This document shows positions 1-64,000 of a stretch of 64,000 nt of DNA, one piece after another (the stretch's first letter is position 1; the number at the start of each line of letters is the position of its first letter). Both the position numbers and the translations under genes were made by a program. Origin of the DNA: a bacterium (lineage in GTDB: Bacteria > Oederibacteriota > Muellerivitia > Muellerivitales > Muellerivitaceae); contig DASZRK010000017.1 of assembly GCA_035549195.1 (NCBI GenBank), positions 62,001 to 126,000 on the forward strand, in the 5' to 3' direction. The notes beneath the pieces are model-generated. The model had not been told where the DNA came from. It did not search any database and was given only the letters and a program-made list of their open reading frames with translations.

Positions 1-709
1 CCAGGGTCCTTTCCTTGGCCCCCATGGCCACCGCCACCTGCTTCATTTCCTTCAGGGCCATGATGACGAAGGCGGCCTTCAGGTTGGGACTGCCGTGGTC
101 CAATCCGTCCAGGAGTCCGAAGCCCAGGGCATAGATGTTCTTGAGGACCCCGCTGACCTCCACCCCGACGAGGTCGTCGGAGCTTTCCACCCGGAAGTAG
201 GGATTGGCCAGCGCCCCGGCGGCCTTCTGGACGCAATGGGCGTTGGAGCCCGCCAGCACCACGGCGGTGGGTTGTTTGCGGGCGAATTCGTTGGCGATGG
301 AGGGGCCCGACAGGGCCACGTAATGATCGGCGGTGTGGAGGGAGGCTTCGGCGTAGACCTGGCTCATGCGCTTGTGGGTGCCGGCCTCCAATCCCTTGGC
401 CGCGCCCACCACCACCGCCTCGGGCATGGAGAAGGGAGAGGCTTCCTTCACCACCTGCCGGAAGTAGAGCGAAGGCGTGGCGATGAAAATGAGCCGGGCC
501 TCGCGCACCACGTGGTTGAGCAGGATATCGGCGGTCACGGACGAAGGCAGGGCCACATCGGGCAGGAAGCGGCTGTTGCGGCGGTTCTGAACGATATCCT
601 CGACCACCTCGGGCATATGGTCCCAGCAGGTGACCGTGTGGCCGTTGTCCGCCAAGAGGCAGGCCAAGGCCGTTCCCATGTTCCCCGAACCGATCACGGC
701 TGTTTTCAT
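1..709 (-). CDS. gpsA: NAD(P)-dependent glycerol-3-phosphate dehydrogenase, C-terminus beyond window
   Basis: Reduces dihydroxyacetone phosphate to sn-glycerol-3-phosphate, the backbone precursor of phospholipids, in the cytoplasm. The visible 236 residues start MKTAVIGSGNMG, a Rossmann dinucleotide site (GxGxxG) at residues 7-12. They continue with IFIATPS, AAKGLE and LSGPSIANE, and a VEVSGVLKNIYA segment containing the conserved lysine of the family, all characteristic of GpsA. The usual length is about 330 residues, so roughly the last 100 lie to the left of the window. The ATG at 707-709 is preceded by a weak purine tract. A TATAAT box lies about 80 bases upstream. Confidence 0.95.
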   Translation of the reverse strand, partial: MKTAVIGSGNMGTALACLLADNGHTVTCWDHMPEVVEDIVQNRRNSRFLPDVALPSSVTADILLNHVVREARLIFIATPSLYFRQVVKEASPFSMPEAVVVGAAKGLEAGTHKRMSQVYAEASLHTADHYVALSGPSIANEFARKQPTAVVLAGSNAHCVQKAAGALANPYFRVESSDDLVGVEVSGVLKNIYALGFGLLDGLDHGSPNLKAAFVIMALKEMKQVAVAMGAKERTL

Positions 710-786
710 AGGACGACCTCACCCTGGGCCCTGAAGCATCGCACGGCCTTCTTAAAACCCTCGACGGAAAGATGACCGACCCGCTT

Positions 787-792
787 ATTATA
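787..792 (-). promoter_or_regulatory. candidate -10 box for gpsA
   Basis: Read on the minus strand the bases are CC-TATAAT-AAG, a perfect -10 hexamer in the intergenic region between gpsA and the divergent antiporter gene. The predicted start of transcription is near 780, giving a leader of about 70 bases. I see no good -35 hexamer at the right spacing. The same CCTATAAT string recurs upstream of other minus-strand genes in this window. Confidence 0.45.
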
Positions 793-826
793 GGGGAGTC
801 GGGACCGGCCCGGAGAAAGGAACGCC

Positions 827-2077
827 ATGAACCTGTTCGATGCCACCGCGATCCTGGTCGCCTTGGCCGCGGTCTTCAGCTATGTCAACTACAGGCTGCT
901 CCGCCTGCCCACCACCACGGGCATCCTGAGCCTGGCCCTCCTGAGCTCCCTGCTCATGCTGGGCTCCGACTGGCTCTTCCCTCAATGGGACCTGCGCGAC
1001 ATGGTCGAGAATTTCCTGTCCGGGATCGATTTCTACCAGGTCCTCCTCAAGGGAATGCTCTGTTTCCTCCTCTTCGCCGGCGCCCTCCACGTGAAATTCG
1101 AGGACATGCGCAGCAACCAATGGACCATCCTGGTGCTGGCCACCGTGGGCGTCATCCTTTCCACCCTCCTGGTGGGAGGGCTTTCCTTCGCGCTCTTCGG
1201 GCTCCTGGGCCTTTCGATCCCCTTCCCCATCTGCCTGGTCTTCGGGGCCCTGCTTTCCCCCACCGACCCCATCGCGGTCATGGGCCTTTTGAAGGAACTC
1301 AAGGCCCCTAAGGAATTGGACGCCATGATCGCCGGGGAATCGCTCTTCAACGACGGCGTGGGCGTGGTGGTCTTCCTGACCCTCCTGGGAGTGGCCGGCG
1401 TTTCCGAGGCACCCCACCTACCTTTGAACAGCCTAGGCGTCGCCCTCCTTTTCTTGAGGGAGGTCGCCGGCGGGGTCCTGCTGGGTTTCCTTTTGGGCTA
1501 TCTTGCCTTCCGGGCCTTGAAGAGCATCGATTACGCCCCGCTGGAACTGCTCATCACCCTTTCACTGGCCATGACCACCTACGCCCTGGCCTTCCGCCTG
1601 GACGTTTCGGGTCCCATCGCGGTGGTGGTGGCGGGCCTTCTGATCGGCAACCAGGGCAAGCGTTTCGCCATGAGCGAGAGGACCATCGGCCATGTGGACG
1701 CCTTCTGGGGCATGATGGACGACATCCTGAACGCCATCCTTTTCCTTTTGATCGGGCTCATGGGCTTCGATCCCAGGCTCGATCGCCGGGCCTTTTGGGC
1801 GGCCTTGGCCATCATCCCCGTGGCACTATCCTCCCGTTTCCTATCGGTCCTGGTCCCCATCACCTTCCTGCATTGGCGGCGCAAGCAGCCGGGGATCGTC
1901 CCCATCCTCACCTGGGGAGGTCTTCGGGGCGGGCTTTCCATCGCTATGGCCCTGTCCCTGCCTTCCATCCCCGAAAAAGGGATCCTTTTGACCGCCACCT
2001 ACGCGGTGGTCCTTTTTTCAGTGCTGGTCCAGGGCATGACCATGCGAAAGCTCTTATCGCGCTATGGCGTCGGGTAA
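827..2077 (+). CDS. Na+/H+ antiporter, CPA1 (NhaP-like) family
   Basis: Predicted inner-membrane cation/proton antiporter of 416 residues, about 12 hydrophobic segments. It would export Na+ (or K+) in exchange for protons. Diagnostic strings are LLSPTDPIAV in the middle, GESLFNDGVGVV (the CPA1 ND motif, about residues 168-179) and WGGLRGGLSIAMALSLP near the C-terminus. Length fits the compact NhaP type without a long cytoplasmic tail. The ATG has a good ribosome site (GGAGAAAGGA). It is followed 227 bases later by a second, different antiporter gene on the same strand. The ion specificity cannot be read from sequence. Confidence 0.9.
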   Translation: MNLFDATAILVALAAVFSYVNYRLLRLPTTTGILSLALLSSLLMLGSDWLFPQWDLRDMVENFLSGIDFYQVLLKGMLCFLLFAGALHVKFEDMRSNQWTILVLATVGVILSTLLVGGLSFALFGLLGLSIPFPICLVFGALLSPTDPIAVMGLLKELKAPKELDAMIAGESLFNDGVGVVVFLTLLGVAGVSEAPHLPLNSLGVALLFLREVAGGVLLGFLLGYLAFRALKSIDYAPLELLITLSLAMTTYALAFRLDVSGPIAVVVAGLLIGNQGKRFAMSERTIGHVDAFWGMMDDILNAILFLLIGLMGFDPRLDRRAFWAALAIIPVALSSRFLSVLVPITFLHWRRKQPGIVPILTWGGLRGGLSIAMALSLPSIPEKGILLTATYAVVLFSVLVQGMTMRKLLSRYGVG

Positions 2078-2304
2078 CGGCCGCCGCCCTGATCCCTCCC
2101 CGGGCAACTTGAAGCACGTCCTAAGGGGATGAAGGACCATCCGCCAGGATGGGCCGGAGATCGTTTGGATGGGACCCACCCCGAACACGTCGCTCCCTTG
2201 TCACCGCCCGGTAAAAAGGACGAATAGGACCGAGACCCACTGCAAATCTTCCCCCCATTTCCTTTAAGATAGCCCCGCTCCCATTCGCTCCCCCAAGGAC
2301 CCCC
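2078..2304. other. intergenic region between two antiporter genes
   Basis: No convincing gene is seen in these 227 bases. A TAAGAT sequence at 2265-2270 is a possible -10 box for the downstream antiporter (leader about 30 bases), with AAGGA just before its ATG. No clear terminator hairpin with a T-run follows the first antiporter. Confidence 0.4.
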
Positions 2305-3558
2305 ATGAACCCGGTCACCCTCTTCCTCGTTTCCCTCGCGGGCATCTTCCTGGTCGGCAGCGTGGGCGAAGCGGTCTTCAAGCGCACCAACATTCCCGAT
2401 GTGGTCTGGCTCATCGTCATGGGGCTCTTCGTGGGCCCCGTGACCCACCTGGTGGAGGCCCGCTCCCTGGGGCGCATCGCCCCCTACTTCGCGGCCCTGA
2501 CCCTCATCATCGTGCTCTTCGAGGGCGGCAGCCGCCTGAAGATCCGGGAAGTGGCCCAGGAGGCCCACCGCTCCCTCCTTCTCGCCCTGCTGACCTTTTC
2601 CGCCTCGGTCCTCGCGGTCTTCCTCGTTGCCCTGATCCCCGCCTCCGCGGGCCTTCTTCCAGGCTGGACCTGGCAGCATTGCCTGCTCTTGGGGACCATC
2701 CTGGGCGGTTCGAGCTCCATCGTGATCATGCCCACCCTCCAGCAGGCCAAGATCAAACCGGGGGTCTCGAACCTCCTGAACCTCGAATCGGCCTTCACCG
2801 ACGTCTTCTGCGTGGTGGGGACCAGCGCCCTGTTGGATCTCTTCACATCCAATGGCGGGAGTTCCCCCTTCGGCGCCTTGACGCGATCCTTCGGACTGGG
2901 CCTCTTCTTCGGCCTGGGGGCGGGGGCGGTCTGGCTCCTGGCCTTGAAACCCCTTCGTTCCATCAATCAGCCCTACGCGGTGACCCTTTCCTTCCTGATC
3001 CTCCTTTATGTATTGGTGGACCGGAGCGGCGGGTCGGCGGCCCTGGCCATCCTGGCCTATTCGGTCGTCGTCGGGAACGCGGGTTGGATCTCACGGAAAC
3101 TGAAGCTCACCGAACCCCTGGGGATGGGGGAGGACGTGCGGGGCTTCCATTCCCAACTGGCCTTTTTCATCAAGTCCTTCTTCTTCACCTTCATCGGGGC
3201 CATGTTGACACCGCCCTGGGGCTTCATCCTCTTCGGCGTGCTCCTGGGGTTCCTGCTCCTGCCCGCCCGTTATCCCGGCGCCTGGGTGTCCGGACGGGGC
3301 GGCAAGCTGGACGCGGGGGAAAGGCTGTTGGTCACCGCCTCCCTGCCCCGGGGGATGGCCGCCGGGGTCCTGGCCACCATGCCCGCCGCCGCCGGCATGG
3401 CGGGCACCGACGACCTGCCGGTCATCGTCTTCGCCTGCGTCTTCACGACCATCCTGATCTTCGCCGTGGGTTTTCCCCTGGCCCTCAAAAAAAGCGCCCA
3501 GGCCGCCGTGCCTGTCCCCGTTCCCGCCGATCGAACCCCGGACGACCCTGCCGCCTAA
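2305..3558 (+). CDS. cation/proton antiporter (monovalent cation:proton antiporter superfamily)
   Basis: Integral membrane protein of 417 residues with about 12 hydrophobic segments, likely exchanging Na+ or K+ for H+. It has the N-terminal architecture of the superfamily (FKRTNIPDVVWLIVMGLFVGP), a GGSSSIVIMPTL segment, LESAFTDVFCVV matching the acidic ES...D ion-binding region of CPA-type antiporters, and a C-terminal LPRGMAAGVLATMP stretch. It is not a close duplicate of the preceding antiporter; the motifs differ throughout. A KefB/NhaP2-like assignment is possible but no TrkA_N/RCK domain is fused. The 3' end overlaps the convergent diguanylate cyclase gene by four bases. Confidence 0.85.
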   Translation: MNPVTLFLVSLAGIFLVGSVGEAVFKRTNIPDVVWLIVMGLFVGPVTHLVEARSLGRIAPYFAALTLIIVLFEGGSRLKIREVAQEAHRSLLLALLTFSASVLAVFLVALIPASAGLLPGWTWQHCLLLGTILGGSSSIVIMPTLQQAKIKPGVSNLLNLESAFTDVFCVVGTSALLDLFTSNGGSSPFGALTRSFGLGLFFGLGAGAVWLLALKPLRSINQPYAVTLSFLILLYVLVDRSGGSAALAILAYSVVVGNAGWISRKLKLTEPLGMGEDVRGFHSQLAFFIKSFFFTFIGAMLTPPWGFILFGVLLGFLLLPARYPGAWVSGRGGKLDAGERLLVTASLPRGMAAGVLATMPAAAGMAGTDDLPVIVFACVFTTILIFAVGFPLALKKSAQAAVPVPVPADRTPDDPAA

Positions 3559-4412
3559 GGGACCGCCGTCCGGGGGGTGGGGCCCACCGTCCCCCGGCAG
3601 ACCTGGTCCTTGCCTCCGGTCTTGGCCCGGTACATGAGCTGGTCGGCGTGATGGACCATGTCCTTGACCGTCCCCGGCACCTCATAGAAGGTCGCCACCC
3701 CCAGGCTGGGCGTCACGCCCCACCCCCGCAACGCCATTTCGCCCCGGATCGCTTCCCTCACCCGCTCCACCAGCCCCTGGGCCTCCTCGGGACCCGCGCC
3801 CGGGAAGAGGATCCCGAACTCGTCGCCTCCCATACGCACCGCCATGTCGTCCTCCCGGATGTTTCCCCGGATGGCGCCCGCCACGATCCGCAAAAGTTCG
3901 TCCCCCGTCATGTGGCCCAGTTCGTCGTTCACCTTCTTGAACTCGTCCAGGTCCAGGAAACAAAGTGAGAAAGGGCGCCCGTTCTGGATGGAGGCGACCC
4001 GCACCCTTTCGGCCGCCTCGAAGAAGGCGCGGCCATTGAGCAGGTCCGTCAGGTGGTCCCGTTGGGCCATGCGCTCGTTATGGGCCGATTCCTTGCGCAG
4101 GCGGTCCGACAGGTAGGAGACCACCGCGAAAAAGATGAAGAGGACCACGATGTTCCAAAAGACCTCCCAAAGATGCGGGTAGATCTTGCGTTCCAGCAGC
4201 GGGTCGATGAGCAGGCTCAGGGAGGACAGCACCGAGATCAGGATCCCCGCCCCCAGGCCTGAATAGCGGGTCGCCAAATAGACGGGGACCAGCAGGAGCG
4301 CGGTCAGGTGCACTTCCAACCCGCTGAGGATGTCCAGGTAGATCAGGAAAAAAACGAGGGCCAGGGAAAGAAAAAGGATGTAGAAGCGTTGATGGGCGGG
4401 TGCTTTTTCCAA
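3555..4412 (-). CDS. membrane-anchored diguanylate cyclase (GGDEF)
   Basis: Makes cyclic di-GMP from two GTP. About four hydrophobic segments form an N-terminal membrane module (residues 8-105), followed by a short linker and a GGDEF domain. RMGGDEFGILF (GGDEF about residues 195-199) is intact, and an REDD sits five residues upstream, matching the RxxD inhibitory site for product feedback. I chose the TTG at 4410-4412 because a perfect GGAGG lies six bases upstream; the longer ATG reading at 4505 would overlap treT by 46 bases and add a low-complexity leader. It is the last gene of the trehalose operon, 47 bases after treT, so c-di-GMP signalling may be co-expressed with trehalose synthesis. 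Confidence 0.9.
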   Translation of the reverse strand: MEKAPAHQRFYILFLSLALVFFLIYLDILSGLEVHLTALLLVPVYLATRYSGLGAGILISVLSSLSLLIDPLLERKIYPHLWEVFWNIVVLFIFFAVVSYLSDRLRKESAHNERMAQRDHLTDLLNGRAFFEAAERVRVASIQNGRPFSLCFLDLDEFKKVNDELGHMTGDELLRIVAGAIRGNIREDDMAVRMGGDEFGILFPGAGPEEAQGLVERVREAIRGEMALRGWGVTPSLGVATFYEVPGTVKDMVHHADQLMYRAKTGGKDQVCRGTVGPTPRTAVP

Positions 4413-4459
4413 GGTTTTCCTCCAGGACCGGGATGGCCGGTCCCGAAGGCCGGCAAGGG

Positions 4460-5701
4460 TTAGGACGCCAGACGGACCACCGTCTTCCCGGGATTCAGCA
4501 CGCAAAGGAAAAGGCTCAGATAGTCCCGGATATGGCGCGTAATGAGGAAATTGCGCCGCACGTGCTCCCGGCCGTTCTTGGCGAAGTGGGCCGCCTCCTC
4601 GGGTTGATCCAACACCCTCCGGATGGCCGCCGCCGTCCCTTCGATGGTATGCACCAGGTAGCCCGTCTTGCCCGCCAGGACCTGCAGGGGAATGCCCCCC
4701 ACCGCCATGGCCACCACCGGCCTTTCCTTCCAGAGCGCCTCGGACACCGTGAGGGCGAAGCCCTCCTTCAGGGACTTCTGGAGCACGACGGTGCTGGCCC
4801 GTTGCAGGGCGTTGATCTCCAGATCGGAGAAGGGAGGCAGGTCCAGGATGTGGATGTCCGGGTCCTTCCCCGCCGCCTCCTGCAGGGCGGGCAGGATATG
4901 CACCGACTCGGGATCGTCCGACGCCGCCCCGCCCGCCAGGAGCAGTTGGCAGTCGGGATGGGTCCTCTTCACCTTGCGGAAGGCCTCGATGACGCCCAGC
5001 GGGTCCTTGAGCTTGTCGAAGCGGGAGACCTGGGTGATGAGGGGCCGCTTGGCGTCCAGCCCGTAGCGCCGCAGGGTACGCTGGATGAAATTCTCCGGCA
5101 GGTCCTTGTTCTTGTCCGAGAGCGGATCGATGGAGGGGGCCACCAGGAACTGGGGCTTCTCCATGTGCTGGGCGAAGCTGGGGTGGGAAAAGACCGAGGC
5201 GTCGTATTCAGCGATCAGGGGCCCCAGGAATTCCCAGGCGTTGGGGAAAGGCGTGGAAACGTCCACGTGGCAGCGGTAGATCCAACGCTGGCCCGGCTTG
5301 CGCAGACGCTTGATCATCCCCGCCGGCTGGGGGTCGTGGATGAAGACCAGGGGCCGGTCCAACTGGTCCTTGAGTTTGCCCGCGTTCATCTCCGAGATCT
5401 CCCAAAAGGCCTTGAGCATGGCGGGGGTCAGGGGTTCGGGACGCCCGTGCAAGGCGTTGTGCAGGGTCTTGGTGCAGGCATAGAAATCCGGCCGGCCCTC
5501 GATGACCTCCCAGCTGGTCTCCACCCCCAGTTCGTTCAGGAGCGGCACCATGTTCCGGAGGATCTCGGCCACCCCTCCCCCGTCCCGGGTGGAATTCACC
5601 ATCACGACCTTTTGATCCGAGAGCTTCCGGGCGATGCGCGCGATCAGGTCATGTTCGCTCGCTCCGATGATGCGCCGGTAATCCGTGTAGGGGGAGGTCA
5701 T
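4460..5701 (-). CDS. treT: trehalose synthase, glycosyltransferring (GT4 family, TreT)
   Basis: Predicted cytoplasmic GT-B glycosyltransferase of 413 residues that joins NDP-glucose and glucose to trehalose (reversible in known TreT enzymes). Recognisable features are VMVNSTRDGGGVAEIL near residue 35, VFIHDPQPAGMI about residue 120, WIYRCHVDVSTP, QVSRFDKLKDPLGVIEAF (start of the nucleotide-binding domain), and SLKEGFALTVSEALW, the acceptor/donor-loop E-x7-E type segment near the C-terminus. Its ATG overlaps the stop of the preceding DUF5752-like gene (ATGA), indicating translational coupling. The operon also holds otsA and otsB, so two independent trehalose routes are co-transcribed. A trehalose phosphorylase role is less likely at this length. 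Confidence 0.88.
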   Translation of the reverse strand: MTSPYTDYRRIIGASEHDLIARIARKLSDQKVVMVNSTRDGGGVAEILRNMVPLLNELGVETSWEVIEGRPDFYACTKTLHNALHGRPEPLTPAMLKAFWEISEMNAGKLKDQLDRPLVFIHDPQPAGMIKRLRKPGQRWIYRCHVDVSTPFPNAWEFLGPLIAEYDASVFSHPSFAQHMEKPQFLVAPSIDPLSDKNKDLPENFIQRTLRRYGLDAKRPLITQVSRFDKLKDPLGVIEAFRKVKRTHPDCQLLLAGGAASDDPESVHILPALQEAAGKDPDIHILDLPPFSDLEINALQRASTVVLQKSLKEGFALTVSEALWKERPVVAMAVGGIPLQVLAGKTGYLVHTIEGTAAAIRRVLDQPEEAAHFAKNGREHVRRNFLITRHIRDYLSLFLCVLNPGKTVVRLAS

Positions 5702-6450
5702 CAGGATTCCTTTCTCCAGCGTTTGAGCCAGTGGGAGGCCGCTTCCCCCGCCGGGTCATGGGATAGCCGGTCAGCGATCCGGTGGAAAGTGTCCCGGAGG
5801 CGGTTCCCCCGAACGATGCCGACCAGGCGCTTGCGGACGTTCTCCAGGTCCCCCTGGTAGGGATCCAGCGCCGCGACAGCCTCGGCCTGCTCGGGGAACC
5901 CGAGGTCCAAAAGCCATTGAGAGAAGTCATTGTGGAACCCGTCGTCCGGGCCGTGATAGTGGAGTTGGGCCTCGATCAGGTGGTAATGGATGCAGGAAGC
6001 GTCCACCCGCTCCAGGCCATGGACGAATTCCTCCAGGTTCGAGGCCCGATGTCCGGTCGAGAGGACCAGGCTGACGGCGCGGCAAAAATGGAACTCCAGC
6101 CCCGGGGGCACACGCCGGGCCCAGCGATCCGGTTCTTCCCGGAAAGGTTCGAGGATCGCGAAAACGGCCTCGCGCAGGGAGCTCAAGGTCGGATAGTCCC
6201 GCAGGTCCAGCGCCCCCAACCGCTCGGCGACCGCTTCCTCGCGGAGGTTCTGGGCCACCCAGAGGGCGAAATCGGACCGGTCCGAATGCCCGAGGAAGGA
6301 ATGGGCCCGGTAGAAGCGGTGGGTGTGGTGGTAGATGGAGGCGTCGTCCACCTTCTGGAGGCCCTCATAGAGCTCCTGGAGGCTGGCGGCCTTGATCCCG
6401 GTGAGCTGGACGGCCTCCACCGAGGTCATGAACTGGAATGGTCCGGGCAT
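5701..6450 (-). CDS. DUF5752-like protein associated with trehalose synthase
   Basis: A soluble 249-residue protein with no signal peptide or membrane segment. It looks like two related halves: each has a 'YHHTHRF / IHYHLIEAQLHYHG' histidine-rich helix and a following DF..WL..LG pattern (SDFALWVAQNL and NDFSQWLLDLG), which suggests an internal duplication. I recall such proteins (DUF5752) being encoded beside TreT-type trehalose synthases, consistent with the four-base overlap here. The clustered histidines could bind a metal, but no function is established. Start ATG has an excellent GGGAGGG ribosome site. Confidence 0.75.
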   Translation of the reverse strand: MPGPFQFMTSVEAVQLTGIKAASLQELYEGLQKVDDASIYHHTHRFYRAHSFLGHSDRSDFALWVAQNLREEAVAERLGALDLRDYPTLSSLREAVFAILEPFREEPDRWARRVPPGLEFHFCRAVSLVLSTGHRASNLEEFVHGLERVDASCIHYHLIEAQLHYHGPDDGFHNDFSQWLLDLGFPEQAEAVAALDPYQGDLENVRKRLVGIVRGNRLRDTFHRIADRLSHDPAGEAASHWLKRWRKES

Positions 6451-6465
6451 GATCCCTCCCTGGAT

Positions 6466-7140
6466 TTATTCTGGATCGTGGTTCTTGAGCATCTCGATGA
6501 GGAACTCCCGCGCCAGGTCCTTGGCGCCCAGGCCGAAGGCGATGGCGCCGCCCAGCCCCACCGCGCCCAGCACGATGAGGACCACCGTGGTCAGGAAGCT
6601 GCCCACCAGCCCCAGGGGCTCCAGCGAGAACATGACGGTCACTGCGAAGGTGCTCCAGGCCACCACCTTCCCCCAGAAGCGGGGGTGCTGGGCGCCCGAG
6701 CCCAGCAGGGCCAGTTGGGCCAGCACCGAGATGAACATGGCCAGCAGGCTTCCCAGGAAGAGGATCATCATGAAGCTCAAGACCCGGGGCACCACCCCCA
6801 GGAGGGTGTTGAGGACTCCCCCGCCCCCGCCCAGCATGTGGATGGCCAGCAGCACCGCCAGGAAAAGGACCAGGTAGAAGCTGAAGGCCGAAAGGGCCTG
6901 GGTGGCCTTGCGGCCCTGGAACCCCTGCGACCAAAGCCGGAAGAACCAGAGGTCCTGCAATCTTTTCTCGAGCCGGAGGGCCCGGAAGAGGGCCTCCACC
7001 AGCCAGCGGGCCATCCAGGCCAGCACGAAGCCCGCGGCCAGGACCATGAGGGCCGCCAGAAGGTTCGGTGCGAATCCCTGGATATCCGACCAGAATTGCT
7101 GGATCGGGGCCGTCCAATCCCTTCCCGTCAAGGGTTCCAT
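6466..7140 (-). CDS. MscS-related TM-helix membrane protein
   Basis: A 224-residue integral membrane protein with about five hydrophobic segments. LLAALMVLAAGFVLAWMARWLVE near the N-terminus and the C-terminal GGAIAFGLGAKDLAREFL are typical of the conserved transmembrane-helix repeat of MscS-like channels; the latter resembles the glycine/alanine-rich pore helix. The large cytoplasmic vestibule domain of MscS is absent, so it is a short channel-like protein rather than a complete MscS. It lies between otsB and the DUF5752-like gene, starting behind AAGGAGG. Context suggests a role in osmotic response, by inference only. Confidence 0.75.
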   Translation of the reverse strand: MEPLTGRDWTAPIQQFWSDIQGFAPNLLAALMVLAAGFVLAWMARWLVEALFRALRLEKRLQDLWFFRLWSQGFQGRKATQALSAFSFYLVLFLAVLLAIHMLGGGGGVLNTLLGVVPRVLSFMMILFLGSLLAMFISVLAQLALLGSGAQHPRFWGKVVAWSTFAVTVMFSLEPLGLVGSFLTTVVLIVLGAVGLGGAIAFGLGAKDLAREFLIEMLKNHDPE

Positions 7141-7181
7141 AACGCCTCCTTATTGATGGATCAACGCAACAAAGCTTTTCT

Positions 7182-7973
7182 TCAATCCCGAAGGAAAGAG
7201 CCGAGGAACCGGTGGACCTGGTCCAGGTCCCTCAGGCGGTAATGGGCCTGGGTGGGTTCGGGCCCCACCTTGAACCCCAGGGCGGTGATGCGCATCGAGC
7301 GCAGCACCGAAAAAGCGTCCTCATCGGAAGGGTCATCCCCCACATGCACGCAAATGCCCGGGGGCTTCCCCATGAAGAACCGGTCGGCGATGCGCCGCAG
7401 GGCGTGGCCCTTGCCCGGTGAATCCGCGGGCTTGATCTCCAGCACGCATTTCCCCTCCCGGTGGTCCACCGGCAGGTCCCGCACCGCCTCCAGGGCCTGG
7501 GGAAGCAGGACGGCCGCCCGATCCGGGGCCAATCGGCGAAAATGCAGGCTCAGATCCGGCCCCTTCACTTCCAGCAGGGCCTGGGGCCAGCTACGGACCA
7601 GTTTCTCCAGCCTTCCACGGGCCGCCTGGACCTCGCGGATCCAGGCGCTCAGGGCCGGAATACCCCAGCCGGCGGCCGGGGGCGAGAAATCCAGTCCGTG
7701 GTTCCCCACGTAAAGGATGCCGGGCAGGCGGACCTTGTCCCGCAGGTCCTGAACCGAGCGGCCGCCCAGGATGATTACCTTGGTTTCCGGCTGGGCCAGG
7801 ATCCCCGTCAGGACCTTACGGAATCGGTCCTGCAGATAGGCCATGGAAGGCGTGGGAGCGATCTCGGCCAGCACGCCGTCGAAATCCAGCGAGATGAGAC
7901 GGGGCGTCTTTTGGAAGACCGTCGGGCCGGCCTCCCGTTCGCCCCCGGGATAGAAATAGGGGGCGGCCTTCAT
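7182..7973 (-). CDS. otsB: trehalose-6-phosphate phosphatase
   Basis: HAD-superfamily phosphatase of 263 residues that dephosphorylates trehalose-6-phosphate to trehalose. Catalytic motif I is SLDFDGVLAEI (nucleophile Asp and second Asp), motif II VIILGGRSVQDL, the motif III lysine lies in GKGHALRRI, and motif IV is GDDPSDEDAF. LEIKPADSPGKGHAL is typical of OtsB. The ATG at 7971-7973 overlaps the otsA stop by the four-base ATGA, so translation is coupled with the enzyme that makes its substrate. Confidence 0.95.
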   Translation of the reverse strand: MKAAPYFYPGGEREAGPTVFQKTPRLISLDFDGVLAEIAPTPSMAYLQDRFRKVLTGILAQPETKVIILGGRSVQDLRDKVRLPGILYVGNHGLDFSPPAAGWGIPALSAWIREVQAARGRLEKLVRSWPQALLEVKGPDLSLHFRRLAPDRAAVLLPQALEAVRDLPVDHREGKCVLEIKPADSPGKGHALRRIADRFFMGKPPGICVHVGDDPSDEDAFSVLRSMRITALGFKVGPEPTQAHYRLRDLDQVHRFLGSFLRD

Positions 7974-9556
7974 GCCGTCCCCCTTTCCAGGGCCTGGTCC
8001 TCCGCCAGGTGGATGACCTCGGTGAGGATCTGCTGGGCCCAGGAATAGATGTTGTTCTCGGCCACCGTGAGGCGCATGCGGTCCAGGCGCGCCTTCTGCT
8101 CCTCCGCCGGCATCTCCAGGGCCACGCGAAGGGTTTGGGCGAAGCTCTCCATGTCGTAGGGGTTCACCAACAGCGCCTGTTCCAGCTCGCGCGCCGCGCC
8201 GGTGAAGGGCGACAGGACCAGCACGCCCCTGTCGTTGCTGGAGGAGGCCACGAATTCCTTGGCCACCAGGTTCATTCCGTCGTGCAGGGAGCTCACCACG
8301 CAGACGTCCGCCAGGCGGTAATAGGGGAGCAGGGTGTCGAAATCCTGGTGGCCCTTGAGGAAGATCACCGGTTCCCACCCGCCCTTGCCGTGCTTGGCGT
8401 TCAGGAAGGCACAGCGTTCCTCGATGGCGTTGACCACCTGTTGGTAATCCTCCAGGCCCGTGCGGCTGGGCACCCCGATCTGGAGGAACTTGATGCGGCC
8501 GTGGTATTCGGGATAGAGGTCGAGCAGGCGGTCCAGGGCGTCCAACCGCTCCGGGATGCCTTTGGTGTAATCCAACCGGTCGACACCCAGGATGAGCTTC
8601 TGCCCGGCGAAGGCCGGCTCTTGGGACAATTCCTTGCAAGCCTTCTCCACCTCCGGGCCCTGGGACTGCCGGAAGATGGAATCAAAGTCGATGGAGATGG
8701 GATAATAACGGACCTGGGTCACCCGGTCGCCCCGGGAGACACGGTGACGTTCCCAGTCGATCCGGGTCTCCAGTTCGGAGTCCACCGTATCGAGGAAGTT
8801 CTCGCTGTGGTACTTGAGGTGGAACCCCAGGATGTCGTTGGCCAGCAAACCTTCCAGGATCTCCTTCTTCCAAGGCAGGATGCGGAAGATCTCGGGATTG
8901 GGCCAAGGGATGTGCCAGAAAAGCACCGTGACTAGGTCGGGGCGAAGGGCCTTCAAGTGCAGGGCCACCCGGCTCAGGTGGTAGTCCTGCAGGAAGACCA
9001 GGGCGCCGGGTTCGGCGGAATCCGCCACGGCCTCCGCGAACTTGCGGTTCACCGCGTCGTAGGTCTCCCAGTCGGCGGGGTGGAACTTGGGCCGGACATA
9101 AGAAACGTGGCAAAGGGGCCAGAGGGTCTCGTTGGAGAAACCCTCGTAATAGCCCTTTTCCTCCTCACGCTCCAGGGCCAGACGCTTCAATTTGTAGCTT
9201 TCCTCGCCCGGTGGGACGGCCACCAGGCCGTCCGGACCGGCCACCTCGAAATCGGCCGCGCCCGCCCCGTGGCAGACCCAAAGGGAATGGAAGGCCCGGG
9301 CGATGGAGTCCAGTGCGATGGTGAGGCCGCCGGCGTTGCGGATGACGGTGATCTTGCCGTCGCGCATCACATGGGCATAGGGCTCCCGGTTGGAGACCAG
9401 GAGCAGTTGGCGGTCCTTGAGTTTCTTTCCGACCAGTTCGAGGAGGGATTCCCGGGTGGTGATATGGTCGAATTCCCGCAGGCGTTCGACGCGGGCGGCC
9501 GCGCGGTTGGAAGCCTCGGTGAGGCGGCGGAGGGAACGGCTCAGGTAATCCTTCAA
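7970..9556 (-). CDS. otsA: alpha,alpha-trehalose-phosphate synthase (GT20)
   Basis: Transfers glucose from UDP- or other NDP-glucose to glucose-6-phosphate, giving trehalose-6-phosphate. The 528-residue GT-B protein shows the glycine motif NAGGLTIALDS (variant of the GGLxxxL loop), VFLQDYHLSRV (LQDYHL motif), FWHIPWPNPEIFRILPW, ILGVDRLDYTKGIPERL and the C-terminal LHDGMNLVAKEF. These are all hallmark OtsA segments. It carries a roughly 50-residue N-terminal helical extension before the catalytic domain. Start is TTG with GGGGAG six bases upstream. It is the first gene of the operon running to 3555 and is divergent from a sugar ABC importer. Confidence 0.95.
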   Translation of the reverse strand: MKDYLSRSLRRLTEASNRAAARVERLREFDHITTRESLLELVGKKLKDRQLLLVSNREPYAHVMRDGKITVIRNAGGLTIALDSIARAFHSLWVCHGAGAADFEVAGPDGLVAVPPGEESYKLKRLALEREEEKGYYEGFSNETLWPLCHVSYVRPKFHPADWETYDAVNRKFAEAVADSAEPGALVFLQDYHLSRVALHLKALRPDLVTVLFWHIPWPNPEIFRILPWKKEILEGLLANDILGFHLKYHSENFLDTVDSELETRIDWERHRVSRGDRVTQVRYYPISIDFDSIFRQSQGPEVEKACKELSQEPAFAGQKLILGVDRLDYTKGIPERLDALDRLLDLYPEYHGRIKFLQIGVPSRTGLEDYQQVVNAIEERCAFLNAKHGKGGWEPVIFLKGHQDFDTLLPYYRLADVCVVSSLHDGMNLVAKEFVASSSNDRGVLVLSPFTGAARELEQALLVNPYDMESFAQTLRVALEMPAEEQKARLDRMRLTVAENNIYSWAQQILTEVIHLAEDQALERGTA

Positions 9557-9800
9557 GGATTTCTCCCCTCGACTGGGATCATCCTCTCCGGCTGGTTTCA
9601 GCGTTTCCTGGCCGGATCAGGCGGATGCGAACGACGATCAAAAAGCCCAAACCCACCATAAGCCCGCGTCCCGTGACTTTTCAACCCAAAAGCTCCCTTT
9701 CCCGGCCTTTTTACGGGAGAATGGACGCGCGGTACTTTCGTGTCTTTTTCATCCCTTCACTGTGCTATGAGTAGGACGATCCAAGCAACGGGAGATCATC
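9557..9800. promoter_or_regulatory. divergent control region between otsA and the sugar importer
   Basis: These 244 bases separate the starts of otsA (minus) and the substrate-binding protein (plus) and must hold both promoters. I see no gene. No hexamer pair is convincing; GCTATGAG near 9768 is a weak -10 candidate for the importer. A shared position means a single regulator could co-ordinate trehalose synthesis and sugar uptake, but no clear palindrome was found. Confidence 0.4.
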
Positions 9801-11141
9801 GTGACCGCAGGAATTTCCAGGACCGGATACGGATGGGCCCTCGCCGCCCTCCTCGCGCTTCCCATCGCCTGCGCGCCGGGGAACCCGAAGGCGCCCGCTT
9901 CGGGGCCCGTCACCATCACCTATTGGGAAAAATGGAACGGCTTCGAGGGCGACGCCATCCAGGCGGTGGTGGATTCCTTCAACACAAAGCAGGACCGCAT
10001 CCACGTGGACCTCATGACCGTCAGCGAGATCGAGAAGAAGCTCCTCATCGCCGCCGCCGGGGGCGACCCGCCGGACATCTCCGGCCTCTATTCGCGCAAC
10101 GTTCAGGTCTATGCCGAGAAGGGAGCCCTGGAACCCCTCGACGGGGACATGGCCGGCCACGGCATCCGGCTCTCGGATTTCATCCCCATCTATCTCAAGG
10201 AATGCCGGCTCCGGGACCGCACCTACGCCCTTCCCATCGCGGGCATGACGCTGGCCCTCCATTACAACAAGGACCTGTTCAAAGCCGCCGGGCTCGATCC
10301 CGACCGCCCCCCGAGAACGATCCGGGAGTTCGAGGAATACGCCCAAAAGCTCACCCTTCCCGACGGCAAGGGCGGCTATCAACAAATGGGATTCCTCCCC
10401 ACCGAGCCCGGCTGGTGGAACTGGTCCTGGCCCTATTACACCGGGGGCAGCCTTTACGACTACAAGACCCATTCGGTCACCGCCGACACGCCGGAGAACC
10501 GCCGGGCCCTCCAATGGTTCGCCGATTACTCGAGGAAATACGGAGTGGCCAAGACCAGCGCCTTCCGGGGCGGATTCGGAAACTTCGCCTCGCCCCAGAA
10601 CGCCTTCATGGCGGGCAAGCTCGCCATGATCCTCCAGGGCGTCTGGATGCCCACCTTCATCCGGCATTTCAACCCCAAGCTCAACTATGGGGTGGCCCCC
10701 TTCCCGGCCTATTCCGAGCAGGTCCATGACCGGACCCTCATCGAGGGCGACGTGGTGGTCATCCCCGCCGGGAGCCCGCACCCGAAGGAGGCCATGGAGT
10801 TCCTGGCCTACCTGGTCAGCCCCGAGGGACAGGAAAAGCTGAGCCTTTTGCAGGGCAAGTTCCCCATGTTGAAGAAGGTCTCCAAGGATTTCTGGAGGAA
10901 GAACCAAAACCCCTGGCTCCACGTCTTCCGGGACCTCGCCGACTCGCCTGGGGCCTTCACGGCGCCCCGCATGGGCATCTTCGCCGAGTACTTCGACGAG
11001 GGGAACGCGGCCTTCGACCAGGTCTGGCTGCTCCAAAAGACCCCGGAGGAGGTCCTCGGGGGACTGCAAAAACGCATCGGCAAGCTCTGGGCCCGGGAAC
11101 TGCGCCGCATGGACCGCCTGGGCTTGAAGCCATCGGATTGA
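9801..11141 (+). CDS. ABC transporter sugar-binding lipoprotein
   Basis: Extracytoplasmic solute receptor of 446 residues for a CUT1-type sugar importer. The N-terminus is a lipoprotein signal (LALPIACAPG, lipidated Cys about residue 24). The mature part begins VTITYWEKWNGFEGDAI, then NTKQDRIHVDL and AAAGGDPPDI, all standard for family 1 solute-binding proteins such as MalE/UgpB. NKDLFKAAGLDPDRPP and MAGKLAMILQGVW are further family signatures. Start is GTG with GGGAGA upstream. Two permease genes follow; no ATP-binding subunit is present, so a shared MsmK/UgpC-type ATPase elsewhere is implied. Substrate may be a di- or oligosaccharide such as trehalose or maltose, judged only from its neighbours. 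Confidence 0.92.
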   Translation: MTAGISRTGYGWALAALLALPIACAPGNPKAPASGPVTITYWEKWNGFEGDAIQAVVDSFNTKQDRIHVDLMTVSEIEKKLLIAAAGGDPPDISGLYSRNVQVYAEKGALEPLDGDMAGHGIRLSDFIPIYLKECRLRDRTYALPIAGMTLALHYNKDLFKAAGLDPDRPPRTIREFEEYAQKLTLPDGKGGYQQMGFLPTEPGWWNWSWPYYTGGSLYDYKTHSVTADTPENRRALQWFADYSRKYGVAKTSAFRGGFGNFASPQNAFMAGKLAMILQGVWMPTFIRHFNPKLNYGVAPFPAYSEQVHDRTLIEGDVVVIPAGSPHPKEAMEFLAYLVSPEGQEKLSLLQGKFPMLKKVSKDFWRKNQNPWLHVFRDLADSPGAFTAPRMGIFAEYFDEGNAAFDQVWLLQKTPEEVLGGLQKRIGKLWARELRRMDRLGLKPSD

Positions 11142-11269
11142 AAAGAACCATTTCACCACGGGCCGCCTTCGGCGGCGCACGGAGAAGGATCTTTGATCAA
11201 AAACGAGGGGCTTCGGCTTCCTCTGTGATCTCTGTGGTTCGATAATCTTCTTAAATTCAGGACGGGAAC
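11142..11269. repeat. intercistronic inverted-repeat element
   Basis: The spacer between binding-protein and permease genes is not random. It holds a perfect stem GCCGCC-TTC-GGCGGC at 11162-11176, and its outer parts read as an inverted pair: ACCACGG...CACGGAGA on the left and TCTGTG-ATC-TCTGTGGT on the right. This ACCACxGAG/CTCxGTGGT design resembles small dispersed intergenic repeats I know from many environmental genomes. A stem here could also lower expression of the permeases relative to the binding protein. Confidence 0.55.
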
Positions 11270-12160
11270 ATGACCGGACGGGAAAAACAGAACTTGAAGA
11301 TGGGCCTGGCCTTCACCGCGCCCTGGATCGTGGGGCTCGTCCTTTTCACCCTCTATCCGGTGGGCGCTTCCTTCATCTACAGCTTCTGCGACTACTCGGT
11401 CCTGACCAAACCCGTCTTCATCGGCCTGGGAAACTACGTGGACCTCTTCACCGACGAGGTCTACTGGCACTCGGTCTATAACACCTTCTACTACGCGGCC
11501 TTCCTGCTGCCCTTGAGCACCCTGGTGGCGCTGGTCCTGGCCCTGCTCCTCAACGCCGACATCCGGGGCAAAGGCGTCTACCGATCCATCTTCTTCCTGC
11601 CCTCCATCATCCCCATGATCTCCATGGCCATCCTCTGGCTCTGGATCTTCAACCCCAAGTTCGGCCTCTTGAACTACGCCCTGGCGCTCTTCGGGATCGA
11701 CGGCCCCTCCTGGCTCCAGGACCCCCTCTGGACCAAACCCGCCTTCATCCTCATGGGCGTCTGGACCGTGGGCAACGCCGTGGTCATCTACCTGGCGGCC
11801 CTGCAGGACGTGCCCCCAAGCCTCTATGAGGCCGCGGACATCGACGGCGCCCGCTGGTTCCACAAGATCCGCCACGTGACGCTGCCCATGATCTCCCCGG
11901 CCATCTTCTTCAACCTCGTCATGGGCCTCATCACGGCCCTGCAGGTCTTCGCGGTGCCCTACGTCATGACCTTCCCCATCCCCGGCCAGCCCGCCGGGTC
12001 GGCCCTCTTCTACACCATGTACCTCTACGACAACGCCTTCCGCTACCTGCGCATGGGCTACGCCTGCGCCATGGCGGTGGTGCTGTTCCTGCTCATCCTG
12101 GGCCTCACCTGGCTCATCCTGCGGCTGTCGAAGCGCAGCGTCCATTACCGGGGGCAATGA
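11270..12160 (+). CDS. ABC sugar transporter permease (MalF/UgpA-like)
   Basis: First inner-membrane subunit of the CUT1 sugar importer, 296 residues and six predicted membrane segments. AFTAPWIVGLVLFTLYPVGASFIYSFCDY is the usual N-terminus. The EAA loop that docks on the ATPase is at about residues 185-205 (EAADIDGARWFHKIRHVTLP, with the conserved A-x2-D-G-A). MISPAIFFNLVMGLITALQVF follows as expected. The stop overlaps the start of the second permease by ATGA. Confidence 0.93.
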   Translation: MTGREKQNLKMGLAFTAPWIVGLVLFTLYPVGASFIYSFCDYSVLTKPVFIGLGNYVDLFTDEVYWHSVYNTFYYAAFLLPLSTLVALVLALLLNADIRGKGVYRSIFFLPSIIPMISMAILWLWIFNPKFGLLNYALALFGIDGPSWLQDPLWTKPAFILMGVWTVGNAVVIYLAALQDVPPSLYEAADIDGARWFHKIRHVTLPMISPAIFFNLVMGLITALQVFAVPYVMTFPIPGQPAGSALFYTMYLYDNAFRYLRMGYACAMAVVLFLLILGLTWLILRLSKRSVHYRGQ

Positions 12161-13014
12161 CCATGGCGACCCTTCAAAGCCGCAAGCGGATGGAAAGGAT
12201 CGGGAAGGCCTGCGCGCACCTGCTTTTGGTCGGGGCCGGGGTCTTCTTCCTGGCGCCCTTGCTCTGGATGCTCTCCACATCGCTCAAACCGGTGGAGCAG
12301 ACCATGGCGGTGCCGCCCCAATGGCTCCCCCATCCCTTCCAATGGGGCAATTACGGGGAGGCGGTGCGTTACATCGACTTCTTCCGCTACACCGCCAACT
12401 CGCTCATTGTCTGTTCTTTATCGGTGGTGGGGACCTTGGTCTCCAGCTCGCTGGCGGCCTACGGTTTCTCGCGTATCGAGTGGAAGGGGCGGGACGCCTT
12501 CTTCTGGGTGACCGTTTCCACCATGATGGTGCCCTTCCCCATCCTGATGGTGCCCCTTTATGGGCTCTTCCGGGAACTGCATTGGATCGGGAGCTTGAAA
12601 CCCCTCTGGGTGCCGGCCTTCTTCGGGTCCGCCTTCAATATCTTCCTGTTGCGCCAGTTCTTCCTGGGCATTCCCAAGGAGATCAACGAGGCCGCCCAGA
12701 TCGACGGCTGTCCCGAATGGCGCATCTGGGCCTCCCTCATCCTGCCCCTCTCCAAGCCCGCCCTGTCGGTGGTGGCGCTCTTCCAGTTCATCTACAACTG
12801 GAACGACTTCCTGGGGCCTCTTCTCTTTTTGACCCGCCAGAAGGATTTCACCCTGGCCCTAGGCCTGCAGTTCTTCCAGAGCCAGAACGGCGGCACCCAA
12901 TGGCACCTTTTGATGGCGGCCTCGGTGCTGGCGTCGCTCCCCATCCTGGCGCTCTTCGCCTTCGCCCAGCGGACCTTCATCCGGGGCATCGCCATGAGCG
13001 GGTTGAAGGATTAG
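12157..13014 (+). CDS. ABC sugar transporter permease (MalG/UgpE-like)
   Basis: Second inner-membrane subunit, 285 residues, six predicted membrane segments. The EAA loop is INEAAQIDGCPEWRIWASLILPLSKPAL. Other family signatures are MLSTSLKP near residue 37, NSLIVCSLSVVGTLVSSSLAAYGFSR, and the C-terminal QRTFIRGIAMSGLKD, almost invariant in this subfamily. Translation is coupled to the first permease by a four-base overlap; an alternative in-frame ATG lies six bases further. The gene ends 10 bases from a convergent lipoprotein gene with no terminator visible between them. Confidence 0.93.
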   Translation: MTMATLQSRKRMERIGKACAHLLLVGAGVFFLAPLLWMLSTSLKPVEQTMAVPPQWLPHPFQWGNYGEAVRYIDFFRYTANSLIVCSLSVVGTLVSSSLAAYGFSRIEWKGRDAFFWVTVSTMMVPFPILMVPLYGLFRELHWIGSLKPLWVPAFFGSAFNIFLLRQFFLGIPKEINEAAQIDGCPEWRIWASLILPLSKPALSVVALFQFIYNWNDFLGPLLFLTRQKDFTLALGLQFFQSQNGGTQWHLLMAASVLASLPILALFAFAQRTFIRGIAMSGLKD

Positions 13015-13024
13015 AAGACCGGCC

Positions 13025-13693
13025 CTATTGGATCCAGGGGGGGCAGGCATTGAGGAGAACATCCCACTCGACCGGTTCTCCATTTTGAGGAAGGACCACG
13101 GCGAGGACGGCACCCGACGAGCAGGTCCAAGCGGGAGGATTTCCGTAGCATCCTGGATTTTCCCGCACAATGACATGGATGGTCGCGCCGTCGTCGCACA
13201 CCTGGTCGATCACCTCATTCCACATCAAGGATTTCGTGAACGCATCGACCGCCAGCCTTTGGGTGGCCGGGTTGAAAGGAGGACTTAAGTTAGTTTGTGG
13301 GTAATAGGAAGAAGAAAGGTAGTTGTTCCAATCCCCGAGGGAAGCAAGAACGTATTTCCCATCCGGATGGGTGGGAAGGCTACCCGACCAGGCCGGGGTC
13401 GGTGTGGGGGAGGGCGTGCCCAAGGTGCCGATGGGCCCGCAATAGCCTAAAGGACCTCCCGTGCCCGTCAGAACGGTCAAAGCCGGTCCCGTCAGGCATC
13501 CCGCCGAAGGAGTGGGGGTCCCTGGAAGGGGAACGGGTGTATCGGCGGGAAGGGGTGTGAAGGTCGGGGTGGGACCCGAAGGAGCGGGTGGGGTCGGCAC
13601 CCAAGAAGGCATCTTGCAACCCATGTAGAAAAGGACAATGACCAGGGAAAAGACGGTCCCCGAATAGGGGATAAGCCTGGGGGAACGGATCAT
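13025..13693 (-). CDS. lipoprotein with Pro/Thr-rich linker, unknown function
   Basis: A 222-residue exported protein that I do not recognise. The N-terminus carries a hydrophobic segment ending FYMGCKMP, a probable lipobox with Cys about residue 26. It is followed by a 50-residue linker rich in Pro and Thr (TPTFTPLPADTPVPLPGTPTPS), then a globular part of about 140 residues with several cysteines (VCDDGATIHV, NPGCYGNP, WTCSSGA, NACPPW) that could form disulfides outside the cytoplasm. The same Pro/Thr linker style occurs in other lipoproteins at 31792 and 34505. Upstream are possible -10 boxes (TATACT and TATAAA) within 100 bases. Confidence 0.7.
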   Translation of the reverse strand: MIRSPRLIPYSGTVFSLVIVLFYMGCKMPSWVPTPPAPSGPTPTFTPLPADTPVPLPGTPTPSAGCLTGPALTVLTGTGGPLGYCGPIGTLGTPSPTPTPAWSGSLPTHPDGKYVLASLGDWNNYLSSSYYPQTNLSPPFNPATQRLAVDAFTKSLMWNEVIDQVCDDGATIHVIVRENPGCYGNPPAWTCSSGAVLAVVLPQNGEPVEWDVLLNACPPWIQ

Positions 13694-13869
13694 AGGGCAC
13701 CTCGTCCTGGAACGGTCCAGATATCACTTCCAAAAGATAGCCCAAGTATACCACCCACCTCATTTTCAACATTTAAGCCAAGGTTTATAGGAACGGCCCT
13801 TGGGCCGATCTTGGAGCCCTGCCCCTCCGCTCCCCTTTCCCGAAACATCGCTAGGAGCGACTTGAAGGA
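13694..13869. other. intergenic region with a small hairpin
   Basis: No gene is seen here. A stem CGGCCC-TT-GGGCCG near 13793-13806 lies after the stop of the beta-barrel gene on the minus strand, but no T-run follows, so termination is uncertain. TATACT and TATAAA strings on the minus strand are candidate -10 boxes for the lipoprotein ending at 13025. Confidence 0.35.
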
Positions 13870-15060
13870 TCAGAAATAGAACCGCAGGTCCGCGTATTGG
13901 AAGGCCGGGTAGAGGCCGAATTCGGAAGTAGGTAGGAATCCCTCGAGGCCGGATCCGACCGGCTGGGCCATGCCCACGTCGGCATAGAGGTTTTCTAGGG
14001 CGTTGTATTCCGCGTGAAGCACCAGCCACCAGGAACCGTCGGTCAAGTTCATGACCGCCTGGCCCTGGAGCGACAACAGCGGGTCCGCCTGCCACGAGAG
14101 GGCGGGCGCCAGGTAGTGACGGCCCAGGAAATAAACGGTCCCCGCGCCATAGGCCGTCGGGTTCAGGTCCAAATAGCGGGATGCGTCCTGCTGGCCGGCG
14201 CCGTTGAAGTGGTATTCGACCGAAAGGTCCAGGTCCCCCGCGAAATACTGGTCCACCCCCAGGGTCAGGCGGCCATAGGCGGTATCCCCGTTCTTGGGCC
14301 AGACCCAGGCCCCCTCGCTCCACCAGCCCGCGCCGCCCAGGGACCCCTGCAGGTCCACCCCCAACAGATGGTTCTCCCGGAAGAGCATGCTCAACAAGGA
14401 AACGTCCATCCCGCCCAAATGGAAATGGGGCTTCACGAAGAGGGCGCTCTGGTCCCATCGGGCGTCCTTGCCCGCCACATAGCCCGCGTCCATCTCCCCG
14501 AAGTCCCCCCAGGCATAGCGGACCCGCAGCGCATCCACACCCGAGCGGTTCTCCTGGTCTCGGGCCTGGAAGTTGAAGGGGGCCAACACGTCGGTCGGGT
14601 TGACCAGATGGGCGGAGCCGAAGGAGACCACCTGGCGTCCAAGGGTCATTTCCCATTTCCCCTGATGGATGGCGATCGAAAGACGGTCGAGGTCCTGGAG
14701 CAGCCGTTCCCCATCCCCCGAGGATGGGCCCGCGACGGGGTTGGAAAGGTCCGCCAACCGGTAAGGGGAGATCGCCGTCAGGAAGGTGCCGGTGGACCCG
14801 CCGGTGCCGGACTGGTCCAGGGACTCCAGTTCCTCGGCCGCTTCCAGGGTGAGGACGTCGTCGGGTTTATAGAGGAGGCGGAGCCGGAAGGGACTGTCCA
14901 ACACCCAGCCGCCGGAACCGCCGAGGGGGGCGCTTCCCACCGAATAGAAATAGGTCTTCACGGACCCGGTCAGGCCCCAAGGGCTTTCCTGGGCCCAGGC
15001 CCCCCCGGCCATGGCTCCAAGGAGGCCGAGAAGGAGCGCGTTATTTTTTCTTGGTTTCAT
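13870..15060 (-). CDS. predicted outer-membrane beta-barrel protein, Lol-like cluster
   Basis: A 396-residue exported protein with signal peptide LLLGLLGAMAGGAWA|QE. The mature sequence alternates polar and aromatic residues in short strands (GSVKTYFYSVG, LRLLYKPDDVLTLEAAEEL, GRLTLGVDQYF, LDLSVEYHFNGAG, LHAEYNALENLYADV) and ends in RFYF, the aromatic C-terminus typical of Bam-assembled barrels. No named family is recognised. I chose the ATG at 15058-15060 because the signal peptide starts there; the gene overlaps the end of the ABC ATPase gene by 20 bases. It is the last gene of the MscS-LolA-FtsX-FtsX-LolD cluster, so it may be a partner or client of that transporter. Confidence 0.75.
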   Translation of the reverse strand: MKPRKNNALLLGLLGAMAGGAWAQESPWGLTGSVKTYFYSVGSAPLGGSGGWVLDSPFRLRLLYKPDDVLTLEAAEELESLDQSGTGGSTGTFLTAISPYRLADLSNPVAGPSSGDGERLLQDLDRLSIAIHQGKWEMTLGRQVVSFGSAHLVNPTDVLAPFNFQARDQENRSGVDALRVRYAWGDFGEMDAGYVAGKDARWDQSALFVKPHFHLGGMDVSLLSMLFRENHLLGVDLQGSLGGAGWWSEGAWVWPKNGDTAYGRLTLGVDQYFAGDLDLSVEYHFNGAGQQDASRYLDLNPTAYGAGTVYFLGRHYLAPALSWQADPLLSLQGQAVMNLTDGSWWLVLHAEYNALENLYADVGMAQPVGSGLEGFLPTSEFGLYPAFQYADLRFYF

Positions 15061-15760
15061 CGCGGACCACCCGGCCGTCCTTGATGGTGATAAGGCGCCG
15101 CGCCCTCTCCATGACCATCCGGTCGTGGGTGGAGAAGAGGAAGGTCCTTCCATGTTCCTCGTTCAAGTGGCGCATGAGGTCCAACAGGGCCGCGCCCGAG
15201 GCCGAATCCAGGTTGGCGGTGGGCTCGTCGGCCAGGATGAGGTCCGGCTCGGAGACCATGGCGCGGGCCACGGCCACGCGCTGCTGCTGGCCTCCCGAGA
15301 GTTCGTTGGGGAACCGGTCCTCGCGGCCCGAGAGCCCGACCTCCTTGAGCATCTTGGCCACCCGCGCGCGTCGCTCCGCCTCGCCCACTCCCTTCAGCAG
15401 GAGGACATACTCGATGTTCTCCTTGACCGTCAGCACCGGCACCAGGTTGTAGGCCTGGAAGATGAAGCCCAGGTGGTCGCGGCGGAAATCGGAAAGCTCA
15501 TTGCCGCCCATGCTTCCCATCTCCCGGTCACCCAGCCAAAGGTGTCCGGCGGAGGGCTGGTCCAGGCCCCCGATGAGGTTCAAAAGGGTGGTCTTGCCCG
15601 ACCCCGAGGGTCCCACCACCGCCGTGAACTCGCCTTTCCTGATCTCGAAGCTCACGTGGTCCAGCGCCTTCACCCGGGCCTCGCCTTCCCCGTAGGAACG
15701 GGAAACGCCTTCGAGCCGGATGACCGCCTGCCTGATCTTGGCTTTTAGGACTGTCCTCAT
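15041..15760 (-). CDS. ABC transporter ATP-binding protein, LolD/MacB type
   Basis: ATPase of 239 residues that would drive the two FtsX-like permeases encoded just upstream. Walker A is GPSGSGKTTLL (about residues 51-61), signature LSGGQQQRVAVARAM, Walker B LILADEPTANLDS, then the switch histidine in FLFSTHDRMV. The LSGGQQQRVAVARA plus DEPTANLD combination and the FRRDHLGFIFQAYNLVPVLT Q-loop region are diagnostic of the LolD/MacB/FtsE group. Family members extract lipoproteins from the inner membrane or act as mechanotransmitters, rather than importing solutes. Confidence 0.92.
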   Translation of the reverse strand: MRTVLKAKIRQAVIRLEGVSRSYGEGEARVKALDHVSFEIRKGEFTAVVGPSGSGKTTLLNLIGGLDQPSAGHLWLGDREMGSMGGNELSDFRRDHLGFIFQAYNLVPVLTVKENIEYVLLLKGVGEAERRARVAKMLKEVGLSGREDRFPNELSGGQQQRVAVARAMVSEPDLILADEPTANLDSASGAALLDLMRHLNEEHGRTFLFSTHDRMVMERARRLITIKDGRVVRDETKKK

Positions 15761-15790
15761 TCACTTCTCCTTTTAACGAAGAACTTCTCC

Positions 15791-15879
15791 GGCACCCCTC
15801 ACCCTATCCCTCTCCCCCCAGGGGCGATGGCACGAGGCTCCTTCCCCCTGGAGGGGAGAAGGACGGATCGAGGGTGCCT
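15791..15879. repeat. long imperfect inverted repeat (REP-like) in operon
   Basis: Two arms of about 35 bases can fold together: the left begins GGCACCCCTCACCCTATCCC and the right ends GGATCGAGGGTGCC, with CTCTCCCC facing GGGGAGAAG. It fills almost the whole gap between the second permease stop (15881) and the LolD-like start (15760). CCTCACCC...CTCTCCCC hairpins of this kind are known as dispersed palindromic elements in several high-GC genomes. Only one copy was noticed in this window. Confidence 0.65.
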
Positions 15880-15880
15880 A

Positions 15881-17110
15881 TCAACCCAAACTGCGGTGCA
15901 AGGCCTTGGCGGGCACGATCCTGGCGGCGTGCACGGCCGGGTAAAGGGCGATCAACACCGTGAAGACCCAGACCCCCAGGGGAAAGACCGTGTATTGCAG
16001 GGCCCGCATCTGGGGATAGACCGCCTGCTGGAAGGTCACCCCCGAGAACTCGATGCCCGCGTAATTGACGCCGGTGGCCGACAGGATCCCGGTAAAGAGG
16101 AACCCCAACAACGTCCCCAAGGCCACGCTCAACAACCCCAAGGCCGCCGATTCGGCCATGACGAGGGCCCCCAATTGGAAGGGCCGGGTGCCCAGGGCCC
16201 GCAGGACACCGAACTCGAAGAACCGCTCGTAGAGCGCCATGAAGAGGGTATTGAGGATCGCCAGGCCCGCCAGGACCGCCAGGAGGACGGCCAGGATGGC
16301 GGAAGAAACACCGGTCAGGTCCATCGCCGACTTCATGTCGGGCATGAGCCGGCTCCAGTCCAGGGCCTCGTTGCCGTTCTCGGAGAGCTTCCGATAAAGC
16401 CCATCGTGGAAAGCTTCCGAACCGTCCCCTTCCTTGAAACGGAAGGCGATCTCGTGGGCGGCCCCCGGCAGGCCCGCCATCGACCGGGCCTTTTCCAGGC
16501 CGATGAAGGCCAGGTCCCGGTCCATGGCGGCGGAATTGAAGGCGAAAAGTCCTTTTACCCGGAACATCTCCTGCTCCAGTTCCCCCGTCCCGGCCCTGGC
16601 ACAGGTGACCACCACCCGGTCGCCCACCCCGACCTGGAGGGTCATGGCCAGGCGTTCCCCCAGGAGGATGCCGTTGTCCCCGCTCCCTCCCAGCCCTTCC
16701 CCCTTCACGACGGCTTGGGCGATCTTGGAGAGCTTCTTTTCTTTTTCCGGGTCCACACCGAAGACCCCCACCGACTCGGCGTCGGCGGCGGAGCTCACCA
16801 TGCCCATCACCTGGATGCGCTCGACGAAGGCGGCGACGTCCGGATCGGTCCGGAGCGTTTCCACCACCCCCGGCAGGTCATGGATGGTCTGTTCCACCTT
16901 CAGCTCGGTCCGGAAACCCGCCGCGTGCACCTGGGCCTGGCCCAGGAAGGTGTCGGTGGCGGTCGCCACCAGGTTCTTCACCATTCCCTGGATGAAGGCG
17001 TCCATGAGGATCAGGCAGGCCAGCCCCAACGCGATGATGGAAGCCGTGAGCAGGGTTCGCCGACGGTTGCGGAGGATGTTGCGCCATCCCATGCGAAGGA
17101 GCAGTCCCAT
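15881..17110 (-). CDS. FtsX-like permease of LolCE/MacB type (second copy)
   Basis: Inner-membrane permease of 409 residues with one N-terminal membrane segment (RTLLTASIIALGLACLILMDAFIQG), a periplasmic MacB-PCD-like domain (about residues 45-260) and three C-terminal segments containing the FtsX motif FFEFGVLRALGTRPFQLGALV. The ending VHAARIVPAKALHRSLG is typical of this group. It is distinct in sequence from its neighbour at 17113, so the pair may form a LolC/LolE-like heterodimer served by the ATPase at 15041. The gene begins two bases after the stop of the first permease. Confidence 0.9.
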   Translation of the reverse strand: MGLLLRMGWRNILRNRRRTLLTASIIALGLACLILMDAFIQGMVKNLVATATDTFLGQAQVHAAGFRTELKVEQTIHDLPGVVETLRTDPDVAAFVERIQVMGMVSSAADAESVGVFGVDPEKEKKLSKIAQAVVKGEGLGGSGDNGILLGERLAMTLQVGVGDRVVVTCARAGTGELEQEMFRVKGLFAFNSAAMDRDLAFIGLEKARSMAGLPGAAHEIAFRFKEGDGSEAFHDGLYRKLSENGNEALDWSRLMPDMKSAMDLTGVSSAILAVLLAVLAGLAILNTLFMALYERFFEFGVLRALGTRPFQLGALVMAESAALGLLSVALGTLLGFLFTGILSATGVNYAGIEFSGVTFQQAVYPQMRALQYTVFPLGVWVFTVLIALYPAVHAARIVPAKALHRSLG

Positions 17111-17112
17111 GG

Positions 17113-18330
17113 TCAGGCCCTCCGCAAGGCTTCGATGGGGGTGAGGCGTCGGATGCGCCGGGCCGCCGGGATGCAGACCAGGACCGCCACCAGGACGATC
17201 AGGACCGTGGGCACCAGGAAGACGAACCAGGAGACCTGGCCGTACATGGTGGAAAAGACCATTCCGCCATAGGTGTAGGGATGGGGCAGCCTCAATCCAT
17301 AGGCGGCCAGCCAGGCGTTGGAAGCCCAGGCCAGGGCCGCCCCCGGGATGAGGGAGAACAACGAAAGCAGGAGCATCTCCCAGAGGATCATGCCGGTAAT
17401 GGCCGAGGAACGGGTGCCCAGCGCCTTCAACAAACCGTATTCGGGGATCCGTTCCAGGAGGTTCATGAGCACCGTATTGAGGACGCCCAGGGCCACCAGC
17501 ACCAGGAAGATGACCTGGGAGACATAGTTGCCGTTCTTGTCGGCGGTCATGGCCTTGTAGAAGTCCTTCTCCACGACCTGCCAGGGATCCACCGAGAGGG
17601 AGGGATCGTTGAGTTGGGCGGCGATGGCGGCCGCTTCCGGCTTAGCCTCCCGGATGTTCTTCAGGAGCACCGCCACCTCATGGATGCGCGTCCCCAGGAC
17701 CAAGAACCTTTGGGCGTCCGAAAGCCGCAGGTAGAGGTTCCGGTCCACCCCGCCCTCGCTCCCACCCGAGACGATCCCGGCGACCGTGAAGAGGTCGTTG
17801 GCCACCGACCCGTCGGCTCCCTGGGAGACCAGGGCCAGTTGGCTCCCGACCTTGAGGTCCAGGGCCTTCACCAGGCCCTCGCCCGCCAGCACCGGGTTCT
17901 CCAGGCCCGCGGGGAAATAGGCCCCCTCGGTGATCTTGCGTTTCAGGCGCGTAGTCGCCGCTTCCAGGTCCGGGGCCACCCCCACCAGGCGGGCGCCGGT
18001 GGTCTTCTCGCCCACGAAGGCCAGGGCCGCCGCATAGACCCGGGGGGCCGCCGAGACCACCTGGGGGTCCCCGGCCAGGACCTGCCGCACATGGTCCCAA
18101 TCATCGAGGGTGGCCTGCAGGGACGGGTGGTCCAGGTAGCCCTTGCGGTGGATCTGGAGGTGGCCCGTATGGTCCCGGGTGAAGAAGTCGATGATGGAAT
18201 CGTAGCTTCCTTCGGCCACGCCCAGGAAGATCGAGCAGAGCCAGAAGCCACCCACCATCATGAGCCCGGTGAAGAAAGTACGGCGCTTCTGGCGCTTCAG
18301 GTTCCGGAAGGCCATGCGCAGGGTGAACAA
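17113..18330 (-). CDS. FtsX-like permease of LolCE/MacB type (first copy)
   Basis: A 405-residue permease with the same layout: N-terminal membrane segment (FFTGLMMVGGFWLCSIFLGV), periplasmic domain with HTGHLQIHRKGYLDHPS, then three C-terminal membrane segments with RIPEYGLLKALGTRSSAITGMIL and the terminal IRRLTPIEALRRA. It starts four bases after the stop of the LolA-like gene, so carrier and permeases are translated in tandem. By analogy with LolCDE it would pass a lipidated or hydrophobic substrate to the periplasmic carrier, but the real cargo is unknown. Confidence 0.9.
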   Translation of the reverse strand: MFTLRMAFRNLKRQKRRTFFTGLMMVGGFWLCSIFLGVAEGSYDSIIDFFTRDHTGHLQIHRKGYLDHPSLQATLDDWDHVRQVLAGDPQVVSAAPRVYAAALAFVGEKTTGARLVGVAPDLEAATTRLKRKITEGAYFPAGLENPVLAGEGLVKALDLKVGSQLALVSQGADGSVANDLFTVAGIVSGGSEGGVDRNLYLRLSDAQRFLVLGTRIHEVAVLLKNIREAKPEAAAIAAQLNDPSLSVDPWQVVEKDFYKAMTADKNGNYVSQVIFLVLVALGVLNTVLMNLLERIPEYGLLKALGTRSSAITGMILWEMLLLSLFSLIPGAALAWASNAWLAAYGLRLPHPYTYGGMVFSTMYGQVSWFVFLVPTVLIVLVAVLVCIPAARRIRRLTPIEALRRA

Positions 18331-18334
18331 GGGG

Positions 18335-19087
18335 TCACCGCGCCCGGCGGAGGTTCTGCAGGCTGAAGGTGGAGGGCGGCAGGGGCTTGTCGAATTCGAG
18401 GGACTTGTAGATGAGGACGGTGCGGTTGCCGGGTTTCTTCAAGGGCGTGAGTTCCAGGGTCATGGGAAGCTCGCGGTCCCCGACCTTTTTCACGTCGCTG
18501 AACTTCATGATCCGGACCTTTTCCCCATGCTCGTCGAAATACTCCTCCGCCAGGGGGATAAGGGTCCCCGCCCGGAGGATCATGTGGATCCTTCCCCAGA
18601 CGGTGGCGGTCCGGGCCTTCGGGGTCAGGTCCAAGGCCCAAGTGCCGGGTTCCTCCTCCTTGGACCAGACGGCGTCATAATCGTCCAGCAGGGAGGATTC
18701 CTTCACCAGGTCGTCGTTGGTGAAGTCCGACCCCATCCAGGACCCCATCATCATGGAAGGCGGCACCTTCAAGGTCTTGTTGATGCGGGGGAAATAGTTC
18801 CACATGTCCCGCTTCACCCGGAGCGTGGCGACCCCCGCGTCCTTGGCCGGGGACCGGAGGACCACGAAGGTCTTGTCCATCCCCTCGCTCCAGAGGCTCA
18901 TCCCCATCGTGCGCTTCCAGTCCGGGGTCTCCACGATCATGGAGACCTCCCCCTGGCTGGTGGCCCCCCGATAAAGGTCGTCCACCTTTTTCAGGACTTC
19001 CTTGACCGCAGGACGGTCCGCCGCGGCAAGGGACAGGGAAAAAAGAAGGGACAGTCCCAGGAGGACGAGGGATCGGTGGGAGGACAT
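18335..19087 (-). CDS. outer-membrane lipoprotein-sorting (LolA-like) protein
   Basis: A 250-residue periplasmic protein with signal peptide SLVLLGLSLLFSLSLAAA. The mature part matches the LolA-like 'outer membrane lipoprotein-sorting' family: VKEVLKKVDDLYRGATSQGEVSMIVETPDWKR, DKTFVVLRSPAKDAGVATLRV, NYFPRINKTLKVPPSMMMGSWMGSDFTNDDLVKES and KVRIMKFSDVKKVGDRELPMTLE. The conserved 'MMGSWMGSDFTNDD' box is characteristic of this family. I chose the ATG at 19085-19087, which overlaps the mscS stop (TGATG). Genes for two FtsX permeases and a LolD-like ATPase follow at once. Confidence 0.9.
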   Translation of the reverse strand: MSSHRSLVLLGLSLLFSLSLAAADRPAVKEVLKKVDDLYRGATSQGEVSMIVETPDWKRTMGMSLWSEGMDKTFVVLRSPAKDAGVATLRVKRDMWNYFPRINKTLKVPPSMMMGSWMGSDFTNDDLVKESSLLDDYDAVWSKEEEPGTWALDLTPKARTATVWGRIHMILRAGTLIPLAEEYFDEHGEKVRIMKFSDVKKVGDRELPMTLELTPLKKPGNRTVLIYKSLEFDKPLPPSTFSLQNLRRAR

Positions 19088-20151
19088 CAGATCGGGCCCG
19101 GGCCCACGCCGCCGCGCCACTCGATCGTCCTTTGCGGGAACGGGATGGTGATCTTTTCCTTGCGGAATCGCTCGTGCAGGGCCTTGATGAACTCGTGCTT
19201 GAGCAGGTAGTTGTCCACAAAGGTCTTGGAACGCAGGATGACCGTGAAGTTGATGGAGGAGTCGGCGAAGGTATGGTAGCGGATGAAGGGGTCGAACCCC
19301 GCCACCGCCCCCTCCACGGTCTTCTGGGCTTCCCGGGCCACCTCGGTGGTCACCTTCTCCACGCGCTTGAGGTCGCTGTCATAGGCCACCCCCACTTCCA
19401 CCAATACGGCGCATTCCTGGTCCGGAAGATCGTAGTTATGGAGGCGGTTCTCGGTGAGCTTGGCGTTGGGTACCACCACCAGGATGTTGGAAAGCATGCG
19501 GACCCGGGTCGTGCGCCAACCCACCGATTCCACATGACCTTCCTCCCCGGTCTCCAAACGGATGAAATCCCCGGGGCGAAGGGGCTTGTCCATCAGCAGG
19601 TAGAACCCCGAGAAGAGGTTGGCCAGCACCGGCTGCAGTGCCAGCGCCACCGCCAAGCTGCCCACGCCCAGGGAGGCCAGTAGGGGCGTGATGGAGATGC
19701 CCAGGGCCTCCAGGACCATCAACAGGCCGATGCCCCAGACGGCCAGGTGGAGGAGGGCCGAGAACATCACGTGGGAATGACGGATCTCGGCCTGCTTTTT
19801 TTCCAGGTCCTTGAGCAGGCCCTGCAGGAGACCGTCGATCAGGAAGACCCCGAGCAACAGCAGGGCCACTTTGAGCCATTGGGAAAGGTCCGCCCGGCCA
19901 TCGGCGTCCAGGGGCGAAAAATGGGCGGCCACCAGGGCCCCGCTCAGGAGGACCAGCACGCGGAGGGGCAGGGCCAGGGCGGCGACCAGGTGGTCGTCGG
20001 TCTTATTGGCGCTGCGGCTGGCCCAACGGGTGAGGCGGTGGAGGAGGATGCGCGCCAGGAAGAGGCCGAGGAGCACCCAGGCGACCAGCACCGCGCCGGC
20101 CAGGAACCAATGCTCCGTTTCCGTCCACTGCCGATGGAAGAGGCCGTCCAT
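19087..20151 (-). CDS. mechanosensitive ion channel, MscS family
   Basis: A 354-residue channel that would open under membrane tension and release solutes on hypo-osmotic shock. Five hydrophobic segments precede the MscS core: LLASLGVGSLAVALALQPVLANLFSGFYLLMDKPLRPGDFI is the pore helix and the start of the beta domain, followed by GHVESVGWRTTRVRMLSNILVVVPNAKLTENRLHNY, a near-consensus MscS beta-domain segment. The C-terminal vestibule continues to IPFPQRTIEW. It is the first gene of the minus-strand cluster, coupled by a one-base overlap to the LolA-like gene. The number of helices resembles YnaI/YbdG-type channels more than E. coli MscS itself. Confidence 0.93.
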   Translation of the reverse strand: MDGLFHRQWTETEHWFLAGAVLVAWVLLGLFLARILLHRLTRWASRSANKTDDHLVAALALPLRVLVLLSGALVAAHFSPLDADGRADLSQWLKVALLLLGVFLIDGLLQGLLKDLEKKQAEIRHSHVMFSALLHLAVWGIGLLMVLEALGISITPLLASLGVGSLAVALALQPVLANLFSGFYLLMDKPLRPGDFIRLETGEEGHVESVGWRTTRVRMLSNILVVVPNAKLTENRLHNYDLPDQECAVLVEVGVAYDSDLKRVEKVTTEVAREAQKTVEGAVAGFDPFIRYHTFADSSINFTVILRSKTFVDNYLLKHEFIKALHERFRKEKITIPFPQRTIEWRGGVGPGPI

Positions 20152-20322
20152 GCTGTTCCCTCCGGACCTTCACCCTACCAAATCCTGTGGGTCCCGCCAA
20201 CCCGCTCGGCTTTTTTTCGGCGGGACCAAGAACGGGGGAGAAGTAAATTCCTCTTGGACTTGGTTTCAAGGGCATGCCTAAGTTACTCTGCAGGCGCGGA
20301 CATCTTCCAGGGGGGATCACCG

Positions 20323-21705
20323 ATGGCGGGCAAGAACAATCCACGGTCCGGCGAATTGTCCCGCTCGATCTCGAGGATCGGGATCGGGGTCAACCGGGCC
20401 GCCCAGGACCTCAACCCCATCCATCCCCAGAGTTCCTTCCAGGCCTCGCTTCTCATCGCCGCCATCGGCGTGGGTTTCCTCGCCACCTTCTATGCCCGCC
20501 TCATCGCCTGGGCCCAGGCCCTTTTCAGCTTCCTGTTCCAACGCTATCCGTGGGAGGTCTCGCTCTCGGGCCCCCTTTTCTTCCTGGCCGCGACCTGGCT
20601 GGTCGTGCGTTTCGCGCCCGAGGCCAAAGGGAGCGGCATCCCCCAAGTGCTCCAGGCCATCGACAAGACCGGCATCGAGAAGGCCGCGGGTCTTTCCTCC
20701 GGCCTGGTCTCCATCCGGACCGCGGTCCTCAAGGTCCTCTCCAGCGCCCTGGGGATCCTGGGCGGGGCCTCCATCGGCCGGGAAGGCCCGACCGTGCAGG
20801 TGGCCTCCTCCTTCTTCGCCATGACCGCCCGGTTCTCACGCCGCTACTTCGGGAGCCTGGACCCCCAGTCCTACCTCATCGCCGGCGCTTCGGCGGGCAT
20901 CTCGGCCGCCTTCAACACCCCTCTCGCCGGGATCACCTTCGCCTTGGAGGAGATCGCGGAGCATTCCTTCGCCCAGTTCAAGCGCACCGTGATGCTGGCC
21001 GTCATCGTGGGCGGTATCACGGCCCGGGGCATCGGGGGGAACTACCTTTATTTCGGCCATCCCAGCATTTCGGACCCTTCCTGGCACATCCTGCCCACCG
21101 CCATCCTGCTGGGGATCCTGGGGGGGCTGACCGGCGGCTTCTTCGCCAAGGTGCTGACCCGGCCCCTGCCCAACCTGCTCCCCTCCCATTGGTGGGGAAA
21201 AGCCCTGGTCTGCGGAGCGGTCTGTTCGGTCTTCGGTCTTCTGACCCACGGGGACACCGCCGGGTCCGGTTACGAGGTCACCCGGAACTTCATGGAAAGC
21301 GAGCACGGGACCCTGGCCCCGCTCCTCTTCCTGGAAAAGCTCATCTGCACCATCTTTTCTTATCTATCGGGAATGGCGGGCGGGATCTTCTCCCCTTGTC
21401 TTTCCATCGGGGCGGGGTTGGGTTTCACGACGGGGGAGCTCTTGCACAATCATTCGCTGAAAGCCTGCGCTCTGGTGGGGATGGTGGCCTTCTTCTCGGG
21501 CGCGGTCCAGGCCCCCTTGACCGCCGTCATCATCATCATGGAGATGACCGACCAGAGTACGCTGCTCATCCCCTTCATGGTGGCGGCCCTTTTGGCCCAG
21601 GGGATCGGGCGGTTGGTCATGCCCACCCCCCTCTACCGTTACCTGGCCCGGCATGGGAACTCGAAGCCCGACTCAGCTCCGGAGGATCCCCCGGAGGACG
21701 AGTAG
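20323..21705 (+). CDS. ClC-type chloride channel / H+-Cl- exchanger
   Basis: A 460-residue ClC protein. The three selectivity motifs are present: GSGIP (residues 103-107), GREGP (152-156) with the gating glutamate E154, and GIFSP (354-358). The internal proton glutamate region LAGITFALEEIAEH has glutamates at 209-210, equivalent to E202/E203 of ClC-ec1, so an exchanger rather than a passive channel is predicted. I chose the ATG at 20323, which has a GGGGGA site and clears the divergent mscS gene; no C-terminal CBS domains follow. The end overlaps the convergent shikimate-kinase-like gene by 33 bases. Confidence 0.93.
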   Translation: MAGKNNPRSGELSRSISRIGIGVNRAAQDLNPIHPQSSFQASLLIAAIGVGFLATFYARLIAWAQALFSFLFQRYPWEVSLSGPLFFLAATWLVVRFAPEAKGSGIPQVLQAIDKTGIEKAAGLSSGLVSIRTAVLKVLSSALGILGGASIGREGPTVQVASSFFAMTARFSRRYFGSLDPQSYLIAGASAGISAAFNTPLAGITFALEEIAEHSFAQFKRTVMLAVIVGGITARGIGGNYLYFGHPSISDPSWHILPTAILLGILGGLTGGFFAKVLTRPLPNLLPSHWWGKALVCGAVCSVFGLLTHGDTAGSGYEVTRNFMESEHGTLAPLLFLEKLICTIFSYLSGMAGGIFSPCLSIGAGLGFTTGELLHNHSLKACALVGMVAFFSGAVQAPLTAVIIIMEMTDQSTLLIPFMVAALLAQGIGRLVMPTPLYRYLARHGNSKPDSAPEDPPEDE

Positions 21706-22212
21706 GGCGATCTTTTCGGCGTCCTTGCCCTTCACCGGCACCGTCAGGTCGGCGTATTTGCGGAAGAGCGGGGCCCTTTCCTTATAGAGGGCCGGGAGGG
21801 TGGAACCACCCCGCCGGACGACCCCCCGGTTGGACCAATCGGAAAGTCGGCGTTTCAGGATGGTCAGGGGCACCTTCAGGAAAACTCGGGGTCCCAGTTT
21901 CTTCAGGTGGGCCATTCCCTTGGGGTAATAGACCGCGCTGCCCCCGGGCGAGATGACGCAATGGCGGTAATGCAGGGCCCGGATGGCCGCCTCCTCCATT
22001 TTCATGAACCCCTTCATCCCCAGCTCGTCCAGGACCTTCTGGAGAGGCTTCTTATATTTGGCCTCGATCAGATGGTCCACATCCACGAAGTGGTAGCGGA
22101 GTTTTTGGGCCAGGATGCGCCCCACGGTGCTTTTGCCGCTCCCGAACATGCCGATCAGCACGATGTTGTCGGGGAGCTTCGGCCGGAGTGCTTTTTTCTC
22201 CGTCTTCTTCAT
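21673..22212 (-). CDS. shikimate kinase-like protein (AroK family)
   Basis: A P-loop kinase of 179 residues that, as AroK, would phosphorylate shikimate at C3 in aromatic amino acid synthesis. Walker A is GMFGSGKST (residues 21-29), and FVDVDHLIE holds the acidic pair. VISPGGSAVY fits the GGG substrate loop, and LYKERAPLFRKYADLTV matches the lid/C-terminal helix. One oddity: the family motif GExxFRxxE reads GMKGFMKMEE (residues 65-74), so the shikimate-binding arginine is not at its usual place (Met or Lys instead). It could be a divergent AroK or a relative with another substrate. A good promoter lies upstream. Confidence 0.8.
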   Translation of the reverse strand: MKKTEKKALRPKLPDNIVLIGMFGSGKSTVGRILAQKLRYHFVDVDHLIEAKYKKPLQKVLDELGMKGFMKMEEAAIRALHYRHCVISPGGSAVYYPKGMAHLKKLGPRVFLKVPLTILKRRLSDWSNRGVVRRGGSTLPALYKERAPLFRKYADLTVPVKGKDAEKIALLVLRGILRS

Positions 22213-22247
22213 GGGGATGCCTTTCGTTCCATCGGGGGATCGGCGAC

Positions 22248-22277
22248 ATTATAGGGGCGCGGGGCCCGGGTGTTCAA
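22248..22277 (-). promoter_or_regulatory. sigma70-type promoter of the shikimate-kinase-like gene
   Basis: On the minus strand TTGAAC (22277-22272) and TATAAT (22253-22248) are separated by 18 bases, close to the housekeeping consensus. Transcription would begin near 22241, about 28 bases before the ATG at 22212. Confidence 0.65.
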
Positions 22278-23371
22278 AGAAGGTAGTCCAGCGAAAACCC
22301 GCAACGTCCCGGCCAAGTGTGCAGGGGCCCGTCCCAGTCCCCCAGCGGGACCTGGGCTTGGAGCCCCGCTTCCCAATGGGACGTGAAGGTCCAGGTGACC
22401 TTGGGCCGAAAAAGGAATGTCCCCCCATCGAGGAGAACCACGACCGCCGTCGACATCTTCCATTCCGGGGTCAGGGTCCCTTCGGCGGAAATGAATAGAT
22501 AGCTTCCCTGTGAGTAGCCCGATCCTCCGCCCAGGATCCCACCCGTCCCATCCCGCAAGACCTCGGCCGTGTATTTCACCCCATAACGCGAGGTCGAAAC
22601 CCCGAGGTTCCAATCCATTGCGTCGCCTCCGTTGGCGAACCGCCAGTCCACACCCTCGAACCGGACCTGGACCGTTGGAAAAGTCCCCATGACCTCCCAC
22701 CCGAACCCATCCTTGCCCTGGAGCCGGGCGAAACTCGGCGTGACCGTCAGGCCGATCCCTCGCTGGATCAGCCGGACCACCCATTCAGCGTCGCCTCCTT
22801 CCAGGAACCGGGCCGCTCCCTCGGCGCTCAGGTCGTCGAACAGGAAACAGGAGGCATCCGCGCCTTCACTGGCGGAAGGCTCGTCCTTCAACCAGGAAAG
22901 GGGCGGCACCGGGAAGAAATAGTCGGTGGGGCGGCCGAAGATGGAATGGCCCCAATCGGGCTTGAAGAGGCCCGCCCGTAGTTCCAAAGGTCCGGAGGCC
23001 CAATGAAGGGCCGCCTGGTCCATGGCCAGGCGATAGGCGCCGCCATCGGCCCCAACACTTTCCCACTGAAGGTCCACGATGTTCCTGCGGGACGCCTCCG
23101 GTTCGGAAAAAGGCATGGGCACCCCGGCCTCCTGGCCGTCGGCTTGTCCTGCCCAGTCGAAGGAAAGGCCCTCGGTGATCTCGGGATGGATCCCCAAGAT
23201 GAGAAGGGAGCCGAGGTAGGGATGGACGGCCCCCTGCGCCGGTTGGAAGGTTCCCCCTTCGACCCCGACGCGGCCCGAAAGGTCCGGGCCGGGTTCCTCG
23301 GCCCATGCGATCAAAGAGGGGCCTACGGCCAACGAAAAAAAAAGGAGCGCCCGGCCAAAGGAAGCGTTCAT
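22274..23371 (-). CDS. predicted outer-membrane beta-barrel protein
   Basis: A 365-residue exported protein with signal peptide RALLFFSLAVGPSLIAWA|EE. The mature part has repeated short amphipathic strands with aromatic girdles (VEGGTFQPAQGAV, LELRAGLFKPDWGHS, VRFEGVDWRFA, LFISAEGTLTPEWKMSTAVVVLL, TFLFRPKVTWTFTSHWEAGLQAQV), fitting a barrel. The FKPDWGHSIFGRPTDYF stretch resembles plug- or porin-like sequences, but I cannot name a family. Its ATG overlaps the stop of the upstream beta-propeller gene by four bases. The cell surface is the likely location. Confidence 0.65.
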   Translation of the reverse strand: MNASFGRALLFFSLAVGPSLIAWAEEPGPDLSGRVGVEGGTFQPAQGAVHPYLGSLLILGIHPEITEGLSFDWAGQADGQEAGVPMPFSEPEASRRNIVDLQWESVGADGGAYRLAMDQAALHWASGPLELRAGLFKPDWGHSIFGRPTDYFFPVPPLSWLKDEPSASEGADASCFLFDDLSAEGAARFLEGGDAEWVVRLIQRGIGLTVTPSFARLQGKDGFGWEVMGTFPTVQVRFEGVDWRFANGGDAMDWNLGVSTSRYGVKYTAEVLRDGTGGILGGGSGYSQGSYLFISAEGTLTPEWKMSTAVVVLLDGGTFLFRPKVTWTFTSHWEAGLQAQVPLGDWDGPLHTWPGRCGFSLDYLL

Positions 23372-24339
23372 TGCTTCTTCAGGTATTCGGCCCGGTCAGG
23401 GACGGCCTTGGTGAAGCTGGGGTAGCCGCCCTTCTCGGTCTTGTCGCTCCAGGCCAGGACCCCGCCGGTGGCGGTGTTGATCACATAGATCACGTCCTGG
23501 GCGGTTTCCGAGTTCCCGCCCGAGAAGTGGACCGAGGCCATGAGCATGCGCTTTTCCATCTTCCGGTAGAGGGAAAGGGCCATGGCCTCGGGCTTGCCCG
23601 GGGCGAAGGGAAGGTGGACCGTCCAGAGGACCTTCCGCTTGGGGTCGAAACAAAGGACATCGCCCCGGCCCGCGTCGGCCACATAGGTATTGGCCCAAGG
23701 GTCCCGCACCGCGTCCAGGGGCTTTTGGAGCCCGTCCCCTTGGCCCAAGGTCATCACCACCTTGTCCTCCTGGAAATGGAGTTCCTGGACGGTGCCGTCG
23801 CCCAAGGTCACCAGGAAGTTCCCGTTATCGGTGCAAAGATGGACCCGCAAGGGGGCGGCGGGCAGCTTGTAGCTCCAACGGACCTTGGTCTCGTGGGCCC
23901 GGGCGTCGGCCAGGAAGAGGCGGGGGCCGGATGCGTCCGCGCCCAGGACCAAAGTTGGCTTGTCCTTCTCGTCCCAATCGGCCACCACCGCGCTCACGAC
24001 GGAGACGCCGGAAAGGGCGCTCCAATCCCAGAGCACCTTGCAGCCCTTCCAGACCTTGCGGACCAGGGAAACCTTCCCCGATCCCCCCGTCACCAGGTAG
24101 GTCTCATAGGCCGGTTGGGGCTGGACATCCAGGACCGGACCGTCCAAGGCCCAGTCCCAATCCACCTTTTCCTTACGGACATGGATAAGACCGTCGTGCT
24201 TCTTGCCGCAAAGCACCAGGTCGGGCAGGAATTTCCCGGCTGGATCGACGGGGGTCTTGACGGGCTCACCGGCCCCAAGGACGGAAAACGCCAAAAAAAC
24301 CAGGGCCATCGGAAAAAGGGTACGGGCGCCGGATCTCAT
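23368..24339 (-). CDS. exported beta-propeller-like protein
   Basis: A 323-residue protein with a signal peptide (LFPMALVFLAFSVLGAG|EP). The body consists of about six short blades with W-rich strands (VLWDWSALSG, KVRWSYKLPAAP, RKVLWTVHLPF, GGVLAWSDKTEKGG) and asp/gly turns, like PQQ-type or NHL propellers. The start chosen is the ATG at 24337-24339, which overlaps the upstream stop by ATGA; a second ATG nine bases earlier is possible. It sits between a cyclic-nucleotide-binding protein and a beta-barrel protein, all coupled by four-base overlaps. Function is unknown. Confidence 0.65.
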   Translation of the reverse strand: MRSGARTLFPMALVFLAFSVLGAGEPVKTPVDPAGKFLPDLVLCGKKHDGLIHVRKEKVDWDWALDGPVLDVQPQPAYETYLVTGGSGKVSLVRKVWKGCKVLWDWSALSGVSVVSAVVADWDEKDKPTLVLGADASGPRLFLADARAHETKVRWSYKLPAAPLRVHLCTDNGNFLVTLGDGTVQELHFQEDKVVMTLGQGDGLQKPLDAVRDPWANTYVADAGRGDVLCFDPKRKVLWTVHLPFAPGKPEAMALSLYRKMEKRMLMASVHFSGGNSETAQDVIYVINTATGGVLAWSDKTEKGGYPSFTKAVPDRAEYLKKQ

Positions 24340-24812
24340 GTGCACCAAAAGCGGATGAGTTCGAAGCTGCGGTTGGCCTCCCGGATCCGGGAGCAGAGCG
24401 TCATCACGATCACATCCTGGATGCGAAGGGCCGTTCCCGGATGGGCCTTTTGGAGGCCCTCATAGGCAGCTTCCGAAAGGTGGAAGAGGACCGTGTCCGA
24501 TTCGGCGGTCGCGTCCGCCGACCGGGGCGCCTTGTCCACCAGGGCCATCTCGCCGAAGACCTGACCCGCGGTGAGGACGGTGAGAAGTTGTTCCTGGGGG
24601 GTCTTCTTCCCCTCGGGCAGGACCTGGCGCGAGATCTTCACTTTGCCGGAGCGGATCCAAAAGAACCCGTCCCCCGGGTCGTTCTCCCGGAAGACCCGGG
24701 ACCCGGAGGCGGACCTCACCTCGGTCAGGACCTCCGCGAGGGCCTTCCAGTCCTCATCCCGGAAGCCACGGTAAGGCAGCGCGTCTTTGAAGACGTTCAG
24801 GTCAACGGCCAT
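24336..24812 (-). CDS. cyclic nucleotide-binding (CRP-like sensor) domain protein
   Basis: A 158-residue cytoplasmic protein that is little more than one cNMP-binding domain. SRVFRENDPGDGFFWIRSGKVKISR covers the first beta-roll, and VFGEMALVDKAPRSADATAESDTVLFHLSE is the phosphate-binding cassette, where GEMALVD...RSADATA is close to consensus (E and R both present). A C-terminal helix follows but no DNA-binding helix-turn-helix is visible, so it is not a complete CRP/FNR regulator. It is the first gene of a three-gene operon and may act as a sensor by protein interaction. Confidence 0.85.
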   Translation of the reverse strand: MAVDLNVFKDALPYRGFRDEDWKALAEVLTEVRSASGSRVFRENDPGDGFFWIRSGKVKISRQVLPEGKKTPQEQLLTVLTAGQVFGEMALVDKAPRSADATAESDTVLFHLSEAAYEGLQKAHPGTALRIQDVIVMTLCSRIREANRSFELIRFWCT

Positions 24813-24871
24813 TGGGACCCCTCGTTCGCTGATATCAGGTTAGGATTTTACTTCAGGAAAGGCCGGATGGG

Positions 24872-25693
24872 TCAGGTCAAGAGATTCGGGTATTCCCGCG
24901 TAGCGAGCGCCCAGATGAAGAGGGACGCCCCCAGGAGCACCCCGCCGTCCAGGGCCCATTGGGTGTAGTTCGGGTCCAGGAGAAGCCCCCGCAACCCGTC
25001 CACCAAATAGCTCAAGGGGTTGGCCCTGGCGAAAGCCTGGAGCCAGGGCGGCATGATGGCGATGGGATAAAGGGCGCTGGAACCGAAGAAAAGGGGCATG
25101 GTCACCAGTTGCCCGATGCCCATCATGCGGTCCCTCGTCCGCACCCAGGCGGCGATGACCATGGAGAAGCCCGAGAAAAAAGCCGAACCCAGGATGACGA
25201 AGACCAAGAGGCCAAAGGCCCTATCCCAACCCCAGAGGAGGTGGATGCCCAAGAGGGCCGTCACCAGGATCACCACCGCCAATTGGCTGAGCGATTTGAA
25301 GGTGGCCGCCAGCATCTTTCCCAGCACCAGGGCCGAACGTTCGATGGGGGTCGTCAGGATCTTTTGGAGCAGGCCCATGTCCCGCTCCCAGATGATGGAA
25401 AGGCCGTTGAAGATGGAGACAAAGGTGATGGCCTGGGCCAGGATGCCGGGCGTGAGGAAGGCCTGGTAATCCCCTCCCGCCTCCGGCACCGCCTTGAGCC
25501 GGCTGAAGGCCTGTCCGAAGAGCAGGAGCCAGATCACGGGTTGGACGCTTCGGGACAGCACTTCGACGGGATCCTTCATCATCTTGAGCACTTCCAATTC
25601 GATGATGACCCCCACATGGCGGAGATAGGAGCGGATCCCCGAAAGTCTCCTCTTAGCCGAGACGCTGGGCCGTACGGCGGGCGCGTTTGACAT
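24872..25693 (-). CDS. ABC-2 type exporter permease (DrrB-like)
   Basis: A 273-residue inner-membrane protein with six predicted segments, partner of the ATPase encoded just upstream. MKDPVEVLSRSVQPVIWLLLFGQAF, FLTPGILAQAITFVSIFNGLSIIWERDMGLLQKILTTPI and NPLSYLVDGLRGLLL are typical of drug or polysaccharide ABC-2 permeases. I used the ATG at 25691-25693, giving a 41-base overlap with the ATPase gene; the true start could be somewhat downstream because the first 35 residues are not conserved-looking. Cargo unknown; DrrAB-type systems export hydrophobic compounds. Confidence 0.88.
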   Translation of the reverse strand: MSNAPAVRPSVSAKRRLSGIRSYLRHVGVIIELEVLKMMKDPVEVLSRSVQPVIWLLLFGQAFSRLKAVPEAGGDYQAFLTPGILAQAITFVSIFNGLSIIWERDMGLLQKILTTPIERSALVLGKMLAATFKSLSQLAVVILVTALLGIHLLWGWDRAFGLLVFVILGSAFFSGFSMVIAAWVRTRDRMMGIGQLVTMPLFFGSSALYPIAIMPPWLQAFARANPLSYLVDGLRGLLLDPNYTQWALDGGVLLGASLFIWALATREYPNLLT

Positions 25694-26456
25694 CCGCGAG
25701 GTCCCCCTGTTCCTGGGCCATCGGGCCCACGAAATGAACGAATAATTTGTCCATATCGGCCTTGGGGAGCCTGGCCCTCTTCCGCAACTGGGCCAGGGTG
25801 CCGATGGCGACGACCTTCCCACGGTCCATGATGGCGATGCGGTCACAAAGCTCCTGGGCCTCGTCCATGTAATGGGTCGTCAGGAAGATCGTGGTGCCGT
25901 ATTCCTCCTGGAGGTTCCGGATATGGTCCCAAAGGGCCTGGCGGGCCACCGGATCCAGGCCCACCGTGGGTTCATCCAGGAAGACCACCGCGGGCCGGTG
26001 CAGGATGGCCTGGCCGACCTCCAGGCGCCGGACCATGCCCCCGGAGTAATGGGCGACCGGCCGGTCCGCCGCTTCCGAGAGGTCCATCCATTCCAGGATC
26101 CTGGGGACCCGATCCTTGAGGTCGCTGGCGGAAAGACCGTAGAGCTTCCCAAAAAGGGTGAGGTTCTCCCGGCCGGTCAGGGCCCCATCCACCGACAGGG
26201 ATTGGGGAACGTAACCGATGGACTCGCGGATCCGGGCCGGATCGCGGTCCAGGAAGGATCCGTTGACCGTAGCCTGGCCCGAATCAGGTTTCAAGAGCGT
26301 GATGAGCATCTTGATGAGGGTCGACTTCCCCGCCCCATTGGGCCCCAACAAACCGAAACACTCGCCCGGCTCCACCTCGAAGGAAACGCCTTGAACGGCC
26401 TTCACTTCCTGGAAGGTCTTCAATAGGTTCTGGACCGAGATCATGGGCGCCATCAT
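25653..26456 (-). CDS. ABC exporter ATP-binding protein (DrrA-like)
   Basis: A 267-residue ATPase: Walker A GPNGAGKST, Q-loop GYVPQSLSVDGALTGRENL, signature YSGGMVRRLEVGQA, Walker B VVFLDEPTVGLDP, switch region IFLTTHYMDEAQELCDRIAIMDRGKVVAIGT. These strings are typical of the DrrA/NodI group of export ATPases. A pair of close ATGs exists at the start; GAGG precedes the second by six bases. The matching permease follows with an overlap. A second, similar exporter pair lies at 43560-45145. Confidence 0.92.
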   Translation of the reverse strand: MMAPMISVQNLLKTFQEVKAVQGVSFEVEPGECFGLLGPNGAGKSTLIKMLITLLKPDSGQATVNGSFLDRDPARIRESIGYVPQSLSVDGALTGRENLTLFGKLYGLSASDLKDRVPRILEWMDLSEAADRPVAHYSGGMVRRLEVGQAILHRPAVVFLDEPTVGLDPVARQALWDHIRNLQEEYGTTIFLTTHYMDEAQELCDRIAIMDRGKVVAIGTLAQLRKRARLPKADMDKLFVHFVGPMAQEQGDLADVKRARRTAQRLG

Positions 26457-26528
26457 TTCCTCAAGGGGGACTGGAATGGACTTAAGACCTCGTTTGGACG
26501 ATCCCGGAAGCCTGGCCGGGCCCGGGAC

Positions 26529-27890
26529 CTAGACTTTGCCGAGAAGGTCGTTGATGAATTGCCGGGCCGTGCGGCCCGAACGGACGTTGTTCGCCTTCTC
26601 CCACTGGATGGCGCGGGCCCGCAGTTCCGCGGCGGGCAGTTTGATCCCCTCCACCCTGGCCCAGTTCTCCACCATCTGGAGGTAGATGTCCTGGTCCGGA
26701 GAGTAGAAGGAAATGACCAGGCCGAAACGGTCGGACAGGGAAAGTTTCTCCTCCACCGTGTCCGCCCCATGGATCTCGCCTTCCTGCTGGAGCCCCCCGG
26801 CCCGGTCGGCGAAGAACTCCCGGATGAGGTGCCGCCGGTTGGACGTGGCGATGAGGATGACGTTGGAGGGCTTGGCCTCCACCGACCCTTCCAGCAGGGC
26901 CTTCAATCCCTTGTAGCCGGTCTCGTTCTCCTCGAACGAAAGGTCATCGACGAAAAGGATGAATTTCTCGCGCCGCCCCCGCAAGAGCGGGAGGATGCGC
27001 GGGTATTCGTTCAATTGGTCCGGATGGACCTCGACCAAGCGCAGTCCCTGGTCGCCGTAGCGGTTGAGCAAGGCCTTCACCGTGGAGGATTTGCCCGTGC
27101 CCCTTTCCCCGTAGATGAGGGCGTGATTGGCGGATTTCCCCTTCACGAAGGCTTCGATGTTCTCGAGAAGGGGTTGGCGCTGTTCGTCATATCCGACCAG
27201 TTCTTCCAGCCGGATGGGGTCCGGAACCGCCACCCCTTGGAGACCGTCCTTCCACCGGAAAGCCCGATAGCGCCCAAAATCCCCAAGGCCATACTGAAGG
27301 AAATAGTTCCCGACCTCGGCAGCGACCTCTGGACCCGCGCTTCCCAGGAGCTTTTCCTTGAGGCGGCGCCGGGTCTTGGCCTGGGCGGTTTCGGGAACGG
27401 ACCCTTTGGGTTCCCGGGCCCCTTCCAGGGATGGGGCCTTGACCTCTCCCAGAGAACTGGAACGTTTGAAGAATTCGGCCTCCCAGTCGGTCTTCAAGAC
27501 CCGCCGCATGGCGGCCAGGTCTTTCATATAGAAGGAATGAAGGGAAGGGTCCATCCCGGGCAAAGGCCCCTGCTCCGCCCGTCGGTGGAACGGGTTGTCA
27601 TCCGTCAGCAGGCGTTCCAAGAGATGGTCCTGCAACAGGTTCCCGACCCTCCCTTTTCTTTCCAGCACGCCTGATTCCATCAAACAGCGCCAAAGCTTGC
27701 CGTAACGGCGAAGACCTCGTTGGGGTTCGGCATCCTCCTTCGCCAGCCATTTCAGGAGCCGGGCCAAAGCCTCTCCCACCGGGTCCTTCAGGACGCCGTC
27801 GAGCAGCAATAAGCCCTTCAAGTCCTCCAACGCGCGGCGCGCGGCCTGGGAAGGTTTGCTTTTCTTTTTTTCTTCGGGGCGTTTGGACAT
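26529..27890 (-). CDS. DUF815 family AAA-type ATPase
   Basis: A 453-residue cytoplasmic protein. The N-terminal half is a family-specific helical region; the ATPase part begins with LEELVGYDEQRQPLLENIEAFV (about residue 230), Walker A GERGTGKSSTVKAL, Walker B KFILFVDDLSFEE and sensor-1 VILIATSNRRHLI. The DUF815 signature ADTVEEKLSLSDRFGLVISFYSPDQDIYLQMVE follows. The protein is widespread in bacteria but its role is not established. A TAAAAT -10 box lies only nine bases upstream of the ATG, suggesting a very short leader. Divergent from amrS. Confidence 0.9.
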   Translation of the reverse strand: MSKRPEEKKKSKPSQAARRALEDLKGLLLLDGVLKDPVGEALARLLKWLAKEDAEPQRGLRRYGKLWRCLMESGVLERKGRVGNLLQDHLLERLLTDDNPFHRRAEQGPLPGMDPSLHSFYMKDLAAMRRVLKTDWEAEFFKRSSSLGEVKAPSLEGAREPKGSVPETAQAKTRRRLKEKLLGSAGPEVAAEVGNYFLQYGLGDFGRYRAFRWKDGLQGVAVPDPIRLEELVGYDEQRQPLLENIEAFVKGKSANHALIYGERGTGKSSTVKALLNRYGDQGLRLVEVHPDQLNEYPRILPLLRGRREKFILFVDDLSFEENETGYKGLKALLEGSVEAKPSNVILIATSNRRHLIREFFADRAGGLQQEGEIHGADTVEEKLSLSDRFGLVISFYSPDQDIYLQMVENWARVEGIKLPAAELRARAIQWEKANNVRSGRTARQFINDLLGKV

Positions 27891-27898
27891 GGGACCTC

Positions 27899-27904
27899 AT
27901 TTTA
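27899..27904 (-). promoter_or_regulatory. candidate -10 box close to the DUF815 gene start
   Basis: TAAAAT on the minus strand lies eight bases from the ATG at 27890, so the predicted transcript starts almost at the start codon. There is no good -35 hexamer; confidence is limited. Confidence 0.35.
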
Positions 27905-27949
27905 CGCCAAGCTCAGGGACCCGGCCTGTTTTTTGGGGCTTTCGGTTCC

Positions 27950-27955
27950 TAGAAT
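27950..27955 (+). promoter_or_regulatory. candidate -10 box for amrS
   Basis: TAGAAT on the plus strand, 18 bases before the ATG at 27974. The predicted leader is about a dozen bases and still contains AAAGG near the start codon. Confidence 0.4.
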
Positions 27956-27973
27956 GGACGCGAAAGGTCGTTC

Positions 27974-29119
27974 ATGCCGCCCATCTTATCGCTCGAAGAA
28001 CAGCTTCACCGCCGCACGGTCGAAGGTTCGTTGGTCCAAACCCTGCCCGATGGCAAGGTCCAATGCCATGCCTGCGCCCACCGTTGCCGTATTCCGGAGG
28101 GCAAGAAGGGCATCTGCAAGGTCCGCTTCAACGAAGGCGGGCGCTTAAAGGTCCCCCGGAATTATGTGGGCGCCCTGCAGGTGGACCCCATCGAGAAGAA
28201 GCCCTTCTTCCATGCCCTGCCCGGTTCCCGCGCCCTTTCCTTCGGCATGCTGGGCTGTGATTATCACTGCGATTACTGCCAGAACTGGATCACCAGCCAG
28301 GCCCTCCGGGACCCGGCCTCCGAGGCAAACGGCGCGGTCCCCCGGGATATGACCGCCCGGGACCTGGTGGAGGCCGCCCTCGACCACGGTTGTCCGGTCA
28401 TCACTTCCACCTATAACGAACCCCTCATCACGAGCGAATGGGCCGCCGAGGTCTTCCAACTGGCCCGCACCCGGGGCTTGGTCACTTCCTACGTCTCCAA
28501 CGGCAACGCCACGAAGGAGGTGTTGGAATACCTGCGCCCCTGGCTGGACCTTTATAAGGTGGACCTCAAAAGCTTCCGTGACCCGACCTACCGCCGGTAT
28601 ATCGGGGGCACCCTGAAGCCGGTGCTGGAGACCATCGAGCGCCTGAAGGCCATGGGGTTCTGGCTGGAAGTGGTGACCCTGGTGGTGCCGGGCCTCAACG
28701 ACAGCGAAAAGGAACTGACCGATATCGCACGGTTCCTGGCCTCCGTCTCCCGGGACATCCCCTGGCACGTCACCGCTTTCCATCCCGACTACCGGATGGA
28801 AGGCAAGGACTGGACCGAACCCGCCCGATTGAACCTGAGCTGGGAGATCGGCAAAGCCGCCGGCCTTCATTATGTCTATTCGGGCAACCGACCCGGCGAG
28901 GTAGGGACCACGGAGAATACGGACTGCCCTTCCTGCGGGGCCCTCCTCATCGAGCGCCGTGGCTTCCAGGTCATCCGGAACTTGATGGGGCCCCAAGGGA
29001 CCTGCCCCAAATGCGCCACCGCCATACCGGGGGTCTGGGAGGTGCCTTCCCGCGAGCCCAACACGGTCTTATCCATTTCGGCCACGCCAAAAGCAGAAGA
29101 GGCTTTGGCCGCAAATTGA
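27974..29119 (+). CDS. amrS: AmmeMemoRadiSam system radical SAM enzyme (AmrS)
   Basis: Radical SAM protein of 381 residues. An N-terminal CHACAHRC motif (31-38) precedes ICKVRFNEGGRL. The cluster-binding CxxxCxxC is CDYHCDYC (C95, C99, C102), then QNWITSQ, STYNEPLIT and DLKSFRDPTYRRYIGGTLKPVLETI, which together mark the AmrS/PflA-like branch. HVTAFHPDYRM is the AmrS-specific C-terminal segment. A zinc-ribbon follows (CPSCG...CPKC, about residues 317-355). In known genomes AmrS is associated with AMMECR1 and Memo proteins; neither is encoded next to it here. The biochemical role of the system is still uncertain. Confidence 0.93.
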   Translation: MPPILSLEEQLHRRTVEGSLVQTLPDGKVQCHACAHRCRIPEGKKGICKVRFNEGGRLKVPRNYVGALQVDPIEKKPFFHALPGSRALSFGMLGCDYHCDYCQNWITSQALRDPASEANGAVPRDMTARDLVEAALDHGCPVITSTYNEPLITSEWAAEVFQLARTRGLVTSYVSNGNATKEVLEYLRPWLDLYKVDLKSFRDPTYRRYIGGTLKPVLETIERLKAMGFWLEVVTLVVPGLNDSEKELTDIARFLASVSRDIPWHVTAFHPDYRMEGKDWTEPARLNLSWEIGKAAGLHYVYSGNRPGEVGTTENTDCPSCGALLIERRGFQVIRNLMGPQGTCPKCATAIPGVWEVPSREPNTVLSISATPKAEEALAAN

Positions 29120-29192
29120 GGTGGATGGGGAACGGAAAAGTTTTCCGCCTTCACCGAACAGCTTTTAATTCCACCTTTGCCTGATTATCATT

Positions 29193-29220
29193 TGCGTTCA
29201 TTCGCGCCAATTCGTGGCTA
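29193..29220 (+). repeat. dispersed-repeat-like intergenic sequence
   Basis: The 110-base gap before the first rhomboid ends with GCGTTCATTCGCGCC-AATTCGTGGC, a string of the type that recurs in intergenic regions of many environmental genomes (from memory). It directly precedes AAGGA, the ribosome site of the downstream TTG start, so the mRNA leader probably contains it. No second copy was noticed in this window. Confidence 0.4.
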
Positions 29221-29229
29221 AGGACTCCC

Positions 29230-29928
29230 TTGTTCGTCACCTTCGTCGAGGATACTCCCGCTTCCAAGAAGATCCCCTGGGCCAACACCCTGATGATCCT
29301 CTTGAACGTGGTGGTCGCCTACCGGGCCCTCAGCCAGCCCGATACCCTACAGGTCCTCGGTGATTATGGTTTCATCCCCGTCCGTCACCTGGGGTGGGGC
29401 TTCCTCACCGGACCCTTCCTGCACAGCAGTTGGGTCCAACTCGTGACCAACATGACCTTCCTCTTCATGTTCGGCAAGGGCGTGGAGGAACGCATCGGCC
29501 GCCGGAACTACCTTTTCGCCTACCTCCTCATCGCCTACTTCAGCGAAGGGGTGCATTGGTACTTCAACCAGGACAGCGTGCTTCCCCTCATCGGCGCTTC
29601 CCGGGTCGTGACCGGACTGGGGGTCATGTACCTCTTCATGTATCCCTGGGGCAAGATGAAGTGGGTCTTCTCTTTCTTCGGGGCGCCCCTGTTGGAGATC
29701 CCCTCCCGCACGGCCTATGTCATGGGGTTCTGGGCCGTGATCCAATTGGGCCTGGCCTTTTTACCCTGGGGCCGGATGGCGGCCCTGTTCCACACCATGA
29801 ATAAAATGGGGATCACCCTGGTGACCACCAACCCCACCGCGGGCACGGCCTGGAAATCCCACCTGGGCGCCTTGGCATTGGGGACCGTCCTTCATTTCCT
29901 GATGCCGCAGAAGAAGTCGAAGGGCTAG
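29230..29928 (+). CDS. rhomboid-family membrane protein, degenerate active site
   Basis: A 232-residue integral membrane protein of rhomboid architecture with six to seven hydrophobic segments. Compared with the next gene, the expected HxxxN of TM2 is QLVTN (His replaced by Gln), the active-site GASG is GASR, and the last helix has SHLGA in place of HVGGF. Serine and the TM6 histidine are kept, but three consensus positions are changed, so it may be inactive or a pseudoprotease. Start is TTG with AAGGA five bases upstream. Only three bases separate its stop from the second rhomboid gene. Confidence 0.8.
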   Translation: MFVTFVEDTPASKKIPWANTLMILLNVVVAYRALSQPDTLQVLGDYGFIPVRHLGWGFLTGPFLHSSWVQLVTNMTFLFMFGKGVEERIGRRNYLFAYLLIAYFSEGVHWYFNQDSVLPLIGASRVVTGLGVMYLFMYPWGKMKWVFSFFGAPLLEIPSRTAYVMGFWAVIQLGLAFLPWGRMAALFHTMNKMGITLVTTNPTAGTAWKSHLGALALGTVLHFLMPQKKSKG

Positions 29929-29931
29929 GCC

Positions 29932-30576
29932 TTGTTCTTCGTCCTTCCCGTCCAAGAGGGCAATCCCCCGAAGAAGTTCCCCTTCGTGAACCTGGGGCTC
30001 ATCGCCCTGAACTTTTATGTCTTCTTCCGGACCTTCTTCCGCCCGGACTTCGACCGACTGGTGGATCTCCATGGCTTCGTGCCGCTCCATCCCCACCTGC
30101 GGGACGTCCTCACTTCCATGTTCCTGCACGCGGGCTTCGCCCACCTCCTGGGCAATATGTACTTCCTTTACGTGTTCGGGGACATGGTCGAGGCCAAGAT
30201 CGGGCGGGCGAACTACCTCTTGGCCTACCTGCTCAGCGGCCTGGGGGCCTGCTACCTCCAATTCGCCGTGGATCCACGCTCGCCGATCCCGCTGGTGGGG
30301 GCCTCCGGCGCCATCTCGGGCATCTGCGCCCTCTATATGATCTACTTCCCCTGGCAGAGGATGCGGCTCCAGTTCTTCTTCCTCATCTTTCCCCTGTTCT
30401 CGCTCCCTGCCCGGGCTTTCCTGGTGGTGGGTTTCTGGATCCTCGAGCAATACCTGATGGCCGTTTCTTCCACGCCCCAGATGGGCGGTGTGGCCTTCTG
30501 GGCCCACGTGGGGGGCTTCCTCACCGGGATCGCGCTTTTGTTCTTCGTGACCCCATCCAAGAAGAGGACCGCGTAG
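29932..30576 (+). CDS. rhomboid family intramembrane serine protease
   Basis: A 214-residue membrane protease that would cleave transmembrane substrates within the bilayer. All catalytic landmarks are intact: AHLLGNMYFLYVFGDMVEAKIG (HxxxN and the L1 loop), GASGAISG with the nucleophilic serine, and the TM6 histidine in AHVGGFLTG. The VNLGLIALNFYVFF and GFVPLHPH segments are typical of the N-terminal part. Start is TTG three bases after the preceding stop, so it is almost certainly translated from the same mRNA as the degenerate paralogue, from which it probably arose by duplication or vice versa. Confidence 0.92.
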   Translation: MFFVLPVQEGNPPKKFPFVNLGLIALNFYVFFRTFFRPDFDRLVDLHGFVPLHPHLRDVLTSMFLHAGFAHLLGNMYFLYVFGDMVEAKIGRANYLLAYLLSGLGACYLQFAVDPRSPIPLVGASGAISGICALYMIYFPWQRMRLQFFFLIFPLFSLPARAFLVVGFWILEQYLMAVSSTPQMGGVAFWAHVGGFLTGIALLFFVTPSKKRTA

Positions 30577-30676
30577 GACCGAAGGATAAAAAAAGCGCTT
30601 CCTTGCGTTCCCCTTCCCCTTGCGTTCCACCAAGCCCTTCCCTAGCCTAGGCGCTCATTCCATTCCAGGAGGACCC

Positions 30677-31726
30677 ATGCCGAGCGCAAAATCCTACGCC
30701 GCCCACAAAGCCAAGGAGCCCTTGAAGCCCTTCGATCTCCAACGCCGGGAACCCGGGCCCCACGATGTGCTCATCGACATCCTCTTCAGCGGCGTCTGCC
30801 ACTCGGACCTGCACCAGGTGCGGGACGAATGGGGCTTTGGCGCCTATCCCATGGTGCCGGGCCACGAGATCGTGGGAAAAGTGGAGGCGGTGGGCGCCCA
30901 AGTGACCCGCCACAAGGTCGGGGACGCGGTGGGCGTGGGGGTCTTCGTGGACACCTGCCGCACCTGCGCCTCCTGCAAGGAAGGTTTGGAGCAATACTGC
31001 GAGGGCACCATCATCTGGACCTACGGTGGCGTGGAAAAGGAGACCGGCAAGCCGACCTACGGCGGCTATTCCACCCAGGTGACGGTGGATGAGAACTATG
31101 TGCTGCGCATCCCGGTCGGCATTCCCCTTCCCCAAGCGGCGCCCCTGCTCTGCGCGGGTATCACCACCTATTCTCCCCTGAAGCATTGGGGCGCCGGCCC
31201 GGGCAAGAAGGTGGGCGTCTTGGGGCTTGGCGGTTTGGGCCACATGGGGGTGAAGCTCGCGGCGGCCCTGGGGGCCGAGGTGACGGTGCTGAGCTCCGGC
31301 TCCAAGAAAAAGGAGGACGCGGCAAGGATGGGCGCCAAGCATTTCGCCGACATGTCCGACCCCAGATCCTTCGCCAACCTGGCGGGCCATTTCGACCTCA
31401 TCGTGGACACGGTCTCGGCGGACCACGACCTGACGAAATACGCCGAGCTCCTCAAGCGGGACGGCACATTGGCATTGGTGGGTCTTCCGGCCAAGGCCCC
31501 GGCCGTCACGCCCTTCGCCCTCACGGCCAAGCGCCGCTCCATCGCGGGTTCCCAGGTTGGAAGCGTGAAGGAGACCCAGGAGATGCTGGACCTTTGCGGG
31601 AAGAAGGGCATCGGGGCGGACGTGGAGGTCATTCCCATGCAGAAGATCAACGAGGCCTTCGAACGGATGCTGAGGAACGACGTTCGTTATCGCTTCGTCA
31701 TCGACATGGCGTCGCTCAAAGGCTGA
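30677..31726 (+). CDS. zinc-dependent alcohol dehydrogenase, CAD/YahK-like
   Basis: A 349-residue medium-chain dehydrogenase that interconverts alcohols and aldehydes, probably with NADPH. Catalytic zinc ligands are in GVCHSDLHQ and PGHEIVGKVE; structural zinc cysteines are CRTCASCKEGLEQYC. The NAD(P) site is GVLGLGGLGHMGVK, followed by VTVLSSGSKKKEDA, where the serines favour NADPH. IWTYGGVEKETGKPTYGGYSTQVTV and PLLCAGITTYSPLKHW are typical of the cinnamyl-alcohol-dehydrogenase branch. The ATG at 30677 has an AGGAGGA site. A strong hairpin terminator follows the gene. Confidence 0.92.
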   Translation: MPSAKSYAAHKAKEPLKPFDLQRREPGPHDVLIDILFSGVCHSDLHQVRDEWGFGAYPMVPGHEIVGKVEAVGAQVTRHKVGDAVGVGVFVDTCRTCASCKEGLEQYCEGTIIWTYGGVEKETGKPTYGGYSTQVTVDENYVLRIPVGIPLPQAAPLLCAGITTYSPLKHWGAGPGKKVGVLGLGGLGHMGVKLAAALGAEVTVLSSGSKKKEDAARMGAKHFADMSDPRSFANLAGHFDLIVDTVSADHDLTKYAELLKRDGTLALVGLPAKAPAVTPFALTAKRRSIAGSQVGSVKETQEMLDLCGKKGIGADVEVIPMQKINEAFERMLRNDVRYRFVIDMASLKG

Positions 31727-31741
31727 GACTTTTCGGGCAAT

Positions 31742-31785
31742 AAAAAAGGCCGCTTCCTGTAAGGGAACGCGGCCTTTTGTCTTTT
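31742..31785. terminator. bidirectional rho-independent terminator
   Basis: AAAAAGGCCGC-TTCC...GGAA-CGCGGCCTTTT forms a GC stem flanked by an A-run on the left and a T-run on the right. It sits between the convergent alcohol dehydrogenase (plus) and Thr-rich lipoprotein (minus) genes and can stop transcription from both sides. Confidence 0.85.
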
Positions 31786-31791
31786 AGGCCG

Positions 31792-33216
31792 TTATTGGCA
31801 ACCCAACGACCAGAGATCGGCGATATCGGTGGTCGAGTTGGGTGGTGGGGTATTGATGGGTGTGGGCAAGGGGCCTCCGGGGCTCATGAAGGGATCCGGA
31901 AAAACGACCCCATTGCGCCAGTACCGGGTCGAGGTCGAGCCAACGGCTTTTTCCAGCGTGGTCGTCCCATCGCCCACCACGGCCAACCAATAGGTCCCTG
32001 CGGCCAGATCGATCGATGGGACGGTGAAACCATAGGCCGAACCCGATGGCGTGAAGGTTTGGAAGGATGAGTTCCATATCAAAGCACCTGGATAACCCCC
32101 TCCATCGGCATAGATCCCGACCGCCATATAAGCCGACCCACCCACACTAGCGGTCACGAAATCGATGTTATTCACTTGGGTAGCCTGGGTGAGCGTGTAT
32201 TTCTGACAGGAGGTTCCATAAAGGATCGTGACCGGGCTCGCGGTCCCGTTCCAATCGCCCCAAGTGACCGGGGCGGTGCAGGTGACGAAGGGCGTCGGCG
32301 TGATGGTCGCGGAAACCGTGGGGGAAAACGTCATGCTCGGGGTGGGGGTCCAGGTATGGGTCGTCGTGACGGTCACGGGCACCGTCGCGGTGCCAGTCAC
32401 AGAAACGGACACCGATGGGGTATAGGTCGCCGTCCAGGTCACGGGCTGGGTCGGAGTGAGAGTGAAGGTGTAGGTCACTCCGGAAGTCCCCGTCGGACTC
32501 GGGGTCCCAGTAGTCGTGGTCGTGACGGTCACGGGTGGCGTCAAGGTGCTGGTCACGGAAACGGACGCTGTTGGGGTATAGGTATCGGTCCAGGTCGCCG
32601 GGACGGTTCCCGTCGGGCTGGGGGTCCAGGTGGCCGTCATGCTAATCGGAATGGTCGAGGTGATCGTCGGGGTGAGGGTGGTCCCCTGGCTAGGGGTCGG
32701 GGTCGGCGTATCCGTGTTGCAGCTCACAAAGGCCACCACTTGGTTGGAATAGGTGACGAATGAATTTTGGGTCTGGAGGGACGCGGTATTCGTGATGGCC
32801 CCGGAAGAACAGGAGACCGCCCCCGACCAGGTGATGGCCCCGGAAAGGCCGGTCACCGGGCCTGGGTATCCCCAGATCAGGACATTTCCGTTCTGCGTGA
32901 ATTGGGGAGGATTACCTGGCCCTGGATAAACTTGAAGGAACTGGACCCCGGTCGGGACCGTATCCCATAGAGCCAAGTTGGGTGCCACGGCCGTTGAGGG
33001 CTCGGAATAGGACAGAACGTAGAAGATGGTCTGTCCGGACGAGAGATTGGAGGCGGATTGGAATTTCGTCAGGGTGAATCCGGAAGGCACCAGGGTGCCG
33101 GTCGGGGTGGGCGAGACCGTCACGGGAATGGGATCGGTGGGATTGAACGTGGGGCTGCAGGCCCCCGCCCAGACCCCCACCGAGAGGATGGACATCCAAT
33201 AGATCCAACACTTCAT
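31792..33216 (-). CDS. Thr-rich repeat lipoprotein, cell-surface
   Basis: A 474-residue lipoprotein (signal ending WAGAC, Cys about residue 20). After a short TPTPTGT stretch comes a domain of about 120 residues with FVLSYSEPSTAVAPNLALWDTVPTGVQFLQV, which resembles DUF11-type/CARDB-like surface adhesion folds. Then come roughly 140 residues of Thr/Pro/Ser/Val-rich tandem repeats including two copies of a 52-residue unit, and a C-terminal domain (FVTCTAPVTWGDWNG to the final GCQ) that looks like a carbohydrate-binding-type beta sandwich. Such composition suits an extended, possibly O-glycosylated stalk holding a terminal domain. No enzymatic motif is visible. Confidence 0.75.
   Translation of the reverse strand: MKCWIYWMSILSVGVWAGACSPTFNPTDPIPVTVSPTPTGTLVPSGFTLTKFQSASNLSSGQTIFYVLSYSEPSTAVAPNLALWDTVPTGVQFLQVYPGPGNPPQFTQNGNVLIWGYPGPVTGLSGAITWSGAVSCSSGAITNTASLQTQNSFVTYSNQVVAFVSCNTDTPTPTPSQGTTLTPTITSTIPISMTATWTPSPTGTVPATWTDTYTPTASVSVTSTLTPPVTVTTTTTGTPSPTGTSGVTYTFTLTPTQPVTWTATYTPSVSVSVTGTATVPVTVTTTHTWTPTPSMTFSPTVSATITPTPFVTCTAPVTWGDWNGTASPVTILYGTSCQKYTLTQATQVNNIDFVTASVGGSAYMAVGIYADGGGYPGALIWNSSFQTFTPSGSAYGFTVPSIDLAAGTYWLAVVGDGTTTLEKAVGSTSTRYWRNGVVFPDPFMSPGGPLPTPINTPPPNSTTDIADLWSLGCQ
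32366..32677. repeat. tandem 156-bp direct repeat inside the Thr-rich gene
   Basis: GTGACGGTCACGGG occurs at 32366 and again at 32522, exactly 156 bases apart, and the flanking bases (AAACGGAC...GGGGTATAGGT) match in both copies. The period equals 52 codons, so it encodes the two TWTxTYTP...SVSVT...PVTVTTT protein repeats. In-frame tandem repeats like these can expand or contract by slippage or recombination. Confidence 0.7.
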
Positions 33217-33316
33217 AAAACACCTCTTCGCCTCTCTTTTCCTTCATCTTCTAGACGAGAGAGCGACCTTTTATTCCCGGGAAAAAAGGGCCCTCAGAAG
33301 CCTAAAGGAGCCCATT

Positions 33317-34411
33317 TTAACTGAAAAAAGAGGCGACCTTGTCCGTGGCGGGCGGCTGAAACCCGACTTTCAGGTTTTCCTGCACGTGGGCCTTTCGCTT
33401 CATGCCCACCAGGGCACAGGTGACCCCCGGCGTGGAACGGACGAACTGGATGGCCCTTTGGGCGTCGGTTGAGAGCCCCGGGAAGGCCTCGGCCACGGAA
33501 GGCGGGAGGTTCCGGGACAGGCGGGATTGGAGGATGGAGGCGCTGGTGAAGACCGCGATCCCGTTCGCCTTGGCGGCCTCCAGGAAAGGGACCGTCTGGG
33601 AGCCCAGCACTTGGTTCTCCAAGCCATAGGCCTCGGCCATGCCCAGGTTGTAAGGGAGCTGGACCGCCTTGAAATGGTGGGTGGAACCGCCCGCCTTCTC
33701 GGCCGCTTTCAGTACCTCGTTCAAGGACAGGAACCCCGGGCTCCCGGGCGCCACCCGGTAACCGTTCCAGGTGGCGGTCCCGTAGGCCGCGATCATCCCT
33801 TCTTTCACCAGGGCCTCCAACTCCCGAAAAGCCGCCTCCAGGCGGAAATAGAACCCCTTCAGTTCGACCTCCTCGAACTGGGTCTCCGGATTATGGATAT
33901 AGAAAAGGTCCAGGGTGTCGACCCCGAGGTTCTTGAGCGACCGTTCCACTTGGTCCCGCAGGTAGCGGGGCGTCATGCAGTGGCAATCGGCCACTACGTC
34001 CTCTTCCCCGCAAATGCCCGGTCCGATGTAGGTCTTTTGGAAATAACCGGCCGGATCGGAGGGCGTTTGGCCGTCGAAGGGAATGAAGCCCCCCTTGGTG
34101 CAGACCACCACCTCTTCCCGGGCCAGCTTCCCTTCGGCCACGAGTTCCCGAAGGGCTTGGCCGATGTTCCGTTCGCTGCGCATGCAGCGGTAATTGATGG
34201 CCGAATCCAGGAGGTTGATGCCGGAGATCAGGGCTGTCTTGATGGCCTCGACGTAAAGCTTGTCGTCGGCCTCGTTGGGATTGCCCAGGTAGGTTCCCAG
34301 ACCCAGGGACGAAATGGACAGGCCATTGAAGGGCCGGTAGAAACCTGCTTTTTGAAGGTCGGAGAACTTATGGGTATAGCGGGCGGTTGCGTCAGGGGTC
34401 GCGAATGGCAT
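33317..34411 (-). CDS. aldo/keto reductase
   Basis: A 364-residue NADPH-dependent oxidoreductase. AKR features are LGLGTYLGNPNEADD near the N-terminus, LLDSAINYRCMRSERNIGQAL (the catalytic Tyr and Asp region), VVVCTKGGFIPF (catalytic Lys) and LDLFYIHNPETQ (His). C-terminal GVTCALVGMKRKAHVQENL corresponds to the cofactor-binding end. The region FDGQTPSDPAGYFQKTYIGPGICGEEDVVADCHCMTP is an insertion relative to short AKRs, with three cysteines. The start at 34411 is preceded by AAGGAG, making it better than the ATGs upstream. Substrate unknown. Confidence 0.9.
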   Translation of the reverse strand: MPFATPDATARYTHKFSDLQKAGFYRPFNGLSISSLGLGTYLGNPNEADDKLYVEAIKTALISGINLLDSAINYRCMRSERNIGQALRELVAEGKLAREEVVVCTKGGFIPFDGQTPSDPAGYFQKTYIGPGICGEEDVVADCHCMTPRYLRDQVERSLKNLGVDTLDLFYIHNPETQFEEVELKGFYFRLEAAFRELEALVKEGMIAAYGTATWNGYRVAPGSPGFLSLNEVLKAAEKAGGSTHHFKAVQLPYNLGMAEAYGLENQVLGSQTVPFLEAAKANGIAVFTSASILQSRLSRNLPPSVAEAFPGLSTDAQRAIQFVRSTPGVTCALVGMKRKAHVQENLKVGFQPPATDKVASFFS

Positions 34412-34504
34412 CAGGGCTCCTTGGGATCGGAGCCTCATCATAAGGAAGAACGACCGGGGATAAAAGACAGCCCAGGCGGCGACCCCGGGCCGGTACCTAT
34501 CCCC

Positions 34505-35245
34505 TCAGGGCAAGGTGAGCCGAACGGTTCTCTCGTCCCGGGCGTAAAAATAACCCCCCACCGTAATGGAGGCATTGGAAACCGTCGCGGTCCGGTTTTC
34601 CACCTGTCCGGTGACGTCGTAGGAAGCGCCGCTTCCGCCGCCATAAGCGTTGCTAACACCCGAGTTGGGGACGGCCAAGGGGGAGTTCACGTCCGGCCCC
34701 ATTAAAAAGGTATCCACTGCCCCGGGGCTCCGCTCATAGACTTCCACCAGATCGTAAGATCCCTCATGGTCCCAACTGACCTGCGTCACCGAGCCGTCCG
34801 TATCGGCCGACAGGGTAATATTGCCGCCCGGGGCGATCAGGGTCGCGGCGGCGGTCTTTCCCTGGGCCGTCGTCGTCAGGATGTAGGTTTGGTTGGCCTC
34901 ATAATTAAGGCCCGTGTTCTCGTAATCCCCCAGGACCAGGGAACCGAAAGTGACCGGATGTTGGTAGGTCAAGGCGACAGGGGCCCCCGTAAAGGTGCCC
35001 GCCAGGCTCACCGCGGCGTCGGTGACCGGTTGCCCGCCGACATTGACATATACGAAAGCCAATACGGATTGGACGTTGCTGATGTTGGTGAAATGGTCGA
35101 GGGTGGGATAACCCCAGAGGATGGAAACGGTCGGGGTGGGGGTGGGACCGGACGGCGAAGAGGGCGAGGACCCGCAACCGGGGCCGGATAATAGGATCAC
35201 CCCCGCCGATAAAAGCACGCACCCGAGGATAAAGAGCTTCTTCAT
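34505..35245 (-). CDS. exported lipoprotein, unknown function
   Basis: A 246-residue lipoprotein: LLSAGVILLSGPGCGSSPSSP, Cys about residue 24, followed by a short Ser/Pro/Thr linker (SPSGPTPTPTV). The mature part has beta-rich segments such as SVLAFVYVNVGGQPVTDAAVSLAGTFTGAP, which resembles a carboxypeptidase-regulatory-like or Ig-like beta sandwich, and ends in TVRLTLP. No catalytic motif is seen. The neighbours on both sides are also exported proteins, and the same linker chemistry occurs at 13025 and 31792. Confidence 0.75.
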   Translation of the reverse strand: MKKLFILGCVLLSAGVILLSGPGCGSSPSSPSGPTPTPTVSILWGYPTLDHFTNISNVQSVLAFVYVNVGGQPVTDAAVSLAGTFTGAPVALTYQHPVTFGSLVLGDYENTGLNYEANQTYILTTTAQGKTAAATLIAPGGNITLSADTDGSVTQVSWDHEGSYDLVEVYERSPGAVDTFLMGPDVNSPLAVPNSGVSNAYGGGSGASYDVTGQVENRTATVSNASITVGGYFYARDERTVRLTLP

Positions 35246-35281
35246 GGTCTTTTCCTTCCTTTCAAGTCCCCGCCCAGATCC

Positions 35282-36304
35282 TCAGCTACCCGGCGACTGC
35301 CAAACATCGTTCTTGAACAGGCCGTCATAACCCCCGATCAACCACATCCGGTCGTTGAATTCCAACATGGTCTGTCCATAGCGGGGGCTGAAGGAGGCCG
35401 AGGAGGTGGCGGGGGTCCAAGTCACCCCATCGGTGGAGGAATAAACGTCGTTCAGGGAACTGCTCGTCCCATAACCTCCCGCGATCCACATTTTCCCGTT
35501 GTGGACCACCGCTCCCATGTCCGAACGGGCCGCGAAGGCCGCCGAGGCCGTAACTTGGGTCCAGGTCACCCCGTCCAGGGAGGACCAGACGTCGTTCACA
35601 ACGCCCGTCCCGGAGAGGATCCCGCCGATCACCCACATCTTGTTGTTGTAGACCAGGGCCGAAAGATCGGCCCTCTGCCCGAAGCCCGCGACGGTCGTAG
35701 CCTGGGTCCAAGTGGCGCCATCGGTGGAGTACCATGCATCGCTCTTGAAGGACCCCGTCGTGCCCCCGATCACCCACATTTTTCCGTTATAAACCAAGGC
35801 GCCAAAACCATCCCGGGCCGTAAAAGGGGTCGTGACGGTCACAGGTGTCCAGTTGGCCCCGTCGGTGGAGGTATAAACATCGTTCTGGAACGTCGAGGTA
35901 TCCTCGCCCCCGAGCAACCAAAGCTTGTTGTTGTAGTTGAGGACCGCGAATTTATGCCGCGCGGTGAAGGCCGGGGAGGCGTTGGCCAGGACCCAATTGA
36001 TGCCGTCGGACGAATAATAGACGCTGTTCGTGAGGGTCCCGGTCTGGCCCGCGATCACCCACATCTTGTTGTTGTAAACGACCGAAGCTTGTTCGGAACG
36101 GGCGGAGAAGGCGGCGTTCAAGGTGGTGAAATACCAATCCTGCCCCTCGGTACCGACGGGCGTGGCCGTGGGGTTGAGGTAATAGGTATTGTTGGTGACG
36201 GGGCCCGCCGTATTCCCACCGCAACCTTGGATGGAGATCCCCGCGATGGATGCTAGCGAGGCCAGCAGTAGTCCGGTCCAACCCGCTTTTTTGAGACCCA
36301 CCAT
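35282..36304 (-). CDS. Kelch-type beta-propeller lipoprotein
   Basis: A 340-residue lipoprotein (signal ending GISIQGC, lipid Cys near residue 28). Six Kelch-like repeats of about 50 residues follow, each with the pattern x-A-R-x(6)-V-x-N-x-K-M-W-V-I-G-G-x(8)-D-V-Y-x-S-x-D-G-x-x-W. Examples are NNKMWVIAGQTG, NNKLWLLGG, NGKMWVIGG and NDRMWLIGG. Repeat count is right for a six-bladed propeller. An upstream GTG nine bases earlier is an alternative start. The high similarity between blades suggests recent amplification. Function is probably binding at the cell surface. Confidence 0.85.
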   Translation of the reverse strand: MVGLKKAGWTGLLLASLASIAGISIQGCGGNTAGPVTNNTYYLNPTATPVGTEGQDWYFTTLNAAFSARSEQASVVYNNKMWVIAGQTGTLTNSVYYSSDGINWVLANASPAFTARHKFAVLNYNNKLWLLGGEDTSTFQNDVYTSTDGANWTPVTVTTPFTARDGFGALVYNGKMWVIGGTTGSFKSDAWYSTDGATWTQATTVAGFGQRADLSALVYNNKMWVIGGILSGTGVVNDVWSSLDGVTWTQVTASAAFAARSDMGAVVHNGKMWIAGGYGTSSSLNDVYSSTDGVTWTPATSSASFSPRYGQTMLEFNDRMWLIGGYDGLFKNDVWQSPGS

Positions 36305-36353
36305 GTTCTCCACCCCCGTTCGGTTTTGAGGTGGATTTTGTGTGTGAATCTCC

Positions 36354-36369
36354 GGGGTCGATAGACCCC
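36354..36369. other. perfect short hairpin upstream of the Kelch gene
   Basis: GGGGTC-GATA-GACCCC is a perfect six-base-pair stem with a four-base loop, followed on the plus strand by TTTT. It lies between the LuxR-type regulator (stop at 36416) and the Kelch lipoprotein, both on the minus strand. It may be a weak terminator for the former or a leader structure of the latter. Confidence 0.4.
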
Positions 36370-36415
36370 TTTTGGTGTAATTCGGCGGAAATGGACGGGA
36401 AGGTTAAAGGAGGAC

Positions 36416-37387
36416 CTACGGTTTTTTCTTGGTGGCCCGGGGGCGGAGCTCTTCGGGATGGTGACGAAGGTAGTCCACCAGGTAGCGCCGCCTTTGCCGG
36501 TTGCGACCCTCCTCGGTCCGGTCGGTGGGGCCCTTGGACCCCAGCAGGTCCGGATCGGCCTTTTTGACCTTCAGATAGACCGATTGCCAACGCTTCTTCA
36601 CGGTCCAGGGCGAAAGGTCCAGGCTCCTCGCCAATTCCTCGTCGGTCTTTCCCTCTAGGGCCCCTACCAGCATCTCCTGTTCGCTGGGCGCCAGGAAGAA
36701 GCGGGGCGGGACGGCCTTGGCCTGGAACATGGCGGCCGCCGTGCCCGGTTGGTCCTTCATTTCCTCCGGGCGGAAACCGACGAGCGCTGGACGGTCCTTC
36801 TTCGGGACCCCCGCCAGGGAACGCTTCCAGCGGGCGCCCTGGTAGTCGTGCCGCAAGGTCGAGCCAGCGCCCAGCACGAACGCCAGGAGTTCCGGCCCGA
36901 AGACCTCCTGCAGGTATTCCTTGGCCTTGTAGCCCGCGTGCTGGTGGATGAACCGTTCGGTCTGGAGCAATTGGGCCCGCTGGACGTCCTCGGGAGGGAC
37001 GTTCGAGTTCCATCCATAATGAAGGACCATCAGGTTCAAGCCGGGTCCCGCGTTGGCCTGGGCCACTTCGTCCTTGGAAAGATAGGGCCGGTCCCCCTTT
37101 TCCCACTGGTCCAGGAAAGCCCGGGACAAGAAAGGCTGCCCTTTCAAGGCCCGCTGGGCGAAAGCGTCGGTCACGAAGACCGACATGCCGAAGCCGATCA
37201 GCCGTTCCCCGGGCCGGCGGCGTCTGTCCTCAACGGCCACCGTGATCCAGTTCCCCGAACGCGACAATTCTTCCCATAAGGAAAGGAGCTTCCGGCGTCG
37301 GGGCCCGTCGAAGGCGAATCCTTCACGCAAATAGGAAAGACAGGTCTCCAGGTCCTGGAGACCAATGGGGCGGTGGGTGAAGGCCAT
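36416..37387 (-). CDS. LuxR-type HTH protein with uncharacterised N-terminal domain
   Basis: A 323-residue cytoplasmic protein. Residues 234-275 form a LuxR/GerE-like helix-turn-helix: PSEQEMLVGALEGKTDEELARSLDLSPWTVKKRWQSVY, including the SEQE and the ELA..L..SPWTVK recognition-helix pattern. A basic C-terminal tail follows (RTEEGRNRQRRRYL and RATKKKP). The first 220 residues match no receiver, PAS or autoinducer domain that I can identify; an early portion (RLIGFGMSVFVTDAFAQRALKG) is faintly like a GNAT fold. It is a probable one-component transcription regulator with unknown signal. Confidence 0.7.
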   Translation of the reverse strand: MAFTHRPIGLQDLETCLSYLREGFAFDGPRRRKLLSLWEELSRSGNWITVAVEDRRRRPGERLIGFGMSVFVTDAFAQRALKGQPFLSRAFLDQWEKGDRPYLSKDEVAQANAGPGLNLMVLHYGWNSNVPPEDVQRAQLLQTERFIHQHAGYKAKEYLQEVFGPELLAFVLGAGSTLRHDYQGARWKRSLAGVPKKDRPALVGFRPEEMKDQPGTAAAMFQAKAVPPRFFLAPSEQEMLVGALEGKTDEELARSLDLSPWTVKKRWQSVYLKVKKADPDLLGSKGPTDRTEEGRNRQRRRYLVDYLRHHPEELRPRATKKKP

Positions 37388-37474
37388 GGGGTTCCTATCC
37401 GAAAACTGGGGTGGCGGACTTATTGTGGCGGGAGGCGCGGAGGAAAATCCAGGTAAAGGGCGCCTTATTTCGGC

Positions 37475-38026
37475 TTAATGATGGCTCAGGTCGGGCCAGC
37501 GATAGGCGACCAGGTCGATGCGGTGCGCGCCGACCTGCAGGGTCTTGACCCCCGGTTCCAGCTTCCCGCCCATTTCCTCATAGAATTTCCGGTAGTGGCT
37601 TTCCGACAGCACCCAGACCACCATGGACCTCATGCCCGCCAATAGGAGGCTTTCCACCGCCGCCTCAAAGAGCATCTTGCCGATGCCCTTCTTCTGGAAC
37701 TCCGGGAGGATATAGATGGCGTAGAGTTCCCCCACCCCGTTCTCCGGGTGGCTGCGTTCCTTGCCGCCGTCGCAAAAGCCCACCAGACGCCCTGAGGGTG
37801 ATTGGGCCACATAGAAGAAATACTTGAACTCACCCACCGGGCCCGGTTGGAGGCTGTCCCGGAAGATCTGGGCGGCCGCGCCAGCGGTCATTCCCTTGAC
37901 GAAGGGTTCGGGGGCCACGCCCTGGTAGGTGGCCTTCCAGGCCTCCTCATAAACGCGGGAGATCTCGTCGATATCGTCGGTCGTTCCGGGTCGGATACGC
38001 AAAAGGCCCTCGATCATGGCTCTCAT
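37475..38026 (-). CDS. GNAT family N-acetyltransferase
   Basis: A 183-residue acetyltransferase with acetyl-CoA as donor. LLRIRPGTTDDIDEISRVYEEAWKATYQGVAPEPFV is the usual GNAT N-terminus, VGFCDGGKERS is motif D, and VGELYAIYILPEFQKKGIGKMLFEAA is motif A with the Q-x-x-G-I-G-K CoA-pyrophosphate loop. SMVVWVLSESHYRKFYEEMGGKL is motif B. The start is between two close ATGs (38026 and 38017); neither has a strong ribosome site. Substrate unknown. Confidence 0.85.
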   Translation of the reverse strand: MRAMIEGLLRIRPGTTDDIDEISRVYEEAWKATYQGVAPEPFVKGMTAGAAAQIFRDSLQPGPVGEFKYFFYVAQSPSGRLVGFCDGGKERSHPENGVGELYAIYILPEFQKKGIGKMLFEAAVESLLLAGMRSMVVWVLSESHYRKFYEEMGGKLEPGVKTLQVGAHRIDLVAYRWPDLSHH

Positions 38027-38111
38027 AAGCCCGGCAAGATAAGGGACCTGTTCGGGGCCCCTGTGAACGCCATTTAAACAGGGTGTTAAACATCGGCCTT
38101 TCGGCCGGGGA

Positions 38112-40019
38112 CTAATTCCGGGCTCTGGCCTTCTTTCCCTGGAATCCCATCCCATCGTCCACCACGATCCCCTTCTCCAGCCACTCATAGCCGCCATCCA
38201 TGGCCTTGTCGGCCGCGGCCTTTTCCTTCAGGTCGTTGTTCCAGCAGACCCCGACGAAATACTGGTAAATGCGGACCTGGGCCTCCCGGCAGAAAAGGTC
38301 GGCCATTTCCAGAGGACCCCGATCCGCCGGATTTTCCTTGAGCAGGGCCGTCGCTTTCGCGCAGGAAGCCGCCATGGCGAAAAGCTCGGTCCCGATCTCC
38401 ACCAGGCGGGCCAGGATCATCTGGCGGCGTTCCAGTTTCGGCCCGAACTTGACCATCTGATGGAAGAGGGTGCGGGCCAGCTTGCGGGAGGCCCGGTCCA
38501 CGAAACGCATATGGGTCCCCAGAGCCCCATAACCCATATAGAAAGGCCAGCAGCCCGTCGGGATCCAAAGCCTCAGATACCAGAAAGGATAGAAAAGGGC
38601 GCTCTTCACCAGGGCCGACAGTTTCTCGGCCACGGGCGCCTTCGGGTTCAGGATAGCCATAGCCAGGCGCATATGCTTGTCCAGGGCCTCCCGGGCGATG
38701 AAGAGATGCTGGATCTCGTCGGTCCCCTCGATGATGCGGTTGATGCGGGCATCGCGCATCATGCGTTCCACCGCGTAGCCCTTTTCGCCCCGGCCCCGGA
38801 GCGACCGGGCGGTCTCGTAACCCCTCCCGCCCCGAAGCTGCATCAGGTCGTCGATGATCCGCCAGGAGGCCACGCTGCAGAAGAGCTTGGCCATGGCCGC
38901 TTCCAGCCGGATGTCCGCTCCGCCCTTGTCCACCAGGGCCGAGGTGTAATAGGTCATGGCTTCCTGGGCGAAGGAGGAGGCGGCCATGTTGCCGATCTTG
39001 ACGGCGCCCGCCTCGTGCTTGCCGATGGGCTGGCCCCACTGGACCCGCTCCTTGCCCCAGTTGCGGGCGATCTGGAGCGCCTGTTTGCTCATGCCCGCCG
39101 AGGCGGCGGGAAGGGTCAGGCGACCGGTGTTGAGGGTGATGAGGGCCAGTTTCAATCCCTGGCCCTCGCCCCAAAGGATGTTCTCTTTCGGAACGGTCAC
39201 GTTCTTGAAATTGATGACGCCGTTCTGGATGGCGCGGATGCCCATGAAGTCGCAGCGGTGGGCGTATTCGATGCCCTTGGCCCCCTTCTCCACGATGAAG
39301 GCGGTGATCTGCTTCTTTTCCTTGCCGTTCACCGTCTTGGGCGGGGTGCGGGCCATGACCACCATGACGTCGGCCACCAGGCCGTTGGTGCACCAAAGCT
39401 TGGAGCCGTTGATCGTCCAGGTCTTCCCGTCGGCGGAAGGGACGGCGGTCGTGGTCATTTGGGCGGGATCGGACCCGACCCCGGGCTCGGTCAAAGCGAA
39501 GGCAGAGATGGCGCCCTTGGCGAACTTGGGGAAGTATTTCTTCTTCTGTTCGGCGCTACCGAAGAGCTTCAAGGGCTGGGGCACGCCGATGGATTGGTGG
39601 GCCGAGAGCCACACCGCCGTGGAGCCGCAATAGGAGGCCACCAGGGCCACCGCCCGGTTGTAGTTGATCTGGGAGAGCCCCAGGCCGCCGTACTCCTTGG
39701 GGATCTTCATCCCCCAACAACCGAGCTTTGCCAGCCCGTCGACCACCTTCTTGGGCAGGTCCCCCGTGCGGTCCACTTCGTCCGGGTCCAGGTTGGCCTT
39801 GAGGAAGGCCTCCAATCGTCCCAGGAACTCGTCGCCAATGGCCTTGTCCTTCGGGTCCTGCAGGGGATAGGGATCGATGAGGTCGGTGCGGAAATGTCCC
39901 ATGAAGAGCTCGGCCACGAAAGAGGGTTTGGTCCATTCGGTCTCCCGGGCCCCCTCGGCCACATCCAGGGATTCCTTCTCTTTTTCGGACAGGTGTTTCG
40001 CGGTCTCGGTGACGCTCAT
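38112..40019 (-). CDS. acyl-CoA dehydrogenase family protein
   Basis: A 635-residue flavoenzyme, longer than ordinary acyl-CoA dehydrogenases (about 380), with an added C-terminal helical domain of some 150 residues. Conserved segments are WGMKIPKEYGGLGLSQINYNR, FALTEPGVGSDPAQMTTTA, INGSKLWCTNG, FKNVTVPKENIL, LQIARNWGKERVQWGQPIGKHEAG and DARINRIIEGTDEIQHLFIAREAL (the catalytic-glutamate region of the family). It would introduce an alpha,beta double bond into an acyl-CoA in beta-oxidation. Arrangement is like the 600-residue enzymes associated with FadE-type activity. No other beta-oxidation gene lies nearby. Confidence 0.92.
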   Translation of the reverse strand: MSVTETAKHLSEKEKESLDVAEGARETEWTKPSFVAELFMGHFRTDLIDPYPLQDPKDKAIGDEFLGRLEAFLKANLDPDEVDRTGDLPKKVVDGLAKLGCWGMKIPKEYGGLGLSQINYNRAVALVASYCGSTAVWLSAHQSIGVPQPLKLFGSAEQKKKYFPKFAKGAISAFALTEPGVGSDPAQMTTTAVPSADGKTWTINGSKLWCTNGLVADVMVVMARTPPKTVNGKEKKQITAFIVEKGAKGIEYAHRCDFMGIRAIQNGVINFKNVTVPKENILWGEGQGLKLALITLNTGRLTLPAASAGMSKQALQIARNWGKERVQWGQPIGKHEAGAVKIGNMAASSFAQEAMTYYTSALVDKGGADIRLEAAMAKLFCSVASWRIIDDLMQLRGGRGYETARSLRGRGEKGYAVERMMRDARINRIIEGTDEIQHLFIAREALDKHMRLAMAILNPKAPVAEKLSALVKSALFYPFWYLRLWIPTGCWPFYMGYGALGTHMRFVDRASRKLARTLFHQMVKFGPKLERRQMILARLVEIGTELFAMAASCAKATALLKENPADRGPLEMADLFCREAQVRIYQYFVGVCWNNDLKEKAAADKAMDGGYEWLEKGIVVDDGMGFQGKKARARN

Positions 40020-40162
40020 GATGGCTTCCTTTATAAGGTGGTGATGGAACGTCCGGTGGGCCTATTTTAACCCCGCCGGTCCTAAAACCCCTAGGACCCC
40101 AAGATGACCGGAGGACGCCTCCGGGACCATGACCCGGGTCAAGGAGGGGTTCAAAAGAATGG

Positions 40163-40192
40163 TTCCCAAGCCCTCCGGACCGGGCTTAGAAT
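40163..40192 (+). promoter_or_regulatory. candidate promoter of the small acidic protein gene
   Basis: TTCCCA (40163-40168) and TAGAAT (40187-40192) are separated by 18 bases. The predicted transcript start coincides with the ATG at 40199, implying a leaderless message. There is no ribosome site before the ATG, consistent with this. Confidence 0.4.
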
Positions 40193-40198
40193 GACCCC

Positions 40199-40414
40199 AT
40201 GAATTCCTTCGCCCAACCGGAAGAAGCCAACTCCTATGAGTTCCCCGAGTTCCCGAAACCCGCGGATCAGGTGACCGAATACGCCAACGTCGAGGGCGCG
40301 GTGGATTACCAATTCAAGGATATGGCCACCCAGGAACCCTATGTCGTGACCAACGACACGCCGACGGTCTATCCTGCCGTTTTCCAGGACTTCAAGCAGA
40401 TCCTCCAAGGTTAA
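40199..40414 (+). CDS. small acidic protein, unknown function
   Basis: A 71-residue predicted protein, rich in Glu, Asp, Pro and aromatic residues (EEANSYEFPEFPKPADQVTEYAN at its start, then EPYVVTNDTPTVYPAVFQDFKQILQG). No signal peptide, membrane segment or known motif is visible. The amino acid composition is sensible and the frame is closed by a stop just before the next gene, which begins 45 bases downstream. A TAGAAT -10 box sits seven bases before the ATG. Existence as a protein is plausible, not proven. Confidence 0.5.
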   Translation: MNSFAQPEEANSYEFPEFPKPADQVTEYANVEGAVDYQFKDMATQEPYVVTNDTPTVYPAVFQDFKQILQG

Positions 40415-40459
40415 ACCCCCTCTTCCGCGAGCCACCCCCTTTTGAAGGATGGTTCCCCT

Positions 40460-42340
40460 TTGTTCAAAAGATCCTTCGGTCTTTGGGCCTTTCCCCTCGG
40501 CTCCCTTTTCCTGCTGGCCTTCCTTTACGCTTTCCACCGGAATTTCGACTTCGACCTGGGCTACCACCTTCGGGCGGGCCAATGGATCCTCGAGAACCAT
40601 GCCTTCCCCCGGACCGACCGCTTCACCTTCGGGGCGGAAGGCCATCCCTACCTGGATCTCCATTGGCTTTACCAGGTCCTCTGCTTCCTTCTCTATAAGG
40701 CGGGAAGTTACCCCCTGATCTCCCTGATGCACTTGGGCGCGGTCCTCACCGCCTTCGGCCTGACGGCCTACCGGGTCCTGGACCGTACCCGTCCTTGGGC
40801 CGCCCTTGCGCTGCTGACCCCCGCGTTGGTGGCGGTCGAGCTCCGCTTTTTGGAACGCCCCGAGGTCCTCTCCTGGGTCCTGCTGCTCGTGACCCTCCAG
40901 GTGCTGGACCTGCGCCTGGAGAAGGGGCGGAACCTTCTTTTTCTCCTCCCCCTGCTCCAGCTCCTCTGGGTCAATCTCGAGGGGCTCTTCATCCTGGGTT
41001 GGGCGGCCATGGGGGCCTACCTGCTGACCAACTGGTTCCATTACAAGCGGGTGGACCGTTCCCTTCTGAAATGGGGCGCCCTCTCGGTCGCCGCGGACTT
41101 CCTGAACCCCTATTTCCTCAAGGGCGTCCTGTTCCCCTGGCTCCTCTTCACCCGTTTCCAGTCCTCCAACATCTTCAAGCATTACATCTCCGAGTTCCAA
41201 TCACCTTGGACCGTCCGGGAAGCCGCCATGGATCCTTTCCGGCCGGACCTGCCCATTTTCACCTACCGGGTGCTGGCGATCCTGTTGGTCGCTCTCATCG
41301 GCCTGACCTGGCGTCGCCGGAAATTCCACGAGTTGGCGCTGACCCTGGCCTTCTTCGGGCTCTCGGTGGCGGCCATCCGCAACGTCCCCCTCTTTTTCTG
41401 GGCGGTCCTTCCCATCGCGGCACGGGCCTTGGAGGAAGGGTTGGGCGCCTGGAAGGGTCTTGCCGCCTGGGCGGACCGGCTGTCGAGGAGCCGTCCGGCG
41501 GCCGCCGGAACCGCCTTGGCCCTTCTGTTGACCTGCGCCCGGGTGGCGACCGGCGCCTATTACGTCTCGGACCGCCGCATCACCCATCCCGGGCTGGGAC
41601 TGGAATCCTCCCGCTATCCCATCCAAGCATCCCGCTACCTGACGGATCACCATTTCAACGGGAAACTCCTGAACGACCTTTCCTATGGGGGTTGGCTGGA
41701 TTGGCAGGGGCCGGTACGGCCCCTTTTGGACGGACGCCTGGAGGTGATGGGCGAGGACCTCTTCACCCAATACCGCGACAGTTTCTACAACGGGGGCTTA
41801 AAGACGCTGTTGGACCATTGGGACATCCAGGCCGTCCTATTGAATCCCATGATGGACATGGAATGGGTCTCCCAATTGAAGGGACTTCCCGGTTGGCGCC
41901 TCCAGTATTTCGACGAGGACACGGCCCTTTGGGCCCGGGCCGATGTCCTGATGGATGTTGCCCCGACCACATTCCAGGACCTCCTGGCCTCGGAGGGATT
42001 GAAGGATCCGCCGCCCGACGCCTGGGCCCTGGACTTGGCCAAAACCCCGTCCCATCCCTTGGGCGATTGGCTGGAGGGCTTCGTCCGTCACCAGGATTAC
42101 CCGATGGGCCTCTTCCGTTGTGGCGCCTTCGCCTACGGGCAGAGCGACCTGAACGCGGCCCGTTCCTTCTTTGTGGAGGCCCTGCGGCGTTCCCGGGGGA
42201 AATATTTCGAACTCTTCTTCAACCTGGGTGTGACCTATGAAAAAGGCGGGGCCAAGGAACAGGCCCGTGCCTGTTTTGAAAAAGCATTGGAGTTGAACCC
42301 GCGCCACGACGCGGCCAAGCAACGGCTGGCCGCGCTTTGA
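40460..42340 (+). CDS. GT-C-like polytopic membrane protein with C-terminal TPR
   Basis: A 626-residue protein: about ten membrane segments (residues 1-370) followed by a soluble half. The N-terminal loop FDFDLGYHLRAGQWILENHAFPRTDRFTFGAEGHPYLDLHWLYQVL carries the acidic and His residues (LGYHL..G.WI, P.TD.F) seen in PMT/GT39-like GT-C glycosyltransferases that use polyprenyl-phosphate sugars. The C-terminus has TPR units (YFELFFNLGVTYEKGGAKEQARACFEKALELNPRHDAAKQRL). I chose the TTG at 40460, with AAGGA ten bases upstream, over one six codons earlier. The role, possibly glycan transfer to exported proteins, is inferred. Confidence 0.75.
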   Translation: MFKRSFGLWAFPLGSLFLLAFLYAFHRNFDFDLGYHLRAGQWILENHAFPRTDRFTFGAEGHPYLDLHWLYQVLCFLLYKAGSYPLISLMHLGAVLTAFGLTAYRVLDRTRPWAALALLTPALVAVELRFLERPEVLSWVLLLVTLQVLDLRLEKGRNLLFLLPLLQLLWVNLEGLFILGWAAMGAYLLTNWFHYKRVDRSLLKWGALSVAADFLNPYFLKGVLFPWLLFTRFQSSNIFKHYISEFQSPWTVREAAMDPFRPDLPIFTYRVLAILLVALIGLTWRRRKFHELALTLAFFGLSVAAIRNVPLFFWAVLPIAARALEEGLGAWKGLAAWADRLSRSRPAAAGTALALLLTCARVATGAYYVSDRRITHPGLGLESSRYPIQASRYLTDHHFNGKLLNDLSYGGWLDWQGPVRPLLDGRLEVMGEDLFTQYRDSFYNGGLKTLLDHWDIQAVLLNPMMDMEWVSQLKGLPGWRLQYFDEDTALWARADVLMDVAPTTFQDLLASEGLKDPPPDAWALDLAKTPSHPLGDWLEGFVRHQDYPMGLFRCGAFAYGQSDLNAARSFFVEALRRSRGKYFELFFNLGVTYEKGGAKEQARACFEKALELNPRHDAAKQRLAAL

Positions 42341-42346
42341 TCCCCT

Positions 42347-42373
42347 AAAAATCCTTCCCATTCCTGGATTTTT
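42347..42373 (+). terminator. rho-independent terminator after the GT-C/TPR gene
   Basis: AAAAATCC and GGATTTTT form an eight-base stem around an 11-base loop, ending in a T-run, six bases after the stop at 42340. Confidence 0.65.
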
Positions 42374-42497
42374 CCGAGCACCTCGAACGCCCTTGCTCCT
42401 TTCCTTGACTTTACCTGTTGGTGGCCGAAAGATTGCCTGGACGCGGGGGAAAAAGACCCTGTGTTCATCGCTCTTATCGCGGGACCGAAGGACGCCT

Positions 42498-42887
42498 ATG
42501 CCTTATCGAACCAAAGCTGAAAAAAGGAACGACCACCTTTATTTCGGGATCGAAGGGGATTTCGAAGTGGGAGGTCTCGGGGCCGTCCTTGATGAACTTA
42601 TCAACGAAGTAGCCGCGGTCAAGGCCGAACGGGTCCTGATCGACGTCCGGGAGGTCATGGGAGCGCCCGACATTTGGGAGCGGTTCCAGTTCGCCACCCT
42701 CTTCGCCACCCGTTATCTGGCGGCCCGGGCCAAGGATTCCATCCCGCCCAGCCACTTCGCACTCCTCGGGCAGGAGCCCCTCCTGGACCCGAAACGCTTC
42801 GGGGAAAAGGTGGCCCAGAACCGGGGCCTCTCGGTCCGCGTTTTTCTCACCGAGCCCGAAGCCCTGGAATGGCTCCGGTCCGCCTGA
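42498..42887 (+). CDS. STAS/SpoIIAA-like domain protein
   Basis: A 129-residue soluble protein. HLYFGIEGDFEVGGLGAVLDELINEVAAVKAERVLIDVREVMGAPDIWERFQFATLFATRYL resembles the SpoIIAA-like/STAS fold (beta-strand, helix, 'vLiDvrev' strand). The family is used in anti-sigma factor antagonism or lipid binding, but no conserved phosphorylatable serine is obvious, so I do not assign that role. The ATG at 42498 follows GAAGGA. TTGACT at 42405-42410 may be a -35 box, but its -10 is poor. The gene ends 10 bases from a convergent gene. Confidence 0.6.
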   Translation: MPYRTKAEKRNDHLYFGIEGDFEVGGLGAVLDELINEVAAVKAERVLIDVREVMGAPDIWERFQFATLFATRYLAARAKDSIPPSHFALLGQEPLLDPKRFGEKVAQNRGLSVRVFLTEPEALEWLRSA

Positions 42888-42897
42888 AGTTTCCCGT

Positions 42898-43248
42898 CTA
42901 GACCCGCACCTCGTCGTGGGGGATCCCGAAAGCCTTGCCTTTCGTGGGATCTTCGCGTTGGATCTCCTGAAAGAGCGAACCGATCTGTCCTAGCGAGACC
43001 ACCGGGTGGACCTGCAAAGCCACCCGGTCCAGGTCGAAGAACGAGGAGAGGACCTCTTCGACCTGCGCCTGGTTCTCCCCTTCCATAACCAGGAACCCTC
43101 CCCGGTCGTCCGCAAAAAGTCCCCCATCCAATAGCAGGCCCGTGGCCCGGAGGGCCTGGAAACGCTCCAGGGCCTGGGACAGGTCATCGCGGCAATGCCG
43201 TTCATATAAGAAGCCATCAAGATCGGGGATATGGATCAAGAACCGCAC
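42898..43248 (-). CDS. small hypothetical protein, ferredoxin-like fold predicted
   Basis: A 116-residue protein, start GTG at 43248 with a perfect GGAGG five bases upstream. VRFLIHIPDLDGFLYERHCRDDLSQALERFQALRATGLLLDGGLFADDRGGFLVMEGENQAQVEEVLSSFFDLDRVALQVHPVVSL has the strand-helix-strand-strand-helix-strand order of dimeric alpha-beta barrel proteins (YCII or muconolactone isomerase style). No catalytic signature is clear. Longer upstream readings add low-complexity residues and lack a ribosome site. Confidence 0.65.
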   Translation of the reverse strand: MRFLIHIPDLDGFLYERHCRDDLSQALERFQALRATGLLLDGGLFADDRGGFLVMEGENQAQVEEVLSSFFDLDRVALQVHPVVSLGQIGSLFQEIQREDPTKGKAFGIPHDEVRV

Positions 43249-43559
43249 GGGAACCTCCGAAAGGGAACGAGAATTGGGAGGTTTTGGCAGAAACCGGAAG
43301 GATCGGTTGGAAGAGCGGGGCAGCGCCTTTTGAGGACTTCCCAAGGTGCATAAAGGATGCCCGGACGGCCTTCCAAGCATCGAACCGGGCAACCCGAGAG
43401 TTTAAAGTTAATCCTGGGCGGGGACTTTTTCCCGAAAGAGCGGGCCTCGCTTTCTTCTGACAGGACGCCTCGCATTTAATCGTTAAAAAATGGCCTTGGT
43501 TCCCGTAAGACTTCTGGGGCCCTGTCGGTTTTTTGAAGTCGAATCGCCCAAAAGATGGC
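43249..43559. other. 311-base intergenic region, no gene seen
   Basis: Lies between the starts of the dimeric-barrel-like gene and the end of the NodJ-like permease gene, both minus strand. Parts can be translated but no frame has a good start or composition. AT-rich patches occur at 43402-43412 (minus-strand TTAACTTTAAAC) and at 43476-43490, which may hold a promoter for the downstream gene at 42898. No hairpin with a T-run is obvious after the permease stop. Confidence 0.5.
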
Positions 43560-44333
43560 CTATTTCACCAAGCGGCGGGTCATGGCCCGCCGCGCCACCC
43601 AGACCATCACGACCAACCACAGCGCGAGCAACGGGAAAGCGATGGGCGCCAACGGGAGCCCCAGGGTGAGGGAGCGCAGGATGGAATTGACCGAAGTGAG
43701 CGGGAAGAACCAGGCGACCTTCTGGAGGTAGGACGGCAGGGTCTCGATCGGGTAGAAGACCCCGCAAAAAAGGAACATGGGGAAGATGAGCAGGTACTGC
43801 GGGTAGGAAAGCTGGTCGATGGACTGGGAATAACCCGCCGAAGCCAGGCCCATGGCGGAGAAGAGGAAGGACGAAGCGAAGCTCACGGGCAGGATGGTCA
43901 AAAGACAAGCGGGATGGAAATCCCCCGTGAGGACCCCGATCAAGGCCACCACCTCGGCGGCGACAGTGGCCTTGGTGGAGTCCCAGAGCAGTTCCCCCCA
44001 GAGGACCTCGGAGAGGGTGATGGGCGTGATGGCGATGGCCTGGAAGATCTTCTGGTAATACATCCGCACGAAGGCCCCATAGGAGCCCTCGAAGTATCCC
44101 TGGAACAGGACCGTCTGGGCGATGATTCCCGAGAAGATGAAGCTCCGGTAGCTCAAGTGGAGGCCTTCGGTGGTGATGGAACCTACCAGGGCCCCCAGCC
44201 CTAGGCCGAAGGAGAGCAGATAGAAGATGGGCTCCAGGAAAGTGGTCAATAGATAGTAAAGGATGCCCTTGAGGAAAGCCGCGTAGTAGCGCTTCCACAC
44301 GCACCAGATGCCCCAGAAGCTGTCCCCGATCAT
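43560..44333 (-). CDS. ABC-2 type exporter permease (NodJ-like)
   Basis: A 257-residue membrane protein with six predicted segments: ILYYLLTTFLEPIFYLLSFGLGLGALV at the N-terminus, YRSFIFSGIIAQTVLFQGYFEGSYGAFVRMYYQKIFQAIAITPITLSEVLWGEL, and YLLIFPMFLFCGVFYPIETLPSYLQKVAWFFPLTSVNSILRSL, all typical of NodJ/DrrB-type permeases. It overlaps the ATPase gene by four bases (ATGA). The substrate is unknown; NodIJ-related systems move lipid-linked oligosaccharides, but many relatives export other hydrophobic compounds. Confidence 0.88.
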   Translation of the reverse strand: MIGDSFWGIWCVWKRYYAAFLKGILYYLLTTFLEPIFYLLSFGLGLGALVGSITTEGLHLSYRSFIFSGIIAQTVLFQGYFEGSYGAFVRMYYQKIFQAIAITPITLSEVLWGELLWDSTKATVAAEVVALIGVLTGDFHPACLLTILPVSFASSFLFSAMGLASAGYSQSIDQLSYPQYLLIFPMFLFCGVFYPIETLPSYLQKVAWFFPLTSVNSILRSLTLGLPLAPIAFPLLALWLVVMVWVARRAMTRRLVK

Positions 44334-45145
44334 AGCCCCTCCACCCCAAGGCGGCTGCCGGTGAGTTTCAGGTAGACGTCCTCCAGGTTGGGCCGCCTTT
44401 TCCAGGTCACCCCAGGACGGACCTCCTCCTCCACTTCCTCCCGGCCGATATGCCGGGCGATGAGCTTTTCCGGGGAATCCACATCGAGGATCTTCCCCTG
44501 GGCGAGGATGGCCACCCGGTCACAGAGCCGTTCCGCCTCGTCCATGTAATGGGTGCAGAGAAGGATGGCGGTCCCCTTGCCCCGGGCTTCCACCAGCACC
44601 TCCCAGAGCATCCGCCGCACGTCCGGATCCAGCCCCGTGGTGGGTTCGTCCAGGATGAGCACCTTCGGGTCGGAGATCAGGGCCCGGGCCACCTGCAGGC
44701 GGCGCTTCATGCCGCCGGACAGGGCCTCCACGTTCTCCTTGGACTTCTCCGCCAGGCCGAACTTTTCCATCAGTTCCTTCGCCCGGCGCTTCCTTTCCGC
44801 CGGGGGGATATGGAAATAACCCGCGTGGAGGGCCAACTGGTCCAAAGCCGAAAAATCACTGTCCAGGGTCTCTTCCTGGTTGCAGACGCCCAATTGCCGC
44901 CGGGCCTCCTTGGGGTGCCGGTGGACGTCCCGGCCATCGATGAGGACCTGGCCCGAGGTGGGGGGATAGAAGCCCGAAATGCACTGGATGGTGGTGGACT
45001 TGCCCGCGCCGTTGGGGCCCAACAAGCCGAAACATTCCCCCGGGGCCACGGAAAAGGAAATGCCGCGGACCGCCTCCACGGGGCCCCCGCCCCGGCGGGG
45101 GACATAGCTTTTCATCAGTTGGATGACTTCCAAGGGCTGGGACAT
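44330..45145 (-). CDS. ABC exporter ATP-binding protein (NodI-like)
   Basis: A 271-residue ATPase: Walker A GPNGAGKSTTIQCISGFY, Q-loop LGVCNQEETLDSDFSALDQL, signature LSGGMKRRLQVARALI, Walker B VLILDEPTTGLDPDVRR, switch ILLCTHYMDEAERLCDRVAIL. These match the NodI/DrrA exporter ATPases, and the Q-loop CNQEETLD form is that of NodI. A perfect TATAAT lies seven bases before the ATG, so the message may be leaderless. The permease gene follows with ATGA overlap. Confidence 0.92.
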   Translation of the reverse strand: MSQPLEVIQLMKSYVPRRGGGPVEAVRGISFSVAPGECFGLLGPNGAGKSTTIQCISGFYPPTSGQVLIDGRDVHRHPKEARRQLGVCNQEETLDSDFSALDQLALHAGYFHIPPAERKRRAKELMEKFGLAEKSKENVEALSGGMKRRLQVARALISDPKVLILDEPTTGLDPDVRRMLWEVLVEARGKGTAILLCTHYMDEAERLCDRVAILAQGKILDVDSPEKLIARHIGREEVEEEVRPGVTWKRRPNLEDVYLKLTGSRLGVEGL

Positions 45146-45151
45146 GGTGCG

Positions 45152-45157
45152 ATTATA
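45152..45157 (-). promoter_or_regulatory. -10 box abutting the NodI-like gene start
   Basis: On the minus strand CC-TATAAT-CGC lies with its last T seven bases before the A of the ATG at 45145. Transcription would start at or next to the start codon. There is no Shine-Dalgarno sequence between -10 and ATG. No good -35 hexamer is present. Confidence 0.5.
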
Positions 45158-45273
45158 GGAGAGCCAAGCCCTGAAAATCCGCCAACGGCGCCCTTTTTAC
45201 CCCGGAGCGTTCGACCCTTGGGCGGCGTCTAAACTCCGAAGATGTGATGACACCCTGGTTCGAGGAAAAGACC

Positions 45274-46611
45274 ATGAGAAATCTATCCTTATTGATCGCC
45301 CTTCTTCTCTCGGGCGCACCCTCCCTTTTCGCCGCCACTTCGGCCGAACTTCGACAGATGGGGGACGCCTTGATGCAGCAGGATCTTTACGCCAAGGCCG
45401 CTGAATATTACCAACGGGCCACCCAGGCCGACCCGAAGGATTGGAAGGCCTATGAGGCGTTGGGCAACGCCTACCTGAAATCCGGTGACCGGGCCAAGGC
45501 CCTGGAGGCTTATGAAAGATCCCTGGAGATCCATCCGGACGATCCGACCCTTAGGAACCTGGTGGACCAGTTAAGATCCGACGGGACTTCCACCGCCGCC
45601 GTGACCGCGCCCCTACCCGCCGGAGCGGAGGACGACCAGTGGGAGACCGCCCAGCCCGTGACCGTGAACCGCGCCCCCGCCGACAGCCAAGCCACCCCCT
45701 ATGTGACCGAAAGGACCGTGGTGGTCGAAAAACCCCGCCCTCAGCCCCGTCCGACCCCCGTGGTCTACAATGACGGCCTGGCCGCCATCGACCATGCCCG
45801 GGCTTGGGTCCAGTTCTCGCTCGGCTACGCCAACGCCAAGAACGGGGACCTGGGTGGGAGCGCCAATGCCTGGAACCAGGACATCAATGACAGCGGTTGG
45901 ACCGGCTCCGCCACCAGCCCCAACGACGCCATCGAATCCGGCGGTCAGTTGGGTTTCCTCCTGAGCCCCAACAGCGGCATCGCCATCGGCCTCAAGTACA
46001 TGCAGCTTTCCGACTACCGCCTGAACGTGAATTACCAGAACGGCCCTTCCGCCGTGACCACCACCGGGGGACCGGTCACCTACTCGGACGGCACGACCGT
46101 CATCTACGACTCGGACTACGACCAAACGACCCTGACCCCCATCGTCATCCCCTTGACCCTGGATTATTACCTCTTCCTGCCCGACTCCTCGGGCCGCTTC
46201 TTCCTCTCCGGGGGGGTGGGCTGGTACTTCGGGACCGTCCATGTGGAGCGCAGCTACAGCGACGTCATCTATGAAAGCGACCCCAACGCCTACGATCAAT
46301 GGTCCGGGGACCTGCACGGGAACGGTCCCGGTTTCCAGGCCCGCATCGGCCGGGAGTTCCAAGTGGCCCCCCGGATCGGCTTGACCGTCTACGTGGGCGG
46401 CCAATACGCCAAGATCACCCAATTCACGGGGACCTTGGATTCCCCCTACGGCTATAGCGCCAACGTGGGGCTGGCGGTCGAACCGACCCTCAACAACCGC
46501 GTCTTCGTGGAGGACCAGACCCAGATCGGCGGGGCCAACAACAACGGGTACGCCACACTGGATTTCACCGCGATCGAGGCCGGTCTGGCCGTGAACTTCT
46601 ACAGTTTCTGA
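45274..46611 (+). CDS. TPR protein with outer-membrane beta-barrel domain
   Basis: A 445-residue exported protein. Signal peptide LIALLLSGAPSLFAA leads into two TPR units (LYAKAAEYYQRATQADPKDWKAYEALGNAYLKSGDRAKALEAYERSLEIHPDD), a Pro/Thr-rich linker, and a C-terminal barrel-like domain (about 180-445). The barrel region has GGQLGFLLSPNSGIAIGLKYMQLSDYRL, the paired LTPIVIPLTLDYYLFL and SGRFFLSGGVGWYFG, and ends AGLAVNFYSF with a terminal Phe. I chose the ATG at 45274 because GAGGAAAAG precedes it; two upstream starts add 10 residues. Function unknown; the TPR part would face the periplasm. Confidence 0.75.
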   Translation: MRNLSLLIALLLSGAPSLFAATSAELRQMGDALMQQDLYAKAAEYYQRATQADPKDWKAYEALGNAYLKSGDRAKALEAYERSLEIHPDDPTLRNLVDQLRSDGTSTAAVTAPLPAGAEDDQWETAQPVTVNRAPADSQATPYVTERTVVVEKPRPQPRPTPVVYNDGLAAIDHARAWVQFSLGYANAKNGDLGGSANAWNQDINDSGWTGSATSPNDAIESGGQLGFLLSPNSGIAIGLKYMQLSDYRLNVNYQNGPSAVTTTGGPVTYSDGTTVIYDSDYDQTTLTPIVIPLTLDYYLFLPDSSGRFFLSGGVGWYFGTVHVERSYSDVIYESDPNAYDQWSGDLHGNGPGFQARIGREFQVAPRIGLTVYVGGQYAKITQFTGTLDSPYGYSANVGLAVEPTLNNRVFVEDQTQIGGANNNGYATLDFTAIEAGLAVNFYSF

Positions 46612-46677
46612 CCCAAGACGTAACCGGGAGCCCGGGGCCGGCGTAATGGCGGAAGGACCCATTGAAAGGAGCCCCCC

Positions 46678-47277
46678 ATGAACCCCAAGACCCTGCTTCC
46701 CCTTTGCGTCGTCCTGGCCCTCGGGCTTTCCGCCCGGGCCCAAGCCGCTCCCAAGACCCGCGTCGCCACCTTCGCCGGGGGATGCTTCTGGTGCATGACC
46801 CCGCCTTTCGAGAAGCTGGACGGGGTGCTCAAGGTCGTGGCTGGTTACACCGACGGCCAGGGGCCAAACCCGACCTACGAGGATTACGGGGACAAAGGCT
46901 ACACCGAAGGGATCCAGGTCACCTATGACCCTAAGAAGATCACCTATTCCCAACTGGTGGACGTCTTTTGGCGGCAGATCAACCCCACGGACCCCAATGG
47001 GCAATTCGTGGACCGGGGGCCCCATTATCGCGCCGCCATCTTCTATCATGACGCCATGCAAAAGCAGGTCGCCGAGAGGTCGCGCCGGGACTTGGACAGG
47101 TCGGGCCGCTATGACAAGCCCATCGTGGTGCCCATCAAGCCTTACGTGAACTTCTTCCCCGCGGAGGATTACCATCAGGACTACTACAAGAAGAATCCCC
47201 TGCACTACGAGCTCTACCACAGCCATTCGGGCCGGGACGAATATCTGGACAAGGTCTGGGGCGCCAGCAAGCACTGA
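46678..47277 (+). CDS. msrA: peptide-methionine (S)-S-oxide reductase MsrA, exported
   Basis: Repairs oxidised methionine (S-sulfoxide) in proteins. The 199-residue protein has an N-terminal signal peptide (LLPLCVVLALGLSARAQA|AP), so it acts outside the cytoplasm. Catalytic motif GGCFWCMTPPFEKLDGV with the nucleophilic cysteine (about residue 38) is intact, followed by VVAGYTDG, GYTEGIQVTYDPKKITYSQLVDVFWRQINPTDPNGQFVDRGPHYRAAIF and AEDYHQDYY, all MsrA signatures. The start ATG has AAAGGAG. No MsrB domain is attached. Confidence 0.95.
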   Translation: MNPKTLLPLCVVLALGLSARAQAAPKTRVATFAGGCFWCMTPPFEKLDGVLKVVAGYTDGQGPNPTYEDYGDKGYTEGIQVTYDPKKITYSQLVDVFWRQINPTDPNGQFVDRGPHYRAAIFYHDAMQKQVAERSRRDLDRSGRYDKPIVVPIKPYVNFFPAEDYHQDYYKKNPLHYELYHSHSGRDEYLDKVWGASKH

Positions 47278-47338
47278 GCCCCTTCGGTCTCCCGGCCCCT
47301 TCCCATGGGCCGTCCTTTTCTTTTCGTTCCTGATCGCC

Positions 47339-48019
47339 TTGTCTTGCCCCTCCCACGCCGCCCTCCTGGCCGAGGAAACTCCCGTCTTTTCGCCGGAGGA
47401 CCAGCGTCTTTTCGACCGCACCCTCCTGGACGCCCAACGGGGGGACCCGGCCGCCATGGGGGACCTGGGCCTTCTTTATGAGAAGGGCCAAGGCTGCCGG
47501 AAGAACCTGGACAAGGCGTTCTCCTGGTTCAAGAAAGGCGCCCAAAAAGGGGACGCCGCCTCCGAGAACAACCTGGGCTTCCTTTATTTCCGCGGGATCG
47601 GCGTGAAGGAGGATGGCAGGGAGGCCTATCGCTGGTTCAAAAAGGCCGCCGACCAGGGATTGGCTTCCGCCCAGTCGAACCTGGGGCTCCTTTTCGCCCG
47701 GGGCGGCGGCGTGCCGAAGGATCTTTCGATCGCCTTCGGCTGGTTCCAGAAAGCGGCGGAGCAGGATGACCTGGACGCGGAGGTCAACCTGGCCCAAATG
47801 TTCTCCCTCGGCGAGGGATGCACCAAGGACCTGGTGGCTTCTTATCAATGGTTCCTCATCGCCCTGGACCACGAGGAACTGGAAGGGGGGCGCAAGGAGG
47901 AACTGCGCGACGATCTGGCCTGGCTGGAGAAGCACATGACCGGGGACCAGGTCCAGCAAGCCAAAAAGAAGGCGAAGGATTGGATGAAAGCCAAAGCCGC
48001 CAAGGACGATGCTCCTTGA
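47339..48019 (+). CDS. Sel1-repeat protein, start disturbed
   Basis: A 226-residue protein containing four Sel1-like repeats: AMGDLGLLYEKGQGCRKNLDKAFSWFKKGAQKGDAASENNLGFLYFRGIGVKEDGREAYRWFKKAADQG and two more, each of 36 residues. Such proteins are usually secreted scaffolds. The only start in this frame is a TTG with no good ribosome site, yet upstream in the same frame lies PWAVLFFSFLIALSCPSHA, a typical signal peptide core. An ATG at 47305 is in a different frame; deleting one T from TTTT at 47321-47324 would join it to the signal peptide. Either a real frameshift or a sequencing error seems likely. Confidence 0.75.
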   Translation: MSCPSHAALLAEETPVFSPEDQRLFDRTLLDAQRGDPAAMGDLGLLYEKGQGCRKNLDKAFSWFKKGAQKGDAASENNLGFLYFRGIGVKEDGREAYRWFKKAADQGLASAQSNLGLLFARGGGVPKDLSIAFGWFQKAAEQDDLDAEVNLAQMFSLGEGCTKDLVASYQWFLIALDHEELEGGRKEELRDDLAWLEKHMTGDQVQQAKKKAKDWMKAKAAKDDAP

Positions 48020-48105
48020 GGGCGTTTCACGCCGGTAACCCGAATAGGTGTCCCGCTCGCAGGAACCCATACCTGTTCCGCTCAAAAAAACCTTAAGCTG
48101 TCCCC

Positions 48106-48912
48106 ATGAGCTCTCCTTATCCCATCGGATTCGTCGGGCATGGCGCTCCCACCCTCGGGTTGGAAAAAGAAGGCCCCGCCGTGGAGGCCTGGCGCACCTG
48201 GGGCAAGTCGCTCCTGGAGCGGCACGGGCCCCCCAAGGGGGTCCTGATGCTTTCGGCCCATTGGCTGGACCGTGCCACGCACTTCGGGCCCACCCGCCCC
48301 TCGGGTCTCATCTATGATTTTTACGGTTTCCCGGACGAACTCTACCACGTGGCTTACGCCGCGCCCCCGGCACCGGACCTGGGCCAAAGGGTCAAGGATC
48401 TTCTTCACCAGGCCGGCCTCAGGGCCATCGAGAGCCCGACCCGGGGCCTGGATCACGGGGCCTGGGTGCCCCTGCTCCATCTGTTCCCCAAGGCCGACGT
48501 CCCCGTTCTGCAGGTATCGCTCTCGACCCGCGTCCCCATGAAGGAACATCTGGTGTTGGGAGCCGCCTTGGCCCCCTTAAGCGCGGAAGGTCATTTCATC
48601 CTGGGCAGCGGGAACATCACCCACAACCTGAGGGCGGTGGATTTCGGGAACCGTTACGGGGACCCTTGGGATTGGGCCAAGGATTTCGACGAATGGGCCG
48701 CCGGGCGCCTGGACGCGCTCGACCTGGAAGGCCTGGCCCTCTGGCAGAAGGAGGCGCCCGAGCCGCACCGCGCCCAACCCACCGACGACCACTTCACGCC
48801 GCTCCTGGCGGCCCTTTCGGCGGCGAAGACCGCCGGCCTCGGGACCGTCCGCTATCCCCACCAGGGCTTCGAATACGGGACCCTCTCCATGCGCTCCGTG
48901 GAATTCACCTAA
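48106..48912 (+). CDS. LigB-type extradiol ring-cleavage dioxygenase (YgiD/DODA-like)
   Basis: A 268-residue metal-dependent dioxygenase of the class III family. Metal ligands are expected at GHGAP (His about 12), SAHWLD, LDHGAWVPL and DDHFTPLL; all are present. VLMLSAHWLDRATHFGPTRPSGLIYDFYGFPDELYHV, HNLRAVDFGNRYGDPWDW and the C-terminal FEYGTLSMRSVEF are characteristic of the YgiD/4,5-DOPA dioxygenase group. The natural substrate in bacteria is unclear. TAAGCT at 48094-48099 is a possible -10 box seven bases before the ATG. Confidence 0.92.
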   Translation: MSSPYPIGFVGHGAPTLGLEKEGPAVEAWRTWGKSLLERHGPPKGVLMLSAHWLDRATHFGPTRPSGLIYDFYGFPDELYHVAYAAPPAPDLGQRVKDLLHQAGLRAIESPTRGLDHGAWVPLLHLFPKADVPVLQVSLSTRVPMKEHLVLGAALAPLSAEGHFILGSGNITHNLRAVDFGNRYGDPWDWAKDFDEWAAGRLDALDLEGLALWQKEAPEPHRAQPTDDHFTPLLAALSAAKTAGLGTVRYPHQGFEYGTLSMRSVEFT

Positions 48913-49005
48913 GACCCTTAACGGATCCTTTTCACCTGGAAGACGCGAAGAGGACCAAATTGCTCGATAGGGCTTTTGGAGGACTGTACCGACTCCGGGC
49001 CGGTC

Positions 49006-50622
49006 TTAATGACCGTCGGTGGGCTTTCCCATGAAAGAGGGCCGTTTCATGAAGAAGATGGGGATGCCCGCCACCAGGAAGCCGATCACCATCACCCAGG
49101 CCATCTGGTCGAAGGCCATGACGAAAGCCTGCTTCTTCACCCGGAAATAGGCTTCCTTGATGAGCAGGTTGTCCGGGTGCATCAGGCCCAATTCGTTGCT
49201 GAATCGATAGGCCATCCCCTGGGCTTGTTGGGACCATTGCTGGAAGCCGGGGTTGAGCGGGCTGATGTATTGGCGCAGGTGCTCATAGGCGTTGGTGGAG
49301 GCTTTGGTGAACATGGTGGAGAGGATGGCGATCCCCAAGCTCCCCCCCAACTGGCGCGACAGGTTCAGGATCCCCGCGGCCTGGCCCAAGGCCGGACCCT
49401 GGAAGCCACCCAACACCACGGCGTTCACGGGAATGAAGATGGCGGCCATCCCCAATCCGCGGATGAGCAGCGGCCAGAACATCTGCCAATAGGTGGTCTG
49501 GGGGGTGAACCCGGTGAGGAGCAGGAGGGCGAAGTCCACGCAGACCAGCCCATAGATCATGAAGAGCCGCGGGTCCCGTTTCTGGAGCTGGCTGCCGATG
49601 ATGGGCATCATGAGCCCCGCCACGAAGGCGCCCGGCGTGAAGAGGTTCCCCGTCTGGGTGGCGTCCATGCCCATGATGTTGGTGGCGAAAATGGGCACGA
49701 AGAAGATGAGCCCGTAAAGCATGCCCCCCACGCAGGCCATCATGATGGTGCCGTTGATGAGGGCCGGGTTCTTGTAAAGCCGCAGGTCCATGATGGGGTG
49801 CTCGTGGGTCAGTTCCCACCAGACGAAGGCCGGCAGGCAGATCCCCGCCACGATCGAAAAGACCAGGATGAGGGGGTTGGCGAACCAGTCGTCGGCCTCG
49901 CCCCGTTCCAGGACGAACTGCAGGCAGCCCACGGCCACCACCAGCAGGGTCAGGCCGATCACGTCCACGGGGGCGCTACGCATCTTCTCGTGGGCCGCGG
50001 CGTGTTCGCCGTCGGAGGCGTGGTCGGGGATGTAGAGGTAGGCCATGAAGGCGGCCAGCAGGCCCAGGGGAAGGTTGATGTTGAAGATCATCCGCCAGCC
50101 AAAATGGTCGGTCAGGTAGCCGCCCAAGGGAGGGCCGATGGTGGGACCGATGATGACCACCATGCCGTAAAGGGCGCTGCCGATCCCCGAGCGGCGGCCG
50201 GGGAAGGCCTCCTGGATGAGGGCCTGGGAAGTGGGCAGCAGGGCGCCGCCCGCCGCCCCCTGGACCACGCGGAAGACCACCAGGCTCCAGAGATTGGGGG
50301 CCAGGCCGCAGGCCACCGAGGCGGCGATGAAGAGCAGGATGCAGGTGATGTAGTAGTGGCGGCGGCCGAAGCGGGTCCCCAGCCAGCCCGAGATGGGAAG
50401 CACGATGGCGTTGGAGATGATGTAACCCGTCACCACCCAGCCGATCTCCTCCAGGGTGGCGCCCAGGTTGCCCATCATGGTGGGGATGGCCACGTTCACG
50501 ATGGAGGTGTCCACGATCTCCAAAAGGGACGCGAGCCCCGCGGTCAGAACGATGAAGAACGCCGCCCGGGAGATCCCGGGGGAGGCTTCGGCGGGTTGGG
50601 CGGCGGCAGCGGCGGCGGACAT
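49006..50622 (-). CDS. MFS drug efflux pump, DHA2 family (EmrB-like)
   Basis: A 538-residue transporter with 14 predicted membrane segments that would export drugs by proton antiport. SLLEIVDTSIVNVAIPTMMGNLGATLEEIGWVVTGYIISNAIVLPISGWLGTRFGRRHYY (motif D and motif A), FRVVQGAAGGALLPTSQALI (motif B) and GPTIGPPLGGYLTDHFGWRMIFNINLPLGLL (motif C) match EmrB/QacA. The partner genes upstream encode an EmrA-like membrane fusion protein and a TolC-like channel, so the pump would span both membranes. It is the last gene in the marR operon. Confidence 0.93.
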   Translation of the reverse strand: MSAAAAAAQPAEASPGISRAAFFIVLTAGLASLLEIVDTSIVNVAIPTMMGNLGATLEEIGWVVTGYIISNAIVLPISGWLGTRFGRRHYYITCILLFIAASVACGLAPNLWSLVVFRVVQGAAGGALLPTSQALIQEAFPGRRSGIGSALYGMVVIIGPTIGPPLGGYLTDHFGWRMIFNINLPLGLLAAFMAYLYIPDHASDGEHAAAHEKMRSAPVDVIGLTLLVVAVGCLQFVLERGEADDWFANPLILVFSIVAGICLPAFVWWELTHEHPIMDLRLYKNPALINGTIMMACVGGMLYGLIFFVPIFATNIMGMDATQTGNLFTPGAFVAGLMMPIIGSQLQKRDPRLFMIYGLVCVDFALLLLTGFTPQTTYWQMFWPLLIRGLGMAAIFIPVNAVVLGGFQGPALGQAAGILNLSRQLGGSLGIAILSTMFTKASTNAYEHLRQYISPLNPGFQQWSQQAQGMAYRFSNELGLMHPDNLLIKEAYFRVKKQAFVMAFDQMAWVMVIGFLVAGIPIFFMKRPSFMGKPTDGH

Positions 50623-50648
50623 GGGTCAGCTCCGTGATGGATCGAGGG

Positions 50649-50960
50649 TCAGTAAGACGACCGTTGAAAAAGGCCCCTGCGGGCGGTGATGTGGTTCTTT
50701 TCCCGGAACTCGGCGGGGTCCAACCCTTGGCGTTCGAACTCCTGGGCGGCCTGGTCCCGCGCATTGCGATAGGCCGCCTCATCCCGCCACACGGCGGTGG
50801 TGACGAAATCGCTGGCCTCTCCCTGGGTCCTTTCGTAAAGGTGGCCTTCCACGAAGCCGGGAAGGGTCCTCAGGAAGGTCTGCACCCCCCGGGCCCTCTC
50901 CAGGAAGGCCTCCCGGGCGGCTGGGGGCACGTTGAACTCATCGATCAGGACGATCTCCAT
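50649..50960 (-). CDS. antibiotic biosynthesis monooxygenase (ABM) domain protein
   Basis: A 103-residue protein with a ferredoxin-like dimeric barrel fold. EIVLIDEFNVPPAAREAFLERARGVQTFLRTLPGFVEGHLYERTQGEASDFVTTAVWRDEAAYRNA follows the ABM consensus (V..F..P....F......v...l...PGF....L.......y......W.d.aa). ABM enzymes oxidise small polyketide-like substrates, but many are of unknown role. It lies between the emrA- and emrB-like genes in the efflux operon, an unusual position. Confidence 0.85.
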   Translation of the reverse strand: MEIVLIDEFNVPPAAREAFLERARGVQTFLRTLPGFVEGHLYERTQGEASDFVTTAVWRDEAAYRNARDQAAQEFERQGLDPAEFREKNHITARRGLFQRSSY

Positions 50961-50976
50961 TCTCCCCTCCTTGGGC

Positions 50977-51861
50977 TCAATGCACCCGGATGGACACGAC
51001 CGCCGAAAGCCCGGCGGCCAACCGGTCGACGTCCTGTTCGGTCAAGTGGACGAACTTGATGCGCACCGGCAGGCGTTGCACCACCTTGGTGAAGTTCCCG
51101 GTCGAATTGTCCGGGGGGAGCAGCGTGAAGGTGGAGCCGGTGGCCGACCCCAGGCTTTCCACCTCGCCCTCGAAGGTCTTCCCCGCGATGGCGTCCACTT
51201 CCACCGTGGCCTTCTGGCCTGGCTTGATGCGGGCGATCTGGGTCTCCTTGTAGTTGGCCACCACCCAGCGTTCCCCGGAAGCGACGAACCCGAAGAGGGC
51301 CTGCCCCGCCGGGACCACCTGGCCGGGCTCCACCGACTTCTTGGCGATGGTCCCGTCCTCCGGGGCCACGATCTGGGTGTAGCTCAAATTGAGCTTGGCC
51401 TGGTCGATCTTGGACTGGTCCGCCTTCAGGCGTGAGGACAGGTTCCGGTAGCGCGCCAGGGAGGCGTCCAATTGCTGCTTGGAGATCGCCTCCTCCTCGT
51501 AGAGCTTCTGCATGCGCTGGTAGTCCTGTTGGGCCTGGACCAGTTCGGCCTGGATGGAGGCCTGGTCCGCCAGGGCCTGGTTGTAGGCCGTGGAGTAGTC
51601 CTGGTTGTCCAGGGCCGCCAGGGGCTGGCCCGCCTTCACCTTCTCGTTCTCCCGCACCATCACCTGGGTGACCTTGCCGCCGACCCGGGGCGCCAACAGG
51701 ACCGTATGGGCCTGCACATAGGCGTCATCGGTCCCTTCGTACTTGTAGTTCTTCCAGATGAAATAAGCCGCGATCACCAGGGCGACGGCCCCGAGGGCCC
51801 GCAGGATCATCGTCTTCTTTCCATTGCCCGTTCCCGGGGCTTGGGATGTCATCTTAGTCAT
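50977..51861 (-). CDS. HlyD/EmrA-type membrane fusion protein
   Basis: A 294-residue periplasmic adaptor anchored by one N-terminal membrane segment (ILRALGAVALVIAAYFIWKNY). The barrel-sandwich halves are YEGTDDAYVQAHTVLLAPRVGGKVTQVMVRENEKVKAGQPLAALDN and LNLSYTQIVAPEDGTIAKKSVEPGQVVPAGQALFGFV; between them is a coiled-coil hairpin (about residues 85-150). Then the beta-barrel domain with WVVANYKETQIARIKPGQKATVEVD. It would link the EmrB-like pump to the TolC-like channel. The gene overlaps tolC by eight bases. Confidence 0.92.
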   Translation of the reverse strand: MTKMTSQAPGTGNGKKTMILRALGAVALVIAAYFIWKNYKYEGTDDAYVQAHTVLLAPRVGGKVTQVMVRENEKVKAGQPLAALDNQDYSTAYNQALADQASIQAELVQAQQDYQRMQKLYEEEAISKQQLDASLARYRNLSSRLKADQSKIDQAKLNLSYTQIVAPEDGTIAKKSVEPGQVVPAGQALFGFVASGERWVVANYKETQIARIKPGQKATVEVDAIAGKTFEGEVESLGSATGSTFTLLPPDNSTGNFTKVVQRLPVRIKFVHLTEQDVDRLAAGLSAVVSIRVH

Positions 51862-53248
51862 GGCTCCACCTCTTTCCGGTCACCAGCTCTAGGTTGATCA
51901 AGGCTTCCCAGGCGTTCAATTGGGCCTGCACCAATCCGGCGGAGGCGCGGTATTCCTCCAGCTCGGCGTCCAACAGGTCGGTGGTGGTCTTGGTCCCCGC
52001 CTTGAACCCCACCGTGGCCAACCGCACGCTCTCCTTGGCCTTGTCCACATCCGTCAATTTCGCCTGGTAGAGGGAAACGTTCGAGATCAGGCGCCTTTTC
52101 CAAAGGTCGAAGTCGTAGGGCGCCTGCAGTTGCGCCGCGCGGTAGTCGCTCTTCGCCTGTTCGGCCCGCTCGTGCGCCTCGTTGGCCTTGGCGAGGGAAA
52201 GGCCCCCGTCCAGGATGTCCCACTTGAGGGAAGCCCCGACGAAGTAGTCGGTCTGGAAGGAGGTGTAATCGTTGAAATCCAGGTTCCCGAGGATGTAGCC
52301 GGGCGTGTTGTACCACTGGTATTGGCCGAAGAGGGACAGTTGGGGGAACCAGAAGGAATCGGCCGACGCGCCCAGATCCTCCGCCCGGACCGATTCCAGC
52401 CGGGCCGCCTTGAGTTCCGTCCCCTCCTCATAGTGGTCCGGCAACGCCTTGAGGACCTGGTCACCATTCACCACCGGCAGGGTCCCGGTCAGGGGACGTT
52501 CGTCCTTGGCCAGGCCCATGGCGCGGGCCAGGGCCATGCGGGCCAGCACCAGGTTGTCGTGAGCCTCGATCTGCCCTGACTGGGCCTCGGAGAGCTGGAC
52601 CTCCACCCGCAGGCGGTCGTACTTGGTGGCCTGGCCGTTGTCCAGCTGGTCCTTCACGATGCGCAGGTGCTCGTCGAAGGTCTTCACGTTCTGGTCGGCC
52701 ATGTCGGAAAGGAGTTGGGAGGCCAGCGCCTTGAAATAGGCCAGCCGCACGCCCTCCTTCAGGCGGAGCAAGGCTTGATCGGACATCAGGGCCGCGGCCT
52801 CGTGACGGCGGTCGGCCGCATCCATTTGGTGGAGATTCTTGAACCCGTCGAAGATCGGAAGCCTGGCCGACAGGGTCAGGCTGGTCTCCGGGTAGATGCC
52901 GGGGAAGGTGATGGCGCTCGGCGACCCCGGGAACTGCACGCTCAGGGCCGTGTAATTGTCCAGGCTCCCGTTGAAGAGCTCCTGGTTGAAGAAATGCTGC
53001 CCTTCGATGGAAAGCTTGGGGAGGAACCCCGAGGAGAGGGCGTCCAATTGCCCCCATCCGGCCTCCCGTTCCTGGGCCAGCGCCTTCCGGTAGTCGGGCG
53101 ACTCCCCCAGGGCCTCCTGCTCGGCGGCCTCCAGGGTCAACCCCCCGGCGGCCGTAACGGACGCGTCCTGGGCCCGGGCGCCGCCCGCGCCGATCGTGGC
53201 TAACGCGAGCAGGGCCACGGCCGCTGATATTTTCCAATGGTCTTTCAT
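51854..53248 (-). CDS. TolC-like outer-membrane efflux channel
   Basis: A 464-residue exported protein with signal peptide AVALLALATIGAGGARAQ. Two related helical hairpin halves of the outer-membrane efflux (OEP) family are seen: LEAAEQEALGESPDYRKALAQEREAGWGQLDALSSGFLPKLSIEGQHFF, and later LFGQYQWYNTPGYILGNLDFNDYTSFQTDYFVGASLKWDILDGGLSLAKANEAHERAEQAKSDYRAAQLQAPYDF. It forms the trimeric tunnel through the outer membrane and periplasm. The start ATG has AAGGAG. It is the second gene of the marR operon, before emrA. Confidence 0.92.
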   Translation of the reverse strand: MKDHWKISAAVALLALATIGAGGARAQDASVTAAGGLTLEAAEQEALGESPDYRKALAQEREAGWGQLDALSSGFLPKLSIEGQHFFNQELFNGSLDNYTALSVQFPGSPSAITFPGIYPETSLTLSARLPIFDGFKNLHQMDAADRRHEAAALMSDQALLRLKEGVRLAYFKALASQLLSDMADQNVKTFDEHLRIVKDQLDNGQATKYDRLRVEVQLSEAQSGQIEAHDNLVLARMALARAMGLAKDERPLTGTLPVVNGDQVLKALPDHYEEGTELKAARLESVRAEDLGASADSFWFPQLSLFGQYQWYNTPGYILGNLDFNDYTSFQTDYFVGASLKWDILDGGLSLAKANEAHERAEQAKSDYRAAQLQAPYDFDLWKRRLISNVSLYQAKLTDVDKAKESVRLATVGFKAGTKTTTDLLDAELEEYRASAGLVQAQLNAWEALINLELVTGKRWSHD

Positions 53249-53291
53249 GACGGCTCCTTCGTTGCGCCGGGAAAGGCCCCGGCCTTGGGGT

Positions 53292-53777
53292 TCACGCCTT
53301 TTGTGGATAGTAGTGGGAGAGGACCAGGTGCTTGAGGATCCGTACCAGTTCCTTCTGGTCCTTCGAAGGAAGGTCGGCGAAGAACTCCTTCTCGGCGCTG
53401 GAGACCAGGTGAAGGCCCTTGGTGAGGGTCTCCCTGCCCTTGGCGGTCACGGAAAGCGAATAGGCCCGGCGGTCCTCCGGGTTGTCCTTTCGCTCCACCA
53501 GGCCGAGGCGCTCCAGGTCGTCCACGATCTGCACCATGGTGGTGCGGTCCACGTGGATGCAGTTGCCGATCTCCTGCTGGGGAATGGGGCCTTTTTCCTT
53601 GAGCGTGAGCAGCACGCCCAGGTGCTTGCCCATGAGCCCCAGGGGCTCCAGGGTCCTGAGGGCGATCTCGTTCATTTTTTGGGTGGACCGGTTCAGGAGG
53701 AACCCCATGCGTTCCAACATGGAATCGGGCACCCGGGCGGGTCCGTCGTTCCAGGTCTTTTTCATCGCGGGGGTCAT
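53292..53777 (-). CDS. MarR-family transcription regulator of the efflux operon
   Basis: A 161-residue winged-helix repressor. LEPLGLMGKHLGVLLTLKEKGPIPQQEIGNCIHVDRTTMVQIVDDLERLGLVERKDNPEDRRAYSLSVTAKGRETL covers the recognition helix and the wing with the DRR signature (DNPEDRRAYSL). It is the first gene of an operon with tolC, emrA, an ABM gene and emrB. I used the ATG at 53777, which has AAGGAG. Upstream lies a 23-bp palindrome on the promoter, so it probably represses its own operon until a ligand releases it. Confidence 0.93.
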   Translation of the reverse strand: MTPAMKKTWNDGPARVPDSMLERMGFLLNRSTQKMNEIALRTLEPLGLMGKHLGVLLTLKEKGPIPQQEIGNCIHVDRTTMVQIVDDLERLGLVERKDNPEDRRAYSLSVTAKGRETLTKGLHLVSSAEKEFFADLPSKDQKELVRILKHLVLSHYYPQKA

Positions 53778-53803
53778 GGGGGCTCCTTTTGGTCGGGTCA
53801 GGT

Positions 53804-53826
53804 GATAGTCAGTAATACTGATTATC
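53804..53826. promoter_or_regulatory. MarR operator palindrome over the operon promoter
   Basis: A 23-base near-perfect palindrome centred on 53815, with half-site GATAnTCAGTA and its inverse; ten of eleven pairs match. It covers the -10 hexamer and half the spacer of the marR promoter. The size and position are those of MarR operators, so binding would block RNA polymerase. Confidence 0.8.
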
Positions 53827-53840
53827 AGATTCGCTGTCAA
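53812..53840 (-). promoter_or_regulatory. promoter of marR-efflux operon
   Basis: On the minus strand the -35 is a perfect TTGACA (53840-53835), the spacer is 17 bases, and the -10 is TATTAC (53817-53812). The palindromic operator overlaps the spacer and -10. Transcription would begin near 53805, about 28 bases before the ATG at 53777. Confidence 0.78.
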
Positions 53841-53896
53841 TACCTCCCCGAAATTTTTCCTTCCCGGAGCCCCCGGGGATCCGGGGGATAAAAACC

Positions 53897-53925
53897 TTGA
53901 CCGGTCCGGGGGGCCCCTTTAGTCT
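53897..53925 (+). promoter_or_regulatory. promoter of the NCS2 permease gene, leaderless
   Basis: TTGACC (53897-53902), a 17-base spacer and TAGTCT (53920-53925) fit a housekeeping promoter. The ATG at 53932 is six bases after the -10, so the transcript would begin at or beside the start codon. No ribosome-binding purine tract precedes the ATG. Confidence 0.6.
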
Positions 53926-53931
53926 TTTGCC

Positions 53932-55641
53932 ATGCCTAAGTTCCTGGCCGACCTAAAAACCCGTTGGGCCACCCTGGTCTTTCCCTTCCTCTCACCCGGG
54001 ACCTCCAAGATCAAGGCCCTCCCCTGGTTCACCCGGGGCGACTTGGACGGCTTTTTCGGCCTTTTCATCGACAATCTCCTGCAATTGATGCTGATCGGCT
54101 ATCTCTGCAAGGCCCTCTGCGGTTTCCCCAGCGACCTGGTGACCGGCCAGGTCCTCCCGGGCGCGGCCCTTTCCATCCTATTAGGCAACCTTTTCTACGC
54201 CTGGCAGGCCCGGCGGGTGGCCCTCAAGGCCGGCCGTCCCGACACCACCGCCCTTCCCTTCGGCATCAATACCCCCAGCCTGATCGCCTTCATCCTGCTC
54301 ATCATGGCGCCCATCTACCGGGAGACCGGCAGCTACAAGCTGGCCTGGCAGGCCGGGCTCTTCGCCTGCTTCCTGAACGGCGTCATGGAGACCGGTGGGG
54401 CCTTCGTGGGCGACTGGCTCCGCCGCAACACCCCACGGGCGGCCCTGCTCTGCGCGCTGGCCGGAGTGGCCATCACCTTCATCGCCATGGACTTCATCTT
54501 CCAGATCTTCGCCAACCCGGCGGTGGGGCTCATCCCCACTTTCCTCATCCTCATCTCCTACTCCTCGCGCATCAAATGGCCCTTCGCCTTGCCCGGAGGT
54601 TTCCTGGCGGTGCTGGTCGGGACCCTCCTCTATTGGCCCCTCCATTCGCTGGCGCCCAACCTGGTGACCGCCACCCTCTCCTCCGATCCCATCCTCTGGT
54701 CGGTCTATCCTCCCAAGCCCGTGCCGACGGACCTTTTCGCCCTGGTCTTCAACGCCAACGGCTGGAAATACCTGGCCGTCATCATCCCCATGGGGCTTTT
54801 CAATGTGATCGGGTCGCTGTTGAACCTCGAAAGCGCCGAGGCCGCCGGGGACCGTTACCCGACCAAGCCTTCCCTGCTCTGGAACGGCTTCGCCACTTTC
54901 CTGGCGGCCTTCCTGGGAAGCCCCTTCCCGACCACCATCTACATCGGCCACCCGGGCTGGAAAGCCCTTGGGGCCCGGCACGGTTATTCCATCCTGAACG
55001 GTTTCTTCATCACCCTGCTTTGCCTCACCGGCGGCGTCTCCTTCTTCCTGATGCTCATCCCCAAGGAATGCATCCTGGGCATCCTGCTTTGGGTGGCCAT
55101 CATCATCACCGCCCAGGCCTTCATGGAGATCCCCAAGGAACATTCCCTGGCGGTGGCCTTCGGCCTCATCCCCACCCTGGCGGCTTATTTCATCTATCTC
55201 ATCGAGTCCACCCTGCGGTCCGCCGGGTCGCCCTTGACGGTGGCCATGGCCGATAAGCTCACCGCCGACAACCTCTATGTGCGGGGCATCATCATCCTCA
55301 GCCAGGGATCGCTCCTGACCTCCATGATCTTCGCGGCCGTGATGGTGTTCCTCATCGAGAAGAAGTTCCTGAAGGCCGCCCAATGGGTCCTGGCCGCGTC
55401 CGTTTTCTCCTTCATCGGCCTCATCCACGCCTACCGCCTGACCGATAGCGGCGTGCAGGACGGTTTCGGGATCACCTGGTCGCCCCGCTTCGGCCTGCTC
55501 TACTTGATCCTGGCCGGGTTCCTCTTCCTGATCCACTTCCACCAGAAATCCAACGCCAAATCCTCCCGCCGGGGCAAGAAGAAGGCCGCCAAGAAGGACG
55601 AGTTCTCCTCCCCTCCCACCAGCAAGGTCGGATACCTTTAA
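53932..55641 (+). CDS. NCS2 family permease, AzgA-like
   Basis: A 569-residue integral membrane protein, about 13 hydrophobic segments. FTRGDLDGFFGLFIDNLLQLMLIGYLCK at the start, DTTALPFGINTPSLIAFILLIMAPIYRETGS, FNVIGSLLNLESAEAAGDRY and GSPFPTTIYIGHPGWKALGARHGYSILNG are like NCS2 nucleobase transporters of the AzgA type, which carry purines with protons. It is longer than AzgA of E. coli (445 residues), with a basic C-terminal tail (SSRRGKKKAAKKDE). Substrate not certain. A strong hairpin lies just downstream. Confidence 0.82.
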   Translation: MPKFLADLKTRWATLVFPFLSPGTSKIKALPWFTRGDLDGFFGLFIDNLLQLMLIGYLCKALCGFPSDLVTGQVLPGAALSILLGNLFYAWQARRVALKAGRPDTTALPFGINTPSLIAFILLIMAPIYRETGSYKLAWQAGLFACFLNGVMETGGAFVGDWLRRNTPRAALLCALAGVAITFIAMDFIFQIFANPAVGLIPTFLILISYSSRIKWPFALPGGFLAVLVGTLLYWPLHSLAPNLVTATLSSDPILWSVYPPKPVPTDLFALVFNANGWKYLAVIIPMGLFNVIGSLLNLESAEAAGDRYPTKPSLLWNGFATFLAAFLGSPFPTTIYIGHPGWKALGARHGYSILNGFFITLLCLTGGVSFFLMLIPKECILGILLWVAIIITAQAFMEIPKEHSLAVAFGLIPTLAAYFIYLIESTLRSAGSPLTVAMADKLTADNLYVRGIIILSQGSLLTSMIFAAVMVFLIEKKFLKAAQWVLAASVFSFIGLIHAYRLTDSGVQDGFGITWSPRFGLLYLILAGFLFLIHFHQKSNAKSSRRGKKKAAKKDEFSSPPTSKVGYL

Positions 55642-55655
55642 AAAGGGACCGCCAA

Positions 55656-55689
55656 TAAAAAAAGCCCTTCCGGGGACCGGAAGGGCTTT
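55656..55689. terminator. strong hairpin terminator between convergent genes
   Basis: AAAGCCCTTCCGG-GGA-CCGGAAGGGCTTT is a perfect 13-base-pair stem with a three-base loop. An A-run on the left is a T-run for the minus strand, so termination of the DUF421 gene (stop at 55720) is best supported. For the NCS2 permease on the plus strand only TTT follows. Confidence 0.85.
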
Positions 55690-55719
55690 GGATCAGGACA
55701 GAGTGGGCCCCGCTTTCCC

Positions 55720-56190
55720 TTATTGAGGGATCACGCTGATCTGGCCGTTCTCCTCCAGCACCGCGAAACGGACCTTCTTCAGGTCCCGGACCCCGTTCTT
55801 GCGGCAGGCCGCCTCCAGGTCCTCCAGAGTGAGCTTTTCCTTCCCCAATTGTTCCTTGAGCACCTTCCCGTTATGGATCAGCACCGTCGGCCCGCCTTCC
55901 AACAGCCGCCGGGCCGCCTTGAAGCGATAGGTCAATTCGGCCGCGGCGAAGTTGAGGCCCAGGATGGTGGCCGCCCCCAGGATGCCGCCCCCGAGGGAGT
56001 TGTCGTTGCCGATGATGGCGTTCTGGAGCACGTTGGAGATGAGCAGGACCACCACCAGGTCGAAGGGCGTGAGCTGGGCCATTTGGCGTTTGCCCGTGAG
56101 CCGGAAAGCGAAGAGAAGGAAAAGATAGACCACCCCCGAACGCAGTACCTTCTCCCAGACCGATATTTCAGGCACCCACAGGTGTTCCAT
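55720..56190 (-). CDS. DUF421 domain membrane protein (YetF/YcaP-like)
   Basis: A 156-residue protein with two or three N-terminal membrane segments (VLRSGVVYLFLLFAFRLTGKRQMAQLTPFDLVVVLLISNVLQNAII) and a cytoplasmic C-terminal domain. The RLTGKRQMAQLTPFDLVVVLLISN string is the DUF421 signature, and LLEGGPTVLIHNGKVLKEQLGKEKLTLEDLEAACRKNGVRDLKKVRFAVLEENGQISVI is the soluble half. Role not known; membership is clear. A good AAGGAGAGG ribosome site is present. Confidence 0.9.
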   Translation of the reverse strand: MEHLWVPEISVWEKVLRSGVVYLFLLFAFRLTGKRQMAQLTPFDLVVVLLISNVLQNAIIGNDNSLGGGILGAATILGLNFAAAELTYRFKAARRLLEGGPTVLIHNGKVLKEQLGKEKLTLEDLEAACRKNGVRDLKKVRFAVLEENGQISVIPQ

Positions 56191-56207
56191 GCCCTCTCCT
56201 TCGGGTC

Positions 56208-56600
56208 CTACCGGACCCTTTTGAGCTTATCGAACTTCCACATCCCCTTCTCGAAGACCAGGGTGTCCTCCGCGTCCGTCATGCCACCATCGCCCAAGAG
56301 CATGAACTGGATGTCGCAGTTCTTCTCGTCGGTGTGCCGCTCGATGATCTTGATCCCCTTGACCGCCCCGTCGTTCAGCCGGGCGGCCCAGACCTTCTGG
56401 AGGGTCATGTCCGGGTTGTTCTTGAGGTAGGTCAGGACGCTGTCGGAAAAATAATCGGCGGTCTGGTCGTATTTGCCCTCCAAGGCCAGTTGATAGGACG
56501 TCTCAAAGGCGGTCGCCGGCCCCATATTGGACTGGGAATCCGCGCAAGCCAGCCCCAGGAACGGAAGGGCCAACAACAATACCCGCAAGGTCTTGTTCAT
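56208..56600 (-). CDS. small lipoprotein, NTF2-like (DUF4878-like)
   Basis: A 130-residue protein, lipoprotein signal LLLALPFLGLACADS (Cys about residue 19). The mature part GPATAFETSYQLALEGKYDQTADYFSDSVLTYLKN and later KGMWKFDKLKRVR resembles the DUF4878/NTF2-like fold. A very good AGGAGG site precedes the ATG. It sits between the DUF421 and rhomboid genes, all minus strand. Function unknown. Confidence 0.75.
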   Translation of the reverse strand: MNKTLRVLLLALPFLGLACADSQSNMGPATAFETSYQLALEGKYDQTADYFSDSVLTYLKNNPDMTLQKVWAARLNDGAVKGIKIIERHTDEKNCDIQFMLLGDGGMTDAEDTLVFEKGMWKFDKLKRVR

Positions 56601-56636
56601 CTAATTCCTCCTGAAAGATAAGGATCTCCGGCCATT

Positions 56637-57785
56637 CTACGCTTGCACCGTCCGGGGCACCTCTTTGTTCTTCCACTTCCAGGCCGACCAGAAAACAAGG
56701 CCCGCCAGCAAGCCGCCCAGGTGCCCCGAATAGGAGATGCCGCTTCCCCGCTGATTGAAGATCCCCAGGACCTGGAGCCCGACCCAGATGCCCAGGACCA
56801 CCCAAGCGGGCAACCGGATCAATTGGCCCGTCGTGAACATGGGGACGGACATCTTGACCACCAGCCGCCGTTTGGGAAAGGCGAACCCGTAGAAGATCAG
56901 CACCCCCGCGATCCCCCCGCTGGCGCCGATGTTGGGGATGTCCGAATCCGGGCTGAAACAAAGGGTGAAAAGGGAGCCTCCCAGGGTGGCCAGGACCAGC
57001 AGGGCCAGGAACCCCAGGGCGCCGATCCGGTCTTCCACCCCCCGCCCGAAAGTGAAAAGAAAATACATATTGCCGATCAAGTGCAGCGCGTTGCCATGGA
57101 CCAGGAAGCAGGTCAGGAATGTGAGATATCCTGAGCGGTCATATTCGGTCGGGACGAACCCATAGGCCTCCACCGAGGCTTTGAAGTCCGTGAAGAAATA
57201 AAGGCTGGTGGCGCTGGTGGCCAGCACCACCAGGAAGGTCACCCAAGGGAAGGCGTGGGCGACCTCCCAGGAGTCCTCCACCGGGAACCCGAAGGCGGCC
57301 ACGAATTTCTGCCACAAGGGGAGATGGCTGGCGTCGAATTGGTTCTCGCGGCGCGCGTTCTCGGCCATCACTTCCGCCTGGTGGATGGCAAGGAGTTGGG
57401 CCGCCTCCGGGGGGAGGACATCCTTGGGTTTCTCGGGCTCAGGCTTGGCCGGTTCGGGCGCGAACCGGACGGGGAGATGGGCCCTTTCCTCCGCGGAAAG
57501 AAAAGCGAGATTGCAGCTTTTGCAGACGTAAGGGTCGATGGGAGCCTCGGGCGTTCCGACCGAGACTTGGTTCATGGGTTTGGAGCAGCCGGGGCAGAGC
57601 TTTTCGGTCCCCGCTTGGATGTTCAGGACCGACTGCCAAAGGCGGGCGTAGAATCCCGGGTCCAGGGTGCGCCGGAGGATGGGAAGGCCGATCAACCAGG
57701 CCCCGCAACCCTCACAACCCCAAAAGACACCGAACTCGCTTTGCTTGCGCGCGAGGGGTTGGCCGCATGCCGGGCAGGAGGTCAT
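56637..57785 (-). CDS. rhomboid protease with N-terminal zinc ribbons
   Basis: A 382-residue protein. Two N-terminal zinc-binding pairs come first: CPACG...CEGCG (residues 4-28) and CPGCSKP...CKSCN (about 64-92). Then a Pro/Glu-rich linker leads to a rhomboid core with HLIGNMYFLFTFGRGVEDRIG, GASGGIAG (nucleophilic Ser) and the TM6 histidine in SGHLGGLLAG. All catalytic positions are consensus. The zinc domains lie on the cytoplasmic side and may recognise substrates or partners. Unlike the pair at 29230-30576, this copy stands alone. Confidence 0.9.
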   Translation of the reverse strand: MTSCPACGQPLARKQSEFGVFWGCEGCGAWLIGLPILRRTLDPGFYARLWQSVLNIQAGTEKLCPGCSKPMNQVSVGTPEAPIDPYVCKSCNLAFLSAEERAHLPVRFAPEPAKPEPEKPKDVLPPEAAQLLAIHQAEVMAENARRENQFDASHLPLWQKFVAAFGFPVEDSWEVAHAFPWVTFLVVLATSATSLYFFTDFKASVEAYGFVPTEYDRSGYLTFLTCFLVHGNALHLIGNMYFLFTFGRGVEDRIGALGFLALLVLATLGGSLFTLCFSPDSDIPNIGASGGIAGVLIFYGFAFPKRRLVVKMSVPMFTTGQLIRLPAWVVLGIWVGLQVLGIFNQRGSGISYSGHLGGLLAGLVFWSAWKWKNKEVPRTVQA

Positions 57786-57846
57786 AAGAACTCCTTGATA
57801 AACCGCTCAATATTGGACGACGGTCAAAAAAGTCTTCGTTCGCCGC

Positions 57847-58227
57847 TCAGCCGATGATGGCGTCCGCCTCGATCTCCACCAGCATGGCCGGGTCGATGAG
57901 CTTGGAGACCTCCACGATGGCCATGGCGGGACGGATCTCGCCGAAGACCTCGCCGTGGGCGCGGCCGTACTTCTCCCAGTCGGCGATCTTGGTGACATAA
58001 AGCCGGGTGCGCACCACATCCTTAAAGGAAGCGCCGGCCTTGGCCAAGGCCTCCCCGATGGTCTTGAGGGCGTTCTGGGTCTGGACGTAGGGGTCGGCCT
58101 CGAACTTCCCGTCCGCCCCGGCGCCCGTCGTGCCGGAGACGTGGATGGTGTTACCGACCTTCACGGCCCGGGAATAGCCCAGGATGGGTTCCCACTTGGA
58201 GCCGGTGCTGATGTTCTCGCGTGTCAT
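57847..58227 (-). CDS. RidA family protein (YjgF/YER057c/UK114)
   Basis: A 126-residue cytoplasmic protein. RidA deaminates reactive enamine/imine intermediates. [108 protein letters not shown] is close to the family pattern, including the conserved arginine in [15 protein letters not shown] precedes the ATG. Confidence 0.9.
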
Positions 58228-58267
58228 GACTTTTCCTTGATGGATGGAATGGGGTCTTAGGAAAAAC

Positions 58268-58582
58268 TTAGGAGCCGCCGCCGGCCTTGCGGGGGGCGCT
58301 CACCTGATGCACCACCGGGGATCCCGGCTTGGGGCCGTGGCTGCTGCCATAGTTGTGGCCGTGGCCATGGCCGGGGCGATCGTGGCCGGGGCGGTCATGG
58401 TCCTGATCGTGCTCATCGGCCTTCACGTTCTTGGCCGCCTCGGCGTTGGCCTTGGCCAGGGCCTCGCTCTGGGCCTTCTGGTCGGCTTCCATGTGGCACT
58501 TCTTGTATTTCTTGCCGGAACCGCAGGGACAATCGTCGTTGCGCCCGGTCTTGATGCGGGACTGCCAGTCTTGGTCGGCCAT
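58268..58582 (-). CDS. SEC-C zinc-binding motif protein
   Basis: A 104-residue protein. The SEC-C motif [13 protein letters not shown] (about residues 18-30) binds one zinc; in SecA it contacts SecB and ribosomes. The rest is low complexity: a Ala/Glu/Lys helix and a His/Gly/Asp-rich tail ([23 protein letters not shown]) that could bind metal ions. Start ATG at 58580-58582 has GAGGAG. A TATAAT box sits inside a palindrome about 35 bases upstream. Confidence 0.8.
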
Positions 58583-58608
58583 AAGATCTCCTCTTCCCGT
58601 CTTTTTGA

Positions 58609-58629
58609 CCCAGGCATTATAGGCCTGGG
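58609..58629. promoter_or_regulatory. 21-base palindrome enclosing a -10 box
   Basis: CCCAGGC-seven bases-GCCTGGG is a perfect inverted repeat of seven-base arms; the loop contains TATAAT on the minus strand (58621-58616). This is upstream of the SEC-C gene and 12 bases after the stop of the ABC-F ATPase gene. It could be an operator on the promoter or a hairpin in the ABC-F mRNA tail; no T-run follows, which argues against a terminator. Confidence 0.5.
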
Positions 58630-58640
58630 CGCGATGCTTT

Positions 58641-60311
58641 TTATTTTTTAGAGCCCGACTTGGCCGCTTCCTTGGCCCGTTTGGCCTCGGCGGCGGTCCA
58701 TTCCTCGTATTCGGCGTAGCTTCCCTTGAAATCGGTATAGGTGCCGTCGGGTTTGAGCTCGAAGATGCGGTTGGCGACCTTTCCGATGAGGTCCTGGTCG
58801 TGGGACGAGAAGATGACCGTGCCCGTGTATTCGGAAAGCGCGGTGGACAGGGATTCGATGGACTCCAGGTCCATGTGGTTGGTGGGCTCATCGAGGATGA
58901 GCACGTTGCCCCCCTCCAGCATGAGGCGCGACAGCACCATGCGCTGGCACTCTCCCCCGGAGAGCACCTTCACGTTCTTGTCCTGCTCCTCGCCGGTGAA
59001 GAGCATGCGGCCCAGCATCCCCCGGATGACCTGGCCCTCCTCCAGCGGCGCGAACTGGCGAAGCCACTCGAGGGCCGTCATGTCCTTGGTGAGTTCCTCC
59101 TTCACGTCCTGGGGCATGGAGGAGAGCTTCACCGTGGAACCCCAGGCGATCTGGCCCTCGTCGATCTTGAGCCCCCATTGGGCGAGCGTCGAACCTTCCG
59201 ACTGGTAGCTGCCCACCAGGCATTTGATAAGGGTGGTCTTCCCGATGCCGTTGGGACCGATGATGGCGATCTTGTCGCCGTTGCCCACGATGAAGCTGAT
59301 CTTCTTGAGGACCTTCAGGTCGCCGTAGGATTTGCTGATGCTCTTGACGTTGAGGATGTCCTTGCCCGCGGGTTGTTTCTCCTTGAAGAAGAGCCGGGGG
59401 TATTGGCGGGTGGAGGGGATGATGGTCTCCAGCTCGATCTTCTCCAACAATCGTGCGCGGCTGGTGGCCTGGGCGCTCTTGGAGGCGTTCGCCGAGAACC
59501 GGGCGACGAAGGCCTTGAGCTCGGCGATCTGTTTTTCCTTGCGGGCGTTCTCGCTCATCTTGCTGTCGAGCGCCTGTTTGGAGGCCTGGGTGAAGAAATC
59601 ATAGTTGCCCGAATAGACCGTGACCTTTTCCCGGTCCACGTCGGCGATATGGGTGCAGATATGGTTGAGGAAGTGGCGGTCGTGGGAAATAACGATGATG
59701 GTGCCTTCATAGCCGTTGAGGTACTCTTCCAGCCAATCGATGGTGCGGATGTCCAGGTTGTTGGTGGGCTCGTCGAGCAGAAGCACATCGGGCTTGGCGT
59801 AGAGCACCTGGGCCAGGAGCACCCGCACCTTCCAGCCCCCGGTGAGCTGCTTCATCTTCCAGTCGTGCTTGGCGGTCTCGACCCCGAGCCCTTCCAGCAG
59901 TTCGCCCGCGCCCGCGGTGATGGTGTAGCCGTCCATGTCGCCGAACTGGTTCTCCAGCTCGGCCGCCCGGATCCCCTCGTCGTGGGTCATCTCCGGCTTG
60001 GCGTAGAGGGCGTCCTTCTCCTGCTGGATCTTCCAGAGGTCCTCCCGTCCCATGAGGACGGTGTCCAGCACCGAGAACTCGTCATAGGCATATTGGTCCT
60101 GCTTGAGGACGGCCACCTTGACCCCTCGGTCCACGGCGATCTCGCCCTCGTCGGGCTTGATCTGGCCGGAAAGGATCTTCATGAAGGTGGATTTGCCCGC
60201 CCCGTTGGCCCCGATGAGGCCGTAGCAATAACCCGGATTGAACTTGACGGTGACCTTGTCGAACAGGGTCTTCTTGCCGAAGCGGAGGGTGACTTCTTTA
60301 GCGGAGATCAT
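58641..60311 (-). CDS. ABC-F family ATP-binding protein (YbiT-like)
   Basis: A 556-residue soluble protein with two ABC domains and no membrane part. First domain: Walker A GANGAGKSTFM, signature LTGGWKVRVLLAQVL, Walker B VLLLDEPTNNLDI; second: Walker A GPNGIGKTTLI, signature LSGGECQRMVLSRL, Walker B VLILDEPTNHMDLES. The linker between (SKMSENARKEKQIAELKAFVARFSANASKSAQATSRARLLEKIELETI) is typical of ABC-F proteins that act on the ribosome. DNHMDLES rather than NHLD is a YbiT-like trait. Likely a translation factor, possibly antibiotic protection. Confidence 0.92.
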   Translation of the reverse strand: MISAKEVTLRFGKKTLFDKVTVKFNPGYCYGLIGANGAGKSTFMKILSGQIKPDEGEIAVDRGVKVAVLKQDQYAYDEFSVLDTVLMGREDLWKIQQEKDALYAKPEMTHDEGIRAAELENQFGDMDGYTITAGAGELLEGLGVETAKHDWKMKQLTGGWKVRVLLAQVLYAKPDVLLLDEPTNNLDIRTIDWLEEYLNGYEGTIIVISHDRHFLNHICTHIADVDREKVTVYSGNYDFFTQASKQALDSKMSENARKEKQIAELKAFVARFSANASKSAQATSRARLLEKIELETIIPSTRQYPRLFFKEKQPAGKDILNVKSISKSYGDLKVLKKISFIVGNGDKIAIIGPNGIGKTTLIKCLVGSYQSEGSTLAQWGLKIDEGQIAWGSTVKLSSMPQDVKEELTKDMTALEWLRQFAPLEEGQVIRGMLGRMLFTGEEQDKNVKVLSGGECQRMVLSRLMLEGGNVLILDEPTNHMDLESIESLSTALSEYTGTVIFSSHDQDLIGKVANRIFELKPDGTYTDFKGSYAEYEEWTAAEAKRAKEAAKSGSKK

Positions 60312-60385
60312 GGGCTAGCCTTGTAGGGGATGGGGCCCCGGGGGGCCGTCCAAAGTGGGCAATTTGCAACAGGAAAGGGTTCGAG

Positions 60386-61042
60386 TCAAGGCCGGGAGGT
60401 GCCTGGCACGGGGGTGAGGTCCTGGATCCTCTCTAAAAGGTCCTGGAAGGCCTTCAAGTCCGCCAGTTTATGGCGGTCCAGGTGGTAACTGCGGCTGCGG
60501 AACTTGCCTTTGTCCATACGGATGACCTCGCGGTCCTTGGCCAGCTTGCTCTTCCCATGGTAATCGGCCACCAGCGAACCCTCGTAGGAGACCAGTTCCA
60601 GGCTCTCCCCCTTGCGGATGGCCTCGAAAAGGGTCCCGTGTTCATGGGACCGGACGCTTCCGGCGTGGATCTCGAAGGCGCCCGGAAAGGGCCTGTCCAA
60701 CTGGCAGACCATCCGGCCCGTGATGAGGCGTATCCAGCATTGGGGCCCCTTGTCCCCATTGCGCAGCTTCTCGAACTGGATCCGGCTACGGGGAGCCAGG
60801 TAAAGGGTGGCCCAACCCTTCATGCGAAGGACCGCTTCCGAGTCCTTCCCGGTGGTGAGCTTGTCCCCGTCATCGACCATCTGGTTGGTGTAGAGCCGGG
60901 CGGTCTCGTCGTTCTCGTCGCGATAGGCCGTGACATTGCCCTTGGACAGGATGGTGCGGAAGCGCACCCCGTCGTCCTGGGCCCGGAGGCCCGGGAGACC
61001 GGAAAGGAAGAAGAATAGGATGAGGAACAACGGACGTTTCAA
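60386..61042 (-). CDS. FecR-domain periplasmic protein
   Basis: A 218-residue exported protein with a signal peptide (RPLFLILFFFLSGLPGLRA). The mature part holds a FecR-like beta segment: GVRFRTILSKGNVTAYRDENDETARLYTNQMVDDGDKLTTGKDSEAVLRMKGWATLYLAPRSRIQFEKL, LITGRMVCQLDRPFPGAFEIHAGSVRSHEHGTLFEAIRKG, which matches FecR repeats (glycine turns and 'G.v....'). I chose the TTG at 61042, which has GGAG with seven bases spacing; an ATG at 61078 overlaps a TATAAT box and so is unlikely to be used. FecR domains in signalling proteins sense ligand-bound transporters, but here the protein stands alone. Confidence 0.8.
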   Translation of the reverse strand: MKRPLFLILFFFLSGLPGLRAQDDGVRFRTILSKGNVTAYRDENDETARLYTNQMVDDGDKLTTGKDSEAVLRMKGWATLYLAPRSRIQFEKLRNGDKGPQCWIRLITGRMVCQLDRPFPGAFEIHAGSVRSHEHGTLFEAIRKGESLELVSYEGSLVADYHGKSKLAKDREVIRMDKGKFRSRSYHLDRHKLADLKAFQDLLERIQDLTPVPGTSRP

Positions 61043-61076
61043 GGCGCGGCTCCGGGGTTGGAATGGGCGAGGGCGC

Positions 61077-61082
61077 ATTATA
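61077..61082 (-). promoter_or_regulatory. -10 box of the FecR-domain gene
   Basis: CC-TATAAT-GCG on the minus strand, about 35 bases before the TTG start at 61042. It overlaps an in-frame ATG, which supports the TTG as true start. No strong -35 hexamer is evident. Confidence 0.5.
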
Positions 61083-61188
61083 GGACCGGGCTTGCCGGAA
61101 GAGGGGGGCAATCTAGCCCGGGACATCGGTGGATCGATCCAGCCCCACTTCAGAAAAAGGATCCCAACAAGGCAAAAAGAGGAAAGGA

Positions 61189-63381
61189 TCACCGCCTCGA
61201 CGTTGGGGGGGAACCGGCCTTTTTTTCCAGGTCCTGAAGCACACTCAAGGCGTTCCGGACGGAAGGATCGCCGGGCCTTTGTTTCAGCGCGGACTCCAGT
61301 TCCCGGCGTCCTTCCTCCCAATGACCGCGCCGCATCAAAAGACATCCTAATTCGTAATGAAGATGGAAAAGGGGAAGCCCCTTCAGGGCGTGCCGGAGGG
61401 CGTCGCATTGTTCCTCATAGTGTTCCTGGAAACCATGGTCATAGAGGAACTGGGCCTTCTTTTCCCAGAACCAGCAGACCACGAACGGGTCCGGGAGGGG
61501 CTCTTCCTGCATCTGCCGGAAGAGTCCCTGGACCGTCTCATAGGCCTCGGGCCCGTTGATGGAGTCGATCGCATCGCTGAGCGCCCGGAACCGGACATGG
61601 GCTTGCCTCCACTCTTCCAGCCGGGCCCGGGTGCGCTCGTTCACCGGGACCAGGAACAGGCACCGGCCTAGGCTCTGGGAAAGGCCCTGCCCCAGTTCGA
61701 AGGCCCGGCCTTCCGGGAGGGCGGCGGTCAGGTAGGGACCATAATCCCGGTCCACGAACAGGGCGGCCCAACGGACCCGGGCCGGGTCCAAGGCCGGGTT
61801 ATCAGCGGCGTTGAAGGCGTAACTGGTCACCCAAGGGGTCTGGTCGTCCGGGGTCTCCAGGAATTCGGTGAAGATCCAACCCGGCCCCTGGTCCCGGGCG
61901 ATCTGCCCGAGCATCCGCCAGGCCCTGCGGTATTCCAAGGCGCCCTTTTCCCCGCTCCAATGGTCGGCATGGAGTTCCGGATCGACACGGTATTGGAGGA
62001 ACCGGTATCCGTTCCAGGCCAAGGCCAGGGCCAGGGCCCCGAACAACACGGCCCTTCGGGTCGTTCGTCCCTTCACCTTTTCCAAAAGCGACTCCGCCCC
62101 CAAGGCGGTGATCAGGTAAAGGAAGGGAAGGGCCCCGATGACACGGAACATCTCCACGTTCATGGAAAGCAGTCCCGGGACCAGGCCTAAAAGACCGCCG
62201 GCCAGGATCCAACGGAAGAAAGGGTCCTTGCGTCCGGCCCAAAGACGGACGACCCCCACGAAGAACACCGCGCCCCAAAGCGGGTCCAGGAACCCGCCGC
62301 TATCGGCGGTGTAACAGGCGTCCTCCTGCCACCTTCCCCAGAAAAGGGCCGCGAAATAGGAGAGCACCGTCATGGCCTGATGGCCTGCCGGGAACCAGCC
62401 GCTGGCCGCGGACATGGACCAAAGATGCCGCCCAAAACCTTCGTGGATCGCCGCCCAAAGGAAAGGGACCAAGGCCAGCGACAACGCGGAAAGAAAATAA
62501 AGGGGCAGTTCCCGGCGCCGTTCCGGGGCGCCCTTCCCTCCCGCGAAAAGTCCCAGGGCCACCATGACGGCGCCAACGGGCCAGACCGTGAAGGTCAGGG
62601 ACCCCAGGCCGGTCACGAAACCCAAGACGGCGACCCATCCCTTTTGTTTGGCGGGCACTTTTTCTTTCAAGACCAGGGCCAACAGGAGGAAGCAGAGCAT
62701 CTCCCACGGAAGGATAAGGGACCCTTGCTGACACCAACGTCCGGCATAGAAGGGCCAAAAGCCCAGCCCCAAAAGGGCGCTTCCGACCAGGGCCTGGGAC
62801 CGGGACAACACCCTGCGCAGGGCCAAGGTCCCCAGGACCCAGGCCGTGAACCCCGCCAGGGCCGGCATCAGCCAGAGACCCAGGAAAGGGGAATGGAACC
62901 AGGCAAGGAAGAACCGGAGTCCCCAGATCAGCAAGGGCGGATGCTGGCCGAAGGTGTAGAAGAACTGCCAAGACCAATGACGCGCCAGGCCCAGGCCCAG
63001 CATCCCGTGCAGGCCTTCATCACGGTTGGGCCAAGGCCAGGGCTCGTCGAGGTGGTAGAAGCGCAGGAAAACGACCAGGACCAGCAGGACCCACCACCAG
63101 GCCTGGGGAAAGTTCCCGAGGAATTCCCGGGAGGAAAGGCTCCCCTTTCCCCTAGGAGCCGTCCCTGTCCGGTATTGGAAGAAAAGGACGGCGGCCAGGA
63201 GGACCAGGGCGGCCAGGATAGGCGCCAGGTCCGTTCCCGAAAGACGGCTGAGGAAGAGGTTGATCGCGAGCAATGAAAGGAAGGGCCACCAGGCGGAACG
63301 GAGCAAGGTGGCGGACCCCGGGCGGGGTCTCTGGAAGGATGGGAGTCTCACGGTCCGGCTATTATCGCGGGAAACGGTCAC
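61189..63381 (-). CDS. polytopic GT-C-like membrane protein with C-terminal TPR-like region
   Basis: A 730-residue protein with about 12 hydrophobic segments (to residue 450) and a soluble C-terminal region with helical repeats (LHYELGCLLMRRGHWEEGRRELESALKQRPGDPSVRNALSVL, a TPR). The loop RFYHLDEPWPWPNRDEGLHGMLGLGLARHWSWQFFYTFGQHPPLLIWGLR resembles the acidic loop of GT-C (PMT/ArnT) glycosyltransferases (DE.......G......H.P). Start is uncertain: a GTG at 63381 overlaps the GH63 stop, and another GTG at 63351 is in frame. A second protein of this kind occurs at 40460. Role inferred: transfer of sugar from a polyprenyl-phosphate donor. Confidence 0.75.
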   Translation of the reverse strand: MTVSRDNSRTVRLPSFQRPRPGSATLLRSAWWPFLSLLAINLFLSRLSGTDLAPILAALVLLAAVLFFQYRTGTAPRGKGSLSSREFLGNFPQAWWWVLLVLVVFLRFYHLDEPWPWPNRDEGLHGMLGLGLARHWSWQFFYTFGQHPPLLIWGLRFFLAWFHSPFLGLWLMPALAGFTAWVLGTLALRRVLSRSQALVGSALLGLGFWPFYAGRWCQQGSLILPWEMLCFLLLALVLKEKVPAKQKGWVAVLGFVTGLGSLTFTVWPVGAVMVALGLFAGGKGAPERRRELPLYFLSALSLALVPFLWAAIHEGFGRHLWSMSAASGWFPAGHQAMTVLSYFAALFWGRWQEDACYTADSGGFLDPLWGAVFFVGVVRLWAGRKDPFFRWILAGGLLGLVPGLLSMNVEMFRVIGALPFLYLITALGAESLLEKVKGRTTRRAVLFGALALALAWNGYRFLQYRVDPELHADHWSGEKGALEYRRAWRMLGQIARDQGPGWIFTEFLETPDDQTPWVTSYAFNAADNPALDPARVRWAALFVDRDYGPYLTAALPEGRAFELGQGLSQSLGRCLFLVPVNERTRARLEEWRQAHVRFRALSDAIDSINGPEAYETVQGLFRQMQEEPLPDPFVVCWFWEKKAQFLYDHGFQEHYEEQCDALRHALKGLPLFHLHYELGCLLMRRGHWEEGRRELESALKQRPGDPSVRNALSVLQDLEKKAGSPPTSRR

Positions 63382-64000
63382 TCCATCAATTTGGCGACCA
63401 GGGCGGTCCAACCCGTCTGGTGGCTGGCGCCCAGGCCCTTGCCGTTGTCGCCATGGAAATATTCGTAGAAGAGGGCGTAATCCTTCCAGGCGGGGTCCTG
63501 GGCGTAACGCGGGTCGCCCCCGTGGCAGGGCCTGTTCCCTTCGGCATCGGGCAGGAAAAGGGCGGCGATCCGCTTCGACAGGAAGTCCGCCACCTCGCCC
63601 AGGTCCATCCATTTCCCCGATCCGGTGGGACATTCCACCTTCACTTCATCGCCGTAGAAATGGTGGTAGCGCTCCAGGGCCTCCACCAGGAGGAAGTTGA
63701 TGGGCATCCAGACGGGCCCCCGCCAGTTGGAGTTGCCCCCGAAGAGCCAGGTGCGGGATTCGGCCGGCTCGTAATCGACCTGGTTCTCCTGCCCGTCGAG
63801 CCGCAGTTTGAAGGGGTGGTCCCGGTGGAACTTGGACAGGGCCCGGATGCCGTAGGGCGAAAGGAACTCGTTCTCGTCCAGCACGTACTTGAGCACCCGC
63901 ACCAGCTTTTCCTTGGAGGCCACCGACAACAGGTAACAGCCCTTCCCCACCTGCCCCGCGTCCCGCCGCAGGATGGCTTGGGCCTCCTCGGGGCGATGGT
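63378..64000 (-). CDS. GH63 family glucosidase, N-terminal part beyond window
   Basis: C-terminal 206 residues of a large glycoside hydrolase. LDGQENQVDYEPAESRTWLFGGNSNWRGPVWMPINFLLVEALERYHHFYGDEVKVECPTGSGKWMDLGEVADFLSKRIAALFLPDAEGNRPCHGG and YALFYEYFHGDNGKGLGASHQTGWTALVAKLME are typical of the (alpha/alpha)6-barrel of GH63, which cleaves alpha-glucosides. NWRGPVWMPIN surrounds a family-conserved active-site region; the DE catalytic region is in part outside. Bacterial members with this ending are about 880 residues. It ends with a four-base overlap with the GT-C-like gene, so the two are likely co-transcribed. Confidence 0.88.
   Translation of the reverse strand, partial: HRPEEAQAILRRDAGQVGKGCYLLSVASKEKLVRVLKYVLDENEFLSPYGIRALSKFHRDHPFKLRLDGQENQVDYEPAESRTWLFGGNSNWRGPVWMPINFLLVEALERYHHFYGDEVKVECPTGSGKWMDLGEVADFLSKRIAALFLPDAEGNRPCHGGDPRYAQDPAWKDYALFYEYFHGDNGKGLGASHQTGWTALVAKLME

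Follow-up and report, generated by a model that had tools for sequence, protein, structure and literature searches.

OrfY (DUF5752) belongs to a conserved trehalose gene module and may connect TreT with proteins of the mechanosensitive-channel kind

Introduction

Why should a single bacterial gene cluster hold two routes to trehalose, OtsA/OtsB and TreT, together with a DUF5752 protein and a small channel-like membrane protein? The question is raised by a stretch of 64,000 nucleotides of bacterial DNA (the window), for which a sequence-only reading had described such an operon, called the arrangement unusual and supposed that it couples trehalose synthesis with release or sensing under osmotic stress.

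Results

The locus and its transcription unit

Five genes follow each other on the minus strand in the order that had been claimed: otsA, otsB, the gene of the membrane protein, the DUF5752 gene (orfY) and treT (Table 1). The ATGA overlap described between otsA and otsB is present, but the one described between the DUF5752 gene and treT is in fact a TGATG overlap sharing one nucleotide; the membrane-protein gene ends 15 nt upstream of orfY. These five genes form a predicted operon, perhaps extended by a GGDEF gene. The promoter-like and terminator-like sites are compatible with a single unit, neither being commoner than in shuffled sequence.

The GGDEF gene lies inside the same stretch and was absent from the earlier description; its TTG start, within treT, is uncertain. 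As none was found near the other clusters of our survey (0/80 loci, see below), we rejected it as a core member. The same holds for a sugar-type ABC transporter (a substrate-binding protein and two permeases, 9801-13014) which adjoins otsA divergently, similar genes lying near only 5/80 clusters, and for the flanking antiporters (1/80 loci).

Table 1. Features of the trehalose locus (positions in the window)
Feature	Position	Strand	Details
Terminator-like stem-loop 3' of GGDEF gene	3499..3514	-	not above chance
GGDEF protein	3555..4505	-	316 aa, about four hydrophobic segments (hydropathy); PF00990 E 8e-34
treT, predicted trehalose glycosyltransferring synthase (GT4)	4460..5701	-	413 aa; PF21269 E 3e-51; 1-nt TGATG overlap with orfY
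orfY (DUF5752)	5701..6450	-	249 aa; PF19027 E 5e-53
Msc-like membrane protein	6466..7140	-	224 aa; PF05552 E 3e-11; five hydrophobic segments
otsB, predicted trehalose-6-phosphate phosphatase (HAD)	7182..7973	-	263 aa; PF02358 E 3e-31; ATGA overlap with otsA
otsA, predicted trehalose-6-phosphate synthase (GT20)	7970..9556	-	528 aa; PF00982 E 4e-121
Promoter-like site upstream of otsA	9655..9684	-	9/12 matches; not above chance

The trehalose enzymes

Both routes appear to be present as proposed, with conserved motifs and enzymes that look intact from their sequences. The otsA gene, with a TTG start preceded by GGGGAG, is the sole GT20 gene found by a search of its own genome. Its product has a GT20 domain with conserved substrate motifs, and aligns with 5jij (E 3e-82) over motifs which we take to be those of nucleotide and acceptor binding. 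Its TIGR02400 score (448) stays below the cut-off of 565, which leaves its subfamily and product uncertain. OtsB passes TIGR00685 (123 bits, cut-off 68), and a second phosphatase gene is found elsewhere in the genome (C29). This tandem of a GT20 synthase and a HAD phosphatase resembles the bacterial OtsA/OtsB pathway, which to our knowledge is not usually accompanied by TreT and OrfY.

TreT, encoded by the only such gene of the genome, carries a TreT_GT1 domain followed by a GT4 domain, and is homologous over its full length to solved TreT enzymes (EC 2.4.1.245), 6zj4 being the best match (E 2e-116) before 2x6q (E 2e-96). Its score lies below the cut-off of NF041139, a model specific to Thermococcales. 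Domains, solved relatives and tree thus point to TreT, as the earlier reading had it, and on PF21269, 6zj4 and the tree we rejected another GT4 enzyme.

Conservation of the gene set

We surveyed 80 named loci, mostly from metagenome assemblies, which are the best 80 of 437 relatives chosen by their similarity to OrfY. Loci L018-L021 are apparently on the same contigs as L013, L014, L015 and L011, and L100 equals L084; none is counted twice. Far from unusual, the set otsA-otsB-DUF5752-treT turned out to be a module conserved across many bacterial phyla: the co-occurrence that the earlier reading proposed to look for is found in these best 80 relatives for TreT (77/80), OtsA (68/80) and OtsB (64/80). 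This wide conservation led us to reject a chance or lineage-specific assembly of the operon. In the 77 loci the TreT gene follows orfY in the same orientation, with a gap below 120 nt in 75 of them; of the other three, two lie at contig ends and the third is Brocadia pituitae, with 9.3 kb between TreT and OrfY. Of the 28 loci with more than 7 kb available on both sides, 24 have OtsA. After these genes, the neighbour family seen most often is a response-regulator domain, in 11/80 loci. Of the 45 genomes compared within the window's phylum, 12 have OrfY, and exactly these 12 have a strong TreT match (>170 bits), each time next to OrfY; three more genomes score more weakly for TreT (47 to 103 bits) and lack OrfY.

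The association extends to the phylogeny of TreT. On a tree of 102 rows, a branch with 100/99 support separates all 86 OrfY-linked TreTs from all 14 unlinked ones, which are Chloroflexota only; this split requires one change, versus 13.4 in shuffles. The window's own TreT sits in the OrfY-linked clade with the enzyme of Thermoproteus uzoniensis, apart from that of Pyrococcus. The tree omits matches covering 330 query residues or fewer, unnamed duplicates of named loci, several close copies within L001-L015, L098-L101, and repeats of identical sequence.

OrfY is a two-repeat protein of known fold

The DUF5752 protein had been presented as one of unknown role; it is not wholly uncharacterised, since it is OrfY, whose two-repeat structure has been solved for Thermoproteus tenax (4cso). 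The match to PF19027 is full-length (positions 2-207 of 208; 180 bits, curated cut-off 23) and 4cso is also found by sequence (E 6e-37). The predicted model adopts the same fold (Foldseek TMt 0.82; Z 22.2 over 205 residues with a second aligner). Besides 4cso, that second aligner returned ViaA at Z 5.5 and rows below 3, which we read as nothing. The suspected internal duplication was borne out: the two tandem units of about 100 aa align with each other (hhalign probability 99.4, E 3e-21), and each is modelled as a unit of a strand plus helices. Single OrfY-like units are also found in PPDK-like and HAD/HerA-like proteins. Sulfolobus acidocaldarius, taken as a control, has both PF19027 and PF21269. 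The PDB entry of 4cso is entitled 'ORFY PROTEIN, TRANSCRIPTION FACTOR', and literature searches on DUF5752/PF19027, on OrfY with trehalose or T. tenax, and on 4CSO returned no paper within the accessible literature.

The membrane protein and the MscS fusions

The membrane protein of the window was described as small and MscS-like, which is right for its membrane helices: it passes PF05552, the conserved Msc membrane helix, with 43 bits against 22, its NF033912 score being below the cut-off. Hydropathy and alignment with relatives place the end of the protein shortly past its Gly/Ala-rich last helix, and neither the MscS beta-domain nor the C-terminal domain was found; searched with E up to 1, the sequence returned PF05552 and one unrelated sub-cut-off match, not PF00924. 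As it lacks the beta-domain, this protein is perhaps no gated channel.

MscS-family genes are frequent around OrfY. Considering only the 27 of the 80 loci with full 8-kb flanks, 11 contain an MscS gene while 0.26 would be expected from the same genomes, that is about 40 times chance (Poisson P 9e-15). The other 16 have no match to the MscS model within about 8 kb, and two of these (L019, L020) have instead a membrane protein of the window's type. Any Msc-type protein is found in 27/80 loci. Moreover, eight distinct copies, mostly from Chloroflexota, are in-frame MscS::OrfY fusions in one open frame, most of them keeping a P(L/V)KKA linker. Like MscS, YnaI and MSL10 they retain the membrane helices and the beta-domain (PF00924), but OrfY replaces the C-terminal domain of the channel; the predicted model of a fusion (pLDDT 90.5) matches both 4cso and YnaI/MscS/MSL10. 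The TreT tree places the fusions in a single clade, so they probably stem from one event rather than many. Our literature search did not find the OrfY-channel link in print; the paper that it ranked first was PMC3634074, on T. tenax.

Discussion

Comparison with Thermoproteus tenax

A TreT/OrfY gene cluster of T. tenax was reportedly described by Kouril et al. in 2008. The window shares with it an OrfY directly upstream of TreT, the OrfY fold and a TreT clade standing next to a Thermoproteus enzyme; it differs by the addition of OtsA, OtsB and a channel-like gene to the operon, and by the MscS::OrfY fusions of its relatives. A second T. tenax operon, msc-gt-tpsp (Zaparty et al. 2013, PMC3634074), unites, in the accessible part of that account, TPS/TPP, a glycosyltransferase of the GT4 family and a small MSC (197 aa) that resembles the membrane part of MscS. 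The same text proposes a stress model of synthesis and channel release. The window shares with this operon a trehalose-6-phosphate synthase/phosphatase, a GT4 enzyme and a small membrane Msc protein, but TPS and TPP are fused in T. tenax whereas otsA and otsB are separate here. Again from that portion of the paper, its GT is PimA-like, shows no TPS activity by itself and activates TPS through complex formation, whereas the GT of the window is TreT-like; OrfY, part of the operon here, is not named in what the accessible account says of msc-gt-tpsp.

What OrfY might do

We favour, at about even chances, a conserved osmotic-stress trehalose module in which OrfY would be a post-translational adaptor between the synthase or synthases and the channel-like membrane protein. 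TreT of the OrfY-linked clade would make trehalose from NDP-glucose and free glucose. OrfY would be its dedicated, non-enzymatic partner, acting after translation as an adaptor or a regulatory domain, and would bridge TreT, or the Ots enzymes, to a membrane protein akin to mechanosensitive channels; OrfY and this protein are separate neighbours in the window and one polypeptide in the mostly Chloroflexota clade. MscS genes in the clusters and MscS::DUF5752 fusions thus support the coupling to a channel that had been supposed, and turgor or membrane tension would then govern synthesis or release under osmotic stress. A bolder form, with OrfY as a mechanosensory coupling domain that physically anchors TreT, perhaps with OtsA and OtsB, to an MscS-type channel so that tension switches the complex between osmolyte synthesis and release, appears unlikely to us.

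The two routes might instead be kept purely for flux, one using glucose-6-phosphate and the other free glucose as acceptor, with OrfY as an assembly or activity factor specific to TreT and the channels as mere genes of the same stress. OrfY indeed tracks TreT far more strictly than it tracks Msc-type proteins, and several trehalose pathways coexist in S. acidocaldarius, according to the accessible text of PMC7688234. This is not our preferred explanation, yet it deserves some credit; the in-frame fusions with their conserved linker fit it poorly. The label given to 4cso by its depositors invites another explanation, that OrfY regulates transcription of the trehalose genes, its linkage to TreT reflecting self-regulation of the operon and the channel being a co-regulated stress gene. 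Regulators often adjoin their target genes. But the only clear solved match of the OrfY fold is OrfY itself, single units occur in PPDK-like and HAD/HerA-like proteins, and a DNA-binding protein would be oddly placed at the C-terminal end of a membrane-integral channel subunit, where the eight fusions have OrfY, all of which makes us regard such a regulator as improbable. More improbable still is that TreT degrades, recycling trehalose imported by the divergent ABC transporter while OtsAB synthesises. The substrate-binding protein and permeases beside otsA, and their counterparts near five clusters, would suit such a role, but few clusters have transporter genes nearby, TreT does not group with the Pyrococcus enzyme, and the accessible parts of PMC3634074 and PMC7688234 describe the T. 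tenax enzyme as unidirectional.

Implications

These results give a concrete setting to a Pfam family that had no known function and occurs in many bacterial phyla, as a partner of one TreT clade that is itself, in some lineages, covalently linked to a mechanosensitive channel through its own polypeptide. The findings favour a post-translational role for OrfY, which its PDB entry calls a transcription factor, and they make the speculative channel model proposed for the T. tenax operon testable in bacteria. The fusion of OrfY to MscS in some bacteria suggests that trehalose production and osmotic sensing are physically tied; if this is right, OrfY would join turgor sensing directly to osmolyte synthesis at the molecular level.

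Organization of the operon

Genes of the predicted trehalose operon and neighboring genes in the window
Gene	Position	Strand	Place
otsA	9556-7970	minus	first in order
otsB	7973-7182	minus	second
224-aa membrane protein gene	7140-6466	minus	third
DUF5752 gene (orfY)	6450-5701	minus	fourth
treT	5701-4460	minus	fifth
GGDEF gene	4505-3555	minus	last
sugar-type ABC transporter genes	9801-13014		divergent from otsA
cation/proton antiporter gene	827-2077		convergent towards operon
cation/proton antiporter gene	2305-3558		convergent towards operon

The gene identities proposed by the sequence-only reading (otsA, otsB, a membrane protein gene, a DUF5752 gene and treT) were judged correct, and of the ATGA overlaps it placed at two junctions, that of otsA/otsB stands, whereas DUF5752 and treT share one base only, in TGATG. 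The membrane protein gene follows otsB after 41 nt containing AGGAGG, and precedes the DUF5752 gene by 15 nt containing GGAGGG. A search of the window's own genome (3.2 Mb, 80 contigs) returned one GT20, one TreT and one DUF5752 gene, each located in the operon; of OtsB-type phosphatase genes it returned two, one inside the operon and one elsewhere.

The GGDEF protein, whose gene overlaps the end of treT, is membrane-bound; none of the other clusters (80 loci, the best 80 of 437 OrfY relatives) was found to have a relative of it nearby, so that a c-di-GMP link would be lineage-specific. The transporter comprises a binding protein and two permeases, and no ATPase gene was seen in the ORFs listed as far as about 14 kb of the window; comparable genes lie near 5 of these 80 clusters. 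An antiporter gene also stands immediately upstream of orfY in two other loci, L005 and L006.

The alignment of OtsA with a solved trehalose-6-phosphate synthase extends along the protein, and the motifs that we take to bind nucleotide and acceptor are retained; the score of OtsA falls short of the strict OtsA model, so that its exact product is uncertain. OtsB exceeds the TIGR00685 cut-off. That the GT4 gene is treT was supported by sequence: the protein has the TreT-specific N-terminal domain, its best chain match is 6zj4 and its next is the TreT chain 2x6q, presumably the enzymes of Thermoproteus uzoniensis and Pyrococcus horikoshii respectively. An excerpt of PMC11046441 gives these two species as the sources of the TreTs with solved structures.

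Conservation of the cluster

Among the best 80 of 437 OrfY relatives found in genome contigs, TreT lies downstream of OrfY on the same strand in 77 loci, with a gap within 120 nt in 75; the three others are two contig ends and Brocadia pituitae, where TreT is at 9.3 kb. OtsA is present in 68/80 loci (24 of the 28 having more than 7 kb on both sides) and OtsB in 64/80. The arrangement, first described as unusual, is a widespread module, and treT, otsAB and DUF5752 do co-occur in other genomes, the order otsA-otsB-orfY-treT being found in 47/80 loci. Three near relatives ranked in the same family (G003, G004 and G006) apparently correspond to L018, L020 and L019 respectively, L020 being labeled candidate division FCPU426. 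No further gene family, by blast clusters, exceeds 11 of the 80 loci, the top one being a response-regulator domain.

In the window's phylum, OrfY occurs in 12 of 45 genomes, and a strong TreT lies beside it in those same 12. The phylum of locus L084 (Chloroflexi by title) has six strong OrfY copies in 5/251 genomes, all six adjoined by TreT, and TreT-type matches in 63/251. In that of B. pituitae, strong OrfY occurs in 22/294 genomes, with TreT at most 1.5 kb away in 20 and at 3.3 and 9.3 kb in the two remaining. These three phylum-wide draws indicate that OrfY accompanies TreT, and that TreT can do without OrfY.

Several kb separate treT and orfY in B. pituitae (L064/G062) and one phylum relative (L142/G565); in the former, orfY is followed by a gene that appears to resemble a type I restriction-modification methylase subunit. 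Two Elusimicrobia have a putative ClC-type chloride channel gene within the cluster, ahead of otsB (L028 5858-7243, L037 2-1321).

In a midpoint-rooted TreT tree of 102 rows, the 86 OrfY-linked TreTs and the 14 unlinked ones, all from the Chloroflexota draw, are split by one change (support 100/99), against a mean of 13.4 after shuffling. OrfY-linked TreTs are one clade; T. uzoniensis TreT stands beside it and Pyrococcus TreT among the unlinked.

OrfY and channel proteins

The DUF5752 protein, previously listed as of unknown role, is OrfY. The only convincing solved match of its profile (54 relatives) is 4cso (E 6e-37). It is entitled "The structure of OrfY from Thermoproteus tenax", and is also matched, at a Z of 22.2, by the predicted model (pLDDT 87.4). 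The internal duplication suspected earlier is real, OrfY being a tandem duplication; residues invariant in the 54 rows include His42, Thr43, His44, Asp60, Phe61, Trp64, His157, Trp179 and Asp196-Pro197-Tyr198. A 2008 paper on the unidirectional T. tenax TreT reportedly placed orfY upstream of treT and is said to have noted the cluster's conservation in many archaea and a few bacteria.

Units resembling OrfY are also found singly, away from trehalose clusters (L016, L106-L112, L114). Some are small proteins, about 103-111 aa long; others form the C-terminal end of proteins that combine HAD with a HerA-like ATPase, or lie in large PPDK-like proteins between response-regulator and PPDK_N domains. 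OrfY looks like the duplicated form of a wider domain family.

Two channel-type models, one built from the MscS proteins of these loci and one for the window-type membrane protein, together match in 27 of the 80 loci. For MscS the baseline was set by the 27 loci whose 8-kb flanks are complete. Across about 72.5 Mb, the corresponding genomes contain 38 PF00924 matches, which gives 0.26 expected in these loci, against 11/27 observed (P 9e-15). In 10 of these 11, MscS is on the OrfY strand, and in several genomes it is the only PF00924 match among the matches listed.

Fusions came to light because through them OrfY's blast cluster also took in MscS proteins: a single open frame, 459 to 497 aa long, encodes both MscS and OrfY in four of the 80 loci (L044, L055, L084, L092) and in four copies outside them (L102, L104, L105, L113). 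In the two that were searched with Pfam, PF00924 comes first and PF19027 second; the junction lies downstream of the beta-domain, and most copies have a P(L/V)KKA linker there. The model of one fusion (pLDDT 90.5, pTM 0.55) has matches to 4cso on the one hand and to YnaI, MscS and MSL10 on the other. Fusion-linked TreTs form a single clade in the TreT tree, joined by L050, whose contig is broken at the fusion point, so that the fusion probably arose once.

The "small MscS-like" protein of the window is indeed a membrane protein, but of helices only. In this it resembles the 197-aa MSC encoded in the T. tenax msc-gt-tpsp operon, for which an excerpt of PMC3634074 notes similarity to the MscS membrane region.

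Proposed role of OrfY

The depositors of 4cso label the molecule a transcription factor; the reading of OrfY as a DNA-binding regulator is weakened by the MscS::OrfY fusions. A domain able to form part of a channel subunit would be expected above all to act at the membrane, or else on its partners. In T. tenax, a GT4 protein turns on the synthase activity of TPSP through complex formation, and a model was put forward of synthesis under stress with release through MSC (PMC3634074). The sequence-only reading, in which synthesis may be coupled with release or sensing, guessed in a good direction. In the literature searched, no published account was found that ties OrfY to mechanosensitive channels. 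Given the T. tenax analogy and the expected site of action of such a domain, we propose that OrfY would be an adaptor linking TreT, and perhaps also OtsA/OtsB, with the membrane protein.
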